In this document: in pieces, positions 1 through 64,000 of the stretch | Layout of the letters: each line of letters starts with the position of its first letter | How positions within the stretch are numbered: position 1 is the first letter of the stretch | From: Gemmatimonas sp. | GTDB taxonomy: Bacteria > Gemmatimonadota > Gemmatimonadetes > Gemmatimonadales > Gemmatimonadaceae | Direction: 5' to 3' | Length of the DNA: 64,000 nt | Assembly (NCBI RefSeq): GCF_021298855.1 | Contig: NZ_JAJTHI010000039.1 | Location: 1 to 64,000, forward strand | The notes under the pieces: generated by a model | What the model was told of the DNA's origin: nothing | Seen by the model: only the letters and a program-made list of their open reading frames with translations | The model's database searches: none | Position numbers and translations under genes: made by a program

Positions 1-834
1 CTGCTCCCAATCGCGCAGGAAGATCTGCTTCCGACGCGAGGCTTGATCCTCGGCGAAATCGAGGAACATGGTCACGATGCGATTGAGCTCGGTAATCTCC
101 GGCTCCAGCAGGTAGTTTTTCGCCACGGTCACGTCACCGCGACGCACCTGCGCGCCCTTCCACGCGGTGAGGCCCATGTTGGGTGCCTCGGCATTCACCC
201 GTTGCGCAATGATCTCGGGTGCCGTGAGCTTCGTGACGGCGAAGTGCAGCTTGTTCTGCACCGTCTGAAACACCCGTGCCGTGTCGTCCGCACTGGGCGC
301 GTAGTCGGCCGCGAGCGCCAGGATGTCGCGCACGCGCAAGTACATGCGGCGCTCGCTCGCCCGGATATCCCGGATGCGTTCGAGCAGCTCGTCGAAATAG
401 TCGGGCACACCGGCGCCCGGCGGGTTACGCAGGCGCTCGTCGTCCATGACGAAGCCCTTCCGCAGGTACTCGTCGAGCCGGGCAATGGCCCACTGTCGGA
501 ACTGCGTGCCCCGTGCGCTCCGTACCCGCATACCCACGGCCAGAATCGCGGGGAGGGCGTAATGCAGCACGGTGCGGGAAGTCGTTCTGCCGCCTTCACT
601 TCGAACTATTAAGTACGGCTTAATAGTTGCCGCATGGTCGACTTCGGCAGCCCTAATGACCGCCCGGAGATGGGCGTTGATGTTCGGCACGGTGCTCTGG
701 AAAAGCTCCGCCATCTGCGCCTGGGTGAGCCACAGCGTCTCCCCATCGAAACGGATCTCCAGCCGCGAGCGACCGTCCTCGCTCTGGTACAGCAGGAACT
801 CGCCCGGCGCGGGCGGCACCAGGTCCCCGCTCAC
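1..834 (-). CDS. RhuM family protein (C-terminus beyond window edge)
   Basis: An uninterrupted minus-strand frame of 278 codons runs from a GTG at 834 off the left edge. It reads like RhuM, first described as a Salmonella pathogenicity-island protein and widely found next to type I restriction genes; its biochemical role is unknown. Recognisable stretches are the N-terminal [12 protein letters not shown] (a DNA-binding-like helix), the central [20 protein letters not shown] and the following [10 protein letters not shown]. The GTG overlaps the hsdM stop as GTGA, so the two genes are translationally coupled. The conserved start of the family, a short stretch ahead of WLTQ, fits this start codon. 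The gene is incomplete here; hsdS and hsdR, if present, must lie further left. Confidence 0.85.
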
Positions 835-2627
835 TGGCTCAACTCCCCGATCATCTTCACAATCCGGTCGGTCACCACCTTGAGCTCCGCGTCGATCTCC
901 GCGAGCGGCCTAGGCGGCGTGAACACGTAGAAGTGGCGATTGAACGGGATTTCGTAGCCCACTTTTGTCTTCTCGTGGTCGATCCACGCATCGGGTGCAT
1001 GCGGCTTTACCTCGCGCTCGAAGTACGCCTCCACGCTTTCCGTGAGGGGCACGTTCTCCGTGTCGCGCAGCGCGCTGTCGGGCACCGGCTTCCCCTTGGC
1101 CTTGCCCTTGGCGGCCAGCACCACGTTCCCCTGTTCGTCGCGCTCGGGGCGCTCCACGGTGATGGTGCGATAGCCGAAGTGTTCGTTGCGGAAGATCTTG
1201 GAGATGGGCTTGCCATCACACGTGGCTTCCTCGAAGGCCCCGAACAGGCGCGTGATCTCGTCGATGTGCGCCGCGCTGATCTCCTTGCGCTTGCTGCCGA
1301 GGCTCTTGCGCATTTTCTGCCACATGGCGCTGGCATCGATGAGCTGCACCTTCCCCTTTCGTGGCGCCGGTTTGCGGTTGCTTACAATCCACACGTACGT
1401 CGCGATCCCCGTGTTGTAGAACAAGTCCGTGGGCAGCGCGATGATCGCCTCCAGCAGATCGTTCTCCAGCACGTACCGTCGGATCTCGCTTTCACCGCTG
1501 CCGGCGCCACCCGTGAACAGTGGGCTGCCGTTCAGTACGATACCGAAGCGGCTGCCACCGTCTTTCGCGGGGCGCATCTTGCTCAGCAGGTGCATGAGGA
1601 ACAGCAGCGACCCGTCGGAGACGCGCGGAAGCCCCGGGCCGAAGCGGCCGTCGAAGCCCTTCTGCTCATGCTCGCGGCGGACTTCCTTCTCGATCTTCTT
1701 CCATTCCACGCCAAAGGGCGGGTTGGAAAGCATGTAGTCGAACTTCGTCGCCGGTAGGCCGTCGTTCGACAGCGTATTGCCCGCGAAGATGTTCGACACA
1801 TCCTGCCCCTTGATGAGCATGTCCGCCTTGCAGATGGCGTACGACTCGTCATTGAGCTCCTGCCCGAGCATCACCAGCCGCGCTTCGGGATTGATCTCGG
1901 CCAAGTGCTCACCGGCGACGCTCAGCATGCCGCCGGTGCCGGCGGTGGGGTCGTAGATGCTTCGCACCACGCCGGGCTTGGTAAGGGCCTCATCGTCTTC
2001 GATGAACAGCAGGTTCACCATGAGGCGGATCACTTCACGCGGCGTGAAATGTTCACCGGCCGTTTCGTTACTCAGTTCCGCAAAGCGCCGAATGAGCTCC
2101 TCGAACACCGTGCCCATCTGCGCGTTCGAGACCACATCCGGGTGCAAGTCGATGGTCGCGAACTTCTCCGTCACCAGGTACAGCAGCCCGGCCTTGTCGA
2201 GCCGGTCGATCTGCGTGTGGAAGTCGAAGCGCTCGAAGATGTCGCGCACCGCCGGCGAGAAGGCCTGCAGGTAGCTGCGCAGGTTTTCGGCGATATGGTC
2301 CTGATCGCCCAGCAGTGTGCGCAGGTCGAGCTTGGAGGTGTTGTAGAACGATTGGTCGGCCGCCTTGAGCAGAAACGGCTCGGGGTTGAGCCCCGCCTTC
2401 GTGCGCTTCTCCAGCTCGGCCAGCACCGCCGCCTTGGTGGGCTCCAGCACGCAGTCGAGTCGCCGGAGCACCGTGAACGGGAGGATGACTTTCCCGTACT
2501 CGCTCTGGCGGTAGTCGCCGCGCAACAGGTCGGCGACGGACCAGATGAAGGCGGAGAGATTCGGGGTGGGCGGCGCCGAGGCACGCGCGGTGGCGGCAGA
2601 CGCCACGGCGGTCGGAACATTGGTCAT
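831..2627 (-). CDS. hsdM: Type I restriction-modification DNA methyltransferase subunit M
   Basis: N6-adenine methyltransferase subunit of a type I restriction-modification complex, which normally acts with HsdS (specificity) and HsdR (translocase/nuclease). The N-terminal HsdM helical domain begins at [15 protein letters not shown]. The SAM-binding motif [10 protein letters not shown] lies near residue 226 and the catalytic NPPF motif (SNPPFG) near residue 300. With a start at 2627 (MTNVPTAV) the protein has 598 residues, within the family range. Upstream in-frame ATGs at 2666 and 2723 are possible but add sequence unlike the family. No convincing Shine-Dalgarno marks any of them. It is the promoter-proximal gene of a run continuing into rhuM. 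Confidence 0.9.
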
Positions 2628-2732
2628 CACAGCGGGGATGCAGACTGGGGAGGGGCCGGCGGACATTCCGGTCTCGTAATGTGGAACCATGTACTGACAA
2701 GGGGGAAGCAGCCGAGGCAGCATCGCATTTGC

Positions 2733-3269
2733 CTACCTTGCTCCCTTCCCGCCGCCCCCGTGGCGCGGGCGCGGCGCCTTCTGCTCGACCGCGGCGCTTC
2801 GACGCGTCGCCTCATCGGCAATGCGCGTCTTCACCGTGGCCAGCCGCTCGAGAATGTCGCCTTCACGCCGTTTCCAGATGTCCTGCCGGTCGCCCAACAT
2901 GAGCACCCACACTTCGTGCGCGTCGTCTTCGATGTGATAGGCGATGCGCACGTGCGACGCCTTCAGCTTCATCAACCCAGCCAACAGCGGCCCCAGGCCG
3001 TCGCCATACTGGTGCGGGTCGACTTTGAGCTTCCTGTCGATGGCCGCCATCGCTACGTCGTATGCCGCCCGGCCGATGTCGTCGAGATCCTCGTCAATGA
3101 TCCGCTCGCTGTAGCGGAGCCTCCACGGCGTCGGCGTGGTGGCGGCCTTCGGCGCCCGTCCGCCGCTGGGCGCAGGGCTCGGCGGCTTCGCGGTGCCAGG
3201 CCGGGTGGCGCGGCTCCCTCCTTTCAGTTGGCCCGCACCACTGCGTCGGTCACCACCACGTGGCCCCAT
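2733..3269 (-). CDS. ParE/RelE-type toxin with basic N-terminal extension
   Basis: The C-terminal ~100 residues have the RelE/ParE fold signature: a helical start (YSERIIDEDLDDIGRAAYD), then LKASHVRIAYHIEDDAHEVWVLMLGDRQDIWKR, matching the strand-turn-strand core with a terminal Arg-rich helix. Such toxins either cleave mRNA on ribosomes or poison gyrase. The gene starts 5 nt after the stop of the Phd-like antitoxin at 3275, the usual two-gene arrangement. The first ~45 residues are Gly/Pro/Ser/Arg-rich and unlike ParE, making the protein 178 residues against the usual 90-110. No internal ATG lies between 3269 and the toxin core, so either the tail is real or a non-ATG start is used. Confidence 0.7.
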   Translation of the reverse strand: MGPRGGDRRSGAGQLKGGSRATRPGTAKPPSPAPSGGRAPKAATTPTPWRLRYSERIIDEDLDDIGRAAYDVAMAAIDRKLKVDPHQYGDGLGPLLAGLMKLKASHVRIAYHIEDDAHEVWVLMLGDRQDIWKRREGDILERLATVKTRIADEATRRSAAVEQKAPRPRHGGGGKGAR

Positions 3270-3274
3270 CGATG

Positions 3275-3583
3275 TCAGCGGCCGCTCTCGTTCGCGGCGA
3301 AGCGCGCCTCGGCCCGCGCGCGGAAGTCGTCTTCCTCGAGGAGCGCATCCTCACCGGCCCGGATGGCGGCCAGACGCGACGACGCCAAGGCGAAGAGCTC
3401 GAGGTCCGGCAGAAACTCTTCCAGCAGCTGCATGGTCGCCATCCCGACGATTCCGCCAATGGGTTGGCCGTCGGAGGTGACATAAATGCGCCGCTCTTTC
3501 GCCAATTTGAACGTCCCTGACAGGTCTTTCTTGACTTCGGACGTCGTGACCACGGCCGCGCCGGGTGCGTCGATAATGAGCAT
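3275..3583 (-). CDS. Phd/YefM-type antitoxin
   Basis: A 102-residue protein starting MLIIDAPG. The segment VTTSEVKKDL is the conserved Phd DNA-binding helix region and RRIYVTSDGQPIGGIVG the following beta hairpin; the acidic, Ala-rich C-terminus (residues ~55-100) would be the toxin-neutralising tail. An AGGAG motif lies 3 nt ahead of the chosen ATG at 3583, favouring it over the in-frame ATG at 3679. It is first in a two-gene operon with the ParE-like toxin at 2733-3269. Autoregulation is suggested by a direct repeat just upstream (3599-3616). Confidence 0.75.
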   Translation of the reverse strand: MLIIDAPGAAVVTTSEVKKDLSGTFKLAKERRIYVTSDGQPIGGIVGMATMQLLEEFLPDLELFALASSRLAAIRAGEDALLEEDDFRARAEARFAANESGR

Positions 3584-3598
3584 AGGCTCCTGCAAAAG

Positions 3599-3645
3599 GT
3601 ACCACAAAGCGTACCAGTAAACGATCCGTATAGCAAGCATCGGGC
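3599..3645 (-). promoter_or_regulatory. Putative toxin-antitoxin promoter and operator
   Basis: On the minus strand TTGCTA and TACGCT are separated by 17 nt, a weak -35/-10 pair ending about 30 nt before the antitoxin ATG. Overlapping the -10 is a direct repeat: on the plus strand GTACCA occurs at 3599-3604 and again at 3611-3616, a 12-bp period that would place two antitoxin dimers on one helix face. This is an inference from pattern and position. Confidence 0.35.
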
Positions 3646-3741
3646 GGATGGGGCCTCGCCTGAACGCCCGCCACTCCACACCACCGCGCGTTCCTCACAG
3701 GATGCTGAAGAAGCTGGCGTCCCCTCTGGTGTGACGCCAGC

Positions 3742-3906
3742 GATGAGGATCGGGTGCCGGCCGATCACCCGCTCCGAGCCATGCGTTGCCTGGTCGATCC
3801 GATCCTGGGCGAGCTGTCGCCGCAGTTCGAGGCGCTGTACAGCCAGACGGGACGGCCGTCGATCCCGCCGGAGCAGTTGCTGCGCGCCCTTGTGCTGCAG
3901 CACTGA
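3742..3906 (+). pseudogene. IS5-family transposase N-terminal fragment
   Basis: The frame from 3742 to the stop at 3904-3906 reads as the conserved N-terminus of IS5-type transposases: VPADHPLRAM, then ILGELSPQFEALY and GRPSIPPEQLLRALVLQ. The rest of the transposase, including its DDE catalytic residues, is missing; the frame stops immediately after LVLQH where the family continues. No start codon fits the family start and no terminal inverted repeats are visible. It is a dead remnant marking past insertion beside the restriction and toxin-antitoxin genes. Confidence 0.75.
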
Positions 3907-4145
3907 TTCGCTCGAAACACCGGCTTTCTCAGCATCCTGCCAACCACTTTGATCATCCGAGCGCGTACGATCGCGAGATGGACCTGACCTGGTGGCTCGG
4001 CGAGAAGATCGACTGGGCCAGCCGCCGGCGCGAGGCGTACATGCTGCCGAATGCGGACAGGTCGGCCGCGTGAGGCTATCCGCGGCGACGTGAGCGGGAG
4101 ACCAGCGGGGCTGGCCGAGTCCGGCCCCGCGGACGCCCCGCGCCG

Positions 4146-4367
4146 TCAGGGGGCCAACGGCCCGCGTCGGCGCTTCGCCGGTGTTCCGACTTCCTTGAAC
4201 GGCAACGCGACCCCCTGCCGCTCAAGGAAGGCGCGTTCTTCCGGGGTACGACTGGGGCGCGTCATACCAGCGACCTGGACTCGCGCCTTGAACGCCGCGA
4301 CCCGCGCCGCCCGTTCTCGGAGCAGCGCCATGTCCCGCTCAGCGTGCATCTTCGCGTCCCCAGCCAT
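4146..4367 (-). CDS. Small hypothetical protein
   Basis: A 73-residue Ala/Arg-rich, probably helical protein (MAGDAKMHAERDMALLRER at the N-terminus, RTPEERAFLERQGVALPF near the C-terminus). A GAGG sequence lies about 5 nt ahead of the ATG at 4367. I recognise no family. It sits alone between the transposase remnant and decayed DNA, so it may itself be a relic. Confidence 0.4.
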   Translation of the reverse strand: MAGDAKMHAERDMALLRERAARVAAFKARVQVAGMTRPSRTPEERAFLERQGVALPFKEVGTPAKRRRGPLAP

Positions 4368-5184
4368 ATCGCCTCACGATGGATGCCTATCGATCCTAAG
4401 CCTAGCCCCGGACTGTAAACCTCGTCAACGACGCCGGCGGCGAGCCAACGGGGTACTACACCCGGACGACCAAGGGTGCCGGCCGTTTACCGAACTCACC
4501 CAGCAGGGCCAGCCCCCTGGCCGCCACCCTCACGCTGCGTACGACGCTCCGCGGCCACGCGCTGCCGTTCCTGCAGGATCTCGTCCCGCTTGGACCGAAG
4601 GAACGCGTCGTCGATGGCGGGACGCGCAGGCGACGCGGCGAGCTCGCGAAAGAAGGCCAGAAAGTCTTCCACCCGCCCCGCTGCCCATGAATATGGGCCT
4701 TCCCTGAGCGGCCGGCGAAGCCTCGGGAATCCGCCCATGGAAGGCCCCGCATCGGTTCGTTGGGCTAGTCCCTGACGGGCACGTCCGTGCCGGCGATCTC
4801 CGGCCCTCGTTCCTCGACCCGTCGGCAGCAGGCGTGATACACCGGCATTGAGTCCCCGCGTTGTCGACGCTTGAGATCGAATCGCTGAGCCCAGATCCTG
4901 CGCGTTACCTAATCGCCAACCGGGCGCACGCGGCGGCGGAGGGTGATCACCGATTTCCCCAGCTTGTCGTTGATTTCCCGGAGGGTCATGCGGCCCGGGG
5001 GAAACACGGCAGCGCGACGGCGGCGAGTCGGTGCCGAAGTCATGAACCGAGCGTACCCGCACCGACACGCTGACCGCCACCCGGGTGCGCGAGACCTAAT
5101 TGGGGGGGAACCGGCAGAAACACAAAAGTCGCTAACTCGTTGTGAGTCGGCGACTTTCGTATCTGCGTTAGCGAGTATGGCGAA
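4368..5184. other. Gene-poor stretch with coding relics
   Basis: No intact gene is convincing in these 817 bases. Minus-strand fragments look formerly coding but lie in different frames separated by stops: a piece around 4550-4680 (VEDFLAFFRELAASP, then FLRSKRDEILQERQR), a piece around 4770-4855 ending EIAGTDVPVRD, and MTLREINDKLGKSVITLRRR near 4925-4990. They could be parts of one or more small regulatory or antitoxin-like genes broken by indels. Together with the transposase remnant this marks decayed accessory DNA ending at the tRNA pair. Confidence 0.5.
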
Positions 5185-5258
5185 TAGCTGGGGGGAGACT
5201 CGAACTCCCGACCTCACGATTATGAGTCGTGCGCTCTAACCGGCTGAGCTACCCAGCC
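5185..5258 (-). tRNA. tRNA with CAU anticodon (elongator Met, or Ile2)
   Basis: The minus strand folds as a full cloverleaf: acceptor GGCTGGG/CCCAGCT, D-arm with TAGCTCAGCCGGTTAGAGC, anticodon arm CACGA-CTCATAA-TCGTG and T-arm GGGAG-TTCGAGT-CTCCC. The anticodon is CAU. It lacks the three G-C pairs of the initiator, so it is either elongator tRNA-Met or the tRNA-Ile2 whose CAU is modified to lysidine; I cannot separate these by eye. The first pair would be G1-U72. CCA is not encoded. It lies 82 nt downstream of the initiator tRNA. Confidence 0.9.
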
Positions 5259-5310
5259 CCTGAAGCGTGACCCGCGATTGGAGCAGACGCGGCACTTCCG
5301 GGACGCAAAC

Positions 5311-5332
5311 GGCCGGCCCTTTCGGACCGGCC
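5311..5332 (-). terminator. Hairpin between the two CAU tRNA genes
   Basis: Nine paired bases (one G-T) around a GAAA tetraloop on the minus strand, with a short T-run soon after. It separates the initiator tRNA (5414 to 5341) from the second tRNA (5258 to 5185). It may be a weak terminator or an RNase III-type processing site in a shared precursor. Confidence 0.4.
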
Positions 5333-5340
5333 GAATGCTA

Positions 5341-5414
<74 letters not shown>

Positions 5415-5425
5415 GCAGTCTTGGG

Positions 5426-5453
5426 ATATTAGCCGGTCAAGCGCCGGAGTCAA
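5426..5453 (-). promoter_or_regulatory. Promoter of the tRNA-fMet gene
   Basis: On the minus strand TTGACT (5448-5453) and TAATAT (5426-5431) are separated by 16 nt. The -10 ends 11 nt before the mature 5' end of the initiator tRNA, giving a very short leader. The -35 lies within the last codons of ftsB, so the tRNAs have their own promoter as well as possible read-through from eno-ftsB. Confidence 0.6.
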
Positions 5454-5844
5454 CCCCGGTCGTGTCGTCCGTCGCCCGCTTTTTCACCGAATCGCGCGCC
5501 GCCGCATCACGCGCCACCGAATCGCGCGCCGAGGCGTCGTCCACCCAGTAGAGCAGCTCCTTCGGCCCCTTCACCAACCCGTGCTCCTCGCGTGCGATGC
5601 GCTCGAGCGTGAAGTCGTCGCTGCTCACCAGCTTGAGCGTGGAATCGAGCGCCGCCACCGTATCACGCAACAACGCCAGCTCCGACTCGATGTCCGCGAC
5701 ACTGTCGCGCAGCGCCAGCAGATCGGTGGTGCCATACTCGCCACCTTCCACGGCGAAGGACAGCACCGCCACCGCCCCGCCCACCCACGCCAACCGGCGG
5801 ATCAGGGCGCCGCCCGGCATTACGCGCTTGCTGCGCCCCGCCAC
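5437..5844 (-). CDS. ftsB: FtsB/DivIC-like septum formation initiator
   Basis: A 135-residue bitopic membrane protein: short basic N-terminus, one membrane segment (residues ~12-32, RLAWVGGAVAVLSFAVEGG), then a heptad-rich coiled coil (LRDSVADIESELALLRDTVAALDSTL) and the FtsB-like motif FTLERIAREEHGLVKGPKELLY. FtsB bridges FtsL and FtsQ in the divisome; a gene of this family directly after eno is a common bacterial arrangement. The GTG at 5844 lies 10 nt after the eno stop with GAGGG ahead of it; an ATG at 5820 is the alternative. The C-terminal ~30 residues are a low-complexity repeat of Ala-Arg-Asp-Ser units. Confidence 0.8.
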   Translation of the reverse strand: MAGRSKRVMPGGALIRRLAWVGGAVAVLSFAVEGGEYGTTDLLALRDSVADIESELALLRDTVAALDSTLKLVSSDDFTLERIAREEHGLVKGPKELLYWVDDASARDSVARDAAARDSVKKRATDDTTGVDSGA

Positions 5845-5854
5845 GCCGCCGCCC

Positions 5855-7321
<1,467 letters not shown>

Positions 7322-8107
7322 CTACGACGATGTCGGCGCCGGCAGGGGCTCGGCGCGGCGTTCGCGCTCACCACTCACCAGCGCCGGCTCCACGCCGTAC
7401 ACCTCGCGCAAACACGCGGCCATGCGTTCCCGCACGCGATCGGCCAGCACATTGCGATCGTCGTAGGTGAGCCCGGTCGTGGCGATGGGCTCCAGCAGGT
7501 GCACGTGCACGGTACCCGGACTGGCCCGGAACTCGTCGCGCGGATTCACCTCGATGGTGCCGTGAATGACCACCGGCACCACCGGGGCCTGCGAGGCAAT
7601 GGCCAGCACGAACGGCCCCTTCTTGAAGGGGCGCAGCGCATAGCTGCTGCCGCGCGTCCCCTCCGGATACACAAGCACGGGATTGCCCTGCTGGATCGTC
7701 TTCGCCGCATCTTCGTAGGCGCCGAACGCGGCCTTGCGATTCTCGCGGTCGATGTAGATGACCCCCACCCCGCGCGCCGCGGCACCAAAGATGGGGATCT
7801 TCTCGAGCTCCCGCTTGGCCACGAAGCCGTAATGCGGCAGCACCTCGATCATGCTGGGAATGTCGAACCAGCTGACATGATTGGCGATGTACACCCGCGG
7901 CGCTCCTGCCACGAGCCCATCGCTGCCGTGCAGCACCACCTTCACGCCCGCCGCGCGCAGCAACCACCACGCCCACCAGCGCGGACACTTCTCGTAGATG
8001 CTCCCCGGGCGCTGTTTCACCCCGAACAGCTGCGCGATGAGCACGGTCGACCCGAAGACGAGTGTCCCGATCAGCAGGGCGACGAAGGTGAGGGCAGTTC
8101 GGAACAT
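7322..8107 (-). CDS. plsC: 1-acyl-sn-glycerol-3-phosphate acyltransferase
   Basis: Transfers an acyl chain to lysophosphatidate to make phosphatidate in membrane lipid synthesis. The catalytic H-x4-D motif is NHVSWFD with H77 and D82, and the substrate-binding VYPEGTRGSS follows about 75 residues later. An N-terminal hydrophobic segment (residues ~7-28) anchors it to the inner membrane. Length 261 is normal. GGAAGG abuts the ATG, and a promoter-like TTGTAT-16-TAAACT ends 7 nt before it. It follows thiL with a 54-nt gap. Confidence 0.92.
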   Translation of the reverse strand: MFRTALTFVALLIGTLVFGSTVLIAQLFGVKQRPGSIYEKCPRWWAWWLLRAAGVKVVLHGSDGLVAGAPRVYIANHVSWFDIPSMIEVLPHYGFVAKRELEKIPIFGAAARGVGVIYIDRENRKAAFGAYEDAAKTIQQGNPVLVYPEGTRGSSYALRPFKKGPFVLAIASQAPVVPVVIHGTIEVNPRDEFRASPGTVHVHLLEPIATTGLTYDDRNVLADRVRERMAACLREVYGVEPALVSGERERRAEPLPAPTSS

Positions 8108-8114
8108 CCTTCCA

Positions 8115-8142
8115 AGTTTAGCGCGGCTGGCGCCGCATACAA
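8115..8142 (-). promoter_or_regulatory. Promoter candidate just upstream of plsC
   Basis: TTGTAT (8137-8142) and TAAACT (8115-8120) on the minus strand are spaced by 16 nt. The -10 ends 7 nt from the plsC start codon, so transcription from it would begin at or beside the A of ATG, predicting a leaderless or near-leaderless mRNA. Confidence 0.45.
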
Positions 8143-8161
8143 CTGCGCCGCCACGAGCGGG

Positions 8162-9130
8162 TTACTTCGCGAAATGATCGTGGCCGGCGTCGGGCGCGGA
8201 CTGCGCCGCCGGTGCCGTTCCGGCCGGACGCACCTCGCCAACGACGGTGAGCGGCACGTCGCTGAGTGCGACCCCTCCCCCCATCACGGCCGCCAAACGG
8301 TCAGGGGGGACCGTGACCAGCAACTCGTACTCCTCGCCGCTCCTGAGGGCCTGTGCGGGCGTGAGGCCGGGGCCCACCGGAAGGCGTGCGAGGTCGAGGG
8401 CCACCGCCACCCCGCTGGCCGCGCCCAGATGCCGGGCGTCGGCGGCCAGACCGTCGGAGATGTCCAGCATGGCCGTGGCCCCCATGCGGGCCAGCCACTC
8501 GCCTTCCGCCAGACGGGGGGTGGGCGAGGCAAAACGGTCGCGCGCCCACGCCGGGGGCGTGTCGCCCCGCTGCCACGCCGCGAGCGCCGCCCCGGGGCCA
8601 CCCAGCGTGCCGGTCACCAGCACGAGGTCGCCCACCTGCGCACCGGCACGCGACACGGGGTGGTGGGCAACGCCGATCACGGTGAGGGTGATGGCGAAGG
8701 TGGACCCGCGACTCAGGTTACCCCCCACAATGCGCGCGCCCGCCGCCCCCACGACGCGGCCAATCCCGTCGGCTACCTCGGCCAGTGCAGCCTGCCACGC
8801 GGGGGGCACCACCAGCGCCACCAGCACGCGCTCGGCACGAGCCCCCATGGCCGCCAGGTCGGAGAGCGCCGCGGCCGCTGCGCGGTGCCCGACCTCCGTT
8901 GCCGTGAGCCACTCCCGGCGGAAGTGCACATCCTCCACGCAGGCATCGGTGCTCACCACACGCACCCCGGAGGTGAGCGGCGGGAGCACCGCGGCGTCAT
9001 CGCCAATATCCACGGCCAGCTCCCCCCACCGCGCCATGAGCATGCGGATGGTGTCGAACTCCACCCCCGGGCCCATGGCCTGATGGTCGCGAAAGGCCGC
9101 CGTCGGCGCCAAGCCGTGCGTGGTGGACAT
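8162..9130 (-). CDS. thiL: Thiamine-monophosphate kinase
   Basis: Phosphorylates thiamine monophosphate to the cofactor thiamine diphosphate. It has the AIR-synthase-like fold: an early IGDDAAVL (residues ~40), STDACVEDVHFR, the signature AAALSDLAAMGA, GGNLSRG, and the C-terminal MLDISDGLAADARHL and GEEYELLVTVP. Length 322 matches the family. No thiamine riboswitch is visible in the 67-bp upstream gap. The sequence CTTTCTCGT directly abuts the ATG, identical to that before the gene at 50235-51299, and no Shine-Dalgarno is seen. Confidence 0.95.
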   Translation of the reverse strand: MSTTHGLAPTAAFRDHQAMGPGVEFDTIRMLMARWGELAVDIGDDAAVLPPLTSGVRVVSTDACVEDVHFRREWLTATEVGHRAAAAALSDLAAMGARAERVLVALVVPPAWQAALAEVADGIGRVVGAAGARIVGGNLSRGSTFAITLTVIGVAHHPVSRAGAQVGDLVLVTGTLGGPGAALAAWQRGDTPPAWARDRFASPTPRLAEGEWLARMGATAMLDISDGLAADARHLGAASGVAVALDLARLPVGPGLTPAQALRSGEEYELLVTVPPDRLAAVMGGGVALSDVPLTVVGEVRPAGTAPAAQSAPDAGHDHFAK

Positions 9131-9197
9131 ACGAGAAAGCTAGAGACGGCGACGACGCAACGTCAGCGTTGCGGAGGCCGGCACCGCACACGCCGGC

Positions 9198-11045
9198 TCA
9201 CGGCACGAGCCCGTCGGCGCCGCGCCGCAACCGCACGAGCCCCTGCGGGGTGGCGAGAAAGAGCCAGTCGCGCGTGAACAGCAGATCGAGCACCGGTCCC
9301 GGCAGCTCCGCCGGGGTGCGCAACACGCGCACGGCTCCTTGCGCCCGGTCGCGCAGCACGAGGCCGTCACGACCGGCGAGCGCCATCGTGCGCGCATCCA
9401 GCGCCACGCGAGTAACCGGCCCCACGCGCTGGGGCTCCATCAACGGCAGGGGCACGGCCGCGGCGTCGTTGTCCGGGCTCCACGCGGCCCGGGCGTTCAG
9501 CAGGTACACGGCGTCGTCGGTGGCCACCAGCGCCACGCTGTCGTGCAGCGCCAGCGCACGGACGGGACGCCGAAGCGCGGAGCCCGTGCCGCCGGGGCGG
9601 CGCACGCTGGCGGGAGCCGCGGGGTCGGCAGGCCGGAGCACGAGCCCGGCTTCGGTACCGGCCCAGAGCACTTCGCCGGCCGTCTGCAGCGCGTACACGG
9701 CCACGCCGCGGAGCGCGACCGTGTTTTCGGGTACCGCGCCCGGCGCCACGGCGGTTTCGCGCATCGCGTCGCGCATCGTATCGCGCATCGGATCACGCAT
9801 CGCGTCACGCACCGTGTCAGGCAACGCGTCGCGCACGAACGCCAGCCCCTGCGCTGTGCCCGCCCAGGCGCCGTCGTCACGTGCGGCCACCGCGAACACG
9901 CGGTCATCGGGGAGTCCCGTGAGCCGGCCGTACCGCTGCATCGCTTCGGTACCACGCAGTTGCACCCGCAGCAGCCCGCTGGCCGTACCCACCCACGCCT
10001 GCGCGCCGCGCGTGACCATGGCGAAGGCACGTACTCCGGCCAGCGGCATGGTGATGGTGCCTTCGATCCAGCGCCAGCGCTGCAGATCGGTGGTGGCGAA
10101 GGTGATGCCGCCATCGCGATTCGAGAGACCGAGCCCGGCAATCCACACGCCGTCGGCAGCGGGCGCGAGCGCTCCCGCACCGCCTTCGCGCAGCCCATAA
10201 GGGAACGCCGTGGCCGTACCCACCAACGGGTCCACGCGCAGCAGTCCCTCGCCATCGGTGCCCACCCACAGCTCGCCGGCGCGATCGGGCGAGGCGGCGG
10301 CCGCGCGCATGACCACCGAACGCAGGGGCCGGTTGCCGGCGGCGTTGCGCCGTAGCTGCGCAACCGCCTGCTGCAGCTGCGACCGCAGCGCCGGGTAGCG
10401 GCCTTCGAGATCGGCAAGCGACGGCGGCACGACCACGGCCGCCAGCGCCGGTGACCCGGTGAGCGGGGTGGCGATACCCACCCGCGAAACGCGCAGCCAT
10501 TGTCCGCCACTCTGCACCAGCGCCTCGCCGCTGGCGGTGGGCGCCCGCTCGAAGACGATGCGTTGCGGCACGCCGGTCACGAGCACGCGTTGCGCCTGCC
10601 CCGTGAGCGGGCGGTACACGATCACGGCCCCCGGCACCCCAATCCACAGCGCATCCTCCACCGGGTCGCCAACGAGCAGTGCAATGCCCGGGCCTGCCGT
10701 GCGCGCATCAAACGCCGGTGACAGACCGAGTTCCCGTTGCAGGTCGTCGGTGGGGGGCTGCGTCCAGCGCTCGGTGAAGCGGTCGAAGATGGCCACGCCA
10801 CCGGGCCCTGCGGCGTAAACGAAGCGCCGCGAGGCGGCCACGGCGTTCACGGTGGCGAAGCTTCCCACGAGGACGCGTTCCTCGCCCGGGCTCACCAGCC
10901 CCGTGGGGGCCGTGGCTCCCGGTGGCAGCGGTGCACAGGCCACGCCACCGCCAGCCGCGATCGCCGTGGTGCATGCCATGGTGAACGCCCGGGTGAGGGC
11001 GGCGATGTTCGCCAGGGGGTGTTGGCGATGCGCGGCGCGGGGCAT
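9198..11045 (-). CDS. Exported beta-propeller protein (two-component-regulator propeller-like repeats)
   Basis: A 615-residue protein with a signal peptide; GGVACAPLPPG near residue 37 could be a weak lipobox. The body is made of repeated WVGT/WAGT blades (for example GELWVGTDGEGLLRVDP, AWVGTASGLLRVQL, GAWAGTAQGLAFVRD, VLWAGTEAGLVLRP), the pattern of periplasmic sensor propellers, but there is no kinase or output domain. It probably binds a ligand or partner at the cell surface; function unknown. An insertion of repeated Met-Arg-Asp-x units lies at 9766-9830. The start at 11045 is 10 nt after the stop of the NAD(P)HX repair gene; the longer frame to 11987 is its antisense-style shadow and is rejected. 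Confidence 0.8.
   Translation of the reverse strand: MPRAAHRQHPLANIAALTRAFTMACTTAIAAGGGVACAPLPPGATAPTGLVSPGEERVLVGSFATVNAVAASRRFVYAAGPGGVAIFDRFTERWTQPPTDDLQRELGLSPAFDARTAGPGIALLVGDPVEDALWIGVPGAVIVYRPLTGQAQRVLVTGVPQRIVFERAPTASGEALVQSGGQWLRVSRVGIATPLTGSPALAAVVVPPSLADLEGRYPALRSQLQQAVAQLRRNAAGNRPLRSVVMRAAAASPDRAGELWVGTDGEGLLRVDPLVGTATAFPYGLREGGAGALAPAADGVWIAGLGLSNRDGGITFATTDLQRWRWIEGTITMPLAGVRAFAMVTRGAQAWVGTASGLLRVQLRGTEAMQRYGRLTGLPDDRVFAVAARDDGAWAGTAQGLAFVRDALPDTVRDAMRDPMRDTMRDAMRETAVAPGAVPENTVALRGVAVYALQTAGEVLWAGTEAGLVLRPADPAAPASVRRPGGTGSALRRPVRALALHDSVALVATDDAVYLLNARAAWSPDNDAAAVPLPLMEPQRVGPVTRVALDARTMALAGRDGLVLRDRAQGAVRVLRTPAELPGPVLDLLFTRDWLFLATPQGLVRLRRGADGLVP
9766..9835 (-). repeat. 12-bp tandem repeat inside the propeller gene
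   Basis: About six consecutive 12-bp units of the form GCGCATCGCGTC (plus-strand reading) encode repeated Met-Arg-Asp-Ala/Pro/Thr tetrapeptides. The unit length keeps the frame, as expected of replication slippage in a surface loop between propeller blades. Confidence 0.75.
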
Positions 11046-11055
11046 GCCGGCGCCG

Positions 11056-12714
11056 CTAGACCGCGGGGAGTTCGGCGAGGACGGCCGGAGGGAGCGGAGG
11101 CGGCGCGGCCAGCGCGCCCCACACGCTGCGGGTGGCCGCCAGCACGTCGTCCAGCGTGGTGCCTCGTGCCGTGGCGCGTGCCGCGCCGTGCACCTGCTCG
11201 GCCGCCCGTCCGTGCACGGTGGCGCCAAGCACCGCCGCCGCCTCGCCCGACGCCCCCTGCGCCAGCAGCGCGGCCACGATGCCGCTGAGGCAGTCACCGC
11301 TGCCGCCGGTTGCCAATAGCGGGGTGCCGTGCGGCACCACCCACAACGGCGCGCCGTCCGGTGGTGCCACCAGCGTTGGCGTGCCCTTGAGCAGGACGGT
11401 GCACTGTGCGCGCGTGGCGAATTGCTGAAGCAGGGCGGCACGCTCGCTCCACGCCGGGGGCAGGTGGGTCCCCAGCAGCCGGCCAAACTCACCCGGATGC
11501 GGCGTGCACACCACCGCGCGCGCATCGCGTGTCCAGTGCTGCAGCAGCGACGCCGTATCCGTACCGAGGGCCGCCGCCGCCTCGGCGGCGTGCCACAACG
11601 CGTCGGCATCGAGCAGCAACGGCAGGCCGCGATACTGGTCGAGCAGTCGCTGCAGTACGGTGGCCGACCGCGGGTTGCGACCAAGCCCCGGCCCCACGGC
11701 CAGCGCATCGACGCGCGGTGCCACGGCCGCGGCCGAACCGTTGGCGTTGGCATCGGCGTCGGCGTCGGCGTGCCGACCGCCCGCCGCCTCGGGCCAGCGG
11801 TGCGCGAGGGCCTGCGGCACCTGCGCCTGTACGGCGGCCACGCTTTCGTTGGCGACCACCGCGTGCACCAGCCCGGCCCCCGCCTGCAGCGCCGCCCGTG
11901 CGGCCAGGGCAATGGCACCAGCCATCCCCTCGTCGCCGCCGGCGAGCGCCACGCGTCCGCGCGTGCCCTTGTGCGCACTCCACGCATCGGCCGCGGCTAC
12001 CTGCTGCAGCAGCGCGCCGGCGCCGACCAGGTCGGCCCAGCGCCACGCGCCGTCATCGGTCTCCCCGGGGCGGTCGGCACCGGCCCCGAGCCCGATGTCG
12101 AGCAGCACCACGCGACCCACGTGGGCCCGCTGCAGCAGCGCGCCGCGCTTGATCGTGCCGAACGACACGGTCACGTGGGCGGCGGCACTGCCATCGGCGA
12201 TTTCACCGGTCGTGGCATCGAGTCCGCTGGGCACGTCGAGCGCCACGATGGTGGCACCGCGATCGCGCGCGAGCGAGAGTCGCGCGCAGTCGGCCCACAG
12301 GCCGTCGCGCAACGCCCCGCGATGCCCGGTGCCCAACAGCCCGTCCACCACGATCTGCTCGTGGCCGGTGGGCAGGCCATGCACCAGATAGGGCGCCGCG
12401 AGCTGCGCGGCACGGTGCGCGTCGGGGGTGCGCGGGGGCATGCGCGCGTGCACCCGGACCGTGACTCCCTGGCGCGCCAGCTGCGCGGCCATCACGTACG
12501 CGTCGCCGCCGTTGTTGCCGCTCCCCGCCAGCAGGCACACCCCATGCGCCAGCCGGTCGCCCAACTCCCGCAACAGCAACGCCGCGGCCGCGGAACCGGC
12601 CTGCACCATGAGATCGAACGACGGCACACCGCCGTTGATGACGGCGCGGTCGCGTGCCGCCGCTTCAACCGCCGTCGTGATGCGGAGGGCGCTCAGACGT
12701 GCGCCGTGCTCCAT
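11056..12714 (-). CDS. nnr: Bifunctional NAD(P)HX epimerase / ADP-dependent dehydratase
   Basis: Repairs hydrated NAD(P)H. The N-terminal YjeF_N epimerase domain (residues ~1-215) has GSGNNGGDAYVMAAQLA and VVDGLLGTG; the C-terminal ribokinase-like dehydratase (residues ~240-552) has KGTRGRVALAGGDEGMAGA, VGPGLGRN, VCTPHPGEFGRLLG, VLLKGTPTLVA and ATGGSGDCLSGIVAALLAQG. Both halves look intact. A short low-complexity Asp-Ala-Asn stretch lies near residue 320 (11740-11775). The start overlaps the end of the Minf_1886-family gene by 22 nt, indicating coupling. Confidence 0.95.
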   Translation of the reverse strand: MEHGARLSALRITTAVEAAARDRAVINGGVPSFDLMVQAGSAAAALLLRELGDRLAHGVCLLAGSGNNGGDAYVMAAQLARQGVTVRVHARMPPRTPDAHRAAQLAAPYLVHGLPTGHEQIVVDGLLGTGHRGALRDGLWADCARLSLARDRGATIVALDVPSGLDATTGEIADGSAAAHVTVSFGTIKRGALLQRAHVGRVVLLDIGLGAGADRPGETDDGAWRWADLVGAGALLQQVAAADAWSAHKGTRGRVALAGGDEGMAGAIALAARAALQAGAGLVHAVVANESVAAVQAQVPQALAHRWPEAAGGRHADADADANANGSAAAVAPRVDALAVGPGLGRNPRSATVLQRLLDQYRGLPLLLDADALWHAAEAAAALGTDTASLLQHWTRDARAVVCTPHPGEFGRLLGTHLPPAWSERAALLQQFATRAQCTVLLKGTPTLVAPPDGAPLWVVPHGTPLLATGGSGDCLSGIVAALLAQGASGEAAAVLGATVHGRAAEQVHGAARATARGTTLDDVLAATRSVWGALAAPPPLPPAVLAELPAV

Positions 12715-13076
12715 GGATACTCGCGCCCGAAGGCGTCCTCGAACTCGAAGACGCCGTAGAAGTCGTCGCGACTGTCCTGCGGCTGGCTGATGAGCAACCC
12801 GAGGTCGACGAGCGTGAACACGATGTCGCCGATGTCCATGGTGGAGCGTACCCCCCAGTGCTCCAGCACCACGCGCGCCATGACGCCGTAGCGATGCAAG
12901 GCGAGATCACGGCACGCCTGGGCCAGCTCGGGGCCGGTGATATGCCGCCGCTCCACGAGCCGCGTCTGGCTGTGCTCGAGCGCGGCCAGGACGAACAGGT
13001 ATGCACGTTCGTCGAACCGCTGCTCGCGCAGACGGATCTGATCCATGATGCCTTCACGGAAGGCCAGCTCGGACAC
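12693..13076 (-). CDS. Minf_1886 family protein
   Basis: A small conserved protein of unknown function found in Verrucomicrobia, Planctomycetes and relatives. Family landmarks are the N-terminal DERAYLFVLAALEHS, the middle ITGPELAQACRDLALHRYG and the highly conserved run VLEHWGVRSTMDIGDIVF, then DSRDDFYGVFEFEDAF. The GTG at 13076 gives 127 residues, the family size, with AGGAG upstream; the longer reading from an ATG at 13223 adds about 50 residues unlike the family. It overlaps the NAD(P)HX repair gene by 22 nt. Confidence 0.75.
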   Translation of the reverse strand: MSELAFREGIMDQIRLREQRFDERAYLFVLAALEHSQTRLVERRHITGPELAQACRDLALHRYGVMARVVLEHWGVRSTMDIGDIVFTLVDLGLLISQPQDSRDDFYGVFEFEDAFGREYPWSTAHV

Positions 13077-13268
13077 GCTTCCCTGCTCCTCGACGAATTC
13101 GACGCGAATGACGGCCGCCTGCGACCCACGGGCTGCGGCAACGGCGCCGCAGACAGGGTGAATACTGAAGACGAGATCGGGCGGCCACAACTCCCGTGGA
13201 CGCCCGATCCGGCACTGCCGCACAGCTTTGTGATGCGCACACCACGGAAACGCCGTGGTGCGCGGGAG

Positions 13269-14567
13269 TTACACCCGAGCGACGGCGCGGTACAACGGGA
13301 AGCGATCGGCGAGCGCCTTCACATCGGCCTTGACAGCGGCCACGGTGTCGGCGTTCTCATGATCCGACAACACGCGGTCGATGAGCGCGGCAATCTGCTG
13401 CATGGCGTCACCATCCATGCCGCGCGTGGTCACCGCCGGCGTGCCGATGCGAATGCCGCTCGTGATGAACGGCGACTGCGTTTCGTTGGGCACGGTGTTC
13501 TTGTTCACCGTGATCCCCGCCTGGTCGAGCACCTTTTCGGCCACCTTGCCGGTGAGCCCCTTGCTGCGCAGATCCACCAGCATGAGGTGGTTGTCGGTGC
13601 CGCCCGACACGATGTGATAACCGCGGGCCACCAGCGCCGCCGCCAGCACCTGCGCGTTCTCCACCACCTGGCGGCAGTACGCCGTGAACGACGGCTGCAG
13701 CGCCTCGTGGAACGCCACGGCCTTGGCAGCAATGACATGCTCCAACGGTCCGCCCTGCATGCCGGGGAACATGGCCTTGTCGATGGCCTTGGCGTGCTCC
13801 GCCTTGCACAGGATGATGCCGCCGCGCGGCCCCCGCAGCGTCTTGTGCGTGGTGCTGGTCACCACGTCGGCGAAGGGCACCGGCGACGGGTAGGCGCCGG
13901 TAGCGGCCAGCCCGGCGAAGTGCGCCATGTCGACCCAGAACAGCGCCCCCACTTCCTTCGCGATGTCGGCGAACGCCTGCCAGTCGATGACGCGCGAGTA
14001 GGCGCTGTAGCCGGCAATGATGATCTTGGGGCGATGCTCGCGCGCCTGGGCGCGCATGTGGTCGTAATCGATGATGCCGTCACCGGTGACGCCGTACGAC
14101 ACCGCCTTGTACAGCAGACCGGAGAAGTTCACCGGCGAGCCGTGCGTGAGGTGCCCGCCCTGCGACAGGTCCATGCCGAGGAAGGTCTCTCCCGGCTTCA
14201 TGAAGGCGAGAAACACCGCGGCGTTGGCGCTCGCGCCGCTGTGCGGCTGCACGTTGGCGTGGTCGGCCTGGAAGAGCTGCTTGGCGCGATCGATGGCCAG
14301 CTGTTCGATCTTGTCCACCACCTCGCAGCCGCCGTAGTACCGCTTCCCCGGCAGCCCCTCGGCATACTTGTTGGTGAGCGGCGACCCCATGGCCTCCATC
14401 ACGGCCGGCGACACGAAGTTCTCGCTGGCAATGAGTTCGAGCCCGTCACTCTGCCGTTCGATCTCCTCGTCGAGCAGATGGGCGATCTCCGGATCGGTGG
14501 CGCTCAGCGCGCCGCCGGGGGGCAAACGATCCCACTGCGACCAATCGGCACTCGCACCGGCACTCAT
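13269..14567 (-). CDS. glyA: Serine hydroxymethyltransferase
   Basis: PLP enzyme interconverting serine and glycine while charging tetrahydrofolate with a one-carbon unit. With the ATG at 14567 it has 432 residues, normal for the family. Landmarks are [36 protein letters not shown], the PLP lysine in [14 protein letters not shown], and [14 protein letters not shown]. Its start overlaps the rpiB stop as ATGA, so the pair is coupled. The start is fixed by that overlap and by the family length. Confidence 0.97.
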
Positions 14568-15043
14568 GTCCCGCTCCCCGGAGCTTCCGCCCCGTTCTGT
14601 TCGTTCGTCTGCTCGATCTTGTGCACGCGTGTTTCGTGGCGCCCGCCCTCGAAGGGGGTGTCGAGCCACGTCTTGAGAATGGCCACCGCGTCTTCGTCGG
14701 ACACGAACCGCGCGGGGAGCACCAGCACGTTCGCGTCGTTGTGCTTGCGGGCCAGTCCGGCAATTTCGGGGTTCCACACCACGGCGGCGCGCACCCCCGG
14801 ATACCGGTTGGCCACGTAGCTCATTCCCAGCCCCGTGCCGCACAGCAGGATGCCGCGGTCGGCAGCGCCGTCGCTGACCTGCTGCGAAAGCGGGTGGGCG
14901 TAATCGGGGTAGTCGGTGCTCGCCGTGCTGTGCGTGCCGATGTCGTCCACCTCGTACCCGAGCGAGTCGAGCACGAGGCGCAGCCGTTCCTTGAGTTCGA
15001 AGCCGGCGTGATCGGAAGCGATGGGAATGCGCTCTTTGGTCAT
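14564..15043 (-). CDS. rpiB: Ribose-5-phosphate isomerase B
   Basis: Interconverts ribose-5-phosphate and ribulose-5-phosphate. The N-terminal [14 protein letters not shown] and the catalytic-cysteine loop [17 protein letters not shown] are typical of RpiB; length 159. The ATG at 15043 shares one base with the stop of the leucine dehydrogenase gene (TGATG), and AAGGA lies 5-9 nt upstream. It feeds glyA downstream by an ATGA overlap, a pairing of rpiB and glyA seen in other bacteria. Confidence 0.95.
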
Positions 15044-16119
15044 CAGGATTCCTTGTTGGGGTACTGCGGCCACGTCCTCATCATACCGCGAACGGCCGCG
15101 ATACGCTGCTCGGCTACCCGATCGGCCGCCCGGTACGTGGGAATGCCCGTGCTCCTGGCCAGGGCGAAGACGCTCAGCACCGTTTCGTAGATCTCGTCGG
15201 CCTTGCGCAGCGAGCGATCGCGGCTCCAGCCGGTGAGTTCACTGTACACATTGATCACGCCGCCGGCGTTGGCCACGTAGTCGGGTGCATAGAGCACCCC
15301 GCGCGCCTCGAGTTCGTCGCCATGCCGGTCGTCGAGCAGCTGGTTGTTGGCGGCGCCCGACACGATCGCCACCTGCAGCCGCGGGATGGTATCGTCGTTG
15401 AGGATCCCCCCCAGTGCGCACGGCGCGAAAATGTCGGCCCGGGCCGCGTAGATGTCGTCGAGCGGCACCGCGGTGGCGCCGAATTCCTTCACCACGCGAT
15501 CGACCCGCGTGGCGTCGATATCGGTCACGACAAGATCGGCGCCGGCCCGGTGCAGCTCCCGCGCCAGGTGGCTGCCCACCGCGCCGAGCCCCTGAATGGC
15601 CACGGTACGACCCGTGAGCTCCTTGCTCCCCCAGCGCTGAAACGCCGACGCCTGGATGGCGCGGAACACCCCGCGGGCCGTGACACTCGACGGATCCCCC
15701 GACTTGGAGCCGATGCCGGCCACGTGCGTGGTTTCCATGTGCACGAAGTCCATGTCCTCGACGGTCGTGCCCACATCCTCGGCCGTCACATAGCGGCCGC
15801 CCAAGGAGTCCACGAAGCGCCCGTGCGCGCGGAACAGCATCTCGCGGTGCGGGGTCTTGTTGTTGCCGATGATCACCGACTTGCCGCCGCCCAGATTGAG
15901 GCCGGCCACGGCGTTCTTGTACGTCATGCCGCGGGAGAGGCGCAGCGCGTCCACGACCGCCTCCTCGTCGCTGGCGTAGTTCCAGAAGCGGCAACCGCCA
16001 AGCGCCGGCCCCAACGTGGTGTCGTGAATGGCGATGATGCCGCGGTAGCCACTCGCCTTGTCGTGACAGAACACGACCTGCTCGTGGCCCATCTCGGCGA
16101 TGGTGTCGAAGTAGTGCAT
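15043..16119 (-). CDS. Leucine dehydrogenase (Glu/Leu/Phe/Val dehydrogenase family)
   Basis: NAD-dependent oxidative deamination of branched-chain amino acids. The N-terminal domain carries [11 protein letters not shown] and the catalytic lysine in [11 protein letters not shown]; the Rossmann domain has [20 protein letters not shown]. At 358 residues it is the size of leucine rather than glutamate dehydrogenases. It starts at 16119, 10 nt after the acyl-CoA dehydrogenase stop. Together with the downstream-acting acyl-CoA dehydrogenase, hydroxyacyl-CoA dehydrogenase and thiolase genes it suggests amino-acid or short-chain acyl-CoA oxidation. Confidence 0.9.
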
Positions 16120-16129
16120 GCCGCGGTCG

Positions 16130-17314
16130 TCAGTCGGGGAGGATGCCGTCGGCGGCCGCGGCGGCGGCCAGCGTTTCGCGCGCAATCACGATGCGCTGGA
16201 TCTCCGAGGTGCCTTCGTAGATCTCGGTGACCTTGGCGTCGCGCAGGTGGCGCTCGACGGGGTAGTCGGTCACGTAGCCGTAGCCGCCGTGGATCTGCAG
16301 CGCCTCGTTCGTGACCCACATGGCGGTCTCGGAGGCAAAGAGCTTCGCCATGCTGCTGTAGCGCGTGATCTTCTCCCCACGCGCCTTGGCCGCCGCCGCG
16401 GCATGCAGCAGGGTGCGGGCCGCCGTGATGCGGGTGGCCATGTCGGCGATCTTGAACTGGATGGCCTGGAACTCGGCAATGGGCTTGCCGAACTGCTTGC
16501 GCTCTCCCACGTAGCGCACGCTGGCCTCGAGCGCGGCGCGGGCAATGCCGATGGCCTGCGCCGCAATGCCAAGCCGCCCATGGTCGAGCGACCCGAGTGC
16601 GTAGATGAGTCCCTTGCCCTCGTCGCCCAGCAGCCGGTCGCTCGGCACGCGGCAGTTGTCGAGCACGATCTGGAGGGTGGGCGAGGCACGCATGCCCAGC
16701 TTGTTCTCCTTCTTCGTGAGGTGGAAGCCGGGCAGGTCGGGAGTGAGGATGAAGGTGCTGATGCCCTTGCTCCCCCGGCGGGCATCGGGCGTGTCGGTGC
16801 GCGCCATGCAGAGAATGACCTGCGCTTCGTTGCCGTGGCTCACCCATGCCTTGGTGCCGCTCAGCAGCCAGTCGTCACCGTCACGCACCGCCTGGGTGCG
16901 CAGGCTCGCGGCGTCGGAGCCGGCTTCGGGCTCGGAGAGCGCGAAGGCCCCCAGCCATTCCCCGCGCGCCATGGGCGGCAGGTAGTGGGCCCGCTGCGCC
17001 TCGTTGCCGAAGCCCAGGATCATCTGCGTGGGCAGCGAATTGTGCACACTCAGCGTGACCGCCGCGGTGGCGTCACCCACGGCGATCTCCTCGAGCGCCA
17101 GCAGGTAGCTCTGCGCGTCGAGTCCCAGGCCGTCGTACTGCTCGGGAATGAGCATGCCGAGGAACCCCAGCTCGGCCATCTGTTCGACCATGACGCGATC
17201 GAAGCGCTGCGCGCGGTCGCGCTCGCCGGCGAGCGGCGTGAGTTCACGCGCGGTGTACTCGCGCGCCAGTCGCTGGATTTCGCGCTGGGTCTCGGTGAGG
17301 GGCAGGAGCGACAT
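16130..17314 (-). CDS. Acyl-CoA dehydrogenase (short/branched-chain type)
   Basis: FAD enzyme oxidising acyl-CoA to trans-2-enoyl-CoA. Signatures are GAFALSEPEAGSDAASL (FAD binding), the central KENKLGMRASPT, RKQFGKPIAEFQAIQF and the C-terminal GGYGYVTDYPVERHLRDAK followed by IYEGTSEIQRIVIAR, which contains the catalytic glutamate position typical of butyryl/short-chain enzymes. Length 394 is normal. It lies 6 nt after the hydroxyacyl-CoA dehydrogenase stop in a tight operon. Precise chain specificity cannot be read from sequence. Confidence 0.95.
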   Translation of the reverse strand: MSLLPLTETQREIQRLAREYTARELTPLAGERDRAQRFDRVMVEQMAELGFLGMLIPEQYDGLGLDAQSYLLALEEIAVGDATAAVTLSVHNSLPTQMILGFGNEAQRAHYLPPMARGEWLGAFALSEPEAGSDAASLRTQAVRDGDDWLLSGTKAWVSHGNEAQVILCMARTDTPDARRGSKGISTFILTPDLPGFHLTKKENKLGMRASPTLQIVLDNCRVPSDRLLGDEGKGLIYALGSLDHGRLGIAAQAIGIARAALEASVRYVGERKQFGKPIAEFQAIQFKIADMATRITAARTLLHAAAAAKARGEKITRYSSMAKLFASETAMWVTNEALQIHGGYGYVTDYPVERHLRDAKVTEIYEGTSEIQRIVIARETLAAAAAADGILPD

Positions 17315-17320
17315 GTCGGG

Positions 17321-18184
17321 TCAGTACTGGTAGAAGCCGCGACCGCTCTTGCGGCCAAGCCACCCCGCCGCGACGTACTTCCGCAGCAGCGGGCAGGGAC
17401 GGTACTTCGGATCGCCGAGGCCGTCGTGCAGTACCTCGAGAATGGCGAGGCAGGTATCGAGCCCGATGAAGTCGGCGAGCGTGAGCGGCCCCATGGGGTG
17501 GTTCATGCCGAGCTTCATGACCGTGTCGATGGCCTCCGGCGTGCCCACCCCCTCCATCACGCAGTAGATGGCCTCGTTGATCATGGGCATGAGGATGCGG
17601 TTGGCCACGAAGCCGGGGAAATCGTTCACTTCCACCGGCGTCTTGCCGAGCGCCCGGGAGAGCGCCATGAACTGCGCGGTCGTGGCATCGCTGGTCGCGA
17701 GGCCGCGAATGACCTCCACCAGCTGCATGACCGGCACCGGGTTCATGAAGTGCATGCCGATGACGAGCTCCGGGCGCGTGGTGCGCGCCGCGATTTCGGT
17801 GATGGAAATGGAGCTCGTGTTGCTGGCGAGGATGGCCCCCTCGGGCGCCAGCCGATCCAGATCCTCGAAGATGCGGAACTTGAGGTCCGTGCGCTCGGTG
17901 GCGGCTTCCACGACGATCTGCGCCGTGCCCACGGCATCGAGCGCGGTGGCCGTCTGAATGCGCGCGAGCGCCGCGCCCGCAGCCTCGGCGTCAAGCGCGC
18001 CCTTCTTCACCTGGCGCTCGAGATTCCTGGCAATCGTGTCACGCCCGCGGGCCAGGGCGTCGGCGCTCACGTCGATCATGGTGACCTCGTGGCCGCTCAC
18101 CGCGAACACGTGCGCAATGCCGTTGCCCATCTGTCCCGCGCCGATGACTGCCGCGCGCTGCATGCCACCCACCGTATCGGACAT
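17321..18184 (-). CDS. hbd: 3-hydroxybutyryl-CoA dehydrogenase
   Basis: NAD-dependent oxidation of 3-hydroxyacyl-CoA to 3-ketoacyl-CoA (or the reverse). The Rossmann motif is [16 protein letters not shown] near the N-terminus; [12 protein letters not shown], the catalytic histidine region [16 protein letters not shown], and the C-terminal domain [11 protein letters not shown], with [18 protein letters not shown], follow in order. Length 287. The start is 6 nt after the CPBP gene stop; an internal ATG 7 codons later is an alternative. It sits between the thiolase and the acyl-CoA dehydrogenase in one operon. Confidence 0.95.
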
Positions 18185-18190
18185 GTCGCT

Positions 18191-18994
18191 TCAATGCCTC
18201 GTGTACTTGGAAAAAGTGAGGAGTCCACCACCCAACACCAACGCGGCCACCGCACCCCCTTCCGGCCCCCAGGAGCCGCCGGTGAGCCACGCCGGTCCCA
18301 TCACGACCGCCTTGTAGCCCGGAGTGGCGAACGGCAACCCGCTCACCGGCACGTGCATCACGGCCGCCATGACCCAGTTCCACGCCAGATGCGCCGTGAA
18401 CGCCGCCGGCAACCCCGCGCGTTCACGCACGACGCACAGGCACCACCCGGCCAGCATCACGATGCCGGTGGTGCGCGCACCGGCCCCCGGGTTGAGCAGA
18501 TGCACCATGCCGAACGCCACACTGCTGGCCGCTCGTGCCAACAGCGGCCCCTGCCCGGCCGGGGTGGCCTCGGCGGCCGTGGCGTAGAGATAACCGCGAA
18601 AGGCGTATTCCTCCCACAGGGCCGCCGGGGCCAACACCACCAGCAGCCGCAGCGCCGTTCCGCTCCAGCTTTCCCCGGCAAATGCTTGCGCCGGTACGGC
18701 GTCGAAGCGGAGCTGGCCGGAGCCCCACAGCGCCAGCGTCGTGAGCAGGATGGCACCGGTGCCCACAGCGGCCCCCACCAGCAGCGGCCGGGCGCGCCAA
18801 CTGCCTTCCTGCACGCCCAGCACCGCCCAGGGCACCTCGTCGAGGAAGCGGAAGCCGGTCCAGCACCCGGCCAGCACCCCCACCAGCATGCTGAAGGGGT
18901 ACATGGGGACCGGCTCGCCCATCGCCCGCGAGAGCAGGCCGAAGAGCGGTGCCGCCAGCGACTCGAAGATTCCCTGGGCGAGGATCCACGCCAC
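18191..18994 (-). CDS. CPBP family intramembrane glutamic endopeptidase
   Basis: A 267-residue multi-spanning membrane protein of the CPBP/Abi (Rce1-like) family. The catalytic motifs are present: WEEYAFRGYL with the paired glutamates, a histidine in FGMVHLLN, and the final HLAWNWVMA. Substrates of bacterial members are mostly unknown. The only usable start is the GTG at 18994, 41 nt after the thiolase stop; no ATG lies upstream in frame. Its place inside a beta-oxidation operon is odd and may reflect only transcriptional convenience. Confidence 0.85.
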   Translation of the reverse strand: MAWILAQGIFESLAAPLFGLLSRAMGEPVPMYPFSMLVGVLAGCWTGFRFLDEVPWAVLGVQEGSWRARPLLVGAAVGTGAILLTTLALWGSGQLRFDAVPAQAFAGESWSGTALRLLVVLAPAALWEEYAFRGYLYATAAEATPAGQGPLLARAASSVAFGMVHLLNPGAGARTTGIVMLAGWCLCVVRERAGLPAAFTAHLAWNWVMAAVMHVPVSGLPFATPGYKAVVMGPAWLTGGSWGPEGGAVAALVLGGGLLTFSKYTRH

Positions 18995-19035
18995 CCCGAA
19001 GGCGACGAGCCGCCAGAGAACGCGCGCGAAGACCG

Positions 19036-20244
19036 TCAGGAAACGCGTTCCACCGAGAGGGCCACCGCATCACCTCCCCCCAGGCACAGCGTGGCCACGC
19101 CCGTGCGCAGGTTGCGGTCGATGAGCGCGTGCAGCAGCGTGACCAGCACGCGCGTGCCGCTCGCGCCAATGGGGTGCCCCAGCGCAATGGCACCGCCGTG
19201 CACGTTCACGCGATCGGCGTCCCACTCCAGCCCGGCCCCGTCGGCCAGCGCCTGGCTGGCGAAGGCTTCGTTGGCCTCGATGAGGTCGTAATCGCCAATG
19301 GTGGTACCCGCCTTGGCCATGAGGTTCTTCACGGCGGTAATGGGGGCGAAGAACAGCTCCTGCGGGTCGCCCGCGCCGGTGGCGTAGCCAGTGATGCGCG
19401 CCAGGATGGTGAGGCCGTGCGTACGCGCATACGCCTCACTCGTCACCACCACTGCCGCGGCCCCGTCGTTGAGCGAGGAGGCATTGCCGGCCGTCACCGA
19501 CAGGGTGCCGGGGTCGCCCTTGCCCGGGAAGGCGGGACGCAGCTTGGCGAGGGACTCGGCCGTGGTGTCGGCGCGCGGCCCTTCGTCGGCGCTCACCACC
19601 GTGGGGCCCTTGCGGCCGGGAATCTCCACCGGCACGATCTCGGCGGTGAACTTGCCCGCCTGCTGCGCCGCCACGGCCTTGGCGTGCGACGCGGCAGCAA
19701 AGGCATCCTGCGCCTCGCGCGACACGCCCGCCTTGCTGGCCGTGTACTCCGCATGCGAGCCCATGTGCACGTCACAGGTGCCGCACCAGAGCCCGTCCTT
19801 GATCATGCCGTCGACCATGGTCTGGTCGCCGATCTTCACGCCGCCGCGCATGCCGTACACGTAGTGGGGCGCATTGCTCATGCTTTCCTGACCACCGGCC
19901 ACGATGACCTGCGCATCGCCGGCCTTGATGGCCTGCGCCGCCAGCATCACCGCCTTGAGCCCGGAACCGCACACCTTGTTCACGGTGAGGGCCGACGCCG
20001 TGCTGGGCACACCGGCCTTGAGCATGGCCTGCCGGGCAGGGGCCTGCCCGGTGCCCCCCTGCAGCACGTGCCCCATGATGACTTCCTGCACCGCGGCAGG
20101 GTCGACGCCGCTGCGCTGCAGGGCGGCACGGATGGCAATGGCACCGAGTTCCGGCGCGGAAAGGGAGGCCAGGCCTCCGAGATACCGGCCGATCGGCGTG
20201 CGCGCGGCACCCACGATCACCGGCTGGCGAGTCATGTCGGACAT
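19036..20244 (-). CDS. Acetyl-CoA C-acetyltransferase (thiolase)
   Basis: Type II thiolase of 402 residues acting on acetoacetyl-CoA. The nucleophilic cysteine lies in [15 protein letters not shown], the GHP-type histidine in [14 protein letters not shown], and the second cysteine in TLCLGGGDA. The start [19 protein letters not shown] at 20244 is the usual thiolase start; a second ATG lies three codons on. It is the first gene of a run hbd, acyl-CoA dehydrogenase, leucine dehydrogenase, giving thiolytic cleavage or condensation for that pathway. Confidence 0.95.
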
Positions 20245-20437
20245 GAGTTGGAAAACGGGCGGAAGACGACGCTGGGGAGCGCCTGCGGGATGACACCGGA
20301 AGTTAATGGGCGGGCAAGAGTGGGGCTTGTTACTGAAAACTGCCGGGGCGCGGGGACGGACGGAGGCCCCGAGGGGCCGCCTGCTGGAGCACGGGAGGCT
20401 CCGGAACGATGGCCCGCCCCCTGCAGTACCACGGGGT

Positions 20438-20899
20438 ATGCTTGATACGCTGCGTATGCTCATCGCCGACAGCCTGCCGACGGTCACCGAGTTGGATCCG
20501 CCGATTCACGAGGCGGACATCCGCGTCGCCGCCTGTGCCCTGCTGCTCGAAATCGCACACGCCGACCGGCGCCTGTCACGGGACGAACGTGCCGTGATCC
20601 TGCGCTCGCTCACCACTTACTTCGGCGTCGACGACCGCGGCGCCCTGGAGCTGATCGCCGAAGCGGAACGGCAGTGGAGCGAGCGCGTCGATCGCTCGGC
20701 GTTCACGAACCAGTTGCTGGCCGAGTACGACGAGGACCAGCGGCATGTGCTCTCCGACCTGCTCTGGGACGTCGCGGGGGCGGATGGCTGGCTGGGAGAC
20801 CACGAGACGCTGCTCACGACGCAACTGTCGGCGCTGCTGGGCGTACCGGCGCGGCGCGTGGAGAGAGACCGCCCCCCCGCGCCCCCACTGGACGCGTGA
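20438..20899 (+). CDS. TerB-like helical protein
   Basis: A 153-residue, wholly helical, acidic protein. The repeats RVAACALLLEIAHADRRLSRDERAVI and VLSDLLWDVAGADGWLGDHE carry the paired acidic residues of the TerB (tellurite-resistance B) fold, which may bind metal; such proteins are also common as membrane-associated stress proteins. The start at MLDTLRML (20438) is preferred to the longer reading from 20306, which adds Arg/Gly-rich non-conserved sequence. It is divergent from the thiolase operon and 23 nt ahead of the plug-domain gene. Confidence 0.75.
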   Translation: MLDTLRMLIADSLPTVTELDPPIHEADIRVAACALLLEIAHADRRLSRDERAVILRSLTTYFGVDDRGALELIAEAERQWSERVDRSAFTNQLLAEYDEDQRHVLSDLLWDVAGADGWLGDHETLLTTQLSALLGVPARRVERDRPPAPPLDA

Positions 20900-20922
20900 G
20901 GGGCGCGCTTCGAAGTTGCAGG

Positions 20923-22431
20923 ATGCGCGTGATTCGACTGCTCCCTGCCCTTCTCTTTCCGGCGGTGGCCGGAGCTCAGGTTCGTCAACCTGTGCGGCGA
21001 CCCGCTCCGCCTCCCAAGCCCGCCACGGCACCGGCGCCCAAGCCCGCCGCCGCGGGCCCGGCGCTGCAGATCCCGCTGGCCAAGATCACCGGCGAGGTGT
21101 TCGACAGCGTGGCGGTGGCGCCGCTCGCCAACGCCACGGTGCAGTTCGTGCAGGCGGACAATCCGCAGAATGTCCGCAGCATCCGCACCGACTCGGTGGG
21201 GCAGTTCTTCCTCGACTCGATGCGCGTGGGGTCGTATCTCGTGGGGATCATCCACGAGCAGGTGGACCGGCTCGGGCTCGAGAACCGCATTGTGCAGGTG
21301 AACATCGCCGGCAGCGGCGACGTGTCGCTGTCGCTGGGGCTTCCGTCGGCGGCTTCCCTCCTCAAGGCCAAGTGCGCCGCCGCTGGCGAGGGAAACGACC
21401 GCGGCGCGTTCATGGGGATGGTCCGTACCGCCCGCGGCACGCCGCTCGAAGGGAACGCACGCGTGCGGGTACAGTACCTCGAAACGGTGATCGGGCCGAG
21501 CGGTATGTCGCGCCGCTTCCCGTCGCGGTTTGCCGACGCGCAACCCACGGGGGCGTTCGTGCTCTGCGGCGTGCCCCCCGAGGCCAGCGTGACCACGCGC
21601 GCGTATGCCGGTCCCGACTCGAGCGGGGTGGTGGAGCTGGTGGTGCCGCGCAACGGATTGCTGGTTCGCGATCTCATCATTGCCAGTCCGCAGCGCGTGG
21701 CGGTGGCTCCCACGTCCGCGGCCGAACGGCCGCGCACGCTGCTCAAGGGCACCAGCCGCGTGCGGGGCGTGGTGCGGGACAGCGTTGGCAAGCCGCTGGT
21801 GGGTGCGCGGGTGTCGGTCCCGGGCACGGGCGCCGAAGGGGTGTCCACGGGTGGCGGTGCGTTTTCCTTCGACGCGCTCCCCGGCGGCTCGTGGATGGTG
21901 GAAGCCCGCGCGGTGGGCTTCGAGCCGAGGCGGGTGGCCGTGGACTTCATCGAGAACGCCGAGGCCGTGGCGGAGATCAACCTCGCCGGGCTCGCGCCGC
22001 GCATGGATACGGTGAAGGTGACCGCCGATCGCTGGAGCCGTGAGATGGCCGCGTTCGAGGAGCGCAAGAAGATGGGGGGCGGCTACTTCATCGATGACCA
22101 GCAGCTCGAGCGGCGCAACGCGCTGTTCGCGGCCGACATCCTGCGCGGCACCCCCGGCGTCACGATCCAGCCCGGGGCGAGCGCTGGTCGCGACCGCGTC
22201 ACGATGCGCGGAAACGCGGGGGCCGGCACCTGCATCCCGGCGGTGTTCGTGAACGGCATGAACACCCCGATTCCCGACGGAGTGATCGAGAACGTGGTCT
22301 CCACGAACGACATTCGCGCCGTGGAAGTATACAGCCGCACCGGCTCCACTCCGCCCGAGTTCATGAGCCGCAACGGCTGCGGCAGCATCGTCATCTGGAC
22401 CGGGCAGCGGCGGCGGCCGAACGACCGGTAA
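20923..22431 (+). CDS. Carboxypeptidase-regulatory-like / TonB plug-domain protein without barrel
   Basis: A 502-residue exported protein with a signal peptide (MRVIRLLPALLFPAVAGAQ). After a Pro/Ala linker come carboxypeptidase regulatory-like beta domains (residues ~45-130 and ~285-365, the latter with RGVVRDSVGKPLVGARVSVP), then a TonB-receptor plug-like segment (DILRGTPGVTIQPGAS, RDRVTMRGNAG, IRAVEVYSRTGSTPPEF). It ends where a 22-strand barrel would normally begin. Such proteins recur in Gemmatimonadota; role unknown, perhaps a periplasmic adaptor. It ends in a repeat array that separates it from a convergent GGDEF gene. Confidence 0.8.
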   Translation: MRVIRLLPALLFPAVAGAQVRQPVRRPAPPPKPATAPAPKPAAAGPALQIPLAKITGEVFDSVAVAPLANATVQFVQADNPQNVRSIRTDSVGQFFLDSMRVGSYLVGIIHEQVDRLGLENRIVQVNIAGSGDVSLSLGLPSAASLLKAKCAAAGEGNDRGAFMGMVRTARGTPLEGNARVRVQYLETVIGPSGMSRRFPSRFADAQPTGAFVLCGVPPEASVTTRAYAGPDSSGVVELVVPRNGLLVRDLIIASPQRVAVAPTSAAERPRTLLKGTSRVRGVVRDSVGKPLVGARVSVPGTGAEGVSTGGGAFSFDALPGGSWMVEARAVGFEPRRVAVDFIENAEAVAEINLAGLAPRMDTVKVTADRWSREMAAFEERKKMGGGYFIDDQQLERRNALFAADILRGTPGVTIQPGASAGRDRVTMRGNAGAGTCIPAVFVNGMNTPIPDGVIENVVSTNDIRAVEVYSRTGSTPPEFMSRNGCGSIVIWTGQRRRPNDR

Positions 22432-22463
22432 GGAAGCCGCGGAGCACGGTCGATGCCGCGCGT

Positions 22464-22703
22464 GACAGCGTCACGGGAGACGGCGTCAGGGGAGACGGCG
22501 TCAGGGGAGACGGCGTCATGAAAGACGGCGTCATGTTTGACGGCGTCATGTTTGACGGCGTCATGGAAGAAAGCGTGATGTTGAATGCGGTATGGGAACG
22601 GCGGTGTGCGCCGTTGCCATGACGCTCTTCCCATGACGCCGTTCCCATGACGCCGTCAAGCATGACGCCCTACCTCAACGTGCCGCCGGACATGACGCCG
22701 TTT
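22464..22703. repeat. 15-bp tandem repeat array with inverted half
   Basis: Eight units based on GACGGCGTCA start at exactly 15-bp steps (22464, 22479, 22494, 22509, 22524, 22539, 22554, 22569). After a 36-bp centre, five copies of the reverse complement TGACGCCGTC start at 22620, 22634, 22648, 22663 and 22693. The two halves can pair as a long imperfect hairpin or cruciform. The array fills the 286-bp gap between two convergent genes. It is not a CRISPR: there are no unique spacers. Confidence 0.9.
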
Positions 22704-22717
22704 CCCGGCGCCCGCCG

Positions 22718-23965
22718 TCAGTCGTCGTAGCCGACGACCAGGTTCATGCCGGCCTGCCGTGCGCGGCTCACCGCCGTGTTGGCAGTCGCCAGCAGGGCGT
22801 CCACGCCCGTGATCCCTTCGGTGACTTCGGCCACCCCGACGGACAGCGTGGTGCGCACGGCGGTGAAGTCCCCCGCGAACACATAGCGGGCCATGCGCTC
22901 GCGAATGCGCTCGGCCAGCACGAGGCCGCCGGAGAGTTCGGTGCTGGGCAGCAGCACGCCGAAGGCTTCGCCGCCGATACGCCCCACCACGTCGGTGGTG
23001 CGGGACTCCTGGCGGCACACCCACGCGATGGCCCGCAGCCATTCGTTGGCGAACGCGTCGCCGTGCTGGTCCGCCAGATCGCGGAAGCGGTCGGGATCCA
23101 CGAGCAGCAGCGTGAGCGGCTGGCCGTACCGACGGGCCCGGGCCACTTCGCTCTGCGCCACATCGAAGAATGCGCGCCGGGCCGAGACCCCCGTGAGGTA
23201 GTCGGTGGTGCTGGTGGCATCGTCACGCAGCTGCTCCTCGAGCCGCCGACGCTCCGAGGCATCGTGGGACACCACCGAGTATCCCACCGCCGCGCCCGAC
23301 GCGTCGCGCAGTGCGGTCACCACCGTGGTCGCCCAGAAGGTCGTGCCATCCTCGCGCTGCCGGTAGCCCTCCTCCTCGCACCAGCCGTTGCGGGCCGCGA
23401 GGGCGAGGGTTTCGGTAACGTATCCCGCTCCGCCATGCTCCGGCGGCAGCAGCGCCGACATGCTCTGCCCGATGATGGCGCCGCCGCCGAACTGGTGCAC
23501 CCGCTCGGCGGCGCTGCTCCAGCTGTCCACCCTGCCCTCGGAGTCGAGGGTGTAGATGGCGTACTCCCGCACCGCGCCCAGCACGGCGTTGAACCGCTGT
23601 TCGAGACGCGACACCAGGCCACGTGCCGACGCCAGCGACGATGCGTCGGTGATCACGGCCACGTTGCGTCCCGTGGACACCCGCATCAGCGAAAGAAAGA
23701 CGCCGCTGTGCTGGCCGGGCGCGAGCAGTTCGAGGTTGTCCACGATGATGCCGCGCGGCCCGTTGAAGCTGCGCACCCGTGCCGGGAGCTCGGGCGCGAC
23801 GTCGGCGAGGGTGTTGAACAGATCGTCGAGCGACCCCGTCTTGGTGAAAGGCGTGAGGAGGCGCCGCGCCGCGAGGTTGGCGACTTCGACCCGGCCGTGT
23901 TCGTCGACATCAACGAGGCCGACCGGCGACAGCAGGAAGAGATCGAGCAGCGCCTCCGGCGTCAC
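22718..23965 (-). CDS. PAS-GGDEF protein, probably catalytically degenerate
   Basis: A 415-residue soluble protein. The N-terminal ~130 residues look PAS-like (LSPVGLVDVDEHGRVEVANLAARRLL), a second PAS/PAC segment follows (AVREYAIYTLDSEGRVDSWS to ASERRRLEEQLRDDA), then a GGDEF domain from TDYLTGVSARRAFF to the end. The active-site motif reads RIGGEAFGVLLP, with alanine where diguanylate cyclases need the second acidic residue. This argues for a sensor or effector rather than an active c-di-GMP synthase. The GTG start at 23965 overlaps the thrS stop as GTGA, so it is coupled to thrS. Confidence 0.85.
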   Translation of the reverse strand: MTPEALLDLFLLSPVGLVDVDEHGRVEVANLAARRLLTPFTKTGSLDDLFNTLADVAPELPARVRSFNGPRGIIVDNLELLAPGQHSGVFLSLMRVSTGRNVAVITDASSLASARGLVSRLEQRFNAVLGAVREYAIYTLDSEGRVDSWSSAAERVHQFGGGAIIGQSMSALLPPEHGGAGYVTETLALAARNGWCEEEGYRQREDGTTFWATTVVTALRDASGAAVGYSVVSHDASERRRLEEQLRDDATSTTDYLTGVSARRAFFDVAQSEVARARRYGQPLTLLLVDPDRFRDLADQHGDAFANEWLRAIAWVCRQESRTTDVVGRIGGEAFGVLLPSTELSGGLVLAERIRERMARYVFAGDFTAVRTTLSVGVAEVTEGITGVDALLATANTAVSRARQAGMNLVVGYDD

Positions 23966-25962
23966 GCCTCTCCCTCCCCGCTGGCGCCGGTGTCGGCCGC
24001 CGGCGCGGCGGCCACGGCGAGGGCGCGGGTACGGATCTCCTCGAGCACCCGCGCGACGAAGGCATCCTGCGACAGGATCTCCTGCTTCTTGCCGGCCCCG
24101 CGGGCCCGCAACGCCACCGTGTGCTCCTCCGCCTCGCGGCGCCCGAGGACGCACATGTACGGCACCTTCTCCACCTCGCCCTCACGCACGCGGTAGTTGA
24201 GCGTCTCGTTGCGGGCGTCGAGCGTGGCGCGAATGCCATGCGCCTTCATGCGCGCCACCAGCTGCTGCGCGTGATCGTTGTAGTCGATCGCGATGGGAAT
24301 CACGCGCACCTGCTCGGGCGCCAGCCAGAGCGGGAACGCGCCGCCGAAGTGTTCGATGAGGATGGCAATGAACCGTTCGAACGACCCGCTCACGGCGCGG
24401 TGGATGACCACCGGGCGGTGCGGCGCATTGTCCTCGCCGGTGTAGCTGAGGTCGAACCGCTCCGGCGCGTTGTAGTCGAGCTGGATGGTGCCCAGCTGCC
24501 ACGCCCGCCCGATGCTGTCGGTCACGTCGAAGTCGATCTTGGGGCCGTAGAAGGCGCCGTCGCCCTCCTTCATCTCGTAGGGACGCCCCGTGCCGTCGAG
24601 CGCGGCCCGCAGCGCCGCTTCGGCGCGATCCCACAGCTCATCGCTGCCGATGCGCTGCTCGGGACGCGTGGCGAACTTGAGCGTGGCCTTGAGCCCGAAC
24701 GTGTCGTAGTACGACAGGATGAAGTCCATGAGGAACTTCACCTCACTCTCGATCTGGTCCTCGCGCAGATACACGTGGCAGTCGTCCTGCGAGAACTGCC
24801 GCACGCGCGTGAGTCCGGAGAGCGCCCCCGACAGCTCGTTGCGGTGCAGCACGTCGAAGGTCACGTAGCGCACCGGCAGCTCACGATAGCTGTGCTTGTG
24901 CGAGGCAAACAGCACGTGGTGCGAGGGGCAGTTCATGGGCTTGAGCGACATGTCGTGCTCCCCCGTCTCGTTGTCGAGCACGAGGAACATGTTCTCCTTG
25001 TACTTGCCCCAATGCCCCGACTGCTCCCACAGCTTCTTGTTGTACAGCAGCGGCGTCTTGATTTCCTGGAACGCCTCCTGCTGCCGCTCGCGCACGAACC
25101 CTTCGAGCGTGTTGTAGAGCGTGGTGCCCTTGGGGGTCCAGAACGCGGCGCCCGGGGCCTGCGGGAACAGCTGGAACAGACCGAGCGCCTTGCCCAGCAC
25201 GCGGTGATCGCGCTTCTTCGCCTCCTCGAGGTTGTGCAGGTGCGTCTCGAGTTCGTCCTTCTTGAAGAACGCCGTGGCGTAGATGCGCTGCAGCATCTGC
25301 CGTTTCACGTCACCGCGCCAATAGGCGCCGGCCGTGTGCAGCAGCTTGAAGTGCTTGAGATACGACGTGTCGGGCACGTGGGGGCCGCGGCACAGGTCGA
25401 TGAAGGGACCGTCCGTGTACGTGCTGATGATCTCGTCGGTGCCGTCGAAGTCGGCCAGACGCTCGAGCTTGAGCGGGTCGTCGGCAAAGAGCTGCTTCGC
25501 CTCGTCTACCGAAACCTCGGCGCGCACGAACGGGTACTTCTCGGCCACCACCTTGCGCATCTCCGCCTCGAAGGCGGCGAGATCCTCGGGGGTGAACGGC
25601 GACTCCACCTCGAAGTCGTAGTAGAAGCCGTCGTCGATGGCGGGACCGAAGCCGATCTTGGCGTCGGGGCGCAGGCGGCGCACGGCGGTGGCCAGGATGT
25701 GCGCGCCCGAGTGCCGCAACACGCCCAGCGCCCGCGGATCCTTGTCCGTGATGACCACGAACGCGCCGGAGCGGCGCAGCGGCGTCATGAGATCCTGCAC
25801 TTCGCCATCCACCGCCACCGCGAGCGCCGCCTGCAACAGCCGCGCGCCAATGGAACCCACCACATCGCGGGCAAGAGTCCCCGGCGCCACTTCGCGCGTG
25901 TTGCCATCGGGGAGCGTGAGCACGATCGGACCTTCACCAGCAGCGGGCGTTGCGGCAATCAT
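23962..25962 (-). CDS. thrS: Threonyl-tRNA synthetase
   Basis: Class II synthetase charging tRNA-Thr. Domains in order: TGS (residues ~10-75, LTLPDGNTREV), the editing second-additional domain with the HSGAHILATAVRRL motif, the catalytic core (motif 2 FDVLHRNELSGALSGLTRVRQF; zinc ligands around MNCPSHHVLF), motif 3 (HRAVSGSFERFIAILIEHFGG) and the anticodon-binding domain at the end. The ATG at 25962 (MIAATPAAGEGP) gives 666 residues. A divergent 192-bp gap separates it from the BON protein. A GGDEF gene is coupled downstream. Confidence 0.98.
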   Translation of the reverse strand: MIAATPAAGEGPIVLTLPDGNTREVAPGTLARDVVGSIGARLLQAALAVAVDGEVQDLMTPLRRSGAFVVITDKDPRALGVLRHSGAHILATAVRRLRPDAKIGFGPAIDDGFYYDFEVESPFTPEDLAAFEAEMRKVVAEKYPFVRAEVSVDEAKQLFADDPLKLERLADFDGTDEIISTYTDGPFIDLCRGPHVPDTSYLKHFKLLHTAGAYWRGDVKRQMLQRIYATAFFKKDELETHLHNLEEAKKRDHRVLGKALGLFQLFPQAPGAAFWTPKGTTLYNTLEGFVRERQQEAFQEIKTPLLYNKKLWEQSGHWGKYKENMFLVLDNETGEHDMSLKPMNCPSHHVLFASHKHSYRELPVRYVTFDVLHRNELSGALSGLTRVRQFSQDDCHVYLREDQIESEVKFLMDFILSYYDTFGLKATLKFATRPEQRIGSDELWDRAEAALRAALDGTGRPYEMKEGDGAFYGPKIDFDVTDSIGRAWQLGTIQLDYNAPERFDLSYTGEDNAPHRPVVIHRAVSGSFERFIAILIEHFGGAFPLWLAPEQVRVIPIAIDYNDHAQQLVARMKAHGIRATLDARNETLNYRVREGEVEKVPYMCVLGRREAEEHTVALRARGAGKKQEILSQDAFVARVLEEIRTRALAVAAAPAADTGASGEGEA

Positions 25963-26154
25963 CGGACGGGACAGCAGAAGGACGCGAGCGACATCTGCCG
26001 CGTGCCCACCAGGCACCCGGCACGAGGACGCACGGCTACGGTCCGTGGCAGTCGACCTCGCTCGACAAGATGGGGCAAGTTATCCTTGAATGAGGACGTA
26101 CGCCACGAGACCGCCGCTCCGGCGAGGCGGCTGGTTCACTGCGAGGGATGGAAG

Positions 26155-26730
26155 ATGGGACGCGCGCGACGAGGAACGAGCAGCTCACGGACCAGTACGC
26201 TGCTGCTGGTGGCGCTGGGCGCCGTGGCCGGCCTGGCCATCGGCATGGCCGTGGCCGACCGTGTGGGCGGCGTGGGCGGCATGCTGCGGCGCACCAACCG
26301 CCGGCGTGTGCGGTCGCAGCAGGACGCAGGATGGGACGAAGGGTGGGACGCGGGATGGGACGGGCTTGACGCGCCGATGGACGACGACACGCTCGATGCG
26401 ACGGACGCGCCTGCGGCTGGCAACGAGACCGATGCGGCCACGGCCACGGGGGCCGTCATGCCGGCCGCCACGGCGGCGGCGCCAACCGCCGCCCCGTCCC
26501 GGCCGTCGGCTGAAGAGCTGGAGCAGCGGGTGCTCGAGGTGTTCCGCAACGATCCCCTGCTGGCGACCCGCAACGTGGATATCGGCGCCGACCATCACGG
26601 CCGCGTGGAACTCACCGGGTGGGTGGAGGAGCGCCGCGAGGTGGATTACGCCCTCACGCTGGTGCGAGGCGTGCCGGATGTGACCGGGGTGATGAGCAAC
26701 CTCATGATCCGGCGGCGCGCCGCCGGCTGA
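26155..26730 (+). CDS. BON domain membrane-anchored protein
   Basis: A 191-residue protein with a basic N-terminus and one membrane segment (residues ~16-36, LLLVALGAVAGLAIGMAVAD), a low-complexity Asp/Ala/Trp linker (residues ~50-115), and a C-terminal BON domain (EELEQRVLEVFRNDPLLATRNVDIG to VPDVTGVMSNLMI). BON domains are small alpha/beta modules that bind phospholipid or partner proteins in the envelope. It is divergent from thrS and 91 nt ahead of valS. Confidence 0.75.
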   Translation: MGRARRGTSSSRTSTLLLVALGAVAGLAIGMAVADRVGGVGGMLRRTNRRRVRSQQDAGWDEGWDAGWDGLDAPMDDDTLDATDAPAAGNETDAATATGAVMPAATAAAPTAAPSRPSAEELEQRVLEVFRNDPLLATRNVDIGADHHGRVELTGWVEERREVDYALTLVRGVPDVTGVMSNLMIRRRAAG

Positions 26731-26821
26731 CCAGCGGCGGCGGCGGGGGGCGCGGGGGCGGCGCTCTGGGCACGCGCCCTCCGGCCCACTCGGGCACCCG
26801 GGGCGGTTATCTTTCCGGGCT

Positions 26822-29569
26822 ATGACTGCGCCCGATACCTCCCTGCCCACGACGTACGACGCCGCCGCCACCGAGCCCTCCTGGTATGCCCGGTGGACCG
26901 AGCATGGGGTCTTCACCGCCGATCCGGTGCGCGGGGCCACGCGCGAGCCGTTCGTCATTGTCATCCCGCCGCCCAATGTGACGGCGGTCTTGCACATGGG
27001 GCACGGGCTCAACAACACCGTGCAGGACGTGCTCATCCGCTGGCGGCGTATGGCGGGCGATGAGGCCCTCTGGGTGCCCGGCACCGATCACGCCGGCATC
27101 GCGACGCAGAACGTGGTGGAGAAGCAGCTCGCCGCCCACGGCCAGACGCGCTTCGATCTCGGCCGCGACCCGTTCGTGCAGCGGGTGGCCGAGTTCGTGG
27201 ACAAGACGGGCGGCGAAATCCTCAATCAGCTCAAGTCCATCGGGTCGAGCGCCGACTGGACGCGCACCGCGTACACCTTCTCTCCCGAACTGTCGCGCGC
27301 GGTGCGGGAGACGTTCGTGCGCCTGCACGAGGATGGCCTCGTGTACAAGGGGCACCGCGTCATTCACTGGTGCCCGCGCTGCGGCACCAGCCTGTCGGAC
27401 GAAGAGGCGGAGTTCACCGACACCAACGGCAAGCTGTATCACCTGCGCTACCCGCTGGCGGACGATCCCTCGCAGGGGATCACGGTGGCGACGACCCGGC
27501 CGGAGACGATGCTGGGTGACGTGGCGGTGGCGGTGAACCCCGACGACGAACGCTACCAGGCGTTGATCGGCAAGGACGTCGTGCTGCCGCTCAACGGGGT
27601 GCGCATTCCCGTCGTGGGCGACAGTTACACCGACCCGGCCTTCGGGTCGGGCGCCGTGAAGATCACGCCGGCGCACGACGCGAACGACTTCGAAGTGGCC
27701 AGGCGCCACGCCCTCGCGATGCCCGTCATCATCGACGCCGAAGGGATCGTGCGGGAGGTGGAGGGGGCGGCAGGCCGCGTCCCCGCCGCGCTGGCCGGCC
27801 TCGATCGCTTTGCGGCGCGCAAGGCCATCGTGACGCTGCTCGAGGAGGCGGGCGCGCTGCAGAAGATCGAGCCCCATGCCCACAGTGTGCGCCACTGCTA
27901 TCGCTGTGACACCGTCGTGGAGCCGCGCCTGTCCGACCAGTGGTTCGTGCGCATGCAGCCGCTCGCCGACAAGGCGCTGGCCGCGCTGCGCACCGGCGAG
28001 CTGCGCATCCTGCCCGAGCGGTGGGAAGCCGTGTACGTCAACTGGCTCGAGGGCATTCGCGACTGGAACATCTCCCGCCAGATCTGGTGGGGCCACCGCG
28101 TGCCCGTGTGGTACTGCACCATGTCGTGCGGCCACGCGCCCATCGTGTCGCGCACGGACGTGACGGCATGCCCCGGCTGCGGCGGCACCGTGCGTCAGGA
28201 CGACGACGTGCTCGACACCTGGTTCTCCAGTTGGCTCTGGCCCTTCAGCACGCTCGGCTGGCCCGACGACACGCCCGACCTGAAGGCGTTCTATCCCGGT
28301 GACGTGCTCGTAACCGCCCCCGAAATCCTGTTCTTCTGGGTGGCGCGCATGGTCATGAGCGGCTGCTGGTTCATGGGCAAGGCGCCGTTCCATACGGTGT
28401 ACCTGCACGGCACCGTGCGCGACATGCAGCACCGCAAGATGTCCAAGTCGTTGGGCAACGGCATTGATCCGCTCGACGTGGTGCAGCTGTACGGCGCCGA
28501 TGCGCTGCGCTGGACCATGGTGTCGGGACTCGGCCTCGGGGTGGACGTGATGCTTGACCCGAGCGACCTCGACAAGTCGTTCTCGCCGGGGCGCAACTTC
28601 TGCACCAAGCTCTGGAACATCGGCCGCTTCCTGCTCTCACGCGTGGGCAGCGAACCGGTGGCTCCGGTGGCGCAACTCGACCGCGCCCAGCTCGCCCCCG
28701 CCGATCGGTGGATTCTCGAGCGCCTCGACGTGGCCATTGCCGACTGCGATGCCGCGCTGGGGCCGGCGCGTCCGGGCAACGGCGCCACGTGGAGCGACAG
28801 CGAGCGGGGGCGCGGGCTGCGTCTCAGCGAGTATGCCGAGGCGGCGCGCCGCTTCGTCTGGAACGAGCTGGCCGACTGGTACCTCGAGAGCATCAAGCCG
28901 CGTCTGGCGGCGGAAGGCAGCGCCGACCGGGAAGTGGCGCGGGCCGTGCTGGCGCACGCCTTCGATGGCGCCCTGCGGCTGCTGCACCCCGTGGTGCCGT
29001 TCATCACCGAAGAGCTGTGGCAGAAGCTGCCGCAGACGACGCCCGGGACCTTCCTCGCCCAGGCCGCCTGGCCGGTGCCATCGGGCGAGCCGGCCGGCGC
29101 CGGGGAGGCCTTCGAACTGGTGCGCGCCGCGGTGGCCGGCATCAGACAGGTCCGTTCGGAGTACAACGTCAATCCGGGCGCGTGGGTGGATGCGGTGCTG
29201 GTGGCCACCGGCGAGGCGCAGACGGTGATGCAGCGGCAGGCCGACACCGTGGGGGCGCTCGCGCGGGCCACGGTGCGCGTGGAGCACACCAACCCGGGCG
29301 GAGCGGCCGCGCAGCTGTTGCTGCCCGGTGGTGTGGAGCTCGTGGTGCCACTGGCCGGGATGGTGGATCTCGACAAGGAGAAGCAGCGCTTGGACACGGA
29401 AATCGCGCAGCTCGACAAGCAGCTCACGGCGCTGGAGGGGCGTCTCGCCAACGCGGGGTTCGTGGCGAAAGCCCCACCGGCGGTGGTGGAGGCCGAGCGC
29501 ACCAAGGCCGCGGAGTGGGGGGCGCGGCTGACGCAGCTGCGCAACAAGCGTACGTCCCTCGGCGCGTGA
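26822..29569 (+). CDS. valS: Valyl-tRNA synthetase
   Basis: Class I synthetase, 915 residues. The HIGH-type motif is HMGHG near residue 58 (PPPNVTAVLHMGHGLNNT), the CP1 editing domain carries TTRPETMLGD, and the KMSKS motif lies near residue 539 (RKMSKSLGNGIDPLDVV). The C-terminal Val-type coiled coil is present (LDKEKQRLDTEIAQLDKQL). The ATG at 26822 matches the family start, and TTATCTTT lies a few bases upstream in place of a Shine-Dalgarno. The stop overlaps a GTG that could start the next gene. Confidence 0.98.
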   Translation: MTAPDTSLPTTYDAAATEPSWYARWTEHGVFTADPVRGATREPFVIVIPPPNVTAVLHMGHGLNNTVQDVLIRWRRMAGDEALWVPGTDHAGIATQNVVEKQLAAHGQTRFDLGRDPFVQRVAEFVDKTGGEILNQLKSIGSSADWTRTAYTFSPELSRAVRETFVRLHEDGLVYKGHRVIHWCPRCGTSLSDEEAEFTDTNGKLYHLRYPLADDPSQGITVATTRPETMLGDVAVAVNPDDERYQALIGKDVVLPLNGVRIPVVGDSYTDPAFGSGAVKITPAHDANDFEVARRHALAMPVIIDAEGIVREVEGAAGRVPAALAGLDRFAARKAIVTLLEEAGALQKIEPHAHSVRHCYRCDTVVEPRLSDQWFVRMQPLADKALAALRTGELRILPERWEAVYVNWLEGIRDWNISRQIWWGHRVPVWYCTMSCGHAPIVSRTDVTACPGCGGTVRQDDDVLDTWFSSWLWPFSTLGWPDDTPDLKAFYPGDVLVTAPEILFFWVARMVMSGCWFMGKAPFHTVYLHGTVRDMQHRKMSKSLGNGIDPLDVVQLYGADALRWTMVSGLGLGVDVMLDPSDLDKSFSPGRNFCTKLWNIGRFLLSRVGSEPVAPVAQLDRAQLAPADRWILERLDVAIADCDAALGPARPGNGATWSDSERGRGLRLSEYAEAARRFVWNELADWYLESIKPRLAAEGSADREVARAVLAHAFDGALRLLHPVVPFITEELWQKLPQTTPGTFLAQAAWPVPSGEPAGAGEAFELVRAAVAGIRQVRSEYNVNPGAWVDAVLVATGEAQTVMQRQADTVGALARATVRVEHTNPGGAAAQLLLPGGVELVVPLAGMVDLDKEKQRLDTEIAQLDKQLTALEGRLANAGFVAKAPPAVVEAERTKAAEWGARLTQLRNKRTSLGA

Positions 29570-29580
29570 GCCTGGGACGC

Positions 29581-30951
29581 ATGATGGCGGGGCACGCACG
29601 GGCGCTGCGCCGGTCGGTGGTCGTGGGGGCGGCCCTTGCCGGTGGGGTGGCCTGTGCCAACCAGGCCCTTCCCCGGGGCGGCCCCGAAGACTTCGCCGCG
29701 CCGCAAATCGTGCGCATCACCCCCGAGAACAACGCCGTTTCCGCGCGTCCCGGTCAGGTGGTCCTCAAGTTCGACGAAGTCATCAGCGAAACCCCCGCCA
29801 GCGGTCGCGATCTCGAAGAGCTCATTTTCATCAGTCCCAAGAGCGGTGCTCCGCGCGTGGACTGGGATCGCACTTCCATTGGCATCCGCCCCGCCCGCGG
29901 CTGGAAGCTGAACACGGTGTACACCGTGCAGGTGAAGGCGGGACTGCAGGACCTGTATCAGAACAAGATCGACTCGTCCATCCGCGTGGTCTTTTCCACC
30001 GGCCTGCCCATCCCCGACACGCGCCTTTCCGGCGTGGTGTTCGACTGGCCCGAAGGGCGTGGGCTGAGCGGCGGCGTGGTGGAAGCCGTGAGCCAGGATA
30101 CCACCATCGTGTACCAGGCGGTGGCCGACTCGGTGGGCCGGTTCGAATTGCGCAACATTCCCATTGGGCCGTACTTCCTGCGCGCGTACGGGGACCGCAA
30201 CAACAACAAGGATCTCGACCCCCTCGAGATCTGGGACTCGGTGCGGGTGACGCTCACGCGGGAGGCGAGCGCCGAGCTCTATGCCGTGGGGCGCGACACG
30301 GTGGGGTTGCGCATTGCCACGATCGAACCGACCGACAGCAACCGCGTGCTCAAGGTGACCTTCGACAAGCCGTACGCGGTGGACCAGTTCTTCGTCCGCG
30401 AGGGCGCGCGCCTGGTGCAGCTGCCCGATTCCACCCTCATGAGCGTGAAGCTGGTGCAGACGGCGCAGCAGAAGCTGCAGCTGGACTCGCTGCTCGTGCG
30501 CCGCAAGGCCGACTCCGTGGCCGCGGCGGCGGCGGCGAAGGATTCGCTCACCCCCGACCAGCGCGCCCGCCGCGACTCGGTGGCGGCCGTACGGCGCGCC
30601 GACAGCGTGCTCGCGGTCACTCGCCAGCGCGAGCGGGCCGCACGCGAGGCGGCGCGCGCCGCCGGGCGGCGCTACAGCCCGGCCGATACCGTGCCCCCGC
30701 CGCAGCTCAAGCGCCCCAAGGTGTACAAGGAGATGTACATCACCCTCGACGCGCCGCTTCCCGACGGCAAGAGCTACCGGCTGCAGCTGAACGGGGTGCG
30801 CAGTCTCAACGAGATCGTGAAATCACCGGCGCGCAACTTCACGATCCCCAGGGCGAAAGTGGACAGCAGCAAAGCCGACAGCAAAGCCGACAGCACGGCG
30901 CGGCGTGATACGACCGCCGCGCCCCCGGGGCGCCCCCGCGGGCGTGGCTGA
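29581..30951 (+). CDS. Exported Ig-like (SbsA-type) domain protein
   Basis: A 456-residue protein with a hydrophobic N-terminus (RRSVVVGAALAGGVACANQ), possibly a lipoprotein though the lipobox is weak. An Ig-like SbsA domain follows (residues ~35-135: PQIVRITPENNAVSARPGQ, FDEVISETPASG, WKLNTVYTVQVKAGLQD). Then comes a beta domain (FELRNIPIGPYFLRAYGDRN), a charged Ala/Arg coiled region (~305-370) and a repeated Lys-Ala-Asp-Ser tail. Function unknown; relatives are surface-exposed. The ATG at 29581 is used; a GTG at 29566 overlapping the valS stop is an in-frame alternative. Confidence 0.75.
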   Translation: MMAGHARALRRSVVVGAALAGGVACANQALPRGGPEDFAAPQIVRITPENNAVSARPGQVVLKFDEVISETPASGRDLEELIFISPKSGAPRVDWDRTSIGIRPARGWKLNTVYTVQVKAGLQDLYQNKIDSSIRVVFSTGLPIPDTRLSGVVFDWPEGRGLSGGVVEAVSQDTTIVYQAVADSVGRFELRNIPIGPYFLRAYGDRNNNKDLDPLEIWDSVRVTLTREASAELYAVGRDTVGLRIATIEPTDSNRVLKVTFDKPYAVDQFFVREGARLVQLPDSTLMSVKLVQTAQQKLQLDSLLVRRKADSVAAAAAAKDSLTPDQRARRDSVAAVRRADSVLAVTRQRERAAREAARAAGRRYSPADTVPPPQLKRPKVYKEMYITLDAPLPDGKSYRLQLNGVRSLNEIVKSPARNFTIPRAKVDSSKADSKADSTARRDTTAAPPGRPRGRG

Positions 30952-30955
30952 CGGC

Positions 30956-31543
30956 ATGGAGCCGCTGCGCCCTGCCCTGTTCATCGATCGCGATGGTACG
31001 CTCATCGCCGATGCCCATTACCTGTCGGACCCGGCCGGAGTGCGGCTGCTCCCGGACACGGGCACAGCAGTACAACTGGCGCGGACGGCGGACGTGCCGC
31101 TCGTGATCGTCACCAACCAGTCCGGCATTGCGCGCGGCCTCATCACCGCGGCCCAGTACGAGGCCACCCGTGCGCGCACCGAAGCGCTCATTCATGCGGC
31201 GGGCGGTGTGGTGCTGGCCACGTATCACTGCCCGCATTTCGTCGACGTGACGGGGCCCTGCGCGTGCCGCAAACCGGGACTGGGCATGTACCAGCAGGCG
31301 GCGCGCGAGTATCCGCTCGATCTGGCGCGCAGCGCCTATATCGGCGACCGATGGCGAGACGTGCAGCCGGCGCTGGCCACCGGAGGGCTGGGCATTCTCG
31401 TGCCCGGACGCGAAACCCCGGCGGCTGATCAGGCGCGCGCCGAAGAGGCGGGCGAGCAGCATGCCCACATCGCCGTGGCCCGCACGCTGACCGAGGCGGT
31501 GACGCTGGCCATCACGCGGCTCGGTATGGGCGTGCCCACATGA
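30956..31543 (+). CDS. gmhB: D-glycero-D-manno-heptose-1,7-bisphosphate phosphatase
   Basis: HAD-superfamily phosphatase of the LPS heptose pathway. HAD motif I is FIDRDGTL, motif II VTNQSGIARG, and motif IV GDRWRDVQPA. The zinc-binding loop CPHFVDVTGPCACRKPG has the C-x-H...C-x-C spacing characteristic of GmhB and of the related histidinol-phosphatases. The ATG at 30956, 4 nt after the preceding stop, gives 195 residues, the usual size. Histidinol-phosphate phosphatase is the main alternative; no his genes are nearby. Confidence 0.85.
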   Translation: MEPLRPALFIDRDGTLIADAHYLSDPAGVRLLPDTGTAVQLARTADVPLVIVTNQSGIARGLITAAQYEATRARTEALIHAAGGVVLATYHCPHFVDVTGPCACRKPGLGMYQQAAREYPLDLARSAYIGDRWRDVQPALATGGLGILVPGRETPAADQARAEEAGEQHAHIAVARTLTEAVTLAITRLGMGVPT

Positions 31544-31574
31544 GCTTCCCTCCGGTTGCCCAGAGGCCCCTCGC

Positions 31575-32330
31575 ATGACGGCCCCCGCCGGAACGTCCGG
31601 CCCCTCCCGCATCGCCGTGCTGGCGTCCGGGGGCGGCTCCAATCTGCAGGCGCTGCTCGATCACTTCGCCGGCGCCGGCGCCGCTCAGGGCAGCATCGTG
31701 TGGGTGGGGTCCGACAAGGCCACCGCCGGTGCATTGCCTCGGGCAGCTGGCGCCGGCATTGCCACCGCGGTGGTGACCGATCCGCACGACGGCGGCGCGC
31801 TCATCGCCATGCTCGATGCCGCGCGCGCCGACCTGCTGGTGCTGGCAGGGTATCTCAAGCTCATTCCCGAGCCGGTGGTGCACGCCTTTCACGGACGGCT
31901 CGTGAATGTGCACCCGGCGCTGCTGCCGGCGTTCGGTGGCCCGGGGATGTATGGCCGCCACATTCACGCCGCCGTGCTGGCGCACGGCGCCACGGTGACC
32001 GGCGTCACCGTGCACTTCGTGGACGCCCAATACGATCGCGGCCCCATCATCGCGCAGTGGCCGGTGCCGGTGCTCCCGGGCGACACGCCGGAACTGCTGG
32101 CCGCGCGCGTGCTGCGCGTGGAGCACCAGCTGTTCCCACTGTGCGTTGGCGCGGTGGCCGCCGGCGCCATCGTGCTTGGCCACGATGGCCGCGTGCATGG
32201 CCATCTCGACGTGGCCGTGAGCCCCGCATCACCGGCCTGGCGCTTCGGGCTGGTGACCGATGCACACGCCGGTCCCCCGTACGATGGTACCCCGTTCGCC
32301 CAGGACGCGGCCCGACTCTTTCCGCGCTGA
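31575..32330 (+). CDS. purN: Phosphoribosylglycinamide formyltransferase
   Basis: Transfers a formyl group from 10-formyl-tetrahydrofolate to GAR in purine synthesis. The phosphate-binding ASGGGSNLQALLDH, catalytic NVHPALLPAF (N and H) and the aspartate in VTVHFVDAQYDRGPIIAQ are all present. At 251 residues it has a ~45-residue C-terminal extension beyond the typical 200-210. It lies 31 nt after gmhB and 49 nt before purH, the next folate-dependent step but one. Confidence 0.95.
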   Translation: MTAPAGTSGPSRIAVLASGGGSNLQALLDHFAGAGAAQGSIVWVGSDKATAGALPRAAGAGIATAVVTDPHDGGALIAMLDAARADLLVLAGYLKLIPEPVVHAFHGRLVNVHPALLPAFGGPGMYGRHIHAAVLAHGATVTGVTVHFVDAQYDRGPIIAQWPVPVLPGDTPELLAARVLRVEHQLFPLCVGAVAAGAIVLGHDGRVHGHLDVAVSPASPAWRFGLVTDAHAGPPYDGTPFAQDAARLFPR

Positions 32331-32379
32331 CGCTCGCGCGGCCCTCCCCTTCACGCCCTGCCTCTCAGGATCCCCGGAC

Positions 32380-33909
32380 ATGCGCGCCCTCCTTTCCGTC
32401 TCCGACAAATCGGGCCTCGTGCCCTTCGCCCAAGGGTTGGCCGCCGCGGGTGTGGAACTCGTCTCCACCGGCGGCACGGCGCGCACCCTGCGCGAGGCCG
32501 GGCTCGCGGTGCGGGACATCAGCGAGCTCACCGGCTTCCCCGAAATGCTCGACGGCCGCGTGAAGACGTTGCACCCGGTGGTGCACGGCGGCCTGCTGGC
32601 GCGGCGTGACCTGCCGGAGCACATGGAGGCGATCAAGGCACACAATATCGGCACGATCGATCTGGTGGTCGTGAATCTGTATCCGTTTCGCGAAACGGCC
32701 GCGAAGCCCGGGGTGCATCCGGACGAAGTGATCGAGAACATCGATATTGGCGGCCCGAGCATGCTGCGCTCGGCGGCCAAGAATTTCGAAAGCGTCTGGG
32801 TCATCGTCGACCCGAGCGACTACGGCCGTGTGCTCGCACACGTCGACGCCGGCAGCGATGACGCGGCGCTGCGCCGCCTCCTGGCGGAGAAGGTCTATGC
32901 GCACACGAGCGCGTACGACGCGGCCATTGCGCAGTGGTTTGCGCAGCAGCGTGGCGAACCGTTCCCCGACCGGTACCCGTTGGCCTTCGAGAAGCAGCAG
33001 AGCCTGCGCTACGGGGAGAATCCGCAGCAGCGCGCGGCGTTCTACGTGGAGAAGCCGGGCACCGGGCTGGGCGCGCTCGTGCAGAAGGGGGGCAAGGAGC
33101 TGTCGTTCAACAACCTGCTCGACCTCGAGGGGGCGCTGCTGGCCCTCGAGCCGTTCGGCGAGCAGCCCGCGTGTGCGATCATCAAGCACACCACGCCGTG
33201 CGGTCTCGCCACCGGCAGCGATGCGCTCGACGCCTACCGCAAGGCGCTGGCCTGTGATCCGGTAAGCGCGTTCGGCAGCGTCATCGCGTTCTCCGGACCC
33301 ATTGACGTGGCCGCCGCCGAAGCGATCTCCAGCCTCTTTGTCGAGTGCATCGTGGCGCCGCACTTCGCCGACGAGGCGGTGGAGATCCTCGGGCGCAAGA
33401 AGAATCTGCGGGTGCTCGAGGGGCGCGCCACCTGGCCGGCCAACACCATGGATCTCAAGCGCGTGCGTGGCGGCCTGCTGGTGCAGGACCGCGCGCCGGC
33501 CCCCACCGATCCGCAGCAGTGGAACGTCGTGACCACGCGCCAGCCGACGGGCGACGAACAGCGGGACCTGCTCTTCGCCTGGAAGGCGGTGGCGAGCGTG
33601 AAGAGCAACGCCATCGTGCTCGCCCGTGGTGGCGCCACCATCGGCATTGGTGCGGGCCAGATGAGCCGCGTGGACGCCAGCTTCGTGGCGGTGCACAAGG
33701 CCACCGCGCTGGGGCACACCACGCAAGGCGCCGCGTTGGGCTCGGATGCCTTCTTCCCCTTCCGCGACGGCATCGATCAGGCGGCGGCGGCGGGCGTCAC
33801 GGCGATCGTGCAGCCCGGGGGCTCCGTGCGCGACGAAGAAGTGATCGCGGCCGCGAACGAGCACGGCATGACGATGATCTTCACCGGCGAGCGGCTGTTC
33901 AGACACTGA
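32380..33909 (+). CDS. purH: Bifunctional AICAR formyltransferase / IMP cyclohydrolase
   Basis: Catalyses the last two steps to IMP. The N-terminal MGS-like cyclohydrolase domain starts MRALLSVSDKSGLVPFA and has STGGTARTL and GRVKTLHP; the C-terminal transformylase has RYGENPQQRAAFY, the catalytic KHTTPCGLATG and AFGSVIAFSGPID. The ATG at 32380 gives 509 residues, the family length; the longer reading from 32260 overlaps purN and is rejected. A 9-bp inverted repeat begins at its stop codon. Confidence 0.97.
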   Translation: MRALLSVSDKSGLVPFAQGLAAAGVELVSTGGTARTLREAGLAVRDISELTGFPEMLDGRVKTLHPVVHGGLLARRDLPEHMEAIKAHNIGTIDLVVVNLYPFRETAAKPGVHPDEVIENIDIGGPSMLRSAAKNFESVWVIVDPSDYGRVLAHVDAGSDDAALRRLLAEKVYAHTSAYDAAIAQWFAQQRGEPFPDRYPLAFEKQQSLRYGENPQQRAAFYVEKPGTGLGALVQKGGKELSFNNLLDLEGALLALEPFGEQPACAIIKHTTPCGLATGSDALDAYRKALACDPVSAFGSVIAFSGPIDVAAAEAISSLFVECIVAPHFADEAVEILGRKKNLRVLEGRATWPANTMDLKRVRGGLLVQDRAPAPTDPQQWNVVTTRQPTGDEQRDLLFAWKAVASVKSNAIVLARGGATIGIGAGQMSRVDASFVAVHKATALGHTTQGAALGSDAFFPFRDGIDQAAAAGVTAIVQPGGSVRDEEVIAAANEHGMTMIFTGERLFRH

Positions 33910-33928
33910 GCGGCCAGGCTGGCCGCTC
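33908..33928. terminator. Inverted repeat at purH end
   Basis: A perfect 9-bp stem GAGCGGCCA/TGGCCGCTC with a 3-nt loop, starting within the purH stop codon. It lies between convergent genes and has no T-run on either strand, so it would act with a factor or as a 3'-end stabiliser. Confidence 0.5.
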
Positions 33929-33939
33929 ACGACTTCCCC

Positions 33940-34188
33940 TCAACTCTCCAGCTCTCTCGAGCGGGTGGCGTGGTAGGCGCCCAGCGCCGAGATGATCACC
34001 AGCAACGGCTGCTCCAGCATGAGGTACTGCACCGTGCTCACCGGCAGCAGAAAGACGGTACCGGCAATGAGGTACACCATGGCTTCCGTGCGCCCCGCGC
34101 GCCGGTAGGCCTGCTGCAAGCTCCAGGCGAACAGGCCGATGGCGAGTCCCGCCATCATGGCCAGCACGATTCTCAATCCCAGCATCAT
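33940..34188 (-). CDS. Small two-span membrane protein
   Basis: An 82-residue hydrophobic protein beginning MMLGLRIVLAMMAGLAIGLF, with probable membrane spans at residues ~3-22 and ~40-70 (MVYLIAGTVFLLPVSTVQYL). I recognise no family. GAGGGG lies upstream of the ATG, and it follows the class V aminotransferase gene by 14 nt, so the two are probably co-transcribed. An in-frame ATG one codon later is equivalent. Confidence 0.55.
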   Translation of the reverse strand: MMLGLRIVLAMMAGLAIGLFAWSLQQAYRRAGRTEAMVYLIAGTVFLLPVSTVQYLMLEQPLLVIISALGAYHATRSRELES

Positions 34189-34202
34189 CGGCGGCGCGCC
34201 CC

Positions 34203-35450
34203 TCAGGCCGCGAGTTCGGTGAGTGCCCGCACCAGCTGGTCGAGCTCCTGCGTGGTGGTGAACAGCTGCGGTGTGACGCGTACCCCGGTCACGCCGGCGC
34301 TGTCGATGGCCACGGTGAAGATGCGGTAGCGCTCCAGCAGGGCCGTGGCGAGATCGCCGGGCGTCATGCCGGTGATGCCCACGTTCGCAATGGCGCCGGA
34401 CCGCGCCGGGTCGCGGGGGGTGAACAGGCGAATGCGCGGGATGGAGCGCACCCGACTCGTCCAATACTGCTGCAGCCAGCGCAGCCGTTCCTGCTTGCGC
34501 TGGATGCCGATCGCCTCGTGAAAAACGATGGCGTCCTCGATGGCGAGGTCGGTGGCCACCGGGTGGGTGCCCGTATGATTCAGCTTGCGGATGTCGGTGG
34601 CCGCATAGCCCTCATCGCCGTACAGCGGCCACAGCGTCTCGACCGCGCCCGGCTTGACGTACAGGATGCCGGCGCCGAGGGGGGCGCCGAGCCACTTGTG
34701 CAGGGAGGCGCCGAAGAAATCGCAGTGGAGATCGGGGACGCGGAAGTCCAGCTGCGCAAGGGTGTGGGCGCCGTCGACCATGACGGGGACGCCGCGTGCG
34801 TGGGCCATGTCACAGATCTTGCGCACCGGCAGGATGTGGCCGGTGATGTTGATCATGTGACAGACCATGAGCAGCTTCGTGCGCGGCGTGATGGCGTTGG
34901 CATACACCTGCACCACCTCATCGTCGCTCAGCGGATCGAGCGGCACGGTGACGCGGGTATTCACGCTTCCCCAGCGGCGCGCCATGAGGGCGAAGTGATC
35001 GAGCATGGCCCCGTAGTCGTGCACCGCCATGACCGCCTCGTCACCGGCGCGCCAGTCGAAGCCGCTGACGACCGTGTCGAGCGATTCGGTGGTATTGCGC
35101 GTGATGATGAGGTCATCGGGGCGGCACCCGGCCAGCGCGGCCACGCGTGCACGGATCCGCTCCTTGTTGGCCCCTTGCACCGTGCGCATGTAGTGACTGC
35201 TCACCACATTGACCTCGCGCACATGCTGCAGGTAGCGCTCGAGCACGGGCTGCGATTGCATGGAGTAGTACCCATGCTCGAGATGAATGAACCCGGTGGG
35301 CACGGCGTACTGCGCCCGCAGGGCGCTCCAGAAGTCGTCGCGGCGCGCCAGCTCGGCCGGCGGCAAGGCGAAGAGCCGTTGCTGTGACGGGGACAGGGCC
35401 AGGGCGGCTGCCGCCCCCCCCAGAGTGCGAAGAAAGTCGCGCTTGTGCAT
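34203..35450 (-). CDS. Exported class V aminotransferase-fold enzyme (isopenicillin-N-epimerase-like)
   Basis: PLP-dependent enzyme of the CsdA/NifS-like class V fold, 415 residues. The N-terminus MHKRDFLRTLGGAAAALAL resembles a twin-arginine signal with KR in place of RR. The fold starts at FIHLEHGYYSMQSQPV; ITRNTTESLDTVVSG, MVDGAHTLAQLDF (PLP-binding Asp/His) and ASLHKWLGAPLGAGILYVK (Schiff-base lysine) follow. Periplasmic location of a PLP enzyme is unusual but recurs in this subfamily. Substrate unknown. Divergent from the DUF2723 gene. Confidence 0.85.
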   Translation of the reverse strand: MHKRDFLRTLGGAAAALALSPSQQRLFALPPAELARRDDFWSALRAQYAVPTGFIHLEHGYYSMQSQPVLERYLQHVREVNVVSSHYMRTVQGANKERIRARVAALAGCRPDDLIITRNTTESLDTVVSGFDWRAGDEAVMAVHDYGAMLDHFALMARRWGSVNTRVTVPLDPLSDDEVVQVYANAITPRTKLLMVCHMINITGHILPVRKICDMAHARGVPVMVDGAHTLAQLDFRVPDLHCDFFGASLHKWLGAPLGAGILYVKPGAVETLWPLYGDEGYAATDIRKLNHTGTHPVATDLAIEDAIVFHEAIGIQRKQERLRWLQQYWTSRVRSIPRIRLFTPRDPARSGAIANVGITGMTPGDLATALLERYRIFTVAIDSAGVTGVRVTPQLFTTTQELDQLVRALTELAA

Positions 35451-35677
35451 GCCCCAACGGGTCAGATGTGACGGCAACACCCCGGCGCGGGTTGGGAAGT
35501 GCCCCGGAGCGCCGTCCCAACAAGGTAAGCGATCGGGACCGGTGGCGTGACGGGGGCCGCCTACGGGTTGTGCCCCCTCCGCTGGGGGGCGAGCTTTGGT
35601 GATTCCAGCAGATCCGCAGTACCCGGCCGTACACCGGCGTCCCTCCGGCCGCCGGCCGCACACCCTCCGATCAGTCC

Positions 35678-38008
35678 ATGACCGTCGCCGCGACCGCTTC
35701 CGCGACCTCGACCAGCTTCGGCACCAACCGTGCCGACGCGGCCGAACTCGATTACCGACCGTCCTACCTCGCCGCCGCGCTCGCGGGGCTCGTGACCTTC
35801 CTGCTGTACATCGTCACGCTGGCCCCCACCACGTCGATGTGGGATACCAGCGAGTACATCGCGGCCGCCTACGTGCTCGGACTCCCGCATCCGCCGGGCA
35901 ATCCCTTCTTCGTCCTCATCGGTCGAGTGGCCGGCATCCTGCCCATCGCGCCCACTGTGGCCATGCGCATCAATGTGCTGGCGGCGCTCTCCAGCGCCGT
36001 CAGCGCGATGTTCTGGTTTCTGGTCACCGAACGCGTGCTCGTGCAATGGATGCCGCGTCGCTGGCAGCGCATCGTGGGCGGGTCACTGGCCGTCCTCATC
36101 GGGGCCACCGCGTTCACCGTGTGGAACCAGTCGGTCGTGAACGAGAAGGTCTACACCGTCTCGCTCGTCGGGCTGGCCGTCATCTGCTGGCTCACCGTGC
36201 GCTGGTGCGACGATCCGGAAGGCCCCACGGCCGACCGCGTACTCGTTCTCATTGCCTACCTGCTGGGGCTCGGCTACACCAACCACATGGCCGGCATGCT
36301 GGCGGCGCCCGCCGTGGGCGTGGCCGTGCTCATCCGCCGGCCGCAGACGGTGCTGCGCTGGAAGCTGCTGGTGGCCTGCGCCGCCGCGCTCGTCTTCGGC
36401 CTCACCCCCTTTGCCACGCAGCCCATTCGCGCCGCGCATTTCCCCGCCATCAACGAAGGGGAACCCACCGGCTGCGTGACCGAGATCAAGTTCGATTGCA
36501 CCTTCAGTGCGCTCACCTACGAGCGCTTCATGTACAACTTCAACCGCGGCCAGTACGGCAAGCCGGAACTCGGCGAGCGCCAGGCCCCCTTCGCCGCACA
36601 GCTGGGGATGTACTGGCTGTACTTCAAGTGGCAGTGGCTGCGCGACGCCTACAACGAGAACCCGGGGCTGCAGAACGGACTCGCCGTGTTCTACTTCATC
36701 CTCGTCATCCTCGGCGGATGGATGCACTGGCAGAAGGACCGACGCAGCTTCTGGTTCTTCGGGCCGCTCGTGTTCACGATGACGTTGGGGCTCATCTTCT
36801 ACCTGAACTTCAAGTACGGGCATTCGCAGGCGCCCGAACTGGGAGACAGCGTGCCGCGCGAGGTGCGCGACCGTGACTACTTCTATCTCTGGAGCTTCTC
36901 CGCGCTGAGCGTGTGGGCCGCACTGGGGCTGTTCTATCTGTGGGAAACGGTGGCGTCACTCTTTGGCGCCGACGAGGTGAAGCTGGGCAAGCAGACGGTC
37001 ACCGAACCGCGCACGCGCAGCTTCCTGCTCGCGTCGCCGCTCCTGGCCGTGGCGTTCATCCCGCTCTTCGGCAATTGGACGCAGGCCTCACGCGCCGGTC
37101 AGACCGACACCGCCGACTTCGCCCGCGACCTGCTCAACTCCGTCGAGCCCTACGGCATTCTGATCACCGTGGGCGACAACGACACCTTCCCGCTCTGGTA
37201 TGCGCAGGAGGTGGAAGGCATCCGTCGCGACGTGATCGTGGCGAACACGTCGCTGCTCAACACCGACTGGTATGTACGCCAGCTGCTGCGCCGTCCGACC
37301 TACGAGTACGATGAGGCCAAGGGACCGGCCCTCTACAAGGGCGGCAACTGGAAGAAGCCCTCGGGGCCCCCGGTGAAGATGACCTTCGACGAGGCCGACG
37401 CGCTGCCACTGGCCATCGCCACCCCGGAGAACGCCGCCTTCCAGAAGGACGACATCATTGCCCAGCCGCGCCTGCCGCAAATCATGAAGGCCGACCAGAT
37501 GGTGTACTTCATGCTGCGCGATGCCTTCCCCGATCGTGGCATGTTCTTCAGCCGCACGGCCGGCGGCTACCCGTACGAGCTGGGGCTCGAGCGGTATGTC
37601 GTGACCCAGGGCATGGTGAAGAAGCTGATGCCGAAGCCCGTCGCCCCCAGCGACGACATCGTGCTCATTCCCGGCGAAGGGGCCATGGATGTGACGCGAT
37701 CGATGGCCCTCTGGAAGGATGTCTTCACGGCCACCAAGTCGCTGGCCGCCCGCAACGGCTGGGTGGACGACGCGTCGGTCGGCATCCCCGACCTGTACGT
37801 CATCAGCGGCATCACACTGGCCGAGGCTCTGGCGCAAACCGGACGCACGGAGGAGTCGCGCACGGTGTATGACCAGTCGAAGCAGATCGCCACCGCCATG
37901 CGGCGGGCGCAGATCTTCGGGTTCGACCGGCAGCCGACCCTCCCCGTCGCCCCGGGTGCGGACACCGCGGCGCAACCGCTGCTGTTGCCACCGTCCGACA
38001 GCAAGTAG
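35678..38008 (+). CDS. DUF2723 multi-spanning membrane protein (protein O-mannosyltransferase-like)
   Basis: A 776-residue protein with about ten membrane spans in the N-terminal two thirds and a soluble C-terminal domain. The family hallmark is near the first span: VTLAPTTSMWDTSEYIAAA, then GLPHPPGNPFFVLIGR, the acidic loop typical of GT-C glycosyltransferases. DUF2723 members are assigned to the GT117 group and are widespread in Bacteroidota and Gemmatimonadota, probably glycosylating envelope proteins from a lipid-linked donor; this is family inference. The ATG at 35678 precedes an Ala/Thr-rich 25-residue tail. Confidence 0.88.
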   Translation: MTVAATASATSTSFGTNRADAAELDYRPSYLAAALAGLVTFLLYIVTLAPTTSMWDTSEYIAAAYVLGLPHPPGNPFFVLIGRVAGILPIAPTVAMRINVLAALSSAVSAMFWFLVTERVLVQWMPRRWQRIVGGSLAVLIGATAFTVWNQSVVNEKVYTVSLVGLAVICWLTVRWCDDPEGPTADRVLVLIAYLLGLGYTNHMAGMLAAPAVGVAVLIRRPQTVLRWKLLVACAAALVFGLTPFATQPIRAAHFPAINEGEPTGCVTEIKFDCTFSALTYERFMYNFNRGQYGKPELGERQAPFAAQLGMYWLYFKWQWLRDAYNENPGLQNGLAVFYFILVILGGWMHWQKDRRSFWFFGPLVFTMTLGLIFYLNFKYGHSQAPELGDSVPREVRDRDYFYLWSFSALSVWAALGLFYLWETVASLFGADEVKLGKQTVTEPRTRSFLLASPLLAVAFIPLFGNWTQASRAGQTDTADFARDLLNSVEPYGILITVGDNDTFPLWYAQEVEGIRRDVIVANTSLLNTDWYVRQLLRRPTYEYDEAKGPALYKGGNWKKPSGPPVKMTFDEADALPLAIATPENAAFQKDDIIAQPRLPQIMKADQMVYFMLRDAFPDRGMFFSRTAGGYPYELGLERYVVTQGMVKKLMPKPVAPSDDIVLIPGEGAMDVTRSMALWKDVFTATKSLAARNGWVDDASVGIPDLYVISGITLAEALAQTGRTEESRTVYDQSKQIATAMRRAQIFGFDRQPTLPVAPGADTAAQPLLLPPSDSK

Positions 38009-38060
38009 CCGGCAGTCCATCGCATCGAACCAGCCGCCCCGTTGATGCGTTCATGAGGGC

Positions 38061-40358
38061 ATGAGTTGGACTGCCCTGCTGTTCCTGCTGGCCATGGGCC
38101 AGCCACCGGCCGCGCGCCCCGATTCCATCGGTGAGGTGCGCGGCCGGGTCATTGATGCCGAGAGCCGCGCCCCGGTGGCGGCGGCCGCCGTGGTCGTGCG
38201 CGGCACCCGCATCGGAACCCTCACCGGCGACGACGGGCGCTATGTGCTTTCGGGCGTTCCGGCCGGGCGCCCCACGCTGGTCGTGTCCCGGGTGGGGTAC
38301 ACGCCGGCCACGCGTGAGGTCACCGTGGCCACCGGCGAACGTACCACGCTGGACGTGGCGCTGACCGCCGGCGGCACGCAGCTGACCACGGTGCGCGTCG
38401 CGGCCGAGGCCACCGAGCGGGAGCAATTCCGCCTTTCGGCCGCGCCGGGGGTGATGACCGTTCGCGGCGAAACGCTCAAGCGGGTCCCGGTGATTGGTGA
38501 ACCCGATGTGCTGCGCGTCGTGCAACTGCTCCCCGGGGTCGTGGCCACCAACGACTTCACCGCCGGCTACAACGTGCGCGGCGGGGAAAGCGACCAGAAT
38601 CTGGTGCTGCTCGACGGCTTCCCCATCTACAACCCATTTCACCTGGGCGGCCTGTTCGGCACCTTCATCGACGAAACGGTGGGCGAGTTCGAACTCATGC
38701 CCGGCGGGTTTCCGGCGCGCTACGGCACTCGACTTTCCAGCGTGCTCAACGTGGTGCCCAAAGCGGAGGCGCGTAGCGGCGTGCATGGCGCGGTGGGGGT
38801 CTCGCTGCTCGCCACGACCGTCTCGCTGGGCGGTACCGTGCGGGGCAGCACCAGCTGGAACGTGGCCGCCCGGCGCACCTACGCCGACCGCTTCGTGTCG
38901 GTGTTCACCGACAACCAGTTGCCGTACTGGTTCACCGACGTACAGAGCCACATCCGGCATCGCTTCAGCAACGGGGGCACGCTGTCGGCCACGGCGTATT
39001 GGGGAAGCGACGTGATCGATGCGTCGCTCGCGCTCTTCGGTGATTCGTCGTCCGCGGGCGGTGGGCGACTCGCCTTCGACTGGGGGAATTCGCTGCTCGG
39101 CGTGGCGTACGCGCAACCGTTGGGGGCACGCGGCACCCGCTGGCTTGGCGCCGATTCGGCGCGCATCATGCAGCGCCTGTCGAGCACCGGCTTCGGCACG
39201 ACGCTCGACCTGGGCAACGGCTCCTTGCGCTTCGACAACTCCCTGGCCGACCGGCGCGCGTGGGGTGAGGTGGCGCGGTGGCGCGGTCGGCACGAAACGC
39301 TCGCCGGCTACGAATGGTCGAGCTATCAGCTGGGCTTCTCCGCCACGGCGAGCGCTGCCAGCTCCGACGCCATTCTCGACGTGAACAACGGCCCCACGGC
39401 GGCGAGCCTGTATGTGGATCACACCGTGCGCGGCAGCCGTGTACTGGCGCGGGTGGGGCTGCGCGGCGAAACCGTGACCGGCACCGGGTGGCAGGGGCTC
39501 TCGCCGCGGGCCTCGGTGAAGTGGTTTGCCTCGCGCGACCTCGCGTTCACCGTCAGCGGCGGGCGCACCACGCAGTGGACGCCGGCGCTGCGCAACGAGC
39601 AGGCGCCGGTGCGGGTATTCGACTTCTGGCTCGTGGCCAACCGCTCCACCCCGGTGGCGTCCGCCTGGCAGGGCATTGTGGGCGGCGAGCGCTGGTTCGG
39701 CGCGTCACGCTTCGTGCGGCTCGAAACGTGGCTCAAGGATTACGACCGCTTGCCCGTGTCCAACCTCTTCAACGATCCGGACGTGCGGGGTGACGAGTTC
39801 GTCGAGACCGAGGGGCGCTCTTATGGCGTCGACCTGCTGGTGCGGCAGCTCGAATCGCAGAAGCTGTCGGGGTGGCTGGCCTACTCGTACGGCGTGAGTT
39901 GGCGCGATGGTCCGGAGGGACGCTTCGCCCCCGTGCAGGACCGCCGGCACAACCTCAACGTGGTGACCTCGTATCGTCCGGGGGGGCGATTCGGGTACGG
40001 CGCGCGACTGGGGCTGGGGACCGGCACCCCCTTCACCGATGTCGTGGGGCAGTTGGTGCGGCGTCGCTACGACCCGTTGTCGAACAGCTTCGCCACCCAG
40101 AATGTCCCGGTGTCGCGCGAGCCCATTGGCGGCCGTCGCAACGGGGCACGCTTTCCGCTGGTGCAGCGTCTCGACCTGAGCGTGACGCTCACCCGCCCGG
40201 GGAAGCGCACGTGGGCCCCCTACCTGTCGCTCGTGAACGCCTACAATGCGCGCAACGTGTTCACCTACATCTTCGACTACACCGCCAATCCGCCCACGCG
40301 CACGGCGTTCACGCAGTTCCCGCTGTTGCCCACGGTGGGCGTTACGGTGACCTGGTGA
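38061..40358 (+). CDS. TonB-dependent receptor with carboxypeptidase-regulatory-like domain
   Basis: Outer-membrane transporter of 765 residues. A short signal sequence is followed by a carboxypeptidase regulatory-like domain (residues ~25-105, VRGRVIDAESRAPVAAA), the plug (residues ~120-225, VLRVVQLLPGVVATNDFTAGYNVRGG and NLVLLDGFPIYNPFHLGG) and a beta barrel ending with the aromatic C-terminal strand PTVGVTVTW. The stop overlaps the DUF4249-type lipoprotein start by one base (TGATG). Pairing of such receptors with a DUF4249 lipoprotein is common in Bacteroidota; the imported substrate is not known. Confidence 0.92.
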   Translation: MSWTALLFLLAMGQPPAARPDSIGEVRGRVIDAESRAPVAAAAVVVRGTRIGTLTGDDGRYVLSGVPAGRPTLVVSRVGYTPATREVTVATGERTTLDVALTAGGTQLTTVRVAAEATEREQFRLSAAPGVMTVRGETLKRVPVIGEPDVLRVVQLLPGVVATNDFTAGYNVRGGESDQNLVLLDGFPIYNPFHLGGLFGTFIDETVGEFELMPGGFPARYGTRLSSVLNVVPKAEARSGVHGAVGVSLLATTVSLGGTVRGSTSWNVAARRTYADRFVSVFTDNQLPYWFTDVQSHIRHRFSNGGTLSATAYWGSDVIDASLALFGDSSSAGGGRLAFDWGNSLLGVAYAQPLGARGTRWLGADSARIMQRLSSTGFGTTLDLGNGSLRFDNSLADRRAWGEVARWRGRHETLAGYEWSSYQLGFSATASAASSDAILDVNNGPTAASLYVDHTVRGSRVLARVGLRGETVTGTGWQGLSPRASVKWFASRDLAFTVSGGRTTQWTPALRNEQAPVRVFDFWLVANRSTPVASAWQGIVGGERWFGASRFVRLETWLKDYDRLPVSNLFNDPDVRGDEFVETEGRSYGVDLLVRQLESQKLSGWLAYSYGVSWRDGPEGRFAPVQDRRHNLNVVTSYRPGGRFGYGARLGLGTGTPFTDVVGQLVRRRYDPLSNSFATQNVPVSREPIGGRRNGARFPLVQRLDLSVTLTRPGKRTWAPYLSLVNAYNARNVFTYIFDYTANPPTRTAFTQFPLLPTVGVTVTW

Positions 40359-41569
40359 TGCGTCCGTTTTCTGCGAGGCACCGTGGCCGCCGCGCCTTGG
40401 TCACGGCGCGCACACTGACGCACACGCTGACGCGCACGCTGATGCTGGCGCTGGCGCTCACCGCCTGCGAGTTCGACCAGGTGAGCGTGGCGCCGCCCGC
40501 CCCGCTGGTGGTGGTCCACGCCGTGCTCAACGCCGACGCCGCGGAACAGGTGATTCTGGTGGAGGCGTCGCTCACCGGTCGCGTGGGGATCAACGACAGC
40601 CGCGATTTCAACCCGCTCGATCCCATTCGCACTGCGGGCGGCGAACCCATTGCCGGCGCCGACGTGCGGTTGCTGGCGGGCGCCGACACCGTGGGCGTGC
40701 GCGCCACCGAGAGCCGCATCGGGACGCGCGGCACCGGCCGCTACGCGATTCCCCGCAGTGCCCTCGCGGTGACGCCTGGGCAGCGATACCGGCTGCGCGT
40801 ACGCACCAGCGATGGCCGGGTCGTGACGGGAGAAACGCTCGTTCCGGGGGCGCCGCCGGGGTGGATGGCCGGCGCGCTGCCGGTGCAACGTTCGTCGTTC
40901 GCGCGCGACACCGACACCCTGCGGCTCACCTGGCCCGCCGTGACCGGCGCGCGCACCTATGCCGTGCGCGTCGAAACGCCATATGGTCCGTGGGCGCTTT
41001 TTTCCGACAGCACACGGTTTTCGCTCACCGGTACCCTGCGGAACTTCCTCGCGCCCGGGCTGCCCAACGTCTGGTTCCCGGGCTTCCGCCAGATTGCCAC
41101 CGTGGTGGCCGTGGATCGCAACTTCTACGACTACAATCGGTCCGGCAACGACCCGTTCGGCGGGACGGGACTCATCAGCAGCGTGCAGGGCGGCCTTGGC
41201 CTCTTCGGCAGTCTGGTCGAACTGCGGCGGCAGGAGGTGACCGTCACGCAGCGCGATCGCGCGCCACTCGACGCGGCGTGGACCGGCACGAGCACCACAG
41301 GCGCCACGGTGGTGATTGACCTGTGGGCCGAAGATCCCGGGCCGCGATTCTCTGCGGTCAGCGGGCGCGTGCGGGCACCGGAACAGTTCGCCGTGGGGAC
41401 GCTCGGCGACGACGGGACGCTACGCCTGGCCACGCTGCGCAGCACGTCGGGGGCGGACACGGCGGGGCTGTTTACCGGACGCCTGCTGGGCGACTCGATC
41501 ACGGGCAGCTGGTCCACGCGGTTCGACAGTAGCGGCCCACGGCTGTTCCGACGCACCCGCCGACCGTAA
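40358..41569 (+). CDS. DUF4249-like surface lipoprotein
   Basis: A 403-residue lipoprotein. The N-terminal Arg/Thr-rich stretch leads into LMLALALTACEF, a clear lipobox with the cysteine as the +1 residue. The mature part is beta-rich with two Ig-like segments (residues ~50-150 and ~180-280). It is translationally coupled to the TonB receptor upstream, the arrangement expected of a receptor-associated lipoprotein that may cap or feed the barrel. The signal peptide is encoded by a slippery repeat of ACGCACACTG-like units. DUF4249 is the likely assignment from position and layout. Confidence 0.7.
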   Translation: MRPFSARHRGRRALVTARTLTHTLTRTLMLALALTACEFDQVSVAPPAPLVVVHAVLNADAAEQVILVEASLTGRVGINDSRDFNPLDPIRTAGGEPIAGADVRLLAGADTVGVRATESRIGTRGTGRYAIPRSALAVTPGQRYRLRVRTSDGRVVTGETLVPGAPPGWMAGALPVQRSSFARDTDTLRLTWPAVTGARTYAVRVETPYGPWALFSDSTRFSLTGTLRNFLAPGLPNVWFPGFRQIATVVAVDRNFYDYNRSGNDPFGGTGLISSVQGGLGLFGSLVELRRQEVTVTQRDRAPLDAAWTGTSTTGATVVIDLWAEDPGPRFSAVSGRVRAPEQFAVGTLGDDGTLRLATLRSTSGADTAGLFTGRLLGDSITGSWSTRFDSSGPRLFRRTRRP

Positions 41570-41665
41570 GCGCGGAGGGCGGCGTCCGTCGCCATGGTCC
41601 GTTCCAACGATCGGGAGGTACATTCCTGTGTCCCGGTCGTTTTTCCTACCGACGGAGTTTCCGGC

Positions 41666-42871
41666 ATGTTCGTGTCCCGCGTTGCCCGCCCGATGGCTGC
41701 CCTCGCTCTTCTCACCCTGCCCGGTACGGCCTTGGCGCAGGGGTTCCGCGGCGGCACACAGATCAAGCCGGGCGAGGAGTGCCCCCCGGGCACCACGGAG
41801 ATCCGCCCGCGTACCTGCCTGGCCCCCGAGGGCGCCGTGCCAAGCATCGTGGACTATCGGCCCAGGAGCACGCTCAAGGTGCCGGCCACGATGCGCATGA
41901 AGGCCAAGTTTCCCGTTGTGGATTTCCACGGGCACCCGTCCGGACAGCTGGGGAGCGTGGACGCCATCGAGCGTATGGGCAAGCAGCTCGATTCGATCGG
42001 CGTGCGCCTCATGCTCGTGGCCAACAACGTGAGTGGCGAGGCGCTCACCCGCGGCATCGCCATCGTGAACAGCACGCCCACCATGAAGGACCGCGTGCGT
42101 TTCCTCACCGGCATCAACTTCGCCGGCGTGGGGACCCCTGGCTGGGCGGAGAAGGCGGTGGCCCAGATGGAAGCCGACAAGAAGGCGGGGGCGGTGGGCA
42201 TTGGCGAGGTGGGCAAGGGCTTCGGCCTCTCCACACGCAAGGCTGATGGCTCGCGCCTCACGCTGAACGATCCCGAGCTCAAGCCGGTGTGGGCCGCGGC
42301 CGCCCGCCTCAAGCTCCCGGTGTTCATCCACACGGCCGACCCGCAGGAGTTCTTCCGCCCCGTTGACTACACCAACGAACGGTGGCTCGAGCAGTCCCTC
42401 TTCCCGGAGCGGCGCTACCCGCAGGATCGGTACCCAAGCTTCGAACAGCTCATGGCCGAACGGGACAGCCTCTTCAAGGCCAATCCGCAAACCACGTTCG
42501 TGGCGGCGCATCTGGGATGGCACGCCAACGATCTGGGCCGGCTTGGGCGCATGTTCGACGCGATGCCGAACGTGCTGGGGGAGATGGGGGCGGTGCTCTA
42601 CGACATTGGCCGCCAGCCGCGCGCCGCCCACGATTTCTTCGTGAAGTATCAGGACCGCATTCTCTTCGGCAAGGACAGCTACCAGCCGGAGGAGTATCCG
42701 TACTACTGGCGTGTGCTCGAAACGCGCGACGACTACTTCGACTATTACCGGGACTACCACGCGTTCTGGAAGCTGTACGGCATCGACCTGCCCGACGTGG
42801 TACTCAAGAAGGTGTACTACCAGAACGCGCTCCGCATCACGGGCATTCCCACCACGGGCTGGCCGAAGTAA
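41666..42871 (+). CDS. Exported amidohydrolase (metal-dependent TIM-barrel hydrolase)
   Basis: A 401-residue protein with a signal peptide (MFVSRVARPMAALALLTLPGTALAQ). The amidohydrolase-2-like barrel shows VVDFHGHPSGQL at the first strand (metal-binding H-x-H), VFIHTADPQEFF, FVAAHLGWHANDLG and the late FGKDSY aspartate. The family hydrolyses or decarboxylates small substrates; the actual substrate is unknown. An insertion PVDYTNERWLEQSLFPERRY after the fourth strand is distinctive. It stands alone, 96 nt after the DUF4249 gene. Confidence 0.85.
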   Translation: MFVSRVARPMAALALLTLPGTALAQGFRGGTQIKPGEECPPGTTEIRPRTCLAPEGAVPSIVDYRPRSTLKVPATMRMKAKFPVVDFHGHPSGQLGSVDAIERMGKQLDSIGVRLMLVANNVSGEALTRGIAIVNSTPTMKDRVRFLTGINFAGVGTPGWAEKAVAQMEADKKAGAVGIGEVGKGFGLSTRKADGSRLTLNDPELKPVWAAAARLKLPVFIHTADPQEFFRPVDYTNERWLEQSLFPERRYPQDRYPSFEQLMAERDSLFKANPQTTFVAAHLGWHANDLGRLGRMFDAMPNVLGEMGAVLYDIGRQPRAAHDFFVKYQDRILFGKDSYQPEEYPYYWRVLETRDDYFDYYRDYHAFWKLYGIDLPDVVLKKVYYQNALRITGIPTTGWPK

Positions 42872-43175
42872 CCGTCCAAGCATTCGCCGCGTGAATGTAT
42901 CGGGCCCGAAAATCCGAATCGTTCACCGCTTGTTGCCCCCGTGGCGGCGCCCTAACGTGACGGTGTGATCGCCATCGCGATCGCATCCTGGTTGGGGAGT
43001 AGCCGCCCGTGCCGGTCACGGGAGCGGTCGACCGTCATCACGAGACGCGAGTCTCCGGTCGGCCGCGTGCGGAGTCATCCGCATTGCGCGAGACCACCGC
43101 ACACCCTGTGTCGTGCGGCGTCTCGCTTTCCCTGGCGATTTCCCCGCACGGCACCGCCCCCTGGAGGGGATGCCG
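42872..43175. other. Non-coding gap before the 43176 gene
   Basis: No convincing gene is present in these 304 bases. A loose promoter-like pair, TTGTTG and TAACGT with 17 nt between, lies at about 42929-42957. The string CCTAACGTGAC within it also occurs at about 7304-7314 ahead of eno in the opposite arrangement. Confidence 0.4.
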
Positions 43176-43646
43176 ATGCACGAAGCGCTGGAAACACCGT
43201 GGCGCGGGCGTATGCGGTTGTTGTCTGCCGATCGTCACCTGCCCCGTCGCAACGAGCCGCTTACCGAACAGGAGCGTGACGCCATCGAGGCGTGGCTCAC
43301 CAACGGCTCGCACATCATCACGTATACGCGCGGCCGCGTGACACGCGAGGGGCGCCCGGTCTGGGTGGTCACCACGCGGGGGGTGCTCATTGCCACCCTC
43401 ACCGATGAAGGGTTCGACCGCGTGCGCGCGCGCGCGCACTGGGTGCCCGCCGAGCACCTGCGACGGGTGGACATGGTCCCCGACGCCGAGCTGCCGCTGG
43501 TACGCATCGTGACCATTTCGCGGCGGTTCGTGCTGTACGGCGTGGACCTGGACAGTTCCGTGCGCTTCGTGGCGCTGGCCAAGGCGGCCATGGCCGCCAG
43601 CGAGCCCCCGCGTCGCAGTGGGCCGCGCGCGGTGGGGATGCGCTGA
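43176..43646 (+). CDS. Hypothetical protein
   Basis: A 156-residue soluble protein I do not recognise. It begins MHEALETPWRGRMRLLSADRHLPRR, has a middle beta-rich part (HIITYTRGRVTREGRPVWVVTTRGVLIATLTD) and ends basic (PPRRSGPRAVGMR). The layout of a short strand-rich domain resembles PH-like or YcxB-type folds, but this is only an impression. GGAGGGG lies 6 nt ahead of the ATG at 43176, which favours it over the ATG two codons earlier. Its stop overlaps the OmpH-like gene by one base (TGATG). Confidence 0.6.
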   Translation: MHEALETPWRGRMRLLSADRHLPRRNEPLTEQERDAIEAWLTNGSHIITYTRGRVTREGRPVWVVTTRGVLIATLTDEGFDRVRARAHWVPAEHLRRVDMVPDAELPLVRIVTISRRFVLYGVDLDSSVRFVALAKAAMAASEPPRRSGPRAVGMR

Positions 43647-44284
43647 TGCGCCCGTCCCGGAATCACCAGTCCCGGAATCGCCGCTCCCGCGCGCTGGAAC
43701 TGCTGCGCCATGGCGTGGCGGCCATGGCGCTCGCGTCACTCGCCTTGGCGGGCACCGCCGAGGCACAGGGCTCCGGAGCGTCAGCGCGGGCCAAGGGCGC
43801 CGTGCCTGCGCTTCGCGTGGCCGTATTCAACGCGCGGGTGGTGTTCGACTCCATGCCCGAGCGTTCTGCGGCCGAATCGGAATTCGCGCTCGAGCAGGCG
43901 AAGGCGCGCACGCTGCTCAATGCCGCCACCGATTCACTGCGCGCGGCACTCGACGAATTCGTACGCCACGAAGCACGCCTGACACCGCGGCAGCGCGAGG
44001 CCACGGCCATGCACCTGCGCGCGCGCGAGCTGCTGGTGGAGGAAATGGCCGCCAACCTCGACCATGTGATTCTCACGCGGCAGGCCGAACTGCAGCAGCC
44101 GTTGCGCGAGCGGGTGCGGGCCGCCGTACGCGCCGTGCGCCTGCGTGCCGGGTACGACCTCGTGCTCGATCGGTCGAATGATCAGGTCATCTTCGATGCC
44201 GACGACAAGGCCGACATCACCGCAGCCGTGCTGCGCGAGTTGCGGGAGCAGATGCACAGTGCCCGCTCACCGAATGGACGGTGA
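43646..44284 (+). CDS. OmpH/Skp-family periplasmic chaperone-like protein
   Basis: A 212-residue exported protein: long basic N-terminus, signal segment ending LAGTAEAQ near residue 40, then the OmpH start ALRVAVFNARVVFDSMPE, a long charged helical coiled coil (residues ~75-165) and the closing strand YDLVLDRSNDQVIFDADDKADIT. Skp/OmpH chaperones hold outer-membrane proteins in transit. It lacks the gene neighbours (bamA, lpxD) of canonical skp, so it is a paralogue or variant. A 12-bp inverted repeat overlaps its stop. Confidence 0.82.
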   Translation: MRPSRNHQSRNRRSRALELLRHGVAAMALASLALAGTAEAQGSGASARAKGAVPALRVAVFNARVVFDSMPERSAAESEFALEQAKARTLLNAATDSLRAALDEFVRHEARLTPRQREATAMHLRARELLVEEMAANLDHVILTRQAELQQPLRERVRAAVRAVRLRAGYDLVLDRSNDQVIFDADDKADITAAVLRELREQMHSARSPNGR

Positions 44285-44290
44285 GCGGGC
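44261..44290. terminator. 12-bp inverted repeat at convergent junction
   Basis: A perfect stem GCCCGCTCACCG/CGGTGAGCGGGC with a 6-nt loop spans the stop codon of the OmpH-like gene and faces the end of the Bax-inhibitor gene. No T-run follows on either strand. Confidence 0.55.
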
Positions 44291-44329
44291 AATGGCGACG
44301 CGAGATACGGGGCGAGGCAGACCGCGCCG

Positions 44330-45079
44330 TCAGTCGCGGCGCCCCTGCAACCGCGAGAGCAGCCGCAGCAGTTCGAGATACAGCCAGATCAGGGTGACCA
44401 TGAGGCCGAAGGCGGCAAACCACTCCATCGCCTTCGGTGCCCCCATGCGCGCCCCTTCCTCGATGCGGTCGAAGTCGAGCACCAGATTGAGGGCCGCGAC
44501 GCCGGCAATGGCCACGTTGACGCCAATGGCCAGCCAGCTCGTGCTGGTGAAGTAGCCCACCTGTACCCCGAAGAGGGACAGCAGGAAGGAACCGAGGTAG
44601 AAGAGGCCGATGCCGATGACGGCGCCAAGCATCATGCGCTTGAAGCCGGCCGTCGCGCGCAGCACGCGCAGCCGATAGAGCACGAGCACGCCCGCCGCGA
44701 CCCCGAAGGTGAGCAGCACCGCCTGCTGCGGCAGCCCGGCGAAGCGCGTGTTGTAGAGCGCCGAGATGGCGCCCAGGAAGATCCCTTCCAGCGACGCGTA
44801 GATGGGGGCGGTCCACGGCGCCCACTGGGGGCGGAAGCTGGTCACGAGGGCGAACACGAAACCGCCCAGACCACCAACGAGCATGGCAGGCATGACCAGT
44901 TCGGGACGGCCGCCAGCCACCTGCTGCCAGGTGATCGCGGCCGAAAAAACCACGACGGCCAGCAGCAGCATGGCTTTGCCCGCCGTCCCGGCCACGGTCA
45001 TGGCGCCGGGAGAAACGAGGCCGAAGGTTTCGCGCGCGGTATCCGCGAAGCGCGAAAGGACGGGATTGTTGGTGCGCAT
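44330..45079 (-). CDS. Bax inhibitor-1/YccA family membrane protein
   Basis: Seven-span inner-membrane protein of 249 residues. Family features are the N-terminal NPVLSRFADTARETFG, the span pattern from residue ~30 onward, SFRPQWAPWTAPIYASLEGIFLG, and the late conserved acidic LVLDFDRIEEGARMGAPKAMEW, followed by the last span and a basic tail. Relatives act as pH- or Ca-sensitive leak channels or interact with FtsH. The ATG at 45079 fits the family start. Convergent with the OmpH-like gene. Confidence 0.92.
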   Translation of the reverse strand: MRTNNPVLSRFADTARETFGLVSPGAMTVAGTAGKAMLLLAVVVFSAAITWQQVAGGRPELVMPAMLVGGLGGFVFALVTSFRPQWAPWTAPIYASLEGIFLGAISALYNTRFAGLPQQAVLLTFGVAAGVLVLYRLRVLRATAGFKRMMLGAVIGIGLFYLGSFLLSLFGVQVGYFTSTSWLAIGVNVAIAGVAALNLVLDFDRIEEGARMGAPKAMEWFAAFGLMVTLIWLYLELLRLLSRLQGRRD

Positions 45080-45167
45080 GAACCGGGAAGCTGAGGGACG
45101 TGTTACCGTGTGGCCGCCGCCGCTCCGCCTGCCAGGGACGGGCGGCGCGGTGCGGGGCACCACCGGA

Positions 45168-46175
45168 CTATACACCAAGAACGCGCGAAACGATCGGCTC
45201 GAGCCCACCGCGCAGGGGATCGCAGACGGGAACCCCCACTTCCTCGGCCACCCGCTCCCGGTAGGCCTGCCATGCCTCGGTTGACAGGGACGACGAATTG
45301 ACCGATACCCCGGCAAGCTGCACCGCCTGATTGGTGACCCGCGCCGCTTCGAGATACTGGGCCGCGGCGTTGGCGAGCGGCGGAATGCGGAACTGGGGCC
45401 GGTGCTCGATGTGCAGGCGCGAGGCGTCGTGACAGAGCACGATCCAGTCGGGCTGCGAGCCGTGCAGCAGTCCCAGCGTGACGCCCGCGTAGGCCGGGTG
45501 AAACAGCGACCCCTGCCCCTCAATGACATCGAAGTGCGCCGGGTCGTTGTCGGGAGAAAGCGCCTCGGCCGCTCCCGCCACGAAATCCGCCACCACGGCG
45601 TCAATGGCAATGCCGCTGCCGGCAATCATGATGCCGGTCTGCCCGGTGGCCCGAAAGGTGGCGCGGGCCCCACGCGCCGTGAGCGCCTGCGTGAGCGCCA
45701 GCGCGGTGTATTTCTTCCCCAGGGCGCAGTCGGTACCCACCGTGGCGATGCGCAGGCCGGTGCGCTTGCGTCCGGTGCCGGCGGCGAACGACTGCGAACC
45801 GTGGCGCACGTCCACCAGTCGTACCCCGTGGCGCGCGGCGGCCTCGACCAGCTGGGGGAAGGCGGTCAGTCGCGTGTGCATGCCACTCACCACATCGAGT
45901 CCGGCGGCCATGGCGGCAAGCAGATCACCCTGCCAGGCCGGCGGGAGCGTGCCACCTACCGACGCCACCCCGATAACCAGGCTTCCGGCCCCCGCGGCGG
46001 CCGCGGCGGCCGGAGAACGGCGTGGCAAGCCGAGCGAGACCGTGCACTCGGGCAGGCTCCATTCGCCGCACACCTTGTCCGGGCACCAGTCGCGCAGCCC
46101 AAAGGCGGTCTTGGCGTCGGTGAGGTGCTGTGCACCACCGAGGAACAGCAGATAGGGCGCGCGAAGCGTGAGCAT
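45168..46175 (-). CDS. DUF1611 (DgcN-like) protein
   Basis: A 335-residue protein with the DUF1611 N-terminal domain (residues ~1-125) and a P-loop-like C-terminal domain that starts RIATVGTDCALGKKYTALALTQAL, a GxxxxxGKK nucleotide-binding motif, and includes VIEGQGSLFHPAYAGVTLGLLHG. The family includes DgcN, reported as a D-glutamate N-acetyltransferase acting with a DgcA epimerase-like partner; no partner lies here. The ATG at 46175 is 63 nt from the divergent aldo/keto reductase. The exact reaction is therefore uncertain. Confidence 0.8.
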   Translation of the reverse strand: MLTLRAPYLLFLGGAQHLTDAKTAFGLRDWCPDKVCGEWSLPECTVSLGLPRRSPAAAAAAGAGSLVIGVASVGGTLPPAWQGDLLAAMAAGLDVVSGMHTRLTAFPQLVEAAARHGVRLVDVRHGSQSFAAGTGRKRTGLRIATVGTDCALGKKYTALALTQALTARGARATFRATGQTGIMIAGSGIAIDAVVADFVAGAAEALSPDNDPAHFDVIEGQGSLFHPAYAGVTLGLLHGSQPDWIVLCHDASRLHIEHRPQFRIPPLANAAAQYLEAARVTNQAVQLAGVSVNSSSLSTEAWQAYRERVAEEVGVPVCDPLRGGLEPIVSRVLGV

Positions 46176-46193
46176 GGGATGGAGTCTGGCACC

Positions 46194-46239
46194 TCCCGCA
46201 GGATGCGGGAAGTCAGGGGGGCGCAACATATTTCCCGCA
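46194..46239. promoter_or_regulatory. Inverted repeat between divergent genes
   Basis: A perfect 7-bp inverted repeat TCCCGCA-GGA-TGCGGGA (46194-46210) sits midway between the divergent DUF1611 and aldo/keto reductase genes, and a third TCCCGCA (46233-46239) runs into the reductase start codon. The pattern suggests a shared operator. This is inference from sequence and position. Confidence 0.4.
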
Positions 46240-47207
46240 TGATCTCCCGTCGCGATTTCCTCGTTGGCACCGCCGGCGTCGGTGCCTCACTCGGCCTCAC
46301 GCCGCATGTGCTTCGGGCGCTGGCGGCGCTGCCTCAGGGTACGCTGCTGCAGCGCGCCATTCCTGCCACCGGCGAAACGATTCCCGTCATCGGGCTGGGG
46401 AGTTCGGCGACGTTTGCGAGCGTGGCCCGCTCGGAGGACGTCACCGCGCTGCGGGCGGTCTTTCAGGCCATGGTCGATCGCGGAGCACGCGTCTTCGACA
46501 CGGCGCCGTCCTATGGCGCGTCGGAGGCTGTCGCGGCCACGCTCGTGAACCAGATGGGCATTGCCGGCACGCTGTTCTGGGCCACCAAGGTGAACGTGGC
46601 CGGCCGCGGGGGCGCCGCCGCCGACCCCGCGGCGGCGCGCGCACAGATCGAGACGAGTCTGGCGCGCTTCGCGCAGCCAAAGATCGACCTCCTGCAGGTG
46701 CACAACATGGGCGACCCGCCAACGCAGCTGAAGGTGGCGCGCGAGTTCAAGAAGGCCGGCACGGTGCGCTACGTGGGCATCACCACCACGTTCCCCAACC
46801 AGTACGCGTCGCTCATCGACGTGATGCGCAACGAGCCGCTCGACTTCATCGGCGTGGACTACGCCGCCGACAATCGCGACGTGGAGGAGGTCATCCTGCC
46901 GCTCGCGCAGCAGCGGAAGATCGCCGTGCTCGCCTACGCCCCATTCGGTCGCACCAGCCTCTTCCGCCGGGCAGCCAATACCCCGTTGCCGGAGTGGGCG
47001 CGGGAATTCGACGCCACCACCTATGCGCAGTTCTTTCTCAAGTTCTGCCTGTCTCACCCGGCCATTACGGCGGTGACGCCGGCCACGAGCCAGGCGAAGA
47101 ACATGATCGACAACATTGGCGGCGGCATTGGGCGCCTGCCTACCCCGGCCCATCGCGAACAGATGATCCGGTTCGTGGATGCCTTGCCGGCGTTGCCCGG
47201 GCGCTGA
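46239..47207 (+). CDS. Tat-exported aldo/keto reductase
   Basis: A 322-residue protein with a canonical twin-arginine signal (MISRRDFLVGTAGVGASLGL) and an aldo/keto-reductase barrel: IPVIGLGSSATF, RVFDTAPSYGASEA (catalytic Asp and Tyr), LFWATKVN (catalytic Lys), IDLLQVHNMGD (His), and ITAVTPATSQAKNMIDN near the end, where NADPH-binding residues normally lie. Export through Tat suggests a cofactor loaded in the cytoplasm. Substrate unknown. A tRNA-Ser gene starts 51 nt after the stop. Confidence 0.9.
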   Translation: MISRRDFLVGTAGVGASLGLTPHVLRALAALPQGTLLQRAIPATGETIPVIGLGSSATFASVARSEDVTALRAVFQAMVDRGARVFDTAPSYGASEAVAATLVNQMGIAGTLFWATKVNVAGRGGAAADPAAARAQIETSLARFAQPKIDLLQVHNMGDPPTQLKVAREFKKAGTVRYVGITTTFPNQYASLIDVMRNEPLDFIGVDYAADNRDVEEVILPLAQQRKIAVLAYAPFGRTSLFRRAANTPLPEWAREFDATTYAQFFLKFCLSHPAITAVTPATSQAKNMIDNIGGGIGRLPTPAHREQMIRFVDALPALPGR

Positions 47208-47258
47208 CGACAGGCCATTTTGCCGAGACGGCGGTGGCGTTCGCGCGCCGGCCGGACA

Positions 47259-47345
47259 GGGGGGATGGTCGAGTGGTTTATGGCTCCGGTCTTGAAAACC
47301 GGCGTACCGGCAACGGTACCGTGGGTTCGAATCCCACTCCCCCCG
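47259..47345 (+). tRNA. tRNA-Ser (UGA)
   Basis: Cloverleaf with acceptor GGGGGGA/TCCCCCC, anticodon arm CCGGT-CTTGAAA-ACCGG (anticodon UGA), a long variable arm (GTACCGGCAACGGTAC) and T-arm GTGGG-TTCGAAT-CCCAC, with discriminator G73, all as in serine tRNAs. CCA is not encoded. The next gene begins two bases after its 3' end. Confidence 0.95.
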
Positions 47346-47347
47346 TT

Positions 47348-48394
47348 ATGAGCACTCCCTCGCGTGGTTCGTTGCTGGTGCTGTGCGCGGTCGCCGCCGT
47401 GGGCAGGGCGCAGCCACCGGCTCCGCGGGTCACCGAGTTGCCCAGCGCGGCCTCGGCGCTCCTGCAGGCCGTGCATGCCGTGAACGCACAGGTGGTGTGG
47501 GCGTCGGGACACAAGGGCACCGTCGTGCGCTCGCGCGACGGCGGACGCAGCTGGGAACGGCTCGAAACGCCGGCCGGTGACTCGCTCGAGTTTCGCGACA
47601 TTCACGCCGTGCATGCCGACACCGCCTGGATCCTCTCTGCCGGCAGCGGGCCCAAGTCGCGCATCTATCGCACGACCAACGGTGGTGCCACCTGGCGCCT
47701 GCAATTCCTCAACGCCGACACGGCGGCGTTCTACGACTGCTTCTCGTTCGGATCGTCCACCACGGGAGTGGCGTACGGCGACGCGTCGCCGCAGCGCACC
47801 AACATCCTGCGCACCGAAGACGCCGGACGCACCTGGAAACTGCTTGCCCCCACGGCCGTCCCGGCGCCGCTCCCCGGTGAAGGGGCGTTCGCCGCCAGTG
47901 GCCTCTGCGTGGTGCACGGGGATGCCAACACGGTGTACATCGCCACGGGGTCGCCCGGCGCGCGCATCTTCCGCAGCCGTGACGGCGGCCGTCGATGGAC
48001 GACCGAGAACACGCCCTTTGCCCGCGGCATCTCCGCCGGACTCTCGGGGCTGTCGTTTGCCGACGCACAACGCGGCATCGCGGTGGCCGGCGACATGAGC
48101 CGCCTGCGCACCGATTCGGCACAGAGTGTCGTGGGCATCACCACGGACAGCGGTCGGACCTGGTCCATGCGATCACGCCCGCCCCGCCCCGGAGCGCTCG
48201 CCGGCGTGACCTGGGTGCCCGGCGCGGGGCCTGGTGCAGCCGTGGCGGTGGGATTTGGCGGCGCCTTCTACACGCTCGACGAAGGGCGCAGCTGGACCAC
48301 GATTACCACCGACGTGACCACCGGGGTGTCCGCCGTGGGACGGCAGGTGTGGATCGGTGGCGCCAACGGCAAGCTCTGGCGCGTAGACTTCTAG
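47348..48394 (+). CDS. Exported BNR/Ycf48-like propeller protein
   Basis: A 348-residue protein with a short signal peptide (SLLVLCAVAAVGRAQ) and repeated BNR-type blades with the S-x-D-x-G-x-x-W asp-box: SRDGGRSWERL, TTNGGATWRLQ, TEDAGRTWKLL, SRDGGRRWTT, TTDSGRTWSM and LDEGRSWTTI. Such propellers resemble the photosystem assembly factor Ycf48 and sialidases without being either. Role unknown. Its ATG is 2 nt after tRNA-Ser(UGA), so it must be translated from tRNA read-through or a processed end; no Shine-Dalgarno fits in that space. Confidence 0.8.
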   Translation: MSTPSRGSLLVLCAVAAVGRAQPPAPRVTELPSAASALLQAVHAVNAQVVWASGHKGTVVRSRDGGRSWERLETPAGDSLEFRDIHAVHADTAWILSAGSGPKSRIYRTTNGGATWRLQFLNADTAAFYDCFSFGSSTTGVAYGDASPQRTNILRTEDAGRTWKLLAPTAVPAPLPGEGAFAASGLCVVHGDANTVYIATGSPGARIFRSRDGGRRWTTENTPFARGISAGLSGLSFADAQRGIAVAGDMSRLRTDSAQSVVGITTDSGRTWSMRSRPPRPGALAGVTWVPGAGPGAAVAVGFGGAFYTLDEGRSWTTITTDVTTGVSAVGRQVWIGGANGKLWRVDF

Positions 48395-48469
48395 CGCGCG
48401 TAGCCGTCATGGCGGCGCATGGCACACGTACCCGCCATCATCGGGTCCACAGGACACGCGCCGTTGCCA

Positions 48470-48499
48470 TTGCTTCTGCAACGCGCCCCCGACTACATT
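48470..48499 (+). promoter_or_regulatory. Possible promoter of tRNA-Ser (GCU)
   Basis: TTGCTT and TACATT lie 18 nt apart, ending 91 nt before the tRNA. Both hexamers are weak matches. Confidence 0.25.
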
Positions 48500-48589
48500 T
48501 CCGCTCCGTCGTGGTTCTTCGGAGCCAAGGTGGCGTAGGGCGCCCAACCTGTTGTCCGGCAACGGATTCAGGGCGTCCTCGAGGGGTGA

Positions 48590-48679
48590 GGAGAGATGGC
48601 CGAGAGGCTGAAGGCACCGGTTTGCTAAACCGGCATAGGGGGTCAACCCCTATCGCGGGTTCGAATCCCGCTCTCTCCG
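48590..48679 (+). tRNA. tRNA-Ser (GCU)
   Basis: Acceptor GGAGAGA/TCTCTCC, anticodon arm CCGGT-TTGCTAA-ACCGG (anticodon GCU), a long variable arm (ATAGGGGGTCAACCCCTAT) and T-arm GCGGG-TTCGAAT-CCCGC, discriminator G73. CCA is not encoded. A strong terminator follows at once. Confidence 0.96.
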
Positions 48680-48682
48680 TGC

Positions 48683-48722
48683 CGCGGGTCCGCCGGGTAT
48701 CCGGCGGGCCCGCGCTTTTTTT
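48683..48722 (+). terminator. Rho-independent terminator after tRNA-Ser (GCU)
   Basis: A long GC-rich stem built from GCGGGTCCGCCGG and its near-complement around GTAT, followed immediately by seven T residues. It is the only classical intrinsic terminator with a T-run that I see in the window. Confidence 0.85.
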
Positions 48723-48769
48723 GTTCCGACTTCTCGGCGAATTCCGACCCTCTTCGGTCTGTATCCTTC

Positions 48770-50227
48770 ATGACGGCTGCGTCTTCCGGTAAGCGCCCGC
48801 GCGTGCGCTTTGCCCCCTCGCCCACGGGCTTCCTGCACGTGGGCGGTGCGCGTACGGCGCTCTTCAACTGGCTGTACGCCCGGAAGTACGACGGCGACTT
48901 CCTGCTGCGCATCGAGGATACCGACCGCCAGCGCAGCACCGACGAAAGCACGCGCGCCATCTTCGAAGGCCTGGAGTGGCTTGGCCTCTCCTGGGATGAG
49001 GAGGTCGTCTATCAGGGGGCCAACGTGGCCCGGCACTACGCCGACGCGCACCGCCTGCTCGACGCGGGGGCCGCGTACCGCGACTTCACACCAGCCAGCG
49101 AGCTCGAGCGACTGCGCGCCGAGGCGGAGGCCCGTGGTGATGCGTTCAAGTTCGATCGCACGATGGCGGAGTTGAGCCCGGAGGCGTTGGCCGAGAAGCT
49201 CGCCAACAACGAGCCCTATGCCATCCGCTTCCGCGTCCCCGAGGGCACGACGGAGTGGCCCGATCTGGTGCACGGCCGCATTGCCTTCCCCAACAAGGAC
49301 ATCGAGGACTTCATCATCCTCCGGTCCGACGGCACACCCGTGTACAACATGGCGGTCGTGTCCGACGACATCGCCATGGGCATCACGCTGGTCATGCGCG
49401 GCGACGACCACATCTCCAACACCCCCAAGCAGATCCTGCTCTATCGGGCGCTCGGGGCCGAGGTGCCGCAGTTCGGCCACGTGCCCATGATTCACGGTAC
49501 CGATGGCAAGAAGCTGTCGAAGCGTCACGGGGCCACGGCGGTGGGCGACTACCAGCACCAGGGGCTGTTGCCGCAGGCCATGCTCAACTTCCTGGCGCTG
49601 CTTGGCTGGTCGCCCGGCGACGACACCGAAGTGATGACCGTGCCTGAACTCATCGAGCGCTTCAGCGTGCATGGCCTGCACGCCAAGGCGGCGGTGTTCG
49701 ACACGAAGAAGCTGGAGTGGATGAACGGCCAGCATCTCGCGCAGATCCCCATCGACCAGCTGGCCGCCATCGTTGCCCCCCTCGTGGAGCGCGCGGGATT
49801 GAGCTCGGTGGCCGACCTGCAGGCGCGTCATGACTGGTTCTGCGGCGTGCTGGAGCTGCTGCGCATTCGCGCGCGACTGACCGACGAAATCGTGGCCCAG
49901 TCACGCCCGTTCTTCGTGGAGTCGGTGGAGTACGACCCCGAGGCGGTGAGCAAGCAGTGGCGCGATGCGGCGGCAACCGCCGACATTCTCGATGCCACGC
50001 GGGAACGGCTCGCTTCTCTCGAGACGTGGGAGCCGGCGGCCATGGAGGAAGGGCTGCGCAAGCTCGCCGAGGAGCGTGGGATTTCGGGTGGCAAGATCTT
50101 CCAGCCGCTGCGTGTGGCGCTTACCGGCCTGACGGTGAGCCCCGGCATCTTCGACGTGCTGCTGTATGTGGGCCGCGAGCGCTCACTGGCGCGCATCGCC
50201 GAGGCGGTGGCGTACCTGCGGCAGTAG
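48770..50227 (+). CDS. gltX: Glutamyl-tRNA synthetase
   Basis: Class I synthetase of 485 residues. The HIGH-type motif is HVGG near residue 23 (PSPTGFLHVGGARTALFNWL), with RIEDTDRQRSTDEST following. The KMSKS-type motif is KLSKRHGA near residue 248. The helical anticodon-binding C-terminal domain ends VGRERSLARIAEAVAYLR. It lies 48 nt after a terminator. Whether it is discriminating or also charges tRNA-Gln cannot be told here. Its stop codon lies inside an inverted repeat shared with the convergent gene. Confidence 0.98.
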   Translation: MTAASSGKRPRVRFAPSPTGFLHVGGARTALFNWLYARKYDGDFLLRIEDTDRQRSTDESTRAIFEGLEWLGLSWDEEVVYQGANVARHYADAHRLLDAGAAYRDFTPASELERLRAEAEARGDAFKFDRTMAELSPEALAEKLANNEPYAIRFRVPEGTTEWPDLVHGRIAFPNKDIEDFIILRSDGTPVYNMAVVSDDIAMGITLVMRGDDHISNTPKQILLYRALGAEVPQFGHVPMIHGTDGKKLSKRHGATAVGDYQHQGLLPQAMLNFLALLGWSPGDDTEVMTVPELIERFSVHGLHAKAAVFDTKKLEWMNGQHLAQIPIDQLAAIVAPLVERAGLSSVADLQARHDWFCGVLELLRIRARLTDEIVAQSRPFFVESVEYDPEAVSKQWRDAAATADILDATRERLASLETWEPAAMEEGLRKLAEERGISGGKIFQPLRVALTGLTVSPGIFDVLLYVGRERSLARIAEAVAYLRQ

Positions 50228-50241
50228 CACAGCGCTACTGC
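50221..50241. terminator. Inverted repeat spanning two stop codons
   Basis: A perfect 8-bp stem GCAGTAGC/GCTACTGC with loop ACAGC contains both the gltX stop (50225-50227) and the stop of the convergent gene (50235-50237). No T-run is present on either strand. Confidence 0.5.
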
Positions 50242-51299
50242 TTGTCGACGCTCTTCGGCTCGGCCTTGAGGGGCGCCGCCAGACTCGCGCTGGGCGCGCG
50301 CAGTCGCTCGCGTCGTTCGGCGTCGCGGCGCTTGTCCATTTCCTTCACGATGCGCTTGAACTCGGCCTCGCCCATGCCGCGTTCGGACATGCGCTGAATG
50401 TCCGCACGTCCCGCGTTGATGCGCGCGGCATTGGCCATCCCCGCAGGATTGGCCGACATCCCGGCGGCGGTGGCGGCATTGAGGGGGAGCAACGCGAGCA
50501 GCGCATTGGGAATCATGACCTTCCCCAGGCGAATGCCCTGCTGGTCCCATCCCCACTTGTTGCCGCTCTTGTCGGTCTTGGTCCAGTCGCCGGGGGCGCG
50601 CCCGTACTGTCCGCGCCCCTGCGCCCGGTTGAGCGAGTCGAGCGAATCGCGCGCAGCGGTGAGCATGCCGGCCATGATGCTATCCAGCTTGTCGGCCCGG
50701 TCACCCGACGCAATGCCGGTGCCCCCAGCCCCGCCCTGCCCCACGGGACCACGCCAGACGCGCTCATCGGTGTAGCCGGGGCGTACGCCTCGCACATTGG
50801 GGTCGAGCGCGCCAATGCCGTTGCCCACGGTCCCGCCACTGCCGGTGTCGCGCGGCGTCGGGGCCGCAGGGGGCGGTGGGCCAGCGGGACGGCTGTCGGC
50901 CTGCTGATTGAACGGGAGTGCCGACGGACGCTGCACCACAGGCGGTTCGGTCACCGGCCGACGCACCTCGGCCTGGGGCTCCGTCTTGGGCGGCGCAGGG
51001 GCGATGTACGTGAGGCGCTCCTCGCGGCTTGCCTCACGCCCATCGAACTGCAGCCACTGCGGCAGGCCATACCCCAGGGACAGCGACTGAATGAGCGCGG
51101 CACCCACCAGCACGTGCAGCGCCACGGCCACGGCCACGGCCCGCGGGGAACGCTGCTCGCCACGCGGCAGCCCGGCCAGACGCTCCCCCAGCGACCCCTT
51201 TGTACCACGGCGCCTTCCCGCACCTACGCCATCCCCCCGCTCGGCAGGGCCGGAAGGACGGCCGTCTGGCGGCGGCGTCTGGGCGGGAGGACGGGTCAT
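50235..51299 (-). CDS. Proline-rich single-span membrane protein (TonB-like N-terminal layout)
   Basis: A 354-residue protein: cytoplasmic basic N-terminus, one membrane segment (residues ~53-72, AVAVAVALHVLVGAALIQSL), then a periplasmic Pro-rich linker (residues ~90-150) like that of TonB/TolA proteins. The C-terminal ~200 residues lack a recognisable TonB C-terminal fold and are Ala/Arg-rich with GDWTKTDKSGNKWGWDQQGI and a charged helix at the end. Function unknown; an energy-transducer or envelope-spanning role is conceivable from layout. The ATG is preceded by CTTTCTCGT, the same nine bases as before thiL. Confidence 0.6.
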   Translation of the reverse strand: MTRPPAQTPPPDGRPSGPAERGDGVGAGRRRGTKGSLGERLAGLPRGEQRSPRAVAVAVALHVLVGAALIQSLSLGYGLPQWLQFDGREASREERLTYIAPAPPKTEPQAEVRRPVTEPPVVQRPSALPFNQQADSRPAGPPPPAAPTPRDTGSGGTVGNGIGALDPNVRGVRPGYTDERVWRGPVGQGGAGGTGIASGDRADKLDSIMAGMLTAARDSLDSLNRAQGRGQYGRAPGDWTKTDKSGNKWGWDQQGIRLGKVMIPNALLALLPLNAATAAGMSANPAGMANAARINAGRADIQRMSERGMGEAEFKRIVKEMDKRRDAERRERLRAPSASLAAPLKAEPKSVDKQ

Positions 51300-51343
51300 A
51301 CGAGAAAGATACTCGGATTTCTCGGTGGGAGGGGGGCGGGCGG

Positions 51344-51967
51344 TCAGCTGGCGGCTACTACCGGATTTGACACCCGGCTCAAGCCAACCAGTTCCACCTC
51401 GACGACGTCACCCGGGGACAACCGCCCCACCCCGTGCGGGGTGCCCGTGGCCACCACATCGCCGGGTTCGAGGGTGAGGTACTGCGAGATGTAGTGCAGC
51501 AGGAACGGGATGCGGAACGCCATGTCCCCACCCCGGGCCCGCTGCACTTCCACCCCGTTGAGGCGCGTGACCAGCTCGATGGCGTCGAGGTCGGCCGGCG
51601 CCGGCACCGGTTCGCCAATGGGGCAGAAGGTGTCGAGTCCCTTCGCCCGCGCCCACTGCCCGTCGTTCTTCTGCAGGTCACGCGCGGTCACGTCGTTGAG
51701 TGCCACCACGCCGCCCATGGCGGCCACCGCCTCGGCTTCACTGGCCGCCCGGCTGAGCCGTGCGCCCATCACGATGGCGATCTCCCCCTCGTACTCGATG
51801 TGCGTGGACACCGGGTGAAGCACGATGGCCTCGCCTTCGCGAATGATGGACGAGGGCGGCTTGAGGAACAGCAACGGTTCCGCCGGCAGGTCGTTGCCCA
51901 TTTCCTTGGCGTGCAGGAGATAATTGCGACCGACGCAGACGATCTTGGAGGGGCGATGCATGGTCAT
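51344..51967 (-). CDS. Fumarylacetoacetate hydrolase family protein
   Basis: A 207-residue single-domain enzyme of the FAH fold, cleaving C-C bonds in 2,4-diketo or oxaloacetate-like acids. Motifs are KIVCVGRNYLLHAKEMGN, FLKPPSSIIREGEAIVLH, the metal-binding EYEGEIAIVMG and the final TGTPHGVGRLSPGDVVEVE. Small members of this size are often oxaloacetate decarboxylases or acylpyruvases. The start at 51967 gives the family N-terminus. It lies 44 nt before the TonB-like gene and 112 nt after the JAB-DinG gene. Confidence 0.9.
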   Translation of the reverse strand: MTMHRPSKIVCVGRNYLLHAKEMGNDLPAEPLLFLKPPSSIIREGEAIVLHPVSTHIEYEGEIAIVMGARLSRAASEAEAVAAMGGVVALNDVTARDLQKNDGQWARAKGLDTFCPIGEPVPAPADLDAIELVTRLNGVEVQRARGGDMAFRIPFLLHYISQYLTLEPGDVVATGTPHGVGRLSPGDVVEVELVGLSRVSNPVVAAS

Positions 51968-52079
51968 CGGGGAGATCGGGGTGGGGGCGAACAGCAGAAG
52001 CGTACAGGGTAAAGTGTTACCTCCTGACCGCACTGCGCCAGCAGAAGCCCCGGTTCGCGACGTGCTGTTGGGAGGCAAC

Positions 52080-54626
52080 TCATGACTCTTTACGCTGCTG
52101 CCGTTCCCCCCGGTAGAACCTCGCCATTTCCCCGCGCACCTCTCCCCACGCGCCCACCAGTCGCCTGGCCGGCGGCAGCGCGTCGAGCAACTCGCGGCCA
52201 TAGCGTTTGCTGATCACCCGCGGGTCGCTGAGCACCACCACGCCGGCGTCGGTGGCGGTGCGAATGAGTCGGCCGAATCCCTGCTTGAGCCGCAACGAGG
52301 CGTGCGGCAGCATGAACTCGCCAAAGCTGTTGCCGCCGCGCGCCTCGATGGCCTCGCATTGCGCGGCCACCATGGGTTCGGTGGGCACGCGAAACGGCAG
52401 CTTGGCAATGAGCAGCCCGCGCAGGGCGTCCCCCGGCACGTCCACTCCTTCCCAGAAGGTGGCGGTCCCCAGCAGCACCGCGCGCCCGCTGTCGCGGAAA
52501 CGCTGCAACAGCACGTCCCGTGGTTCCTCACCATGCACCAGCAGCGGCCACGCGCCCCCCTGCCCCGGCCCGCGCAGCCATTCCGCCGCCTCACGGACAT
52601 CGCGGTGGCTCGTGAACAGCGCAAACAGTCCACCATCGCTGGCCGTCATGAGGTCACGCAGCTGACGGCACACCGCGGCGAAATGCTCGCGCGGCTGTTC
52701 GTTGGGCGCCGGCAGATCGGTGGGCACCACCAGCACCGCCTGACGGGGATAGTCGAAGGGTGAGGGGAACATCGCCGCCCGTTTCGTTCGCCGCGCGTCG
52801 GCAATGCCCAACCGTTCCTCGAGGAACGCAAACCCGCCGTGCGTGGCCAGCGTGGCGCTGGTGATCACGGCCGTTTCCACGCGCTCGAACAGATCCTCGC
52901 GCAGCACCGGCGCCAGATCGAGCGGTACGCAATGCACGGCCACGTTGCGCTCGTTGGGTGTCGGCTTGCCCTGGAACTCCATCCAGCGCACCACCGGCGG
53001 CCCGTCGGCGGGTGGCATGAGCCCCTTGGCCAAGGCGTCGCCGGCACTCTGCAGTCGGCGCAGCACCGCCCGCACTTCGTTGAGCAGCGGGGCGAGCTCC
53101 TCCGCGCGCTTCTGGTCGCTCTCGAGACGGTCACGCACCACCTTGAGTCCGGTGGCCAGCGCGTCGATTTCCGTGAGCAGTTCCTTGAGCGTGCCTTCGA
53201 TGCCGTTGCGCCACAGATCATGCTGCTGGAACTCCCCGGTGAGTCGCATGACCGCCGTACCCTGCATTTCCAGCACGGCAGCGAGCAGCTCGAAGAGCAG
53301 CTGCACGCGGTCGCGCGCCGTGAGGGTGCTGGAGAGCAGCCGCTCCTGCACGAGATCGAGGCTCGCCACGCTGAGCAGGTCCTTGGCGCCGGCCAAGCGC
53401 GCGGCCAATGCGGGCAACAGCCCCTTGCCACGCCGTTCGAGCCGGTTGAACATGCGCGCCAGTGCGCGCCGGGTGATGGAACTGCCCAGATGCGAGGCCG
53501 CCGCATCCTCGAGATGATGTCCCTCGTCGATCACCAGACGCTTGTATGCCGGCAGCACGGCGGCCTCATCCCAGTTCTGTGCCTGCCGCCGCACCGCCAC
53601 GTCGGACAACAGCAGGTGGTGGTTCACCACCACGATGTCGGCGTTCGCCGCTTCCTTGCGCGCCTTGAAGAGGAAACAGTCGGCGTAGAACTCGCACTTG
53701 AGCCGTCCGCACAGGTCGGGCTCTGCCGAGACCTCGTCCCAGATGTCCGCCCGCGGCGCCGTCCCCAGATCGCTCAGCGAGCCATCCTTGGTGCGCTGCG
53801 CCCACTCGGCAATCTTCGCCACTTCGCCGGACGCATTGTCCTCGAAGAGCGCCGCCCCCGCCCCCTGCGCCTGCTGCAGCCGGTACAGACACAGGTAGTT
53901 GCGCCACCCCTTGAGCAGTGCGAAGCGCACCGGTTGATCGGTGAGCGCGCGCTGCAGGAACGGGAGGTCCTTGGCTACCAGCTGCTCCTGCAGCGTGATG
54001 GTATTGGTGCTCACCACGGTGCGCTCGCCATTGGCAGCCGCCCAGCGCAGTGCCGGCACCAGGTACCCCAGCGACTTGCCCACGCCCGTGCCGGCCTCGA
54101 GCAGCGCCACGCCCCCTTCGTTGAACGCCGTCACCACCTCGGCCGCCATGGCGCGCTGACTCGGACGGTCTTCGTAGTCGCGCGCCCCGTGCACGCGGCG
54201 CATGGCCTGCGCAATGAGGCCGTGGGGGCCAAGCTGCACATCCACGTCGTCCGGATCGACGGGCACCAGCGTGCGCCCCTCGGGAATCTCCGTCACGAAG
54301 TAGATGCGCGTGGCGTCGTTGTCCACGATGGCGAAGCCCACCCCGTTCATGTGGAGGCGGTACGCCACCTCCATGTCGGCGTCGCTCGGGGTGAGTTCGC
54401 CCGAGGGGTGGTTGTGCACCAGCAGTTCGCCGCGATCGGCCACGCCGGGCAGGGCCAGCACACTCTGCACGTCGCCCGCCGCGACCTTGCGCGCGGTGGC
54501 CACCTGGCCCTGGTCGTCCACGGTGCACACGAAGCACACTTCGTTGCCGCCGTGCAACCGGATCTGCGTACGAATGGCGGCCGCCGCCTTGGGCAGCAGC
54601 CGCGCTTCTCCTGCCACCTGCGCCAT
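52080..54626 (-). CDS. JAB/MPN (JAMM) metalloprotease-DinG helicase fusion
   Basis: An 848-residue protein with two domains. Residues ~10-115 form a JAB/MPN module: E29 in GGNEVCFVC, then H71-x-H73 in LLVHNHPSGELTPSDAD with D84, the complete H-x-H-x10-D zinc motif plus the catalytic glutamate, most like the RadC/prokaryotic JAB group. From ~150 to the end is an XPD/DinG-type superfamily 2 helicase: Walker A EAGTGVGKS (lysine ~184), VVSTNTITLQEQL, four cysteines around LKGWRNYLCLY and DLCGRLKCEFYADC for a 4Fe-4S cluster, DEAH-type VIDEGHHLED, VITSATLATHG, GTATFWEGVDVPGDALRGL and QGFGRLIRTATDAG. DinG enzymes unwind 5' to 3' at damaged or RNA-paired DNA. Start at 54626, 10 nt after the upstream gene. 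Confidence 0.93.
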   Translation of the reverse strand: MAQVAGEARLLPKAAAAIRTQIRLHGGNEVCFVCTVDDQGQVATARKVAAGDVQSVLALPGVADRGELLVHNHPSGELTPSDADMEVAYRLHMNGVGFAIVDNDATRIYFVTEIPEGRTLVPVDPDDVDVQLGPHGLIAQAMRRVHGARDYEDRPSQRAMAAEVVTAFNEGGVALLEAGTGVGKSLGYLVPALRWAAANGERTVVSTNTITLQEQLVAKDLPFLQRALTDQPVRFALLKGWRNYLCLYRLQQAQGAGAALFEDNASGEVAKIAEWAQRTKDGSLSDLGTAPRADIWDEVSAEPDLCGRLKCEFYADCFLFKARKEAANADIVVVNHHLLLSDVAVRRQAQNWDEAAVLPAYKRLVIDEGHHLEDAAASHLGSSITRRALARMFNRLERRGKGLLPALAARLAGAKDLLSVASLDLVQERLLSSTLTARDRVQLLFELLAAVLEMQGTAVMRLTGEFQQHDLWRNGIEGTLKELLTEIDALATGLKVVRDRLESDQKRAEELAPLLNEVRAVLRRLQSAGDALAKGLMPPADGPPVVRWMEFQGKPTPNERNVAVHCVPLDLAPVLREDLFERVETAVITSATLATHGGFAFLEERLGIADARRTKRAAMFPSPFDYPRQAVLVVPTDLPAPNEQPREHFAAVCRQLRDLMTASDGGLFALFTSHRDVREAAEWLRGPGQGGAWPLLVHGEEPRDVLLQRFRDSGRAVLLGTATFWEGVDVPGDALRGLLIAKLPFRVPTEPMVAAQCEAIEARGGNSFGEFMLPHASLRLKQGFGRLIRTATDAGVVVLSDPRVISKRYGRELLDALPPARRLVGAWGEVRGEMARFYRGERQQRKES

Positions 54627-54636
54627 CACGGTCCCG

Positions 54637-55926
54637 TCACGTCTTCCGCGGCTTCTTCTTGGCGGCCGGGAACAGCACGTTGTTGAGGATGAGACGGTAC
54701 CCCGGAGAATTGGGGTGCAACGACAGATCGGTGGGGGCACTGCCGATCGCGTGCTGCGGATCCTCGGGATCGTGTCCGCCGAGGAAGGTCCACGAGCCCT
54801 TGCCGTAGTCGCCGTGCAGATACTTGGACCATGGCGCCCCTTCCTCCTGCGCCAGCACGGTCACGTTGCGCTTCACCACCGCCTTGTTGAAGCTCGTGGT
54901 CACCCCGTAAAAGTCGGCGACTACGGTGCGATGATTCTGCACCAGCATGGTGGCCACGGGATCGAGCTTGGCACTGAAGCCGAAGAGCGAAAAGGTGCCC
55001 AGCGGCTGCCGCCGCGACGGCACGTTGACCTGATGGCCATCAATGTCGCTGAGCGCGTTCACATAGGGCGACGGCTCCACGTGCGCGCCCTGGAAGGCCA
55101 GAGCGCGCGTCCAGTCGAGCTTCGCATCGGCGTTCGGGTCGGGCGGCGTGCCATCGGAAAACGGCCCGGCAATGTCCACCACCAGCGAGGCAATGGACAG
55201 GTCGAGCGATTCGGTGGCCCCGCACATGGCGAAGAGGAACCCCCCGCGATCGACGAAGCCGCGGATGTTGTCGGCCACGGCCTTCTTGAGCGCCGGTACG
55301 TTGTCCTTGCCGAAGAGCCGCCCGGTGCTGAGGTCGCGCTCGCGCTGCGCCACGAACCAGGGCGCGTCACGGTAGGCGAGATACAGCTTGTTGTACTGCC
55401 CGGTGAAGTCCTCGTGGTGCAGATGCACCCAGTCGTACTTGGACAGATCGCCCTTGAGCACCTCGTTGTCCCACACGGACGCGAAGTCGATGCCGGCGTA
55501 GGTGAGGGCGAGGGTGACCGCGTCGTCCCAGGGTGGCTGATCGACGGGACGGTAGATGGCAATCTTGGGCGACCGTTCGAGCACGACGGCGTCCATGTTG
55601 CCGCCGGCGATCTCCGCCCGCACCGCGGCGACGGCTCCATCGGTCATGGGCTCCACACTGACCCCTTCCAGCGCGGCCCGCTTGCGCAGGTCGGGCACGT
55701 CGGGAAGCAGGAAGGCACCGCCCCGATAGTTGAGCAACCACTCGGCCTTCTGCCCGGCCTTGAGCGCCTGGTACGTGACACCGTACGCCTTGAGGTGATT
55801 GCGCTGCGCGTCGTCCATGGGCAGCAGCAGATGCTGCGCGGCCACGGGACGCGCGAGTGAGATCACGGCCCCGACGAGAAGCAGCGTGGCGCGCACGGCG
55901 CGAGTGACCAAGGGGCAGACGGGCAT
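54637..55926 (-). CDS. Exported protein of the family often labelled asparagine synthetase B
   Basis: A 429-residue secreted protein with a signal peptide ending PVAAQ near residue 30. Landmarks are LLLPMDDAQRNHLKAYGVTY, WLLNYRGGAFLLPDV, RSPKIAIYRP, DWVHLHHEDFTGQYNKLY and FLFAMCGATESLDLSIASL, then a beta-rich end with GSWTFLGGHDPEDPQHAIG and SPGYRLILNNVLFPAAKKK. It has neither the N-terminal glutaminase nor the synthetase domain of real AsnB; the middle looks like a class I glutamine-amidotransferase-like fold with the FLFAMCGAT elbow. True role unknown. It ends 10 nt before the JAB-DinG gene. Confidence 0.75.
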   Translation of the reverse strand: MPVCPLVTRAVRATLLLVGAVISLARPVAAQHLLLPMDDAQRNHLKAYGVTYQALKAGQKAEWLLNYRGGAFLLPDVPDLRKRAALEGVSVEPMTDGAVAAVRAEIAGGNMDAVVLERSPKIAIYRPVDQPPWDDAVTLALTYAGIDFASVWDNEVLKGDLSKYDWVHLHHEDFTGQYNKLYLAYRDAPWFVAQRERDLSTGRLFGKDNVPALKKAVADNIRGFVDRGGFLFAMCGATESLDLSIASLVVDIAGPFSDGTPPDPNADAKLDWTRALAFQGAHVEPSPYVNALSDIDGHQVNVPSRRQPLGTFSLFGFSAKLDPVATMLVQNHRTVVADFYGVTTSFNKAVVKRNVTVLAQEEGAPWSKYLHGDYGKGSWTFLGGHDPEDPQHAIGSAPTDLSLHPNSPGYRLILNNVLFPAAKKKPRKT

Positions 55927-55930
55927 TCCG

Positions 55931-55975
55931 GAAGGTAGCAGGAGGCGGGGAGCAGGCGGCAGGGAGCGCGGCGCC
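55931..55975. repeat. Purine-rich GCAGG tract between genes
   Basis: The 51-bp gap reads as variants of GCAGGAGGCGGGGAGC repeated three times. It resembles the minus-strand tract at 7258-7306 ahead of eno. Confidence 0.5.
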
Positions 55976-55977
55976 GA

Positions 55978-57765
55978 CTAGGCCGGGGGTATGGTGCCGC
56001 GCAGCCGCTCCAGCTCCCGGCGCCCCTGCGGGGCCAGGGCACTGGTAGGGTACTCCACCAGCAGCTGTTCGAGCCGGGCCACGGCACCTGGCATGTCTCC
56101 ACCCTCTCGCAACGCGCGTGCCCAGGCGAGCAGCGATTCGGGGGCTTCGGGACTGCGGGGAAAGTCCCGCACGATGCGCTCGTGCAACGCGAGGGCGGCG
56201 GGGCGCGCGCTCAGTCGCGCCCCCTGCGCCAGAAACGCCGGCGCCGCGGCGCCCACGGAATCGGCCAGTCGCACGAACCGCGCGGCCGCGGCGGCCGAGT
56301 CGCGCCGGGCGAGCAACACAAAGGCCTCGCCCAGCCCGGGGAGCTGCTCGACCCGCGTACGCGCGAGAATGCCGAGGGCATCCACCAGCTCCGGTCGGTT
56401 CGACGCCGCGCGCAGGAGCCGCTTGCGGGCATTCACCACATCGCCGTCGTAGAGGGCGAGCCAACCGGCCATTTCGTCGTCGTCTGCCAGGTCACTGCCC
56501 TGCATGGCGGTGCGCGCCCGCGCCACATCGCCTGAGCGCAACCACGCGGCCACGAGAGGGCGTGTGAGGGCCGCGCGCGTATCGGGGTCGAGTGACTTCG
56601 CGGCATCGGCCAGCTTCTGCTGGGCTTCGGCGCCGCGCCCCAATTCTCCCAGGGCCGCGATCTCGAGTCCCAGCAGGGCGTGTACCCGTGCGGAGTCGGC
56701 CGCCTTGCCATTCGCCACCGACCGGCGGCGAACGACCGCCAGGGCACCCGTGGCATCACCGGCGCGCAACGCCGCGTCGGCGGCCCGCTGCTGCGATTCC
56801 AGGTCGCCGAGGCGATCGAACACGGCCAGCCAGGCATCACGCGCTATCAGCCACGACTCGTTGAGCTCGGCCCGCTCGGCAAAGCTGCGCCACGACGCCG
56901 TGGTGGAGTCGGTGGCCGGCAGCGTGGCTATGGCACTCCACGCCTGGCGCGGCTCGCCCCACGCAAACTCCAGCGACGAAAGCAACCGGCGTGGCGGCAG
57001 CGTGACCGGCGGCGCCAGCAGCACGGTGCGGACCGAGTCACGCGTGGCTGCGGGGACCCGCTGCAACCCGAACAGCGCCGCCGTTTCCAGCCAGGGCTGC
57101 TCGGCGAGCGCATCGCGAAATGCCTGCGCCGCCGGCACCCAGCGCTGCAGCGCGATGTGCAATTGTGCTGTTTCCCCCGAGAGCGCCCCGGCAGCGCCCA
57201 TGAGCCGCGTTGCGTCGGCGAGCACGCTGTCGGCAGCGCGGGCACGTCCCTGCTGCAGCAGCAGGCGGGCGTACTCGCGGTACGGCGTGGCCTCGCTGCC
57301 GGTGACCCGTCGCCACGCGGTGAACGCCTCGCGCGCCTCGGCATCGCGCCCCATGGTCACCAGCGTGCGCAGCTGCACGGAACGCGCCGTGGGGTCGGTG
57401 GGGCGCAGTTGCAGCACCCGCGCCGCGACCGGCACGATGGAGTCGAGCATGCCGGCGTCGGCCCACACCCGCTCCAGGCCGAGCAGCGCGAGCGCCACCC
57501 GATCGCCGTCGGCGGACCCGAGCGTCAGCGCCCCCTGCAACGCCTCCCGATACGCCGCGCTGGCAGCCGCCACATCGCGACGATCCTCGGCGGCGAGCGC
57601 CCGCGCCAGCGCATCGGCGCCGGCCGGTACCGGTTGCGCCGTGGCGAGCTGCGCGGCACTCCTGGCCGGCGTGACGGCCACCGCGATGGCCGCGAGCGAA
57701 ACGGCGCACCACCGGGCCGCGTCGCGCCGAGCGCGCACGATGGCGTTACGGTGGCGTGGTGCCAT
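55978..57765 (-). CDS. Periplasmic TPR-like protein
   Basis: A 595-residue protein with a signal peptide (ending PARSAAQ near residue 40) and an all-helical, Ala/Arg-rich body of TPR-type pairs throughout (for example EDRRDVAAASAAYREALQGAL, LLLQQGRARAADSVLADA and the last GDMPGAVARLEQLLVEYPTSALA). Such scaffolds recruit partners in the envelope. The start overlaps the end of the large DUF4175 gene by 20 nt, so it is coupled to it. Individual repeat boundaries are too degenerate to number by eye. Confidence 0.75.
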   Translation of the reverse strand: MAPRHRNAIVRARRDAARWCAVSLAAIAVAVTPARSAAQLATAQPVPAGADALARALAAEDRRDVAAASAAYREALQGALTLGSADGDRVALALLGLERVWADAGMLDSIVPVAARVLQLRPTDPTARSVQLRTLVTMGRDAEAREAFTAWRRVTGSEATPYREYARLLLQQGRARAADSVLADATRLMGAAGALSGETAQLHIALQRWVPAAQAFRDALAEQPWLETAALFGLQRVPAATRDSVRTVLLAPPVTLPPRRLLSSLEFAWGEPRQAWSAIATLPATDSTTASWRSFAERAELNESWLIARDAWLAVFDRLGDLESQQRAADAALRAGDATGALAVVRRRSVANGKAADSARVHALLGLEIAALGELGRGAEAQQKLADAAKSLDPDTRAALTRPLVAAWLRSGDVARARTAMQGSDLADDDEMAGWLALYDGDVVNARKRLLRAASNRPELVDALGILARTRVEQLPGLGEAFVLLARRDSAAAAARFVRLADSVGAAAPAFLAQGARLSARPAALALHERIVRDFPRSPEAPESLLAWARALREGGDMPGAVARLEQLLVEYPTSALAPQGRRELERLRGTIPPA

Positions 57766-60700
57766 TGAGTCGGCGGAAGTACTCGATCACGAGCCGGCGT
57801 TCATCGGGCCCGAGCCCGCGCAGGTCGTTCCAGGTGGGCGGCGCGAACTTGCTCCCGGCCTTCCCCGACTGTGGCCCATCCACGCGGCCAACGGCACCGT
57901 TGCCGTTGCCGGCCTTGGCCTCCCGCGGTCCCTGATCGTCCCGTTCCTCCTGTTCGAGGAAGCGGCCAGCGTCGAGCAGACGACGGTACAGCTGCTGCTG
58001 CCGCGCCGCCACGGCCGGGTCGAGACCATTGCGTTCGAGCTGCTGTGCCAGCTGCTGCGCTTCTCTGGCCAACGCATCGGTGCGGCCCGTCTGGTCGGCG
58101 TCGGACACATCGGTGAGACTGCGCGCGACCTCCCGTTGTTGCCGCGCCAGCACACGTGCCTGCTGCTGCGCCTGATCGCCCTTGGCGCCGCCGGGCATCA
58201 TGTTAAGCCCCTGCATCTGCGAGTTGAGCTGCCCCTGCTGCTGCGCCAGCTGCTTGAGCTGCTCCATCATCTCGGTGAACCCCGAGGCCGACTGGGCGTT
58301 GTTCACGCGCTCCCGGTCGCGCACCAAGGAACTGAGCGCCTGGTTGAGGGCTTCGCTGGCATCCTTCATGGCGCTCTGCGCCTGCTCCGTTCCGCCGGGT
58401 TGCCCCTGCCCCGCCTGCTGCATGGCCTGCGTGGCCTGCTGCACGCGCCGCTGCGCTTCCGCCATCTGCTTCTGCGACCGCTGCGAGAGGAGCGACGACT
58501 GCCGGCCGGCCTGCTCGAGCCGTTCGGCCGCCTGCTGCACCCCCTGCTGCAGGGCGCTCTGCTCCCCCTGCATCCCCTGGGCTCCCTGCTGCCCCTGCTG
58601 GCGCATTTTCTTTTCCAGCTCGGCCTGCTGTCGGGCGAGCTGCATGGTTTCGTTGATGGACTGATCGAGCTGGTCTGACAGCTCGCCCTTCCACGCATTC
58701 ACCTGAGCGTCACGCGCCTGCGAGAGCTGCTGCGCGGCGCGTTCCATGGCATCGGCCGCCTGACGCGCCTGTTGGGCCTGCTGGCCCTGCTGCCCTTGCT
58801 GCCCCTGCTGGCCCTGCTGGCCTTGCTGGCCTTGCTGGCCCTGCTGGCCCTGCTGGCCCTGCTGGCCCTGCTGCCCTTGCTGGCCCTGCTGGCCCTGCTG
58901 GCCCTGCTGGCCCTGCTGCCCCTGCTGGCCCTGCGGCTTCTGCTGCTGGGCCTGCGCCTGCTGTTGCTGAGCCTTCTCCATCTGCGCAGCGCGGCTCATG
59001 GCATCGGCCGCTTCCTTGGCGGCTGGCTGCGCTTCGCGCGTCTTGGAGGCACCGGGCTTGGCCCCTGCCTCCTCCAGCCGCTTGGCCAGTGCCTGCACCT
59101 CCCGTTCGAGATCGCGTGACCGATCGGCCAGCGCCCGCGGGTCGTCCTGCGGCCGCTGTCCCTGGGGTGTGCCCTTCTCCCCCGGTCGCGCCTCGCCCTT
59201 CGGGGCCTTGCCGTCCATGCGATCGGCGGCCTGCTGTTGCGCCTTCGCCAGCTCGCTGGCGTCGTCGCGCAGCGTCTGCATGGCCCCCTCGAGCGCCGCG
59301 CGCTTGAGCATCTCGGCGCTGCGTTCGAGTTGCTCGCGCATCTGCTTCTGCGCTTCGGCCAGCTGCTGCATGCTCTGCTGTGCCTGCGTGCCGCTCAGCC
59401 GGTCGGAGTTCTTGTTGAGCTCCTCCAGCTGCTTCTGCATCTCGGGGGTCATGGCGTCGCGCAGCATCTTCTGGATGTCGCGCATGCGCGACGCCAGCGT
59501 GGTGTCCAGCGCGTTCGCGTTCTTGAGGCGCGATTCGAGCTCCTTGGCGTTCATGCGCAGGGAGTCGACCTTGGCCGACAGCTGCTGCTGCTCACGCGCC
59601 AGCTGCCTGGCCTTTTCGGCCTGCGAGAAGCTCATGGCCTTGCTGGCGTCGTTCTGCTGTCCCTTGGTGGCCTGATCACCAGTGGTAGCCTTGAGATCGC
59701 GACTGCGCGAGGCGTCGGCGGTGTTCTGCTGGAGCCGTCGCTCCTGCTGCGCCAGCTGCTGCGCCTTGGCGGCCAGCGAGTCGGCGAGCGAGCGCGCCAT
59801 GGCGCGCTGCTCGCTGAGGGTGGGCATGCGCAGCACGATCTCGGCGCTTTGGGCCTGCTGCGCCCACGGCGAATCATCGGTGGCCACCGCCGTCACATGG
59901 AGGCGGTCGCCCGGCTCGAGGCCGCGACCGTCGAGCGACAGGGTGGCCCCACCCTGAAACACCGGCGACTGGGGGGTGGCCACCTCCACGCGCTCCCGGC
60001 GAATGGTGCCGGCGCCGCTCGCCGTTTCCTTCCACACCACCAGATGCACGCGTGCCACGCCGTGATCGTCACCGGCATCCACCAGGACCGGCACGTCACC
60101 CGTGGGCCCGATGGCGGTGTCGGTGGCCGGCGCCACGATCTGCACCTCGGGGGCCTGATCGGGGATCACCGTGAAGGGGAGCGAGTCGGGCAGCTCGGGA
60201 GGGAGCACCGCGCCGTCGGCGCGCGGGGTCGCGCTGGCACGCCATCCCCACGTGCCGTCCCGGTCCACGGTAAACACCGCTTCGGCAGGCACCCCATCAC
60301 CGGCGATCGCGGCCGCCACGAGCGGCACGCTCGTCTGCCCATCGCTCAACTGCGCATCGCGCGCACCGCCCCGCAGCATGACCCGCACGCGAATGCGGGT
60401 GCCGCGCGGCACCCGCAGTGGTGGCACCGGCTCCAGCGTTTCGTCGGCGCGCCCCAGATACGCGGGGTACAGGGCGCGCAGCGCGACATCGCCAATCCAG
60501 CCACGCTCTTCCACCACCAGCGCGGCCGAGAGCTCGGGGGAGCGGCCGTCGTTCACGCGAATGGCGGTCGCCGCACGCACGGCGCCCAGCGCGAGCGTCA
60601 CCCGGCCCTCGTTCGGGACCGCCAGCACACTGTCGCGCCACGGCTCGCCCTCGGCGCGCCACGACACGGTAATGCGGTGGCGGCCACTGGCCACCACGGT

Positions 60701-61366
60701 CAGGGTGACCGGCATGCCACGCGGTACGCGCGGGCTCAGCCCGTCGAAGGCGAGCGCCGGCAGAAGGGTACCGCGCCACGCGCTCACGGGCTGCAGCACG
60801 GCGGCCAGCCCGTCGGGGGCCACGCGCGCCGACGCGAACAACGCTGCCGCACCAATGACGGCGGCGCCGCCCGCCAGCAGCAGCGCCCGTGAGGCGCCCG
60901 CGACCAGTTCGGGAGTCAGTGTACCCGGCACCAGGCGGCCCGCCACATCGTCGGCGGCGCGAGCGCCCAGGGCACCCGTGGCCGCGACTTCGAGCGCCCC
61001 GCGCAGCGATCCTTCGCGCAGCCGCTGCTCGCGTTCCACGGCGGCCGCCAGGGCTTCGCGGGTGAGGCGACGCTGCAGGTGCCGGTGACGCCACAGGAAG
61101 GTGGCCGCCGCTGCACTCACCGCCATCACCGCCAGCAACAACGGCAGCGCGGCGGGGAGGTCGATCCAGCGGCCGCTGGCCAGCAGGAGCGCCGACAGCG
61201 CCACCATGGTGGCGAGCAGCGCCAGGGCCAGCAGCACCGACGCCGCGGTACCTCGCACGGCCAGGGCATGGCGCTGCTCGTCGAGGCGCGTACCAAGGGC
61301 GCGCCCGGCTGGCGCGCCGGACGCCGACGAGAGGCCGGGGAGGCCGCCAAGAGCGGGTGCGGTCAT
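57746..61366 (-). CDS. DUF4175-like large membrane-anchored coiled-coil protein
   Basis: A 1206-residue protein. Two membrane spans lie near the N-terminus (residues ~37-62 and ~72-90), followed by a third hydrophobic segment (~160-180), a beta-rich extracytoplasmic part (~200-500, with VPRGTRIRVRVMLRGGARDAQ) and a very long Gln/Ala/Glu-rich coiled coil (~540-1120). A run of Gln-Gln-Gly triplets lies at 58780-58935. The layout matches DUF4175 proteins, which sit beside MoxR/BatA-type genes in Bacteroidota-like genomes. Function unknown; it probably spans or braces the periplasm. Its start overlaps the neighbouring long frame but abuts the DUF4159 gene stop (7 nt). Confidence 0.8.
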   Translation of the reverse strand: MTAPALGGLPGLSSASGAPAGRALGTRLDEQRHALAVRGTAASVLLALALLATMVALSALLLASGRWIDLPAALPLLLAVMAVSAAAATFLWRHRHLQRRLTREALAAAVEREQRLREGSLRGALEVAATGALGARAADDVAGRLVPGTLTPELVAGASRALLLAGGAAVIGAAALFASARVAPDGLAAVLQPVSAWRGTLLPALAFDGLSPRVPRGMPVTLTVVASGRHRITVSWRAEGEPWRDSVLAVPNEGRVTLALGAVRAATAIRVNDGRSPELSAALVVEERGWIGDVALRALYPAYLGRADETLEPVPPLRVPRGTRIRVRVMLRGGARDAQLSDGQTSVPLVAAAIAGDGVPAEAVFTVDRDGTWGWRASATPRADGAVLPPELPDSLPFTVIPDQAPEVQIVAPATDTAIGPTGDVPVLVDAGDDHGVARVHLVVWKETASGAGTIRRERVEVATPQSPVFQGGATLSLDGRGLEPGDRLHVTAVATDDSPWAQQAQSAEIVLRMPTLSEQRAMARSLADSLAAKAQQLAQQERRLQQNTADASRSRDLKATTGDQATKGQQNDASKAMSFSQAEKARQLAREQQQLSAKVDSLRMNAKELESRLKNANALDTTLASRMRDIQKMLRDAMTPEMQKQLEELNKNSDRLSGTQAQQSMQQLAEAQKQMREQLERSAEMLKRAALEGAMQTLRDDASELAKAQQQAADRMDGKAPKGEARPGEKGTPQGQRPQDDPRALADRSRDLEREVQALAKRLEEAGAKPGASKTREAQPAAKEAADAMSRAAQMEKAQQQQAQAQQQKPQGQQGQQGQQGQQGQQGQQGQQGQQGQQGQQGQQGQQGQQGQQGQQGQQGQQAQQARQAADAMERAAQQLSQARDAQVNAWKGELSDQLDQSINETMQLARQQAELEKKMRQQGQQGAQGMQGEQSALQQGVQQAAERLEQAGRQSSLLSQRSQKQMAEAQRRVQQATQAMQQAGQGQPGGTEQAQSAMKDASEALNQALSSLVRDRERVNNAQSASGFTEMMEQLKQLAQQQGQLNSQMQGLNMMPGGAKGDQAQQQARVLARQQREVARSLTDVSDADQTGRTDALAREAQQLAQQLERNGLDPAVAARQQQLYRRLLDAGRFLEQEERDDQGPREAKAGNGNGAVGRVDGPQSGKAGSKFAPPTWNDLRGLGPDERRLVIEYFRRLNGTTPP
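58780..58935 (-). repeat. 9-bp Gln-Gly tandem repeat in the DUF4175 gene
   Basis: About fifteen near-identical 9-bp units (CTGCTGGCC on the plus strand) encode successive Gln-Gln-Gly triplets. Differences are mostly silent (GGC/GGG, CAG/CAA). The 9-bp unit keeps the reading frame whatever the copy number. Confidence 0.9.
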
Positions 61367-61373
61367 GCGCGGG

Positions 61374-62102
61374 TCACGGTTGCACGCGGCTGGTCACCGC
61401 ATACGTGAAGAGATTGATGCCGAGGCGCAGCGCCTGCTCGTGCAGCGCCGGCGGATCGGGGTAGGTGCCGACGTCTTCCCATCCGTTGCCCAGGTCGGCG
61501 GAAAACGTGTAGTAGAGCGCCAGACGATTGCCGATGAAGATACCGTAGCCCTTGGCCGGCTTGCCGTCGTGTTCGTGCACCTTGACCGGCCCGGTCGGAA
61601 AGTCGTAAACGATGCGGTAGATGGGGTGCGAGAAGGGCACCTCCACCAGCGGCCGGTCGGGGAAGACCCGCGCGATCTCGCGGCGGAAACTTTCGTCGAG
61701 GCCGTAGTTGTCGTCCACGTGCAGGAAGCCGCCGCGGGTGAGGTACTCGCGCAGCCGGCGCACCTCCACCTCGCTCAGCTTCATTTCGCCATGCCCGGTG
61801 GCGTGCAGAAACGGGAAGTCGAAGAGCGCCGAGTCGGTGAGGGTGACCTTGGCTTCGGTGCGCTCGATGGGGAGCGCCGTGCGCTCGGCGATGGCCCGAA
61901 TGAGGTTGGGCAGGCTGGACGGATTGGCGTACCAGTCGCCCCCGCCCTCGTACTGCAGCCGGGCAATGGCCAGCCGCCCCGGGCCCGCCGACGCGACGGG
62001 TAACGCGCCCCCCTGCGGCGGTCGCGCCGCGAGCAGCCCCATGGGGAGGGCAACGCACGCAGCGAGCAGGAGGAAACGGGACGAGCGCTGCGTGACGCGC
62101 AT
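61374..62102 (-). CDS. DUF4159 domain protein
   Basis: A 242-residue exported protein with a signal peptide (RFLLLAACVALPMGLLAA). The DUF4159 core follows: GRLAIARLQYEGGGDWYANPSSLPNLIRAI, LFDFPFLHATGHGEM, the ThuA/GATase-like LREYLTRGGFLHVDDNYG, and YGIFIGNRLALYYTFSADLGNGWEDV. DUF4159 is related to class I glutamine-amidotransferase folds and is typically found with BatA/MoxR/DUF58 genes. The ATG at 62102 is 10 nt after the rsmI stop. No catalytic cysteine is apparent, so a binding role is likely. Confidence 0.88.
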   Translation of the reverse strand: MRVTQRSSRFLLLAACVALPMGLLAARPPQGGALPVASAGPGRLAIARLQYEGGGDWYANPSSLPNLIRAIAERTALPIERTEAKVTLTDSALFDFPFLHATGHGEMKLSEVEVRRLREYLTRGGFLHVDDNYGLDESFRREIARVFPDRPLVEVPFSHPIYRIVYDFPTGPVKVHEHDGKPAKGYGIFIGNRLALYYTFSADLGNGWEDVGTYPDPPALHEQALRLGINLFTYAVTSRVQP

Positions 62103-62112
62103 GCGGGACCGG

Positions 62113-63042
62113 CTAGGTGTCGTGGGCGAGACGATAGGCGAGGTTGCGGCTGGCGCCGTGTTCGTCCATGAGCATGCGAACGATGTCCCGCGGGCGGAAG
62201 CCCTGCTCCCGCATTGCTGCTGCGGTGGCACGCAGGCCGTCTTCCGTGGGTTCCGCGGCCGTCGCGCCGTCGAGCACGAACACGATTTCCCCACGTGGGG
62301 GCACCGCTTCGTAATACGCGGCGACCTCCTCGAGCGTTCCGCGCCGGATTTCCTCGAAGTGCTTGGTGAGTTCGCGCGCCACCGCCACCCGCCGCTCGCG
62401 ACCCGCAATGGCCGCCAGGTCACGCAGCGTGTCCACCAGCCGGTTGGGGGACTCGAAGAGCACCACCGCATGGGGGAGGCGGGCGGCGAGCGCGAGGGTG
62501 TCCTCGCGCCCCTTGCCCTTGCGGTCGGGAAAGCCGAGCACCGTGAAGGGGTGTGCCGCCAACCCGCTCGCTACCAGGGCGGCGAGGGTGGCCGATGCCC
62601 CGGGAATGGGAATGACGCGCAGGCCCGCGTTGCTTGCGGCAGCCACCAGGCGCCCCCCGGGGTCGGAGACCAGCGGGGTGCCAGCGTCGCTGATGATGGC
62701 CACGGCGTCACCGGCTCGCAGCCGTTCGAGGAGGCGCGGCACGGCGCTGGCCTCGTTGTGCTCGTGCAGGGCGAAGGTGGGCGTGCCAATGCCGTAGCGG
62801 TCGAGGAGCGGCCGCGCGTGGCGCGTGTCTTCGCAGCAGATCACCGCGGCCTGACGCAACACGGCCAGGGCGCGCAGGGTGATATCCGCCAGGTGTCCAA
62901 TGGGGGTGCTCACCACGTGCACGGCCCCAGGCGTTGCCGCCTGGGGCCAGAGGGCCGACGCCCGGTCGGCCAGCGCCACCGACGCCGCGTGGGCGTGGGC
63001 GGATGCGTCGTCGCCGGCCTCGTGCCCCGCGTCGGGGTGCAC
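62113..63042 (-). CDS. rsmI: 16S rRNA (cytidine1402-2'-O)-methyltransferase
   Basis: SAM-dependent tetrapyrrole-methylase-fold enzyme that 2'-O-methylates C1402 in the ribosomal P site. The family signatures are HVVSTPIGHLADITLRAL, CCEDTRHARPLLDRYGI, IISDAGTPLVSDPGGRLV, PIPGASATLAALVASGL and FGFPDRK-type LGFPDRKGKGRED. At 309 residues it has about 40 extra N-terminal residues; an alternative GTG at 62922 would give the usual ~270 residues, but the ATG at 63042 lies 5 nt after the trxA stop, which favours it. An 11-bp inverted repeat (62923-62948) lies in the extension. Confidence 0.93.
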   Translation of the reverse strand: MHPDAGHEAGDDASAHAHAASVALADRASALWPQAATPGAVHVVSTPIGHLADITLRALAVLRQAAVICCEDTRHARPLLDRYGIGTPTFALHEHNEASAVPRLLERLRAGDAVAIISDAGTPLVSDPGGRLVAAASNAGLRVIPIPGASATLAALVASGLAAHPFTVLGFPDRKGKGREDTLALAARLPHAVVLFESPNRLVDTLRDLAAIAGRERRVAVARELTKHFEEIRRGTLEEVAAYYEAVPPRGEIVFVLDGATAAEPTEDGLRATAAAMREQGFRPRDIVRMLMDEHGASRNLAYRLAHDT

Positions 63043-63047
63043 GCGGT

Positions 63048-63371
63048 TCAGGCGTGTTCCTTGAACTTTGCCTCGAGCGCGGGGCGCGGCACGGCCCCCA
63101 CCACCTGATCCACCAGCTTCCCGTCCTTGAAGAACAGGATGGTGGGAATCGACCGCACGTTGAACTTCGCGGCGGTCCGCTGATTGCTGTCGACGTCGAG
63201 CTTGGCCACCTTCACCTTGCCCGCGTAGTCAACCGCGAGCTGCTCCACGATGGGAGCGATCATGCGGCATGGCGCGCACCAGGTTGCCCAGAAATCGACC
63301 ACCGACAGCCCAGGCTGCTGTTCGATTTCGGTTGCAAACGTGTCGTCCTTCACTTCGACTGCGTTGGCCAT
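63048..63371 (-). CDS. trxA: Thioredoxin
   Basis: Cytoplasmic disulfide reductase of 107 residues with the active site WCAPC at residues 31-35, preceded by VVDFWATW and followed by the cis-proline loop RSIPTILFFKDG. No signal peptide. It is the first gene of the long minus-strand run to 50235 and is divergent from the epimerase gene at 63470; the AATTTTAAT core in the 98-bp gap may be part of a promoter on this strand. No unusual residues. Confidence 0.97.
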   Translation of the reverse strand: MANAVEVKDDTFATEIEQQPGLSVVDFWATWCAPCRMIAPIVEQLAVDYAGKVKVAKLDVDSNQRTAAKFNVRSIPTILFFKDGKLVDQVVGAVPRPALEAKFKEHA

Positions 63372-63469
63372 CGTGTGCTCCGTGGGACGAGCCGCCGTCT
63401 CCGGCGTCCGTGTCCCGCTGCAGGATTAAAATTGTGCGTCCGCCACCCCGATCCGAGATAAAGACCGAC

Positions 63470-63880
63470 ATGACCGAATCCGTTCGCCGCGGCACCCGCA
63501 TTGCCCACATCGGGATTGCGGTGCGCGCCATCGACGAGTTGCTCCCCTTCATGCGTGACGTGCTGGACATGCCGGAGGTACCGCTGGGCAACTCCGACGG
63601 GGCCACCATCGTTGGCCTGGCCTCGGGGGAATCGCTGGTGGAGCTCCTCGAGGCGCAGGCTGAGGACACCCCCATTGGCAAGTACGTCGCCAAGCGTGGC
63701 CCCGGCATCCATCACGTGTGCTTCGCCGTGGACGACCTCGACGGCATGCTGCAGAAGTGCCGCGACGCCGGTCTCCGGCTTATCGACGAAACCCCACGCA
63801 TCGGCGCGGAAGGGAAACGCATCGCGTTTCTCCATCCGAGCGCGACAGGCGGGGTGCTCGTGGAACTGTCCGAATACTAG
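63470..63880 (+). CDS. mce: Methylmalonyl-CoA epimerase
   Basis: Vicinal-oxygen-chelate enzyme of 136 residues that interconverts the two methylmalonyl-CoA epimers in propionate and branched-chain amino-acid degradation. Metal-binding and catalytic positions are recognisable: IAHIGIAVRAIDELLPF, the glutamate in GESLVELLE, GPGIHHVCFAVDDL, and the final LHPSATGGVLVELSEY. The ATG at 63470 gives the family start. Divergent from trxA; GATAAA 7 nt before the ATG may be a -10 element. No mutase gene is present nearby. Confidence 0.92.
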   Translation: MTESVRRGTRIAHIGIAVRAIDELLPFMRDVLDMPEVPLGNSDGATIVGLASGESLVELLEAQAEDTPIGKYVAKRGPGIHHVCFAVDDLDGMLQKCRDAGLRLIDETPRIGAEGKRIAFLHPSATGGVLVELSEY

Positions 63881-63891
63881 TCCGCCTGTCC

Positions 63892-63918
63892 AGCCCGCAC
63901 AGGGCGCCCTGCGGGGCT
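63892..63918. terminator. Imperfect inverted repeat at convergent junction
   Basis: AGCCCGCACAGGGC faces GCCCTGCGGGGCT with short mismatches between mce and the right-edge gene. No T-run. Confidence 0.4.
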
Positions 63919-64000
63919 AGCTGCAGAAGTCGCGCAGTTTGCTCACGTCCACGTCTTCCACCAGCGTCCGTCCCTCGGGCCCCACGATGGTGGTGATGAC
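63917..64000 (-). CDS. Unidentified protein, C-terminal 27 residues
   Basis: An open minus-strand frame enters from the right edge and stops at 63917. Its end reads EGRTLVEDVDVSKLRDFCS. The remaining gene lies outside the window and I cannot assign a family from this tail. Confidence 0.5.
   Translation of the reverse strand, partial: VITTIVGPEGRTLVEDVDVSKLRDFCS

Follow-up and report, generated by a model that had tools for sequence, protein, structure and literature searches.

What does a JAB-family zinc-hydrolase domain do when it is joined to an iron-sulphur (FeS) helicase? The question is raised by one gene in the window analysed here, the 64,000 nucleotides at positions 1 to 64,000 of contig NZ_JAJTHI010000039.1 from Gemmatimonas sp. 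RadC-type JAB domains are common throughout bacteria, and a permanent link to a helicase indicates where such a domain acts.

Gene and domain organisation

The gene lies on the minus strand, where a single 848-aa frame runs from an ATG at 54626 to a stop at 52082-52080; the forward strand of 52080-54626 is broken by stops. Low dN/dS ratios in both parts of the protein (JAB 0.06-0.16, helicase 0.04-0.07, for orthologues at 98-89% identity), together with a match in 125 of the 150 Gemmatimonadota genomes sampled, indicate that the frame is real and did not arise by chance. The initial annotation, which gave no strand, had placed E29, H71, H73 and D84 correctly, and the full DinG helicase that it described is present with Walker A, four FeS cysteines, DEGH and motif VI. 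Pfam matches to PF04002, DEAD and Helicase_C_2, each passing its cut-off, confirm the predicted union of a JAB domain and a DinG/XPD-type FeS helicase in one chain, with the following features.

52080..54626, minus strand: whole gene, RadC-like DinG (JAB-DinG), 848 aa, ATG start
54273..54605, minus strand: N-terminal RadC-type JAB domain, aa 8-118 (PF04002, PDB 2qlc, hhalign)
54540..54542, minus strand: E29, general-base Glu of the JAMM site, conserved in 94% of the orthologues that have JAB
54375..54416, minus strand: H71-N-H73-P-S-G-x4-S81-x2-D84, zinc ligands and Ser of the JAMM site
54180..54272, minus strand: linker, aa 119-149, LGPxGxiAxxxxxxYEDRPxQ, retained in JAB-less orthologues too
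52107..54179, minus strand: DinG/YoaA-type SF2 FeS helicase, aa 150-840 (Helicase_C_2, DEAD; PDB DinG 6fwr, 5e-56)
54072..54098, minus strand: Walker A EAGTGVGKS, aa 177-185 (core GTGVGKS, aa 179-185)
53676..53891, minus strand: FeS region, Cys246, 306, 311 and 317
53517..53528, minus strand: DEGH box, aa 367-370
52260..52283, minus strand: motif VI QGFGRLIR, aa 782-789

With S81 completing the pattern HxHx7SxxD, the protein carries the entire E...HxHx7SxxD motif of JAMM (iso)peptidases. Profile comparisons place the fused domain closest to RadC, with the peptidase JABs further away. Pfam RadC (PF04002) covers aa 15-93 in a scan of the whole protein (1.6e-7, above the curated cut-off), and the window domain alone scores 1.4e-9 against PF04002 versus 0.038 against PF14464. 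PF04002 is matched by all 25 JAB family members and Prok-JAB, weakly, by 13 of the 25 (E up to 0.1, best 9e-4). For a profile (A4) built from the JAB domain of 25 diverse orthologues the best solved structure is RadC (PDB 2qlc, 7.9e-7), AfJAMM being a weak match at 0.34, and an hhalign comparison matches it to the stand-alone RadC of the phylum at 97.2% probability (E 3.9e-11; 71 columns, 24% identity). RadC itself (PDB 2qlc; G000:C88 in the window genome) has a JAB domain with HNHPSGxxxPSxxD, as in the window protein, but as a stand-alone protein RadC comes without a helicase and with an N-terminal region of its own, and against NCBIfam RadC the window protein reaches 27.4 bits, under the cut-off of 180. 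These profile matches support assignment of the N-terminal domain to the JAB fold. AlphaFold2 models from shallow alignments had mean pLDDT values of 41 (full protein, 5 sequences) and 51 (JAB domain, 8 sequences); Foldseek with the low-confidence domain model gave no match under E 0.2, and VIA-align gave Z values up to 3.3, with MPN chains among the weak matches at Z 3.2 and below.

The initial annotation had suggested that the JAB domain acts as a peptidase, cutting proteins that crosslinks or conjugation hold on DNA at the fork. The JAMM site, complete to Ser81, is compatible with this, as are the weak profile similarities to AfJAMM and Prok-JAB, the presence of the JAMM proteins CsRpn11, PfJAMM1, DrBRCC36 and CSN5 among the weak Z 2-3 matches of our low-confidence model, and the JAMM proteases likewise returned by DALI for the published model of a RadC-like DinG (PMC11981726). 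The sequence is nevertheless nearest to RadC, a family described in PMC5512222, which draws on Iyer 2011, as being without the ubiquitin-tail groove; this, together with the fusions to DinG/RAD3 helicases, underlies the hypothesis given there that RadC domains process nucleic acid.

In the helicase part the best NCBIfam model is YoaA (NF053712, 563.5 bits, under the equivalog cut-off of 680); the DinG models score 469 and 436 bits, both also under their equivalog cut-offs, and CasDinG (Csf4, type IV CRISPR) 114.5 bits, under its cut-off of 400. The low-confidence full model has a helix at 827-847, which may be compared with the C-terminal alpha7 of MD2 in RadC-like DinG. In families f4-f6 Cys246 is replaced by Ser, giving SCCC (L051-L053, L055-L057, L059-L076), JAB-intact proteins included.

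Relation to known DinG-like proteins

The initial annotation did not treat this as a standard DinG architecture, but it has already been published. Cheng 2025 (PMC11981726) sorted bacterial DinG-like proteins into ten subgroups, one of them 'RadC-like DinG', and identified in it the same E/H/H/D site, with no experiments reported; fusions of RadC with DinG/RAD3 helicases had been noted earlier by Aravind's group (Iyer 2011), according to PMC5512222. In the literature collection searched, the name 'RadC-like DinG' returned Cheng 2025 alone (PMC11981726). The type protein, from Desulfuromonas soudanensis, combines the same RadC-like N-terminal domain (E, H, H, D) with an FeS helicase, sharing motor motifs and FeS cysteines with the window protein, and HolC is missing from the genome in both cases. 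The published set holds one representative per order, and its main text does not name Gemmatimonadota (PMC11981726). The window protein, whose named relatives come from Gemmatimonas and Gemmatimonadaceae MAGs, is thus a Gemmatimonas-type member of a known subgroup, to which we add evidence of conservation, loss and pseudo-domains in Gemmatimonadota.

E. coli DinG and ExoDinG are SF2 FeS helicases like the window protein, and ExoDinG also has an N-terminal enzymatic domain, but there it is a DnaQ exonuclease instead of a JAB domain; ExoDinG and EndoDinG both carry N-terminal nuclease domains (PMC11981726). E. coli YoaA, the family with the best NCBIfam score, is likewise a four-Cys FeS helicase, but it is without an N-terminal domain and needs HolC, which the window genome lacks.

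Conservation, loss and decay of the JAB domain

Among Gemmatimonadota genomes at least 90% complete, a search with profile A4 (E up to 1e-12) found the JAB family in 242 of 300, nearly always in single copy, and among the matches listed the domain almost always lies inside frames of 800-1300 aa, with room for the helicase. On these matches JAB-DinG is nearly universal in the phylum. The window genome also has its separate ordinary RadC (G000:C88), so the fusion is an addition to RadC, not a substitute for it. Near-complete genomes of family f7, genus g13 and part of genus g3 gave no detectable match to the helicase, and these groups apparently have no close DinG/YoaA relative at all.

All four residues E/H/H/D are intact in 63 of the 74 orthologues with usable helicase parts that could be aligned, and these span six families. 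In the rest the domain has met different fates. It is absent from six proteins of genera g3, g4 and g7 and from L076. In L069 unrelated sequence stands where JAB would be and, as this has no match to the JAB profile, we take the domain to be replaced, not degenerate. In L066, L068 and L070 a full-length domain is still recognised (E 1e-36 to 2e-15) but the site residues are gone. Loss or replacement of the domain took place about three times. Relocation of JAB elsewhere in the genome was considered and rejected: the sequence neighbouring JAB-less helicases held no displaced JAB fragment, and JAB-less genomes no second JAB beyond ordinary RadC. A quick tree built from the helicase part requires at least four changes between the intact and non-intact states, a count that may be off because the tree search was short and branches around L068, L070 and L076 are long.

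A comparable case lies outside the phylum, in Fusobacterium vincentii (L098:3992-6451), where a DinG-like helicase has a collinear N-terminal domain that aligns full-length to JAB (E 1e-4, against 1.5 for the best of 200 shuffles) with E29, H71, H73 and D84 all replaced; the 2.1 Mb L098 record, listed in PLSDB as a plasmid, is a chromosome. Pseudo-domains without the site are found in two Gemmatimonadota lineages and in Fusobacterium, and the helicase motifs beside them are intact. More generally, Walker A, DExH, motif VI and 3-4 FeS Cys are retained in JAB-intact, JAB-dead and JAB-less copies, the exception being a single truncated alignment row without motif VI. While RadC-like DinG was described as highly conserved (PMC11981726), in several of the lineages compared here the RadC domain is dead or missing. 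In the reduced genomes (1.8-2.0 Mb) G109 and G121 of genus g63 and G131 of genus g66, the JAB domain of the fusion is dead and there is no stand-alone RadC.

Loss of the site is accompanied by faster change. In intact relatives JAB identity equals or exceeds helicase identity; in L066, where the site is lost, it is 0.54 versus 0.69, and in L068 0.30-0.33 versus 0.43-0.44. By these identities JAB changes faster than the helicase after the site has been lost. Retention of the site as a unit under purifying selection would fit catalysis, the repeated loss of JAB beside an intact helicase suggests that unwinding is independent of JAB, and the dead domains that persist point to a second role without catalysis, such as binding. 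As far as sequences can tell, the site is constrained where it is kept and the helicase does not need it. The initial annotation had taken the full JAMM set to imply activity and homologues without it to count against its reading. Selection for activity is indeed suggested by the 63 of 74 intact copies, but homologues without JAMM residues do occur (L066, L068, L070 and Fusobacterium L098), so that activity would not be universal in the family.

The pattern of loss bears on two further explanations. One treats the N-terminal domain as a passenger, an accidental fusion tolerated by what is just a DinG/YoaA helicase. Its loss from at least one large clade (genera g3, g4 and g7), the helicase being kept, is in keeping with this, but retention of JAB in 242 of 300 near-complete genomes and the JAB dN/dS of 0.06-0.16 make it very improbable. 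The other makes the domain mainly a non-catalytic adaptor for protein or DNA contact, its metal site serving for shape or a minor role, and is backed by the full-length, site-less pseudo-domains that persist in L066, L068, L070 and Fusobacterium. It accounts poorly for the four residues kept in 63 of 74 orthologues from six families, and for the rise in domain divergence when they go.

Gene neighbourhood and possible partners

As the initial annotation had stated, the gene lies between one for an exported protein and one for a FAH-fold enzyme.

54637..55926, minus strand: exported 429-aa protein, directly upstream, with no Pfam family; conserved neighbour across the phylum
51344..52201 (longest ORF), minus strand: FAH-fold enzyme, downstream (PF01557, 7.8e-61); conserved neighbour

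The gene for the 429-aa protein ends 10 bp before the JAB-DinG ATG, and the true FAH start is probably inside the longest ORF, near 51964. Both belong to a block (DUF4175-like, TPR, exported 429-aa protein, JAB-DinG, FAH enzyme, TonB-like, gltX) that shows partial conservation in the phylum. Of 20 loci surveyed outside the window, 16 have the exported protein immediately upstream of the helicase, and it adjoins a dead-JAB helicase too (L122). It is the helicase gene's closest conserved partner (window, L103-L122), its 56-94% identity being above that of the helicase itself. As no known repair gene is found among the conserved neighbours, the context names no substrate. A second LexA-like repressor (LexA_DNA_bind and Peptidase_S24) is encoded between gltX and the TonB-like gene in L105-L112; eight other genera have it near the block, the window's genus does not, and a better-scoring lexA is found elsewhere in those genomes. 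We dropped this gene as a link to the SOS response, since it is on the opposite strand in the other genera and absent from the window.

HolC recruits E. coli YoaA. In the window genome and 48 relatives HolC (PF04364) was absent (0/49; the control was positive in E. coli), which at profile sensitivity excludes recruitment through HolC for these 49 genomes. Its absence from all 49 also means that another tether would be needed, a part that the adaptor explanation assigns to JAB; on balance we consider that explanation somewhat unlikely. Pup ligase was absent from the same number of Gemmatimonadota genomes (0/49, controls positive where expected), which excludes, again at profile sensitivity, a depupylase role in them, and no ubiquitin-like partner is seen among the conserved neighbours. 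Protein stripping is thus not supported, as the domain is nearest to RadC and the 49 genomes have no Pup ligase; nothing tested here pointed to a peptide substrate, and we judge a peptidase acting on crosslinked or conjugated proteins to be unlikely. A reading in which a helicase-coupled peptidase frees DNA of bound proteins or peptides as a bacterial functional counterpart of SPRTN/Wss1 and has been dropped or disarmed in some lineages seems to us quite improbable.

A possible function

Set beside the domain order, the intact site, the helicase motifs, the purifying selection, the conservation throughout the phylum and the repeated JAB losses documented above, the reading that we tentatively favour is that of a helicase with a tethered RadC-type JAB hydrolase, which may act on nucleic acid, or on an attached adduct, exposed by unwinding. 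A YoaA/DinG-class FeS helicase would be predicted to act on forks, 3' nascent ends or DNA-RNA hybrids, unwinding in the 5'-3' direction. It could in this way open a blocked or damaged end, whereupon the tethered JAB domain would hydrolyse a bond, either of the nucleic acid thus exposed or of an attachment that it carries. By analogy, JAB sits where ExoDinG and EndoDinG have their nuclease. As the helicase appears to work without it, JAB would be an accessory that widens the range of ends handled, and its decayed forms (g63, G131, Fusobacterium) are probably left only as binding or structural modules.

Several points weigh against a nucleic acid-directed hydrolase. We know of no RadC-type JAB with a demonstrated substrate, and HxHx7SxxD, including its Ser, is the motif of JAMM peptidases too. 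The neighbours, exported proteins and a FAH enzyme, are not DNA-repair genes, and the fold is backed by sequence profiles alone, both AlphaFold models being of low confidence. In Gemmatimonadota the same helicase is found, among close relatives, with JAB intact, dead or missing, so that the function of JAB can be tested directly by complementation.

Viral and plasmid sequences

None of the 49 JAB matches on viral contigs is followed by a DinG helicase, and the DinG helicases of the plasmid and phage collections are without JAB, save that of the Fusobacterium chromosome filed as a plasmid. One viral contig (L143:2851-3429) encodes a small stand-alone JAB protein, HNHPSGNIGPSKLD, with no helicase nearby, which is unusually near the fused type (39% over 70 aa). 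On four others (L144, L148, L153 and L154) RadC-type JAB domains lie in frames of about 2000 aa, resembling the polyvalent proteins of mobile elements.
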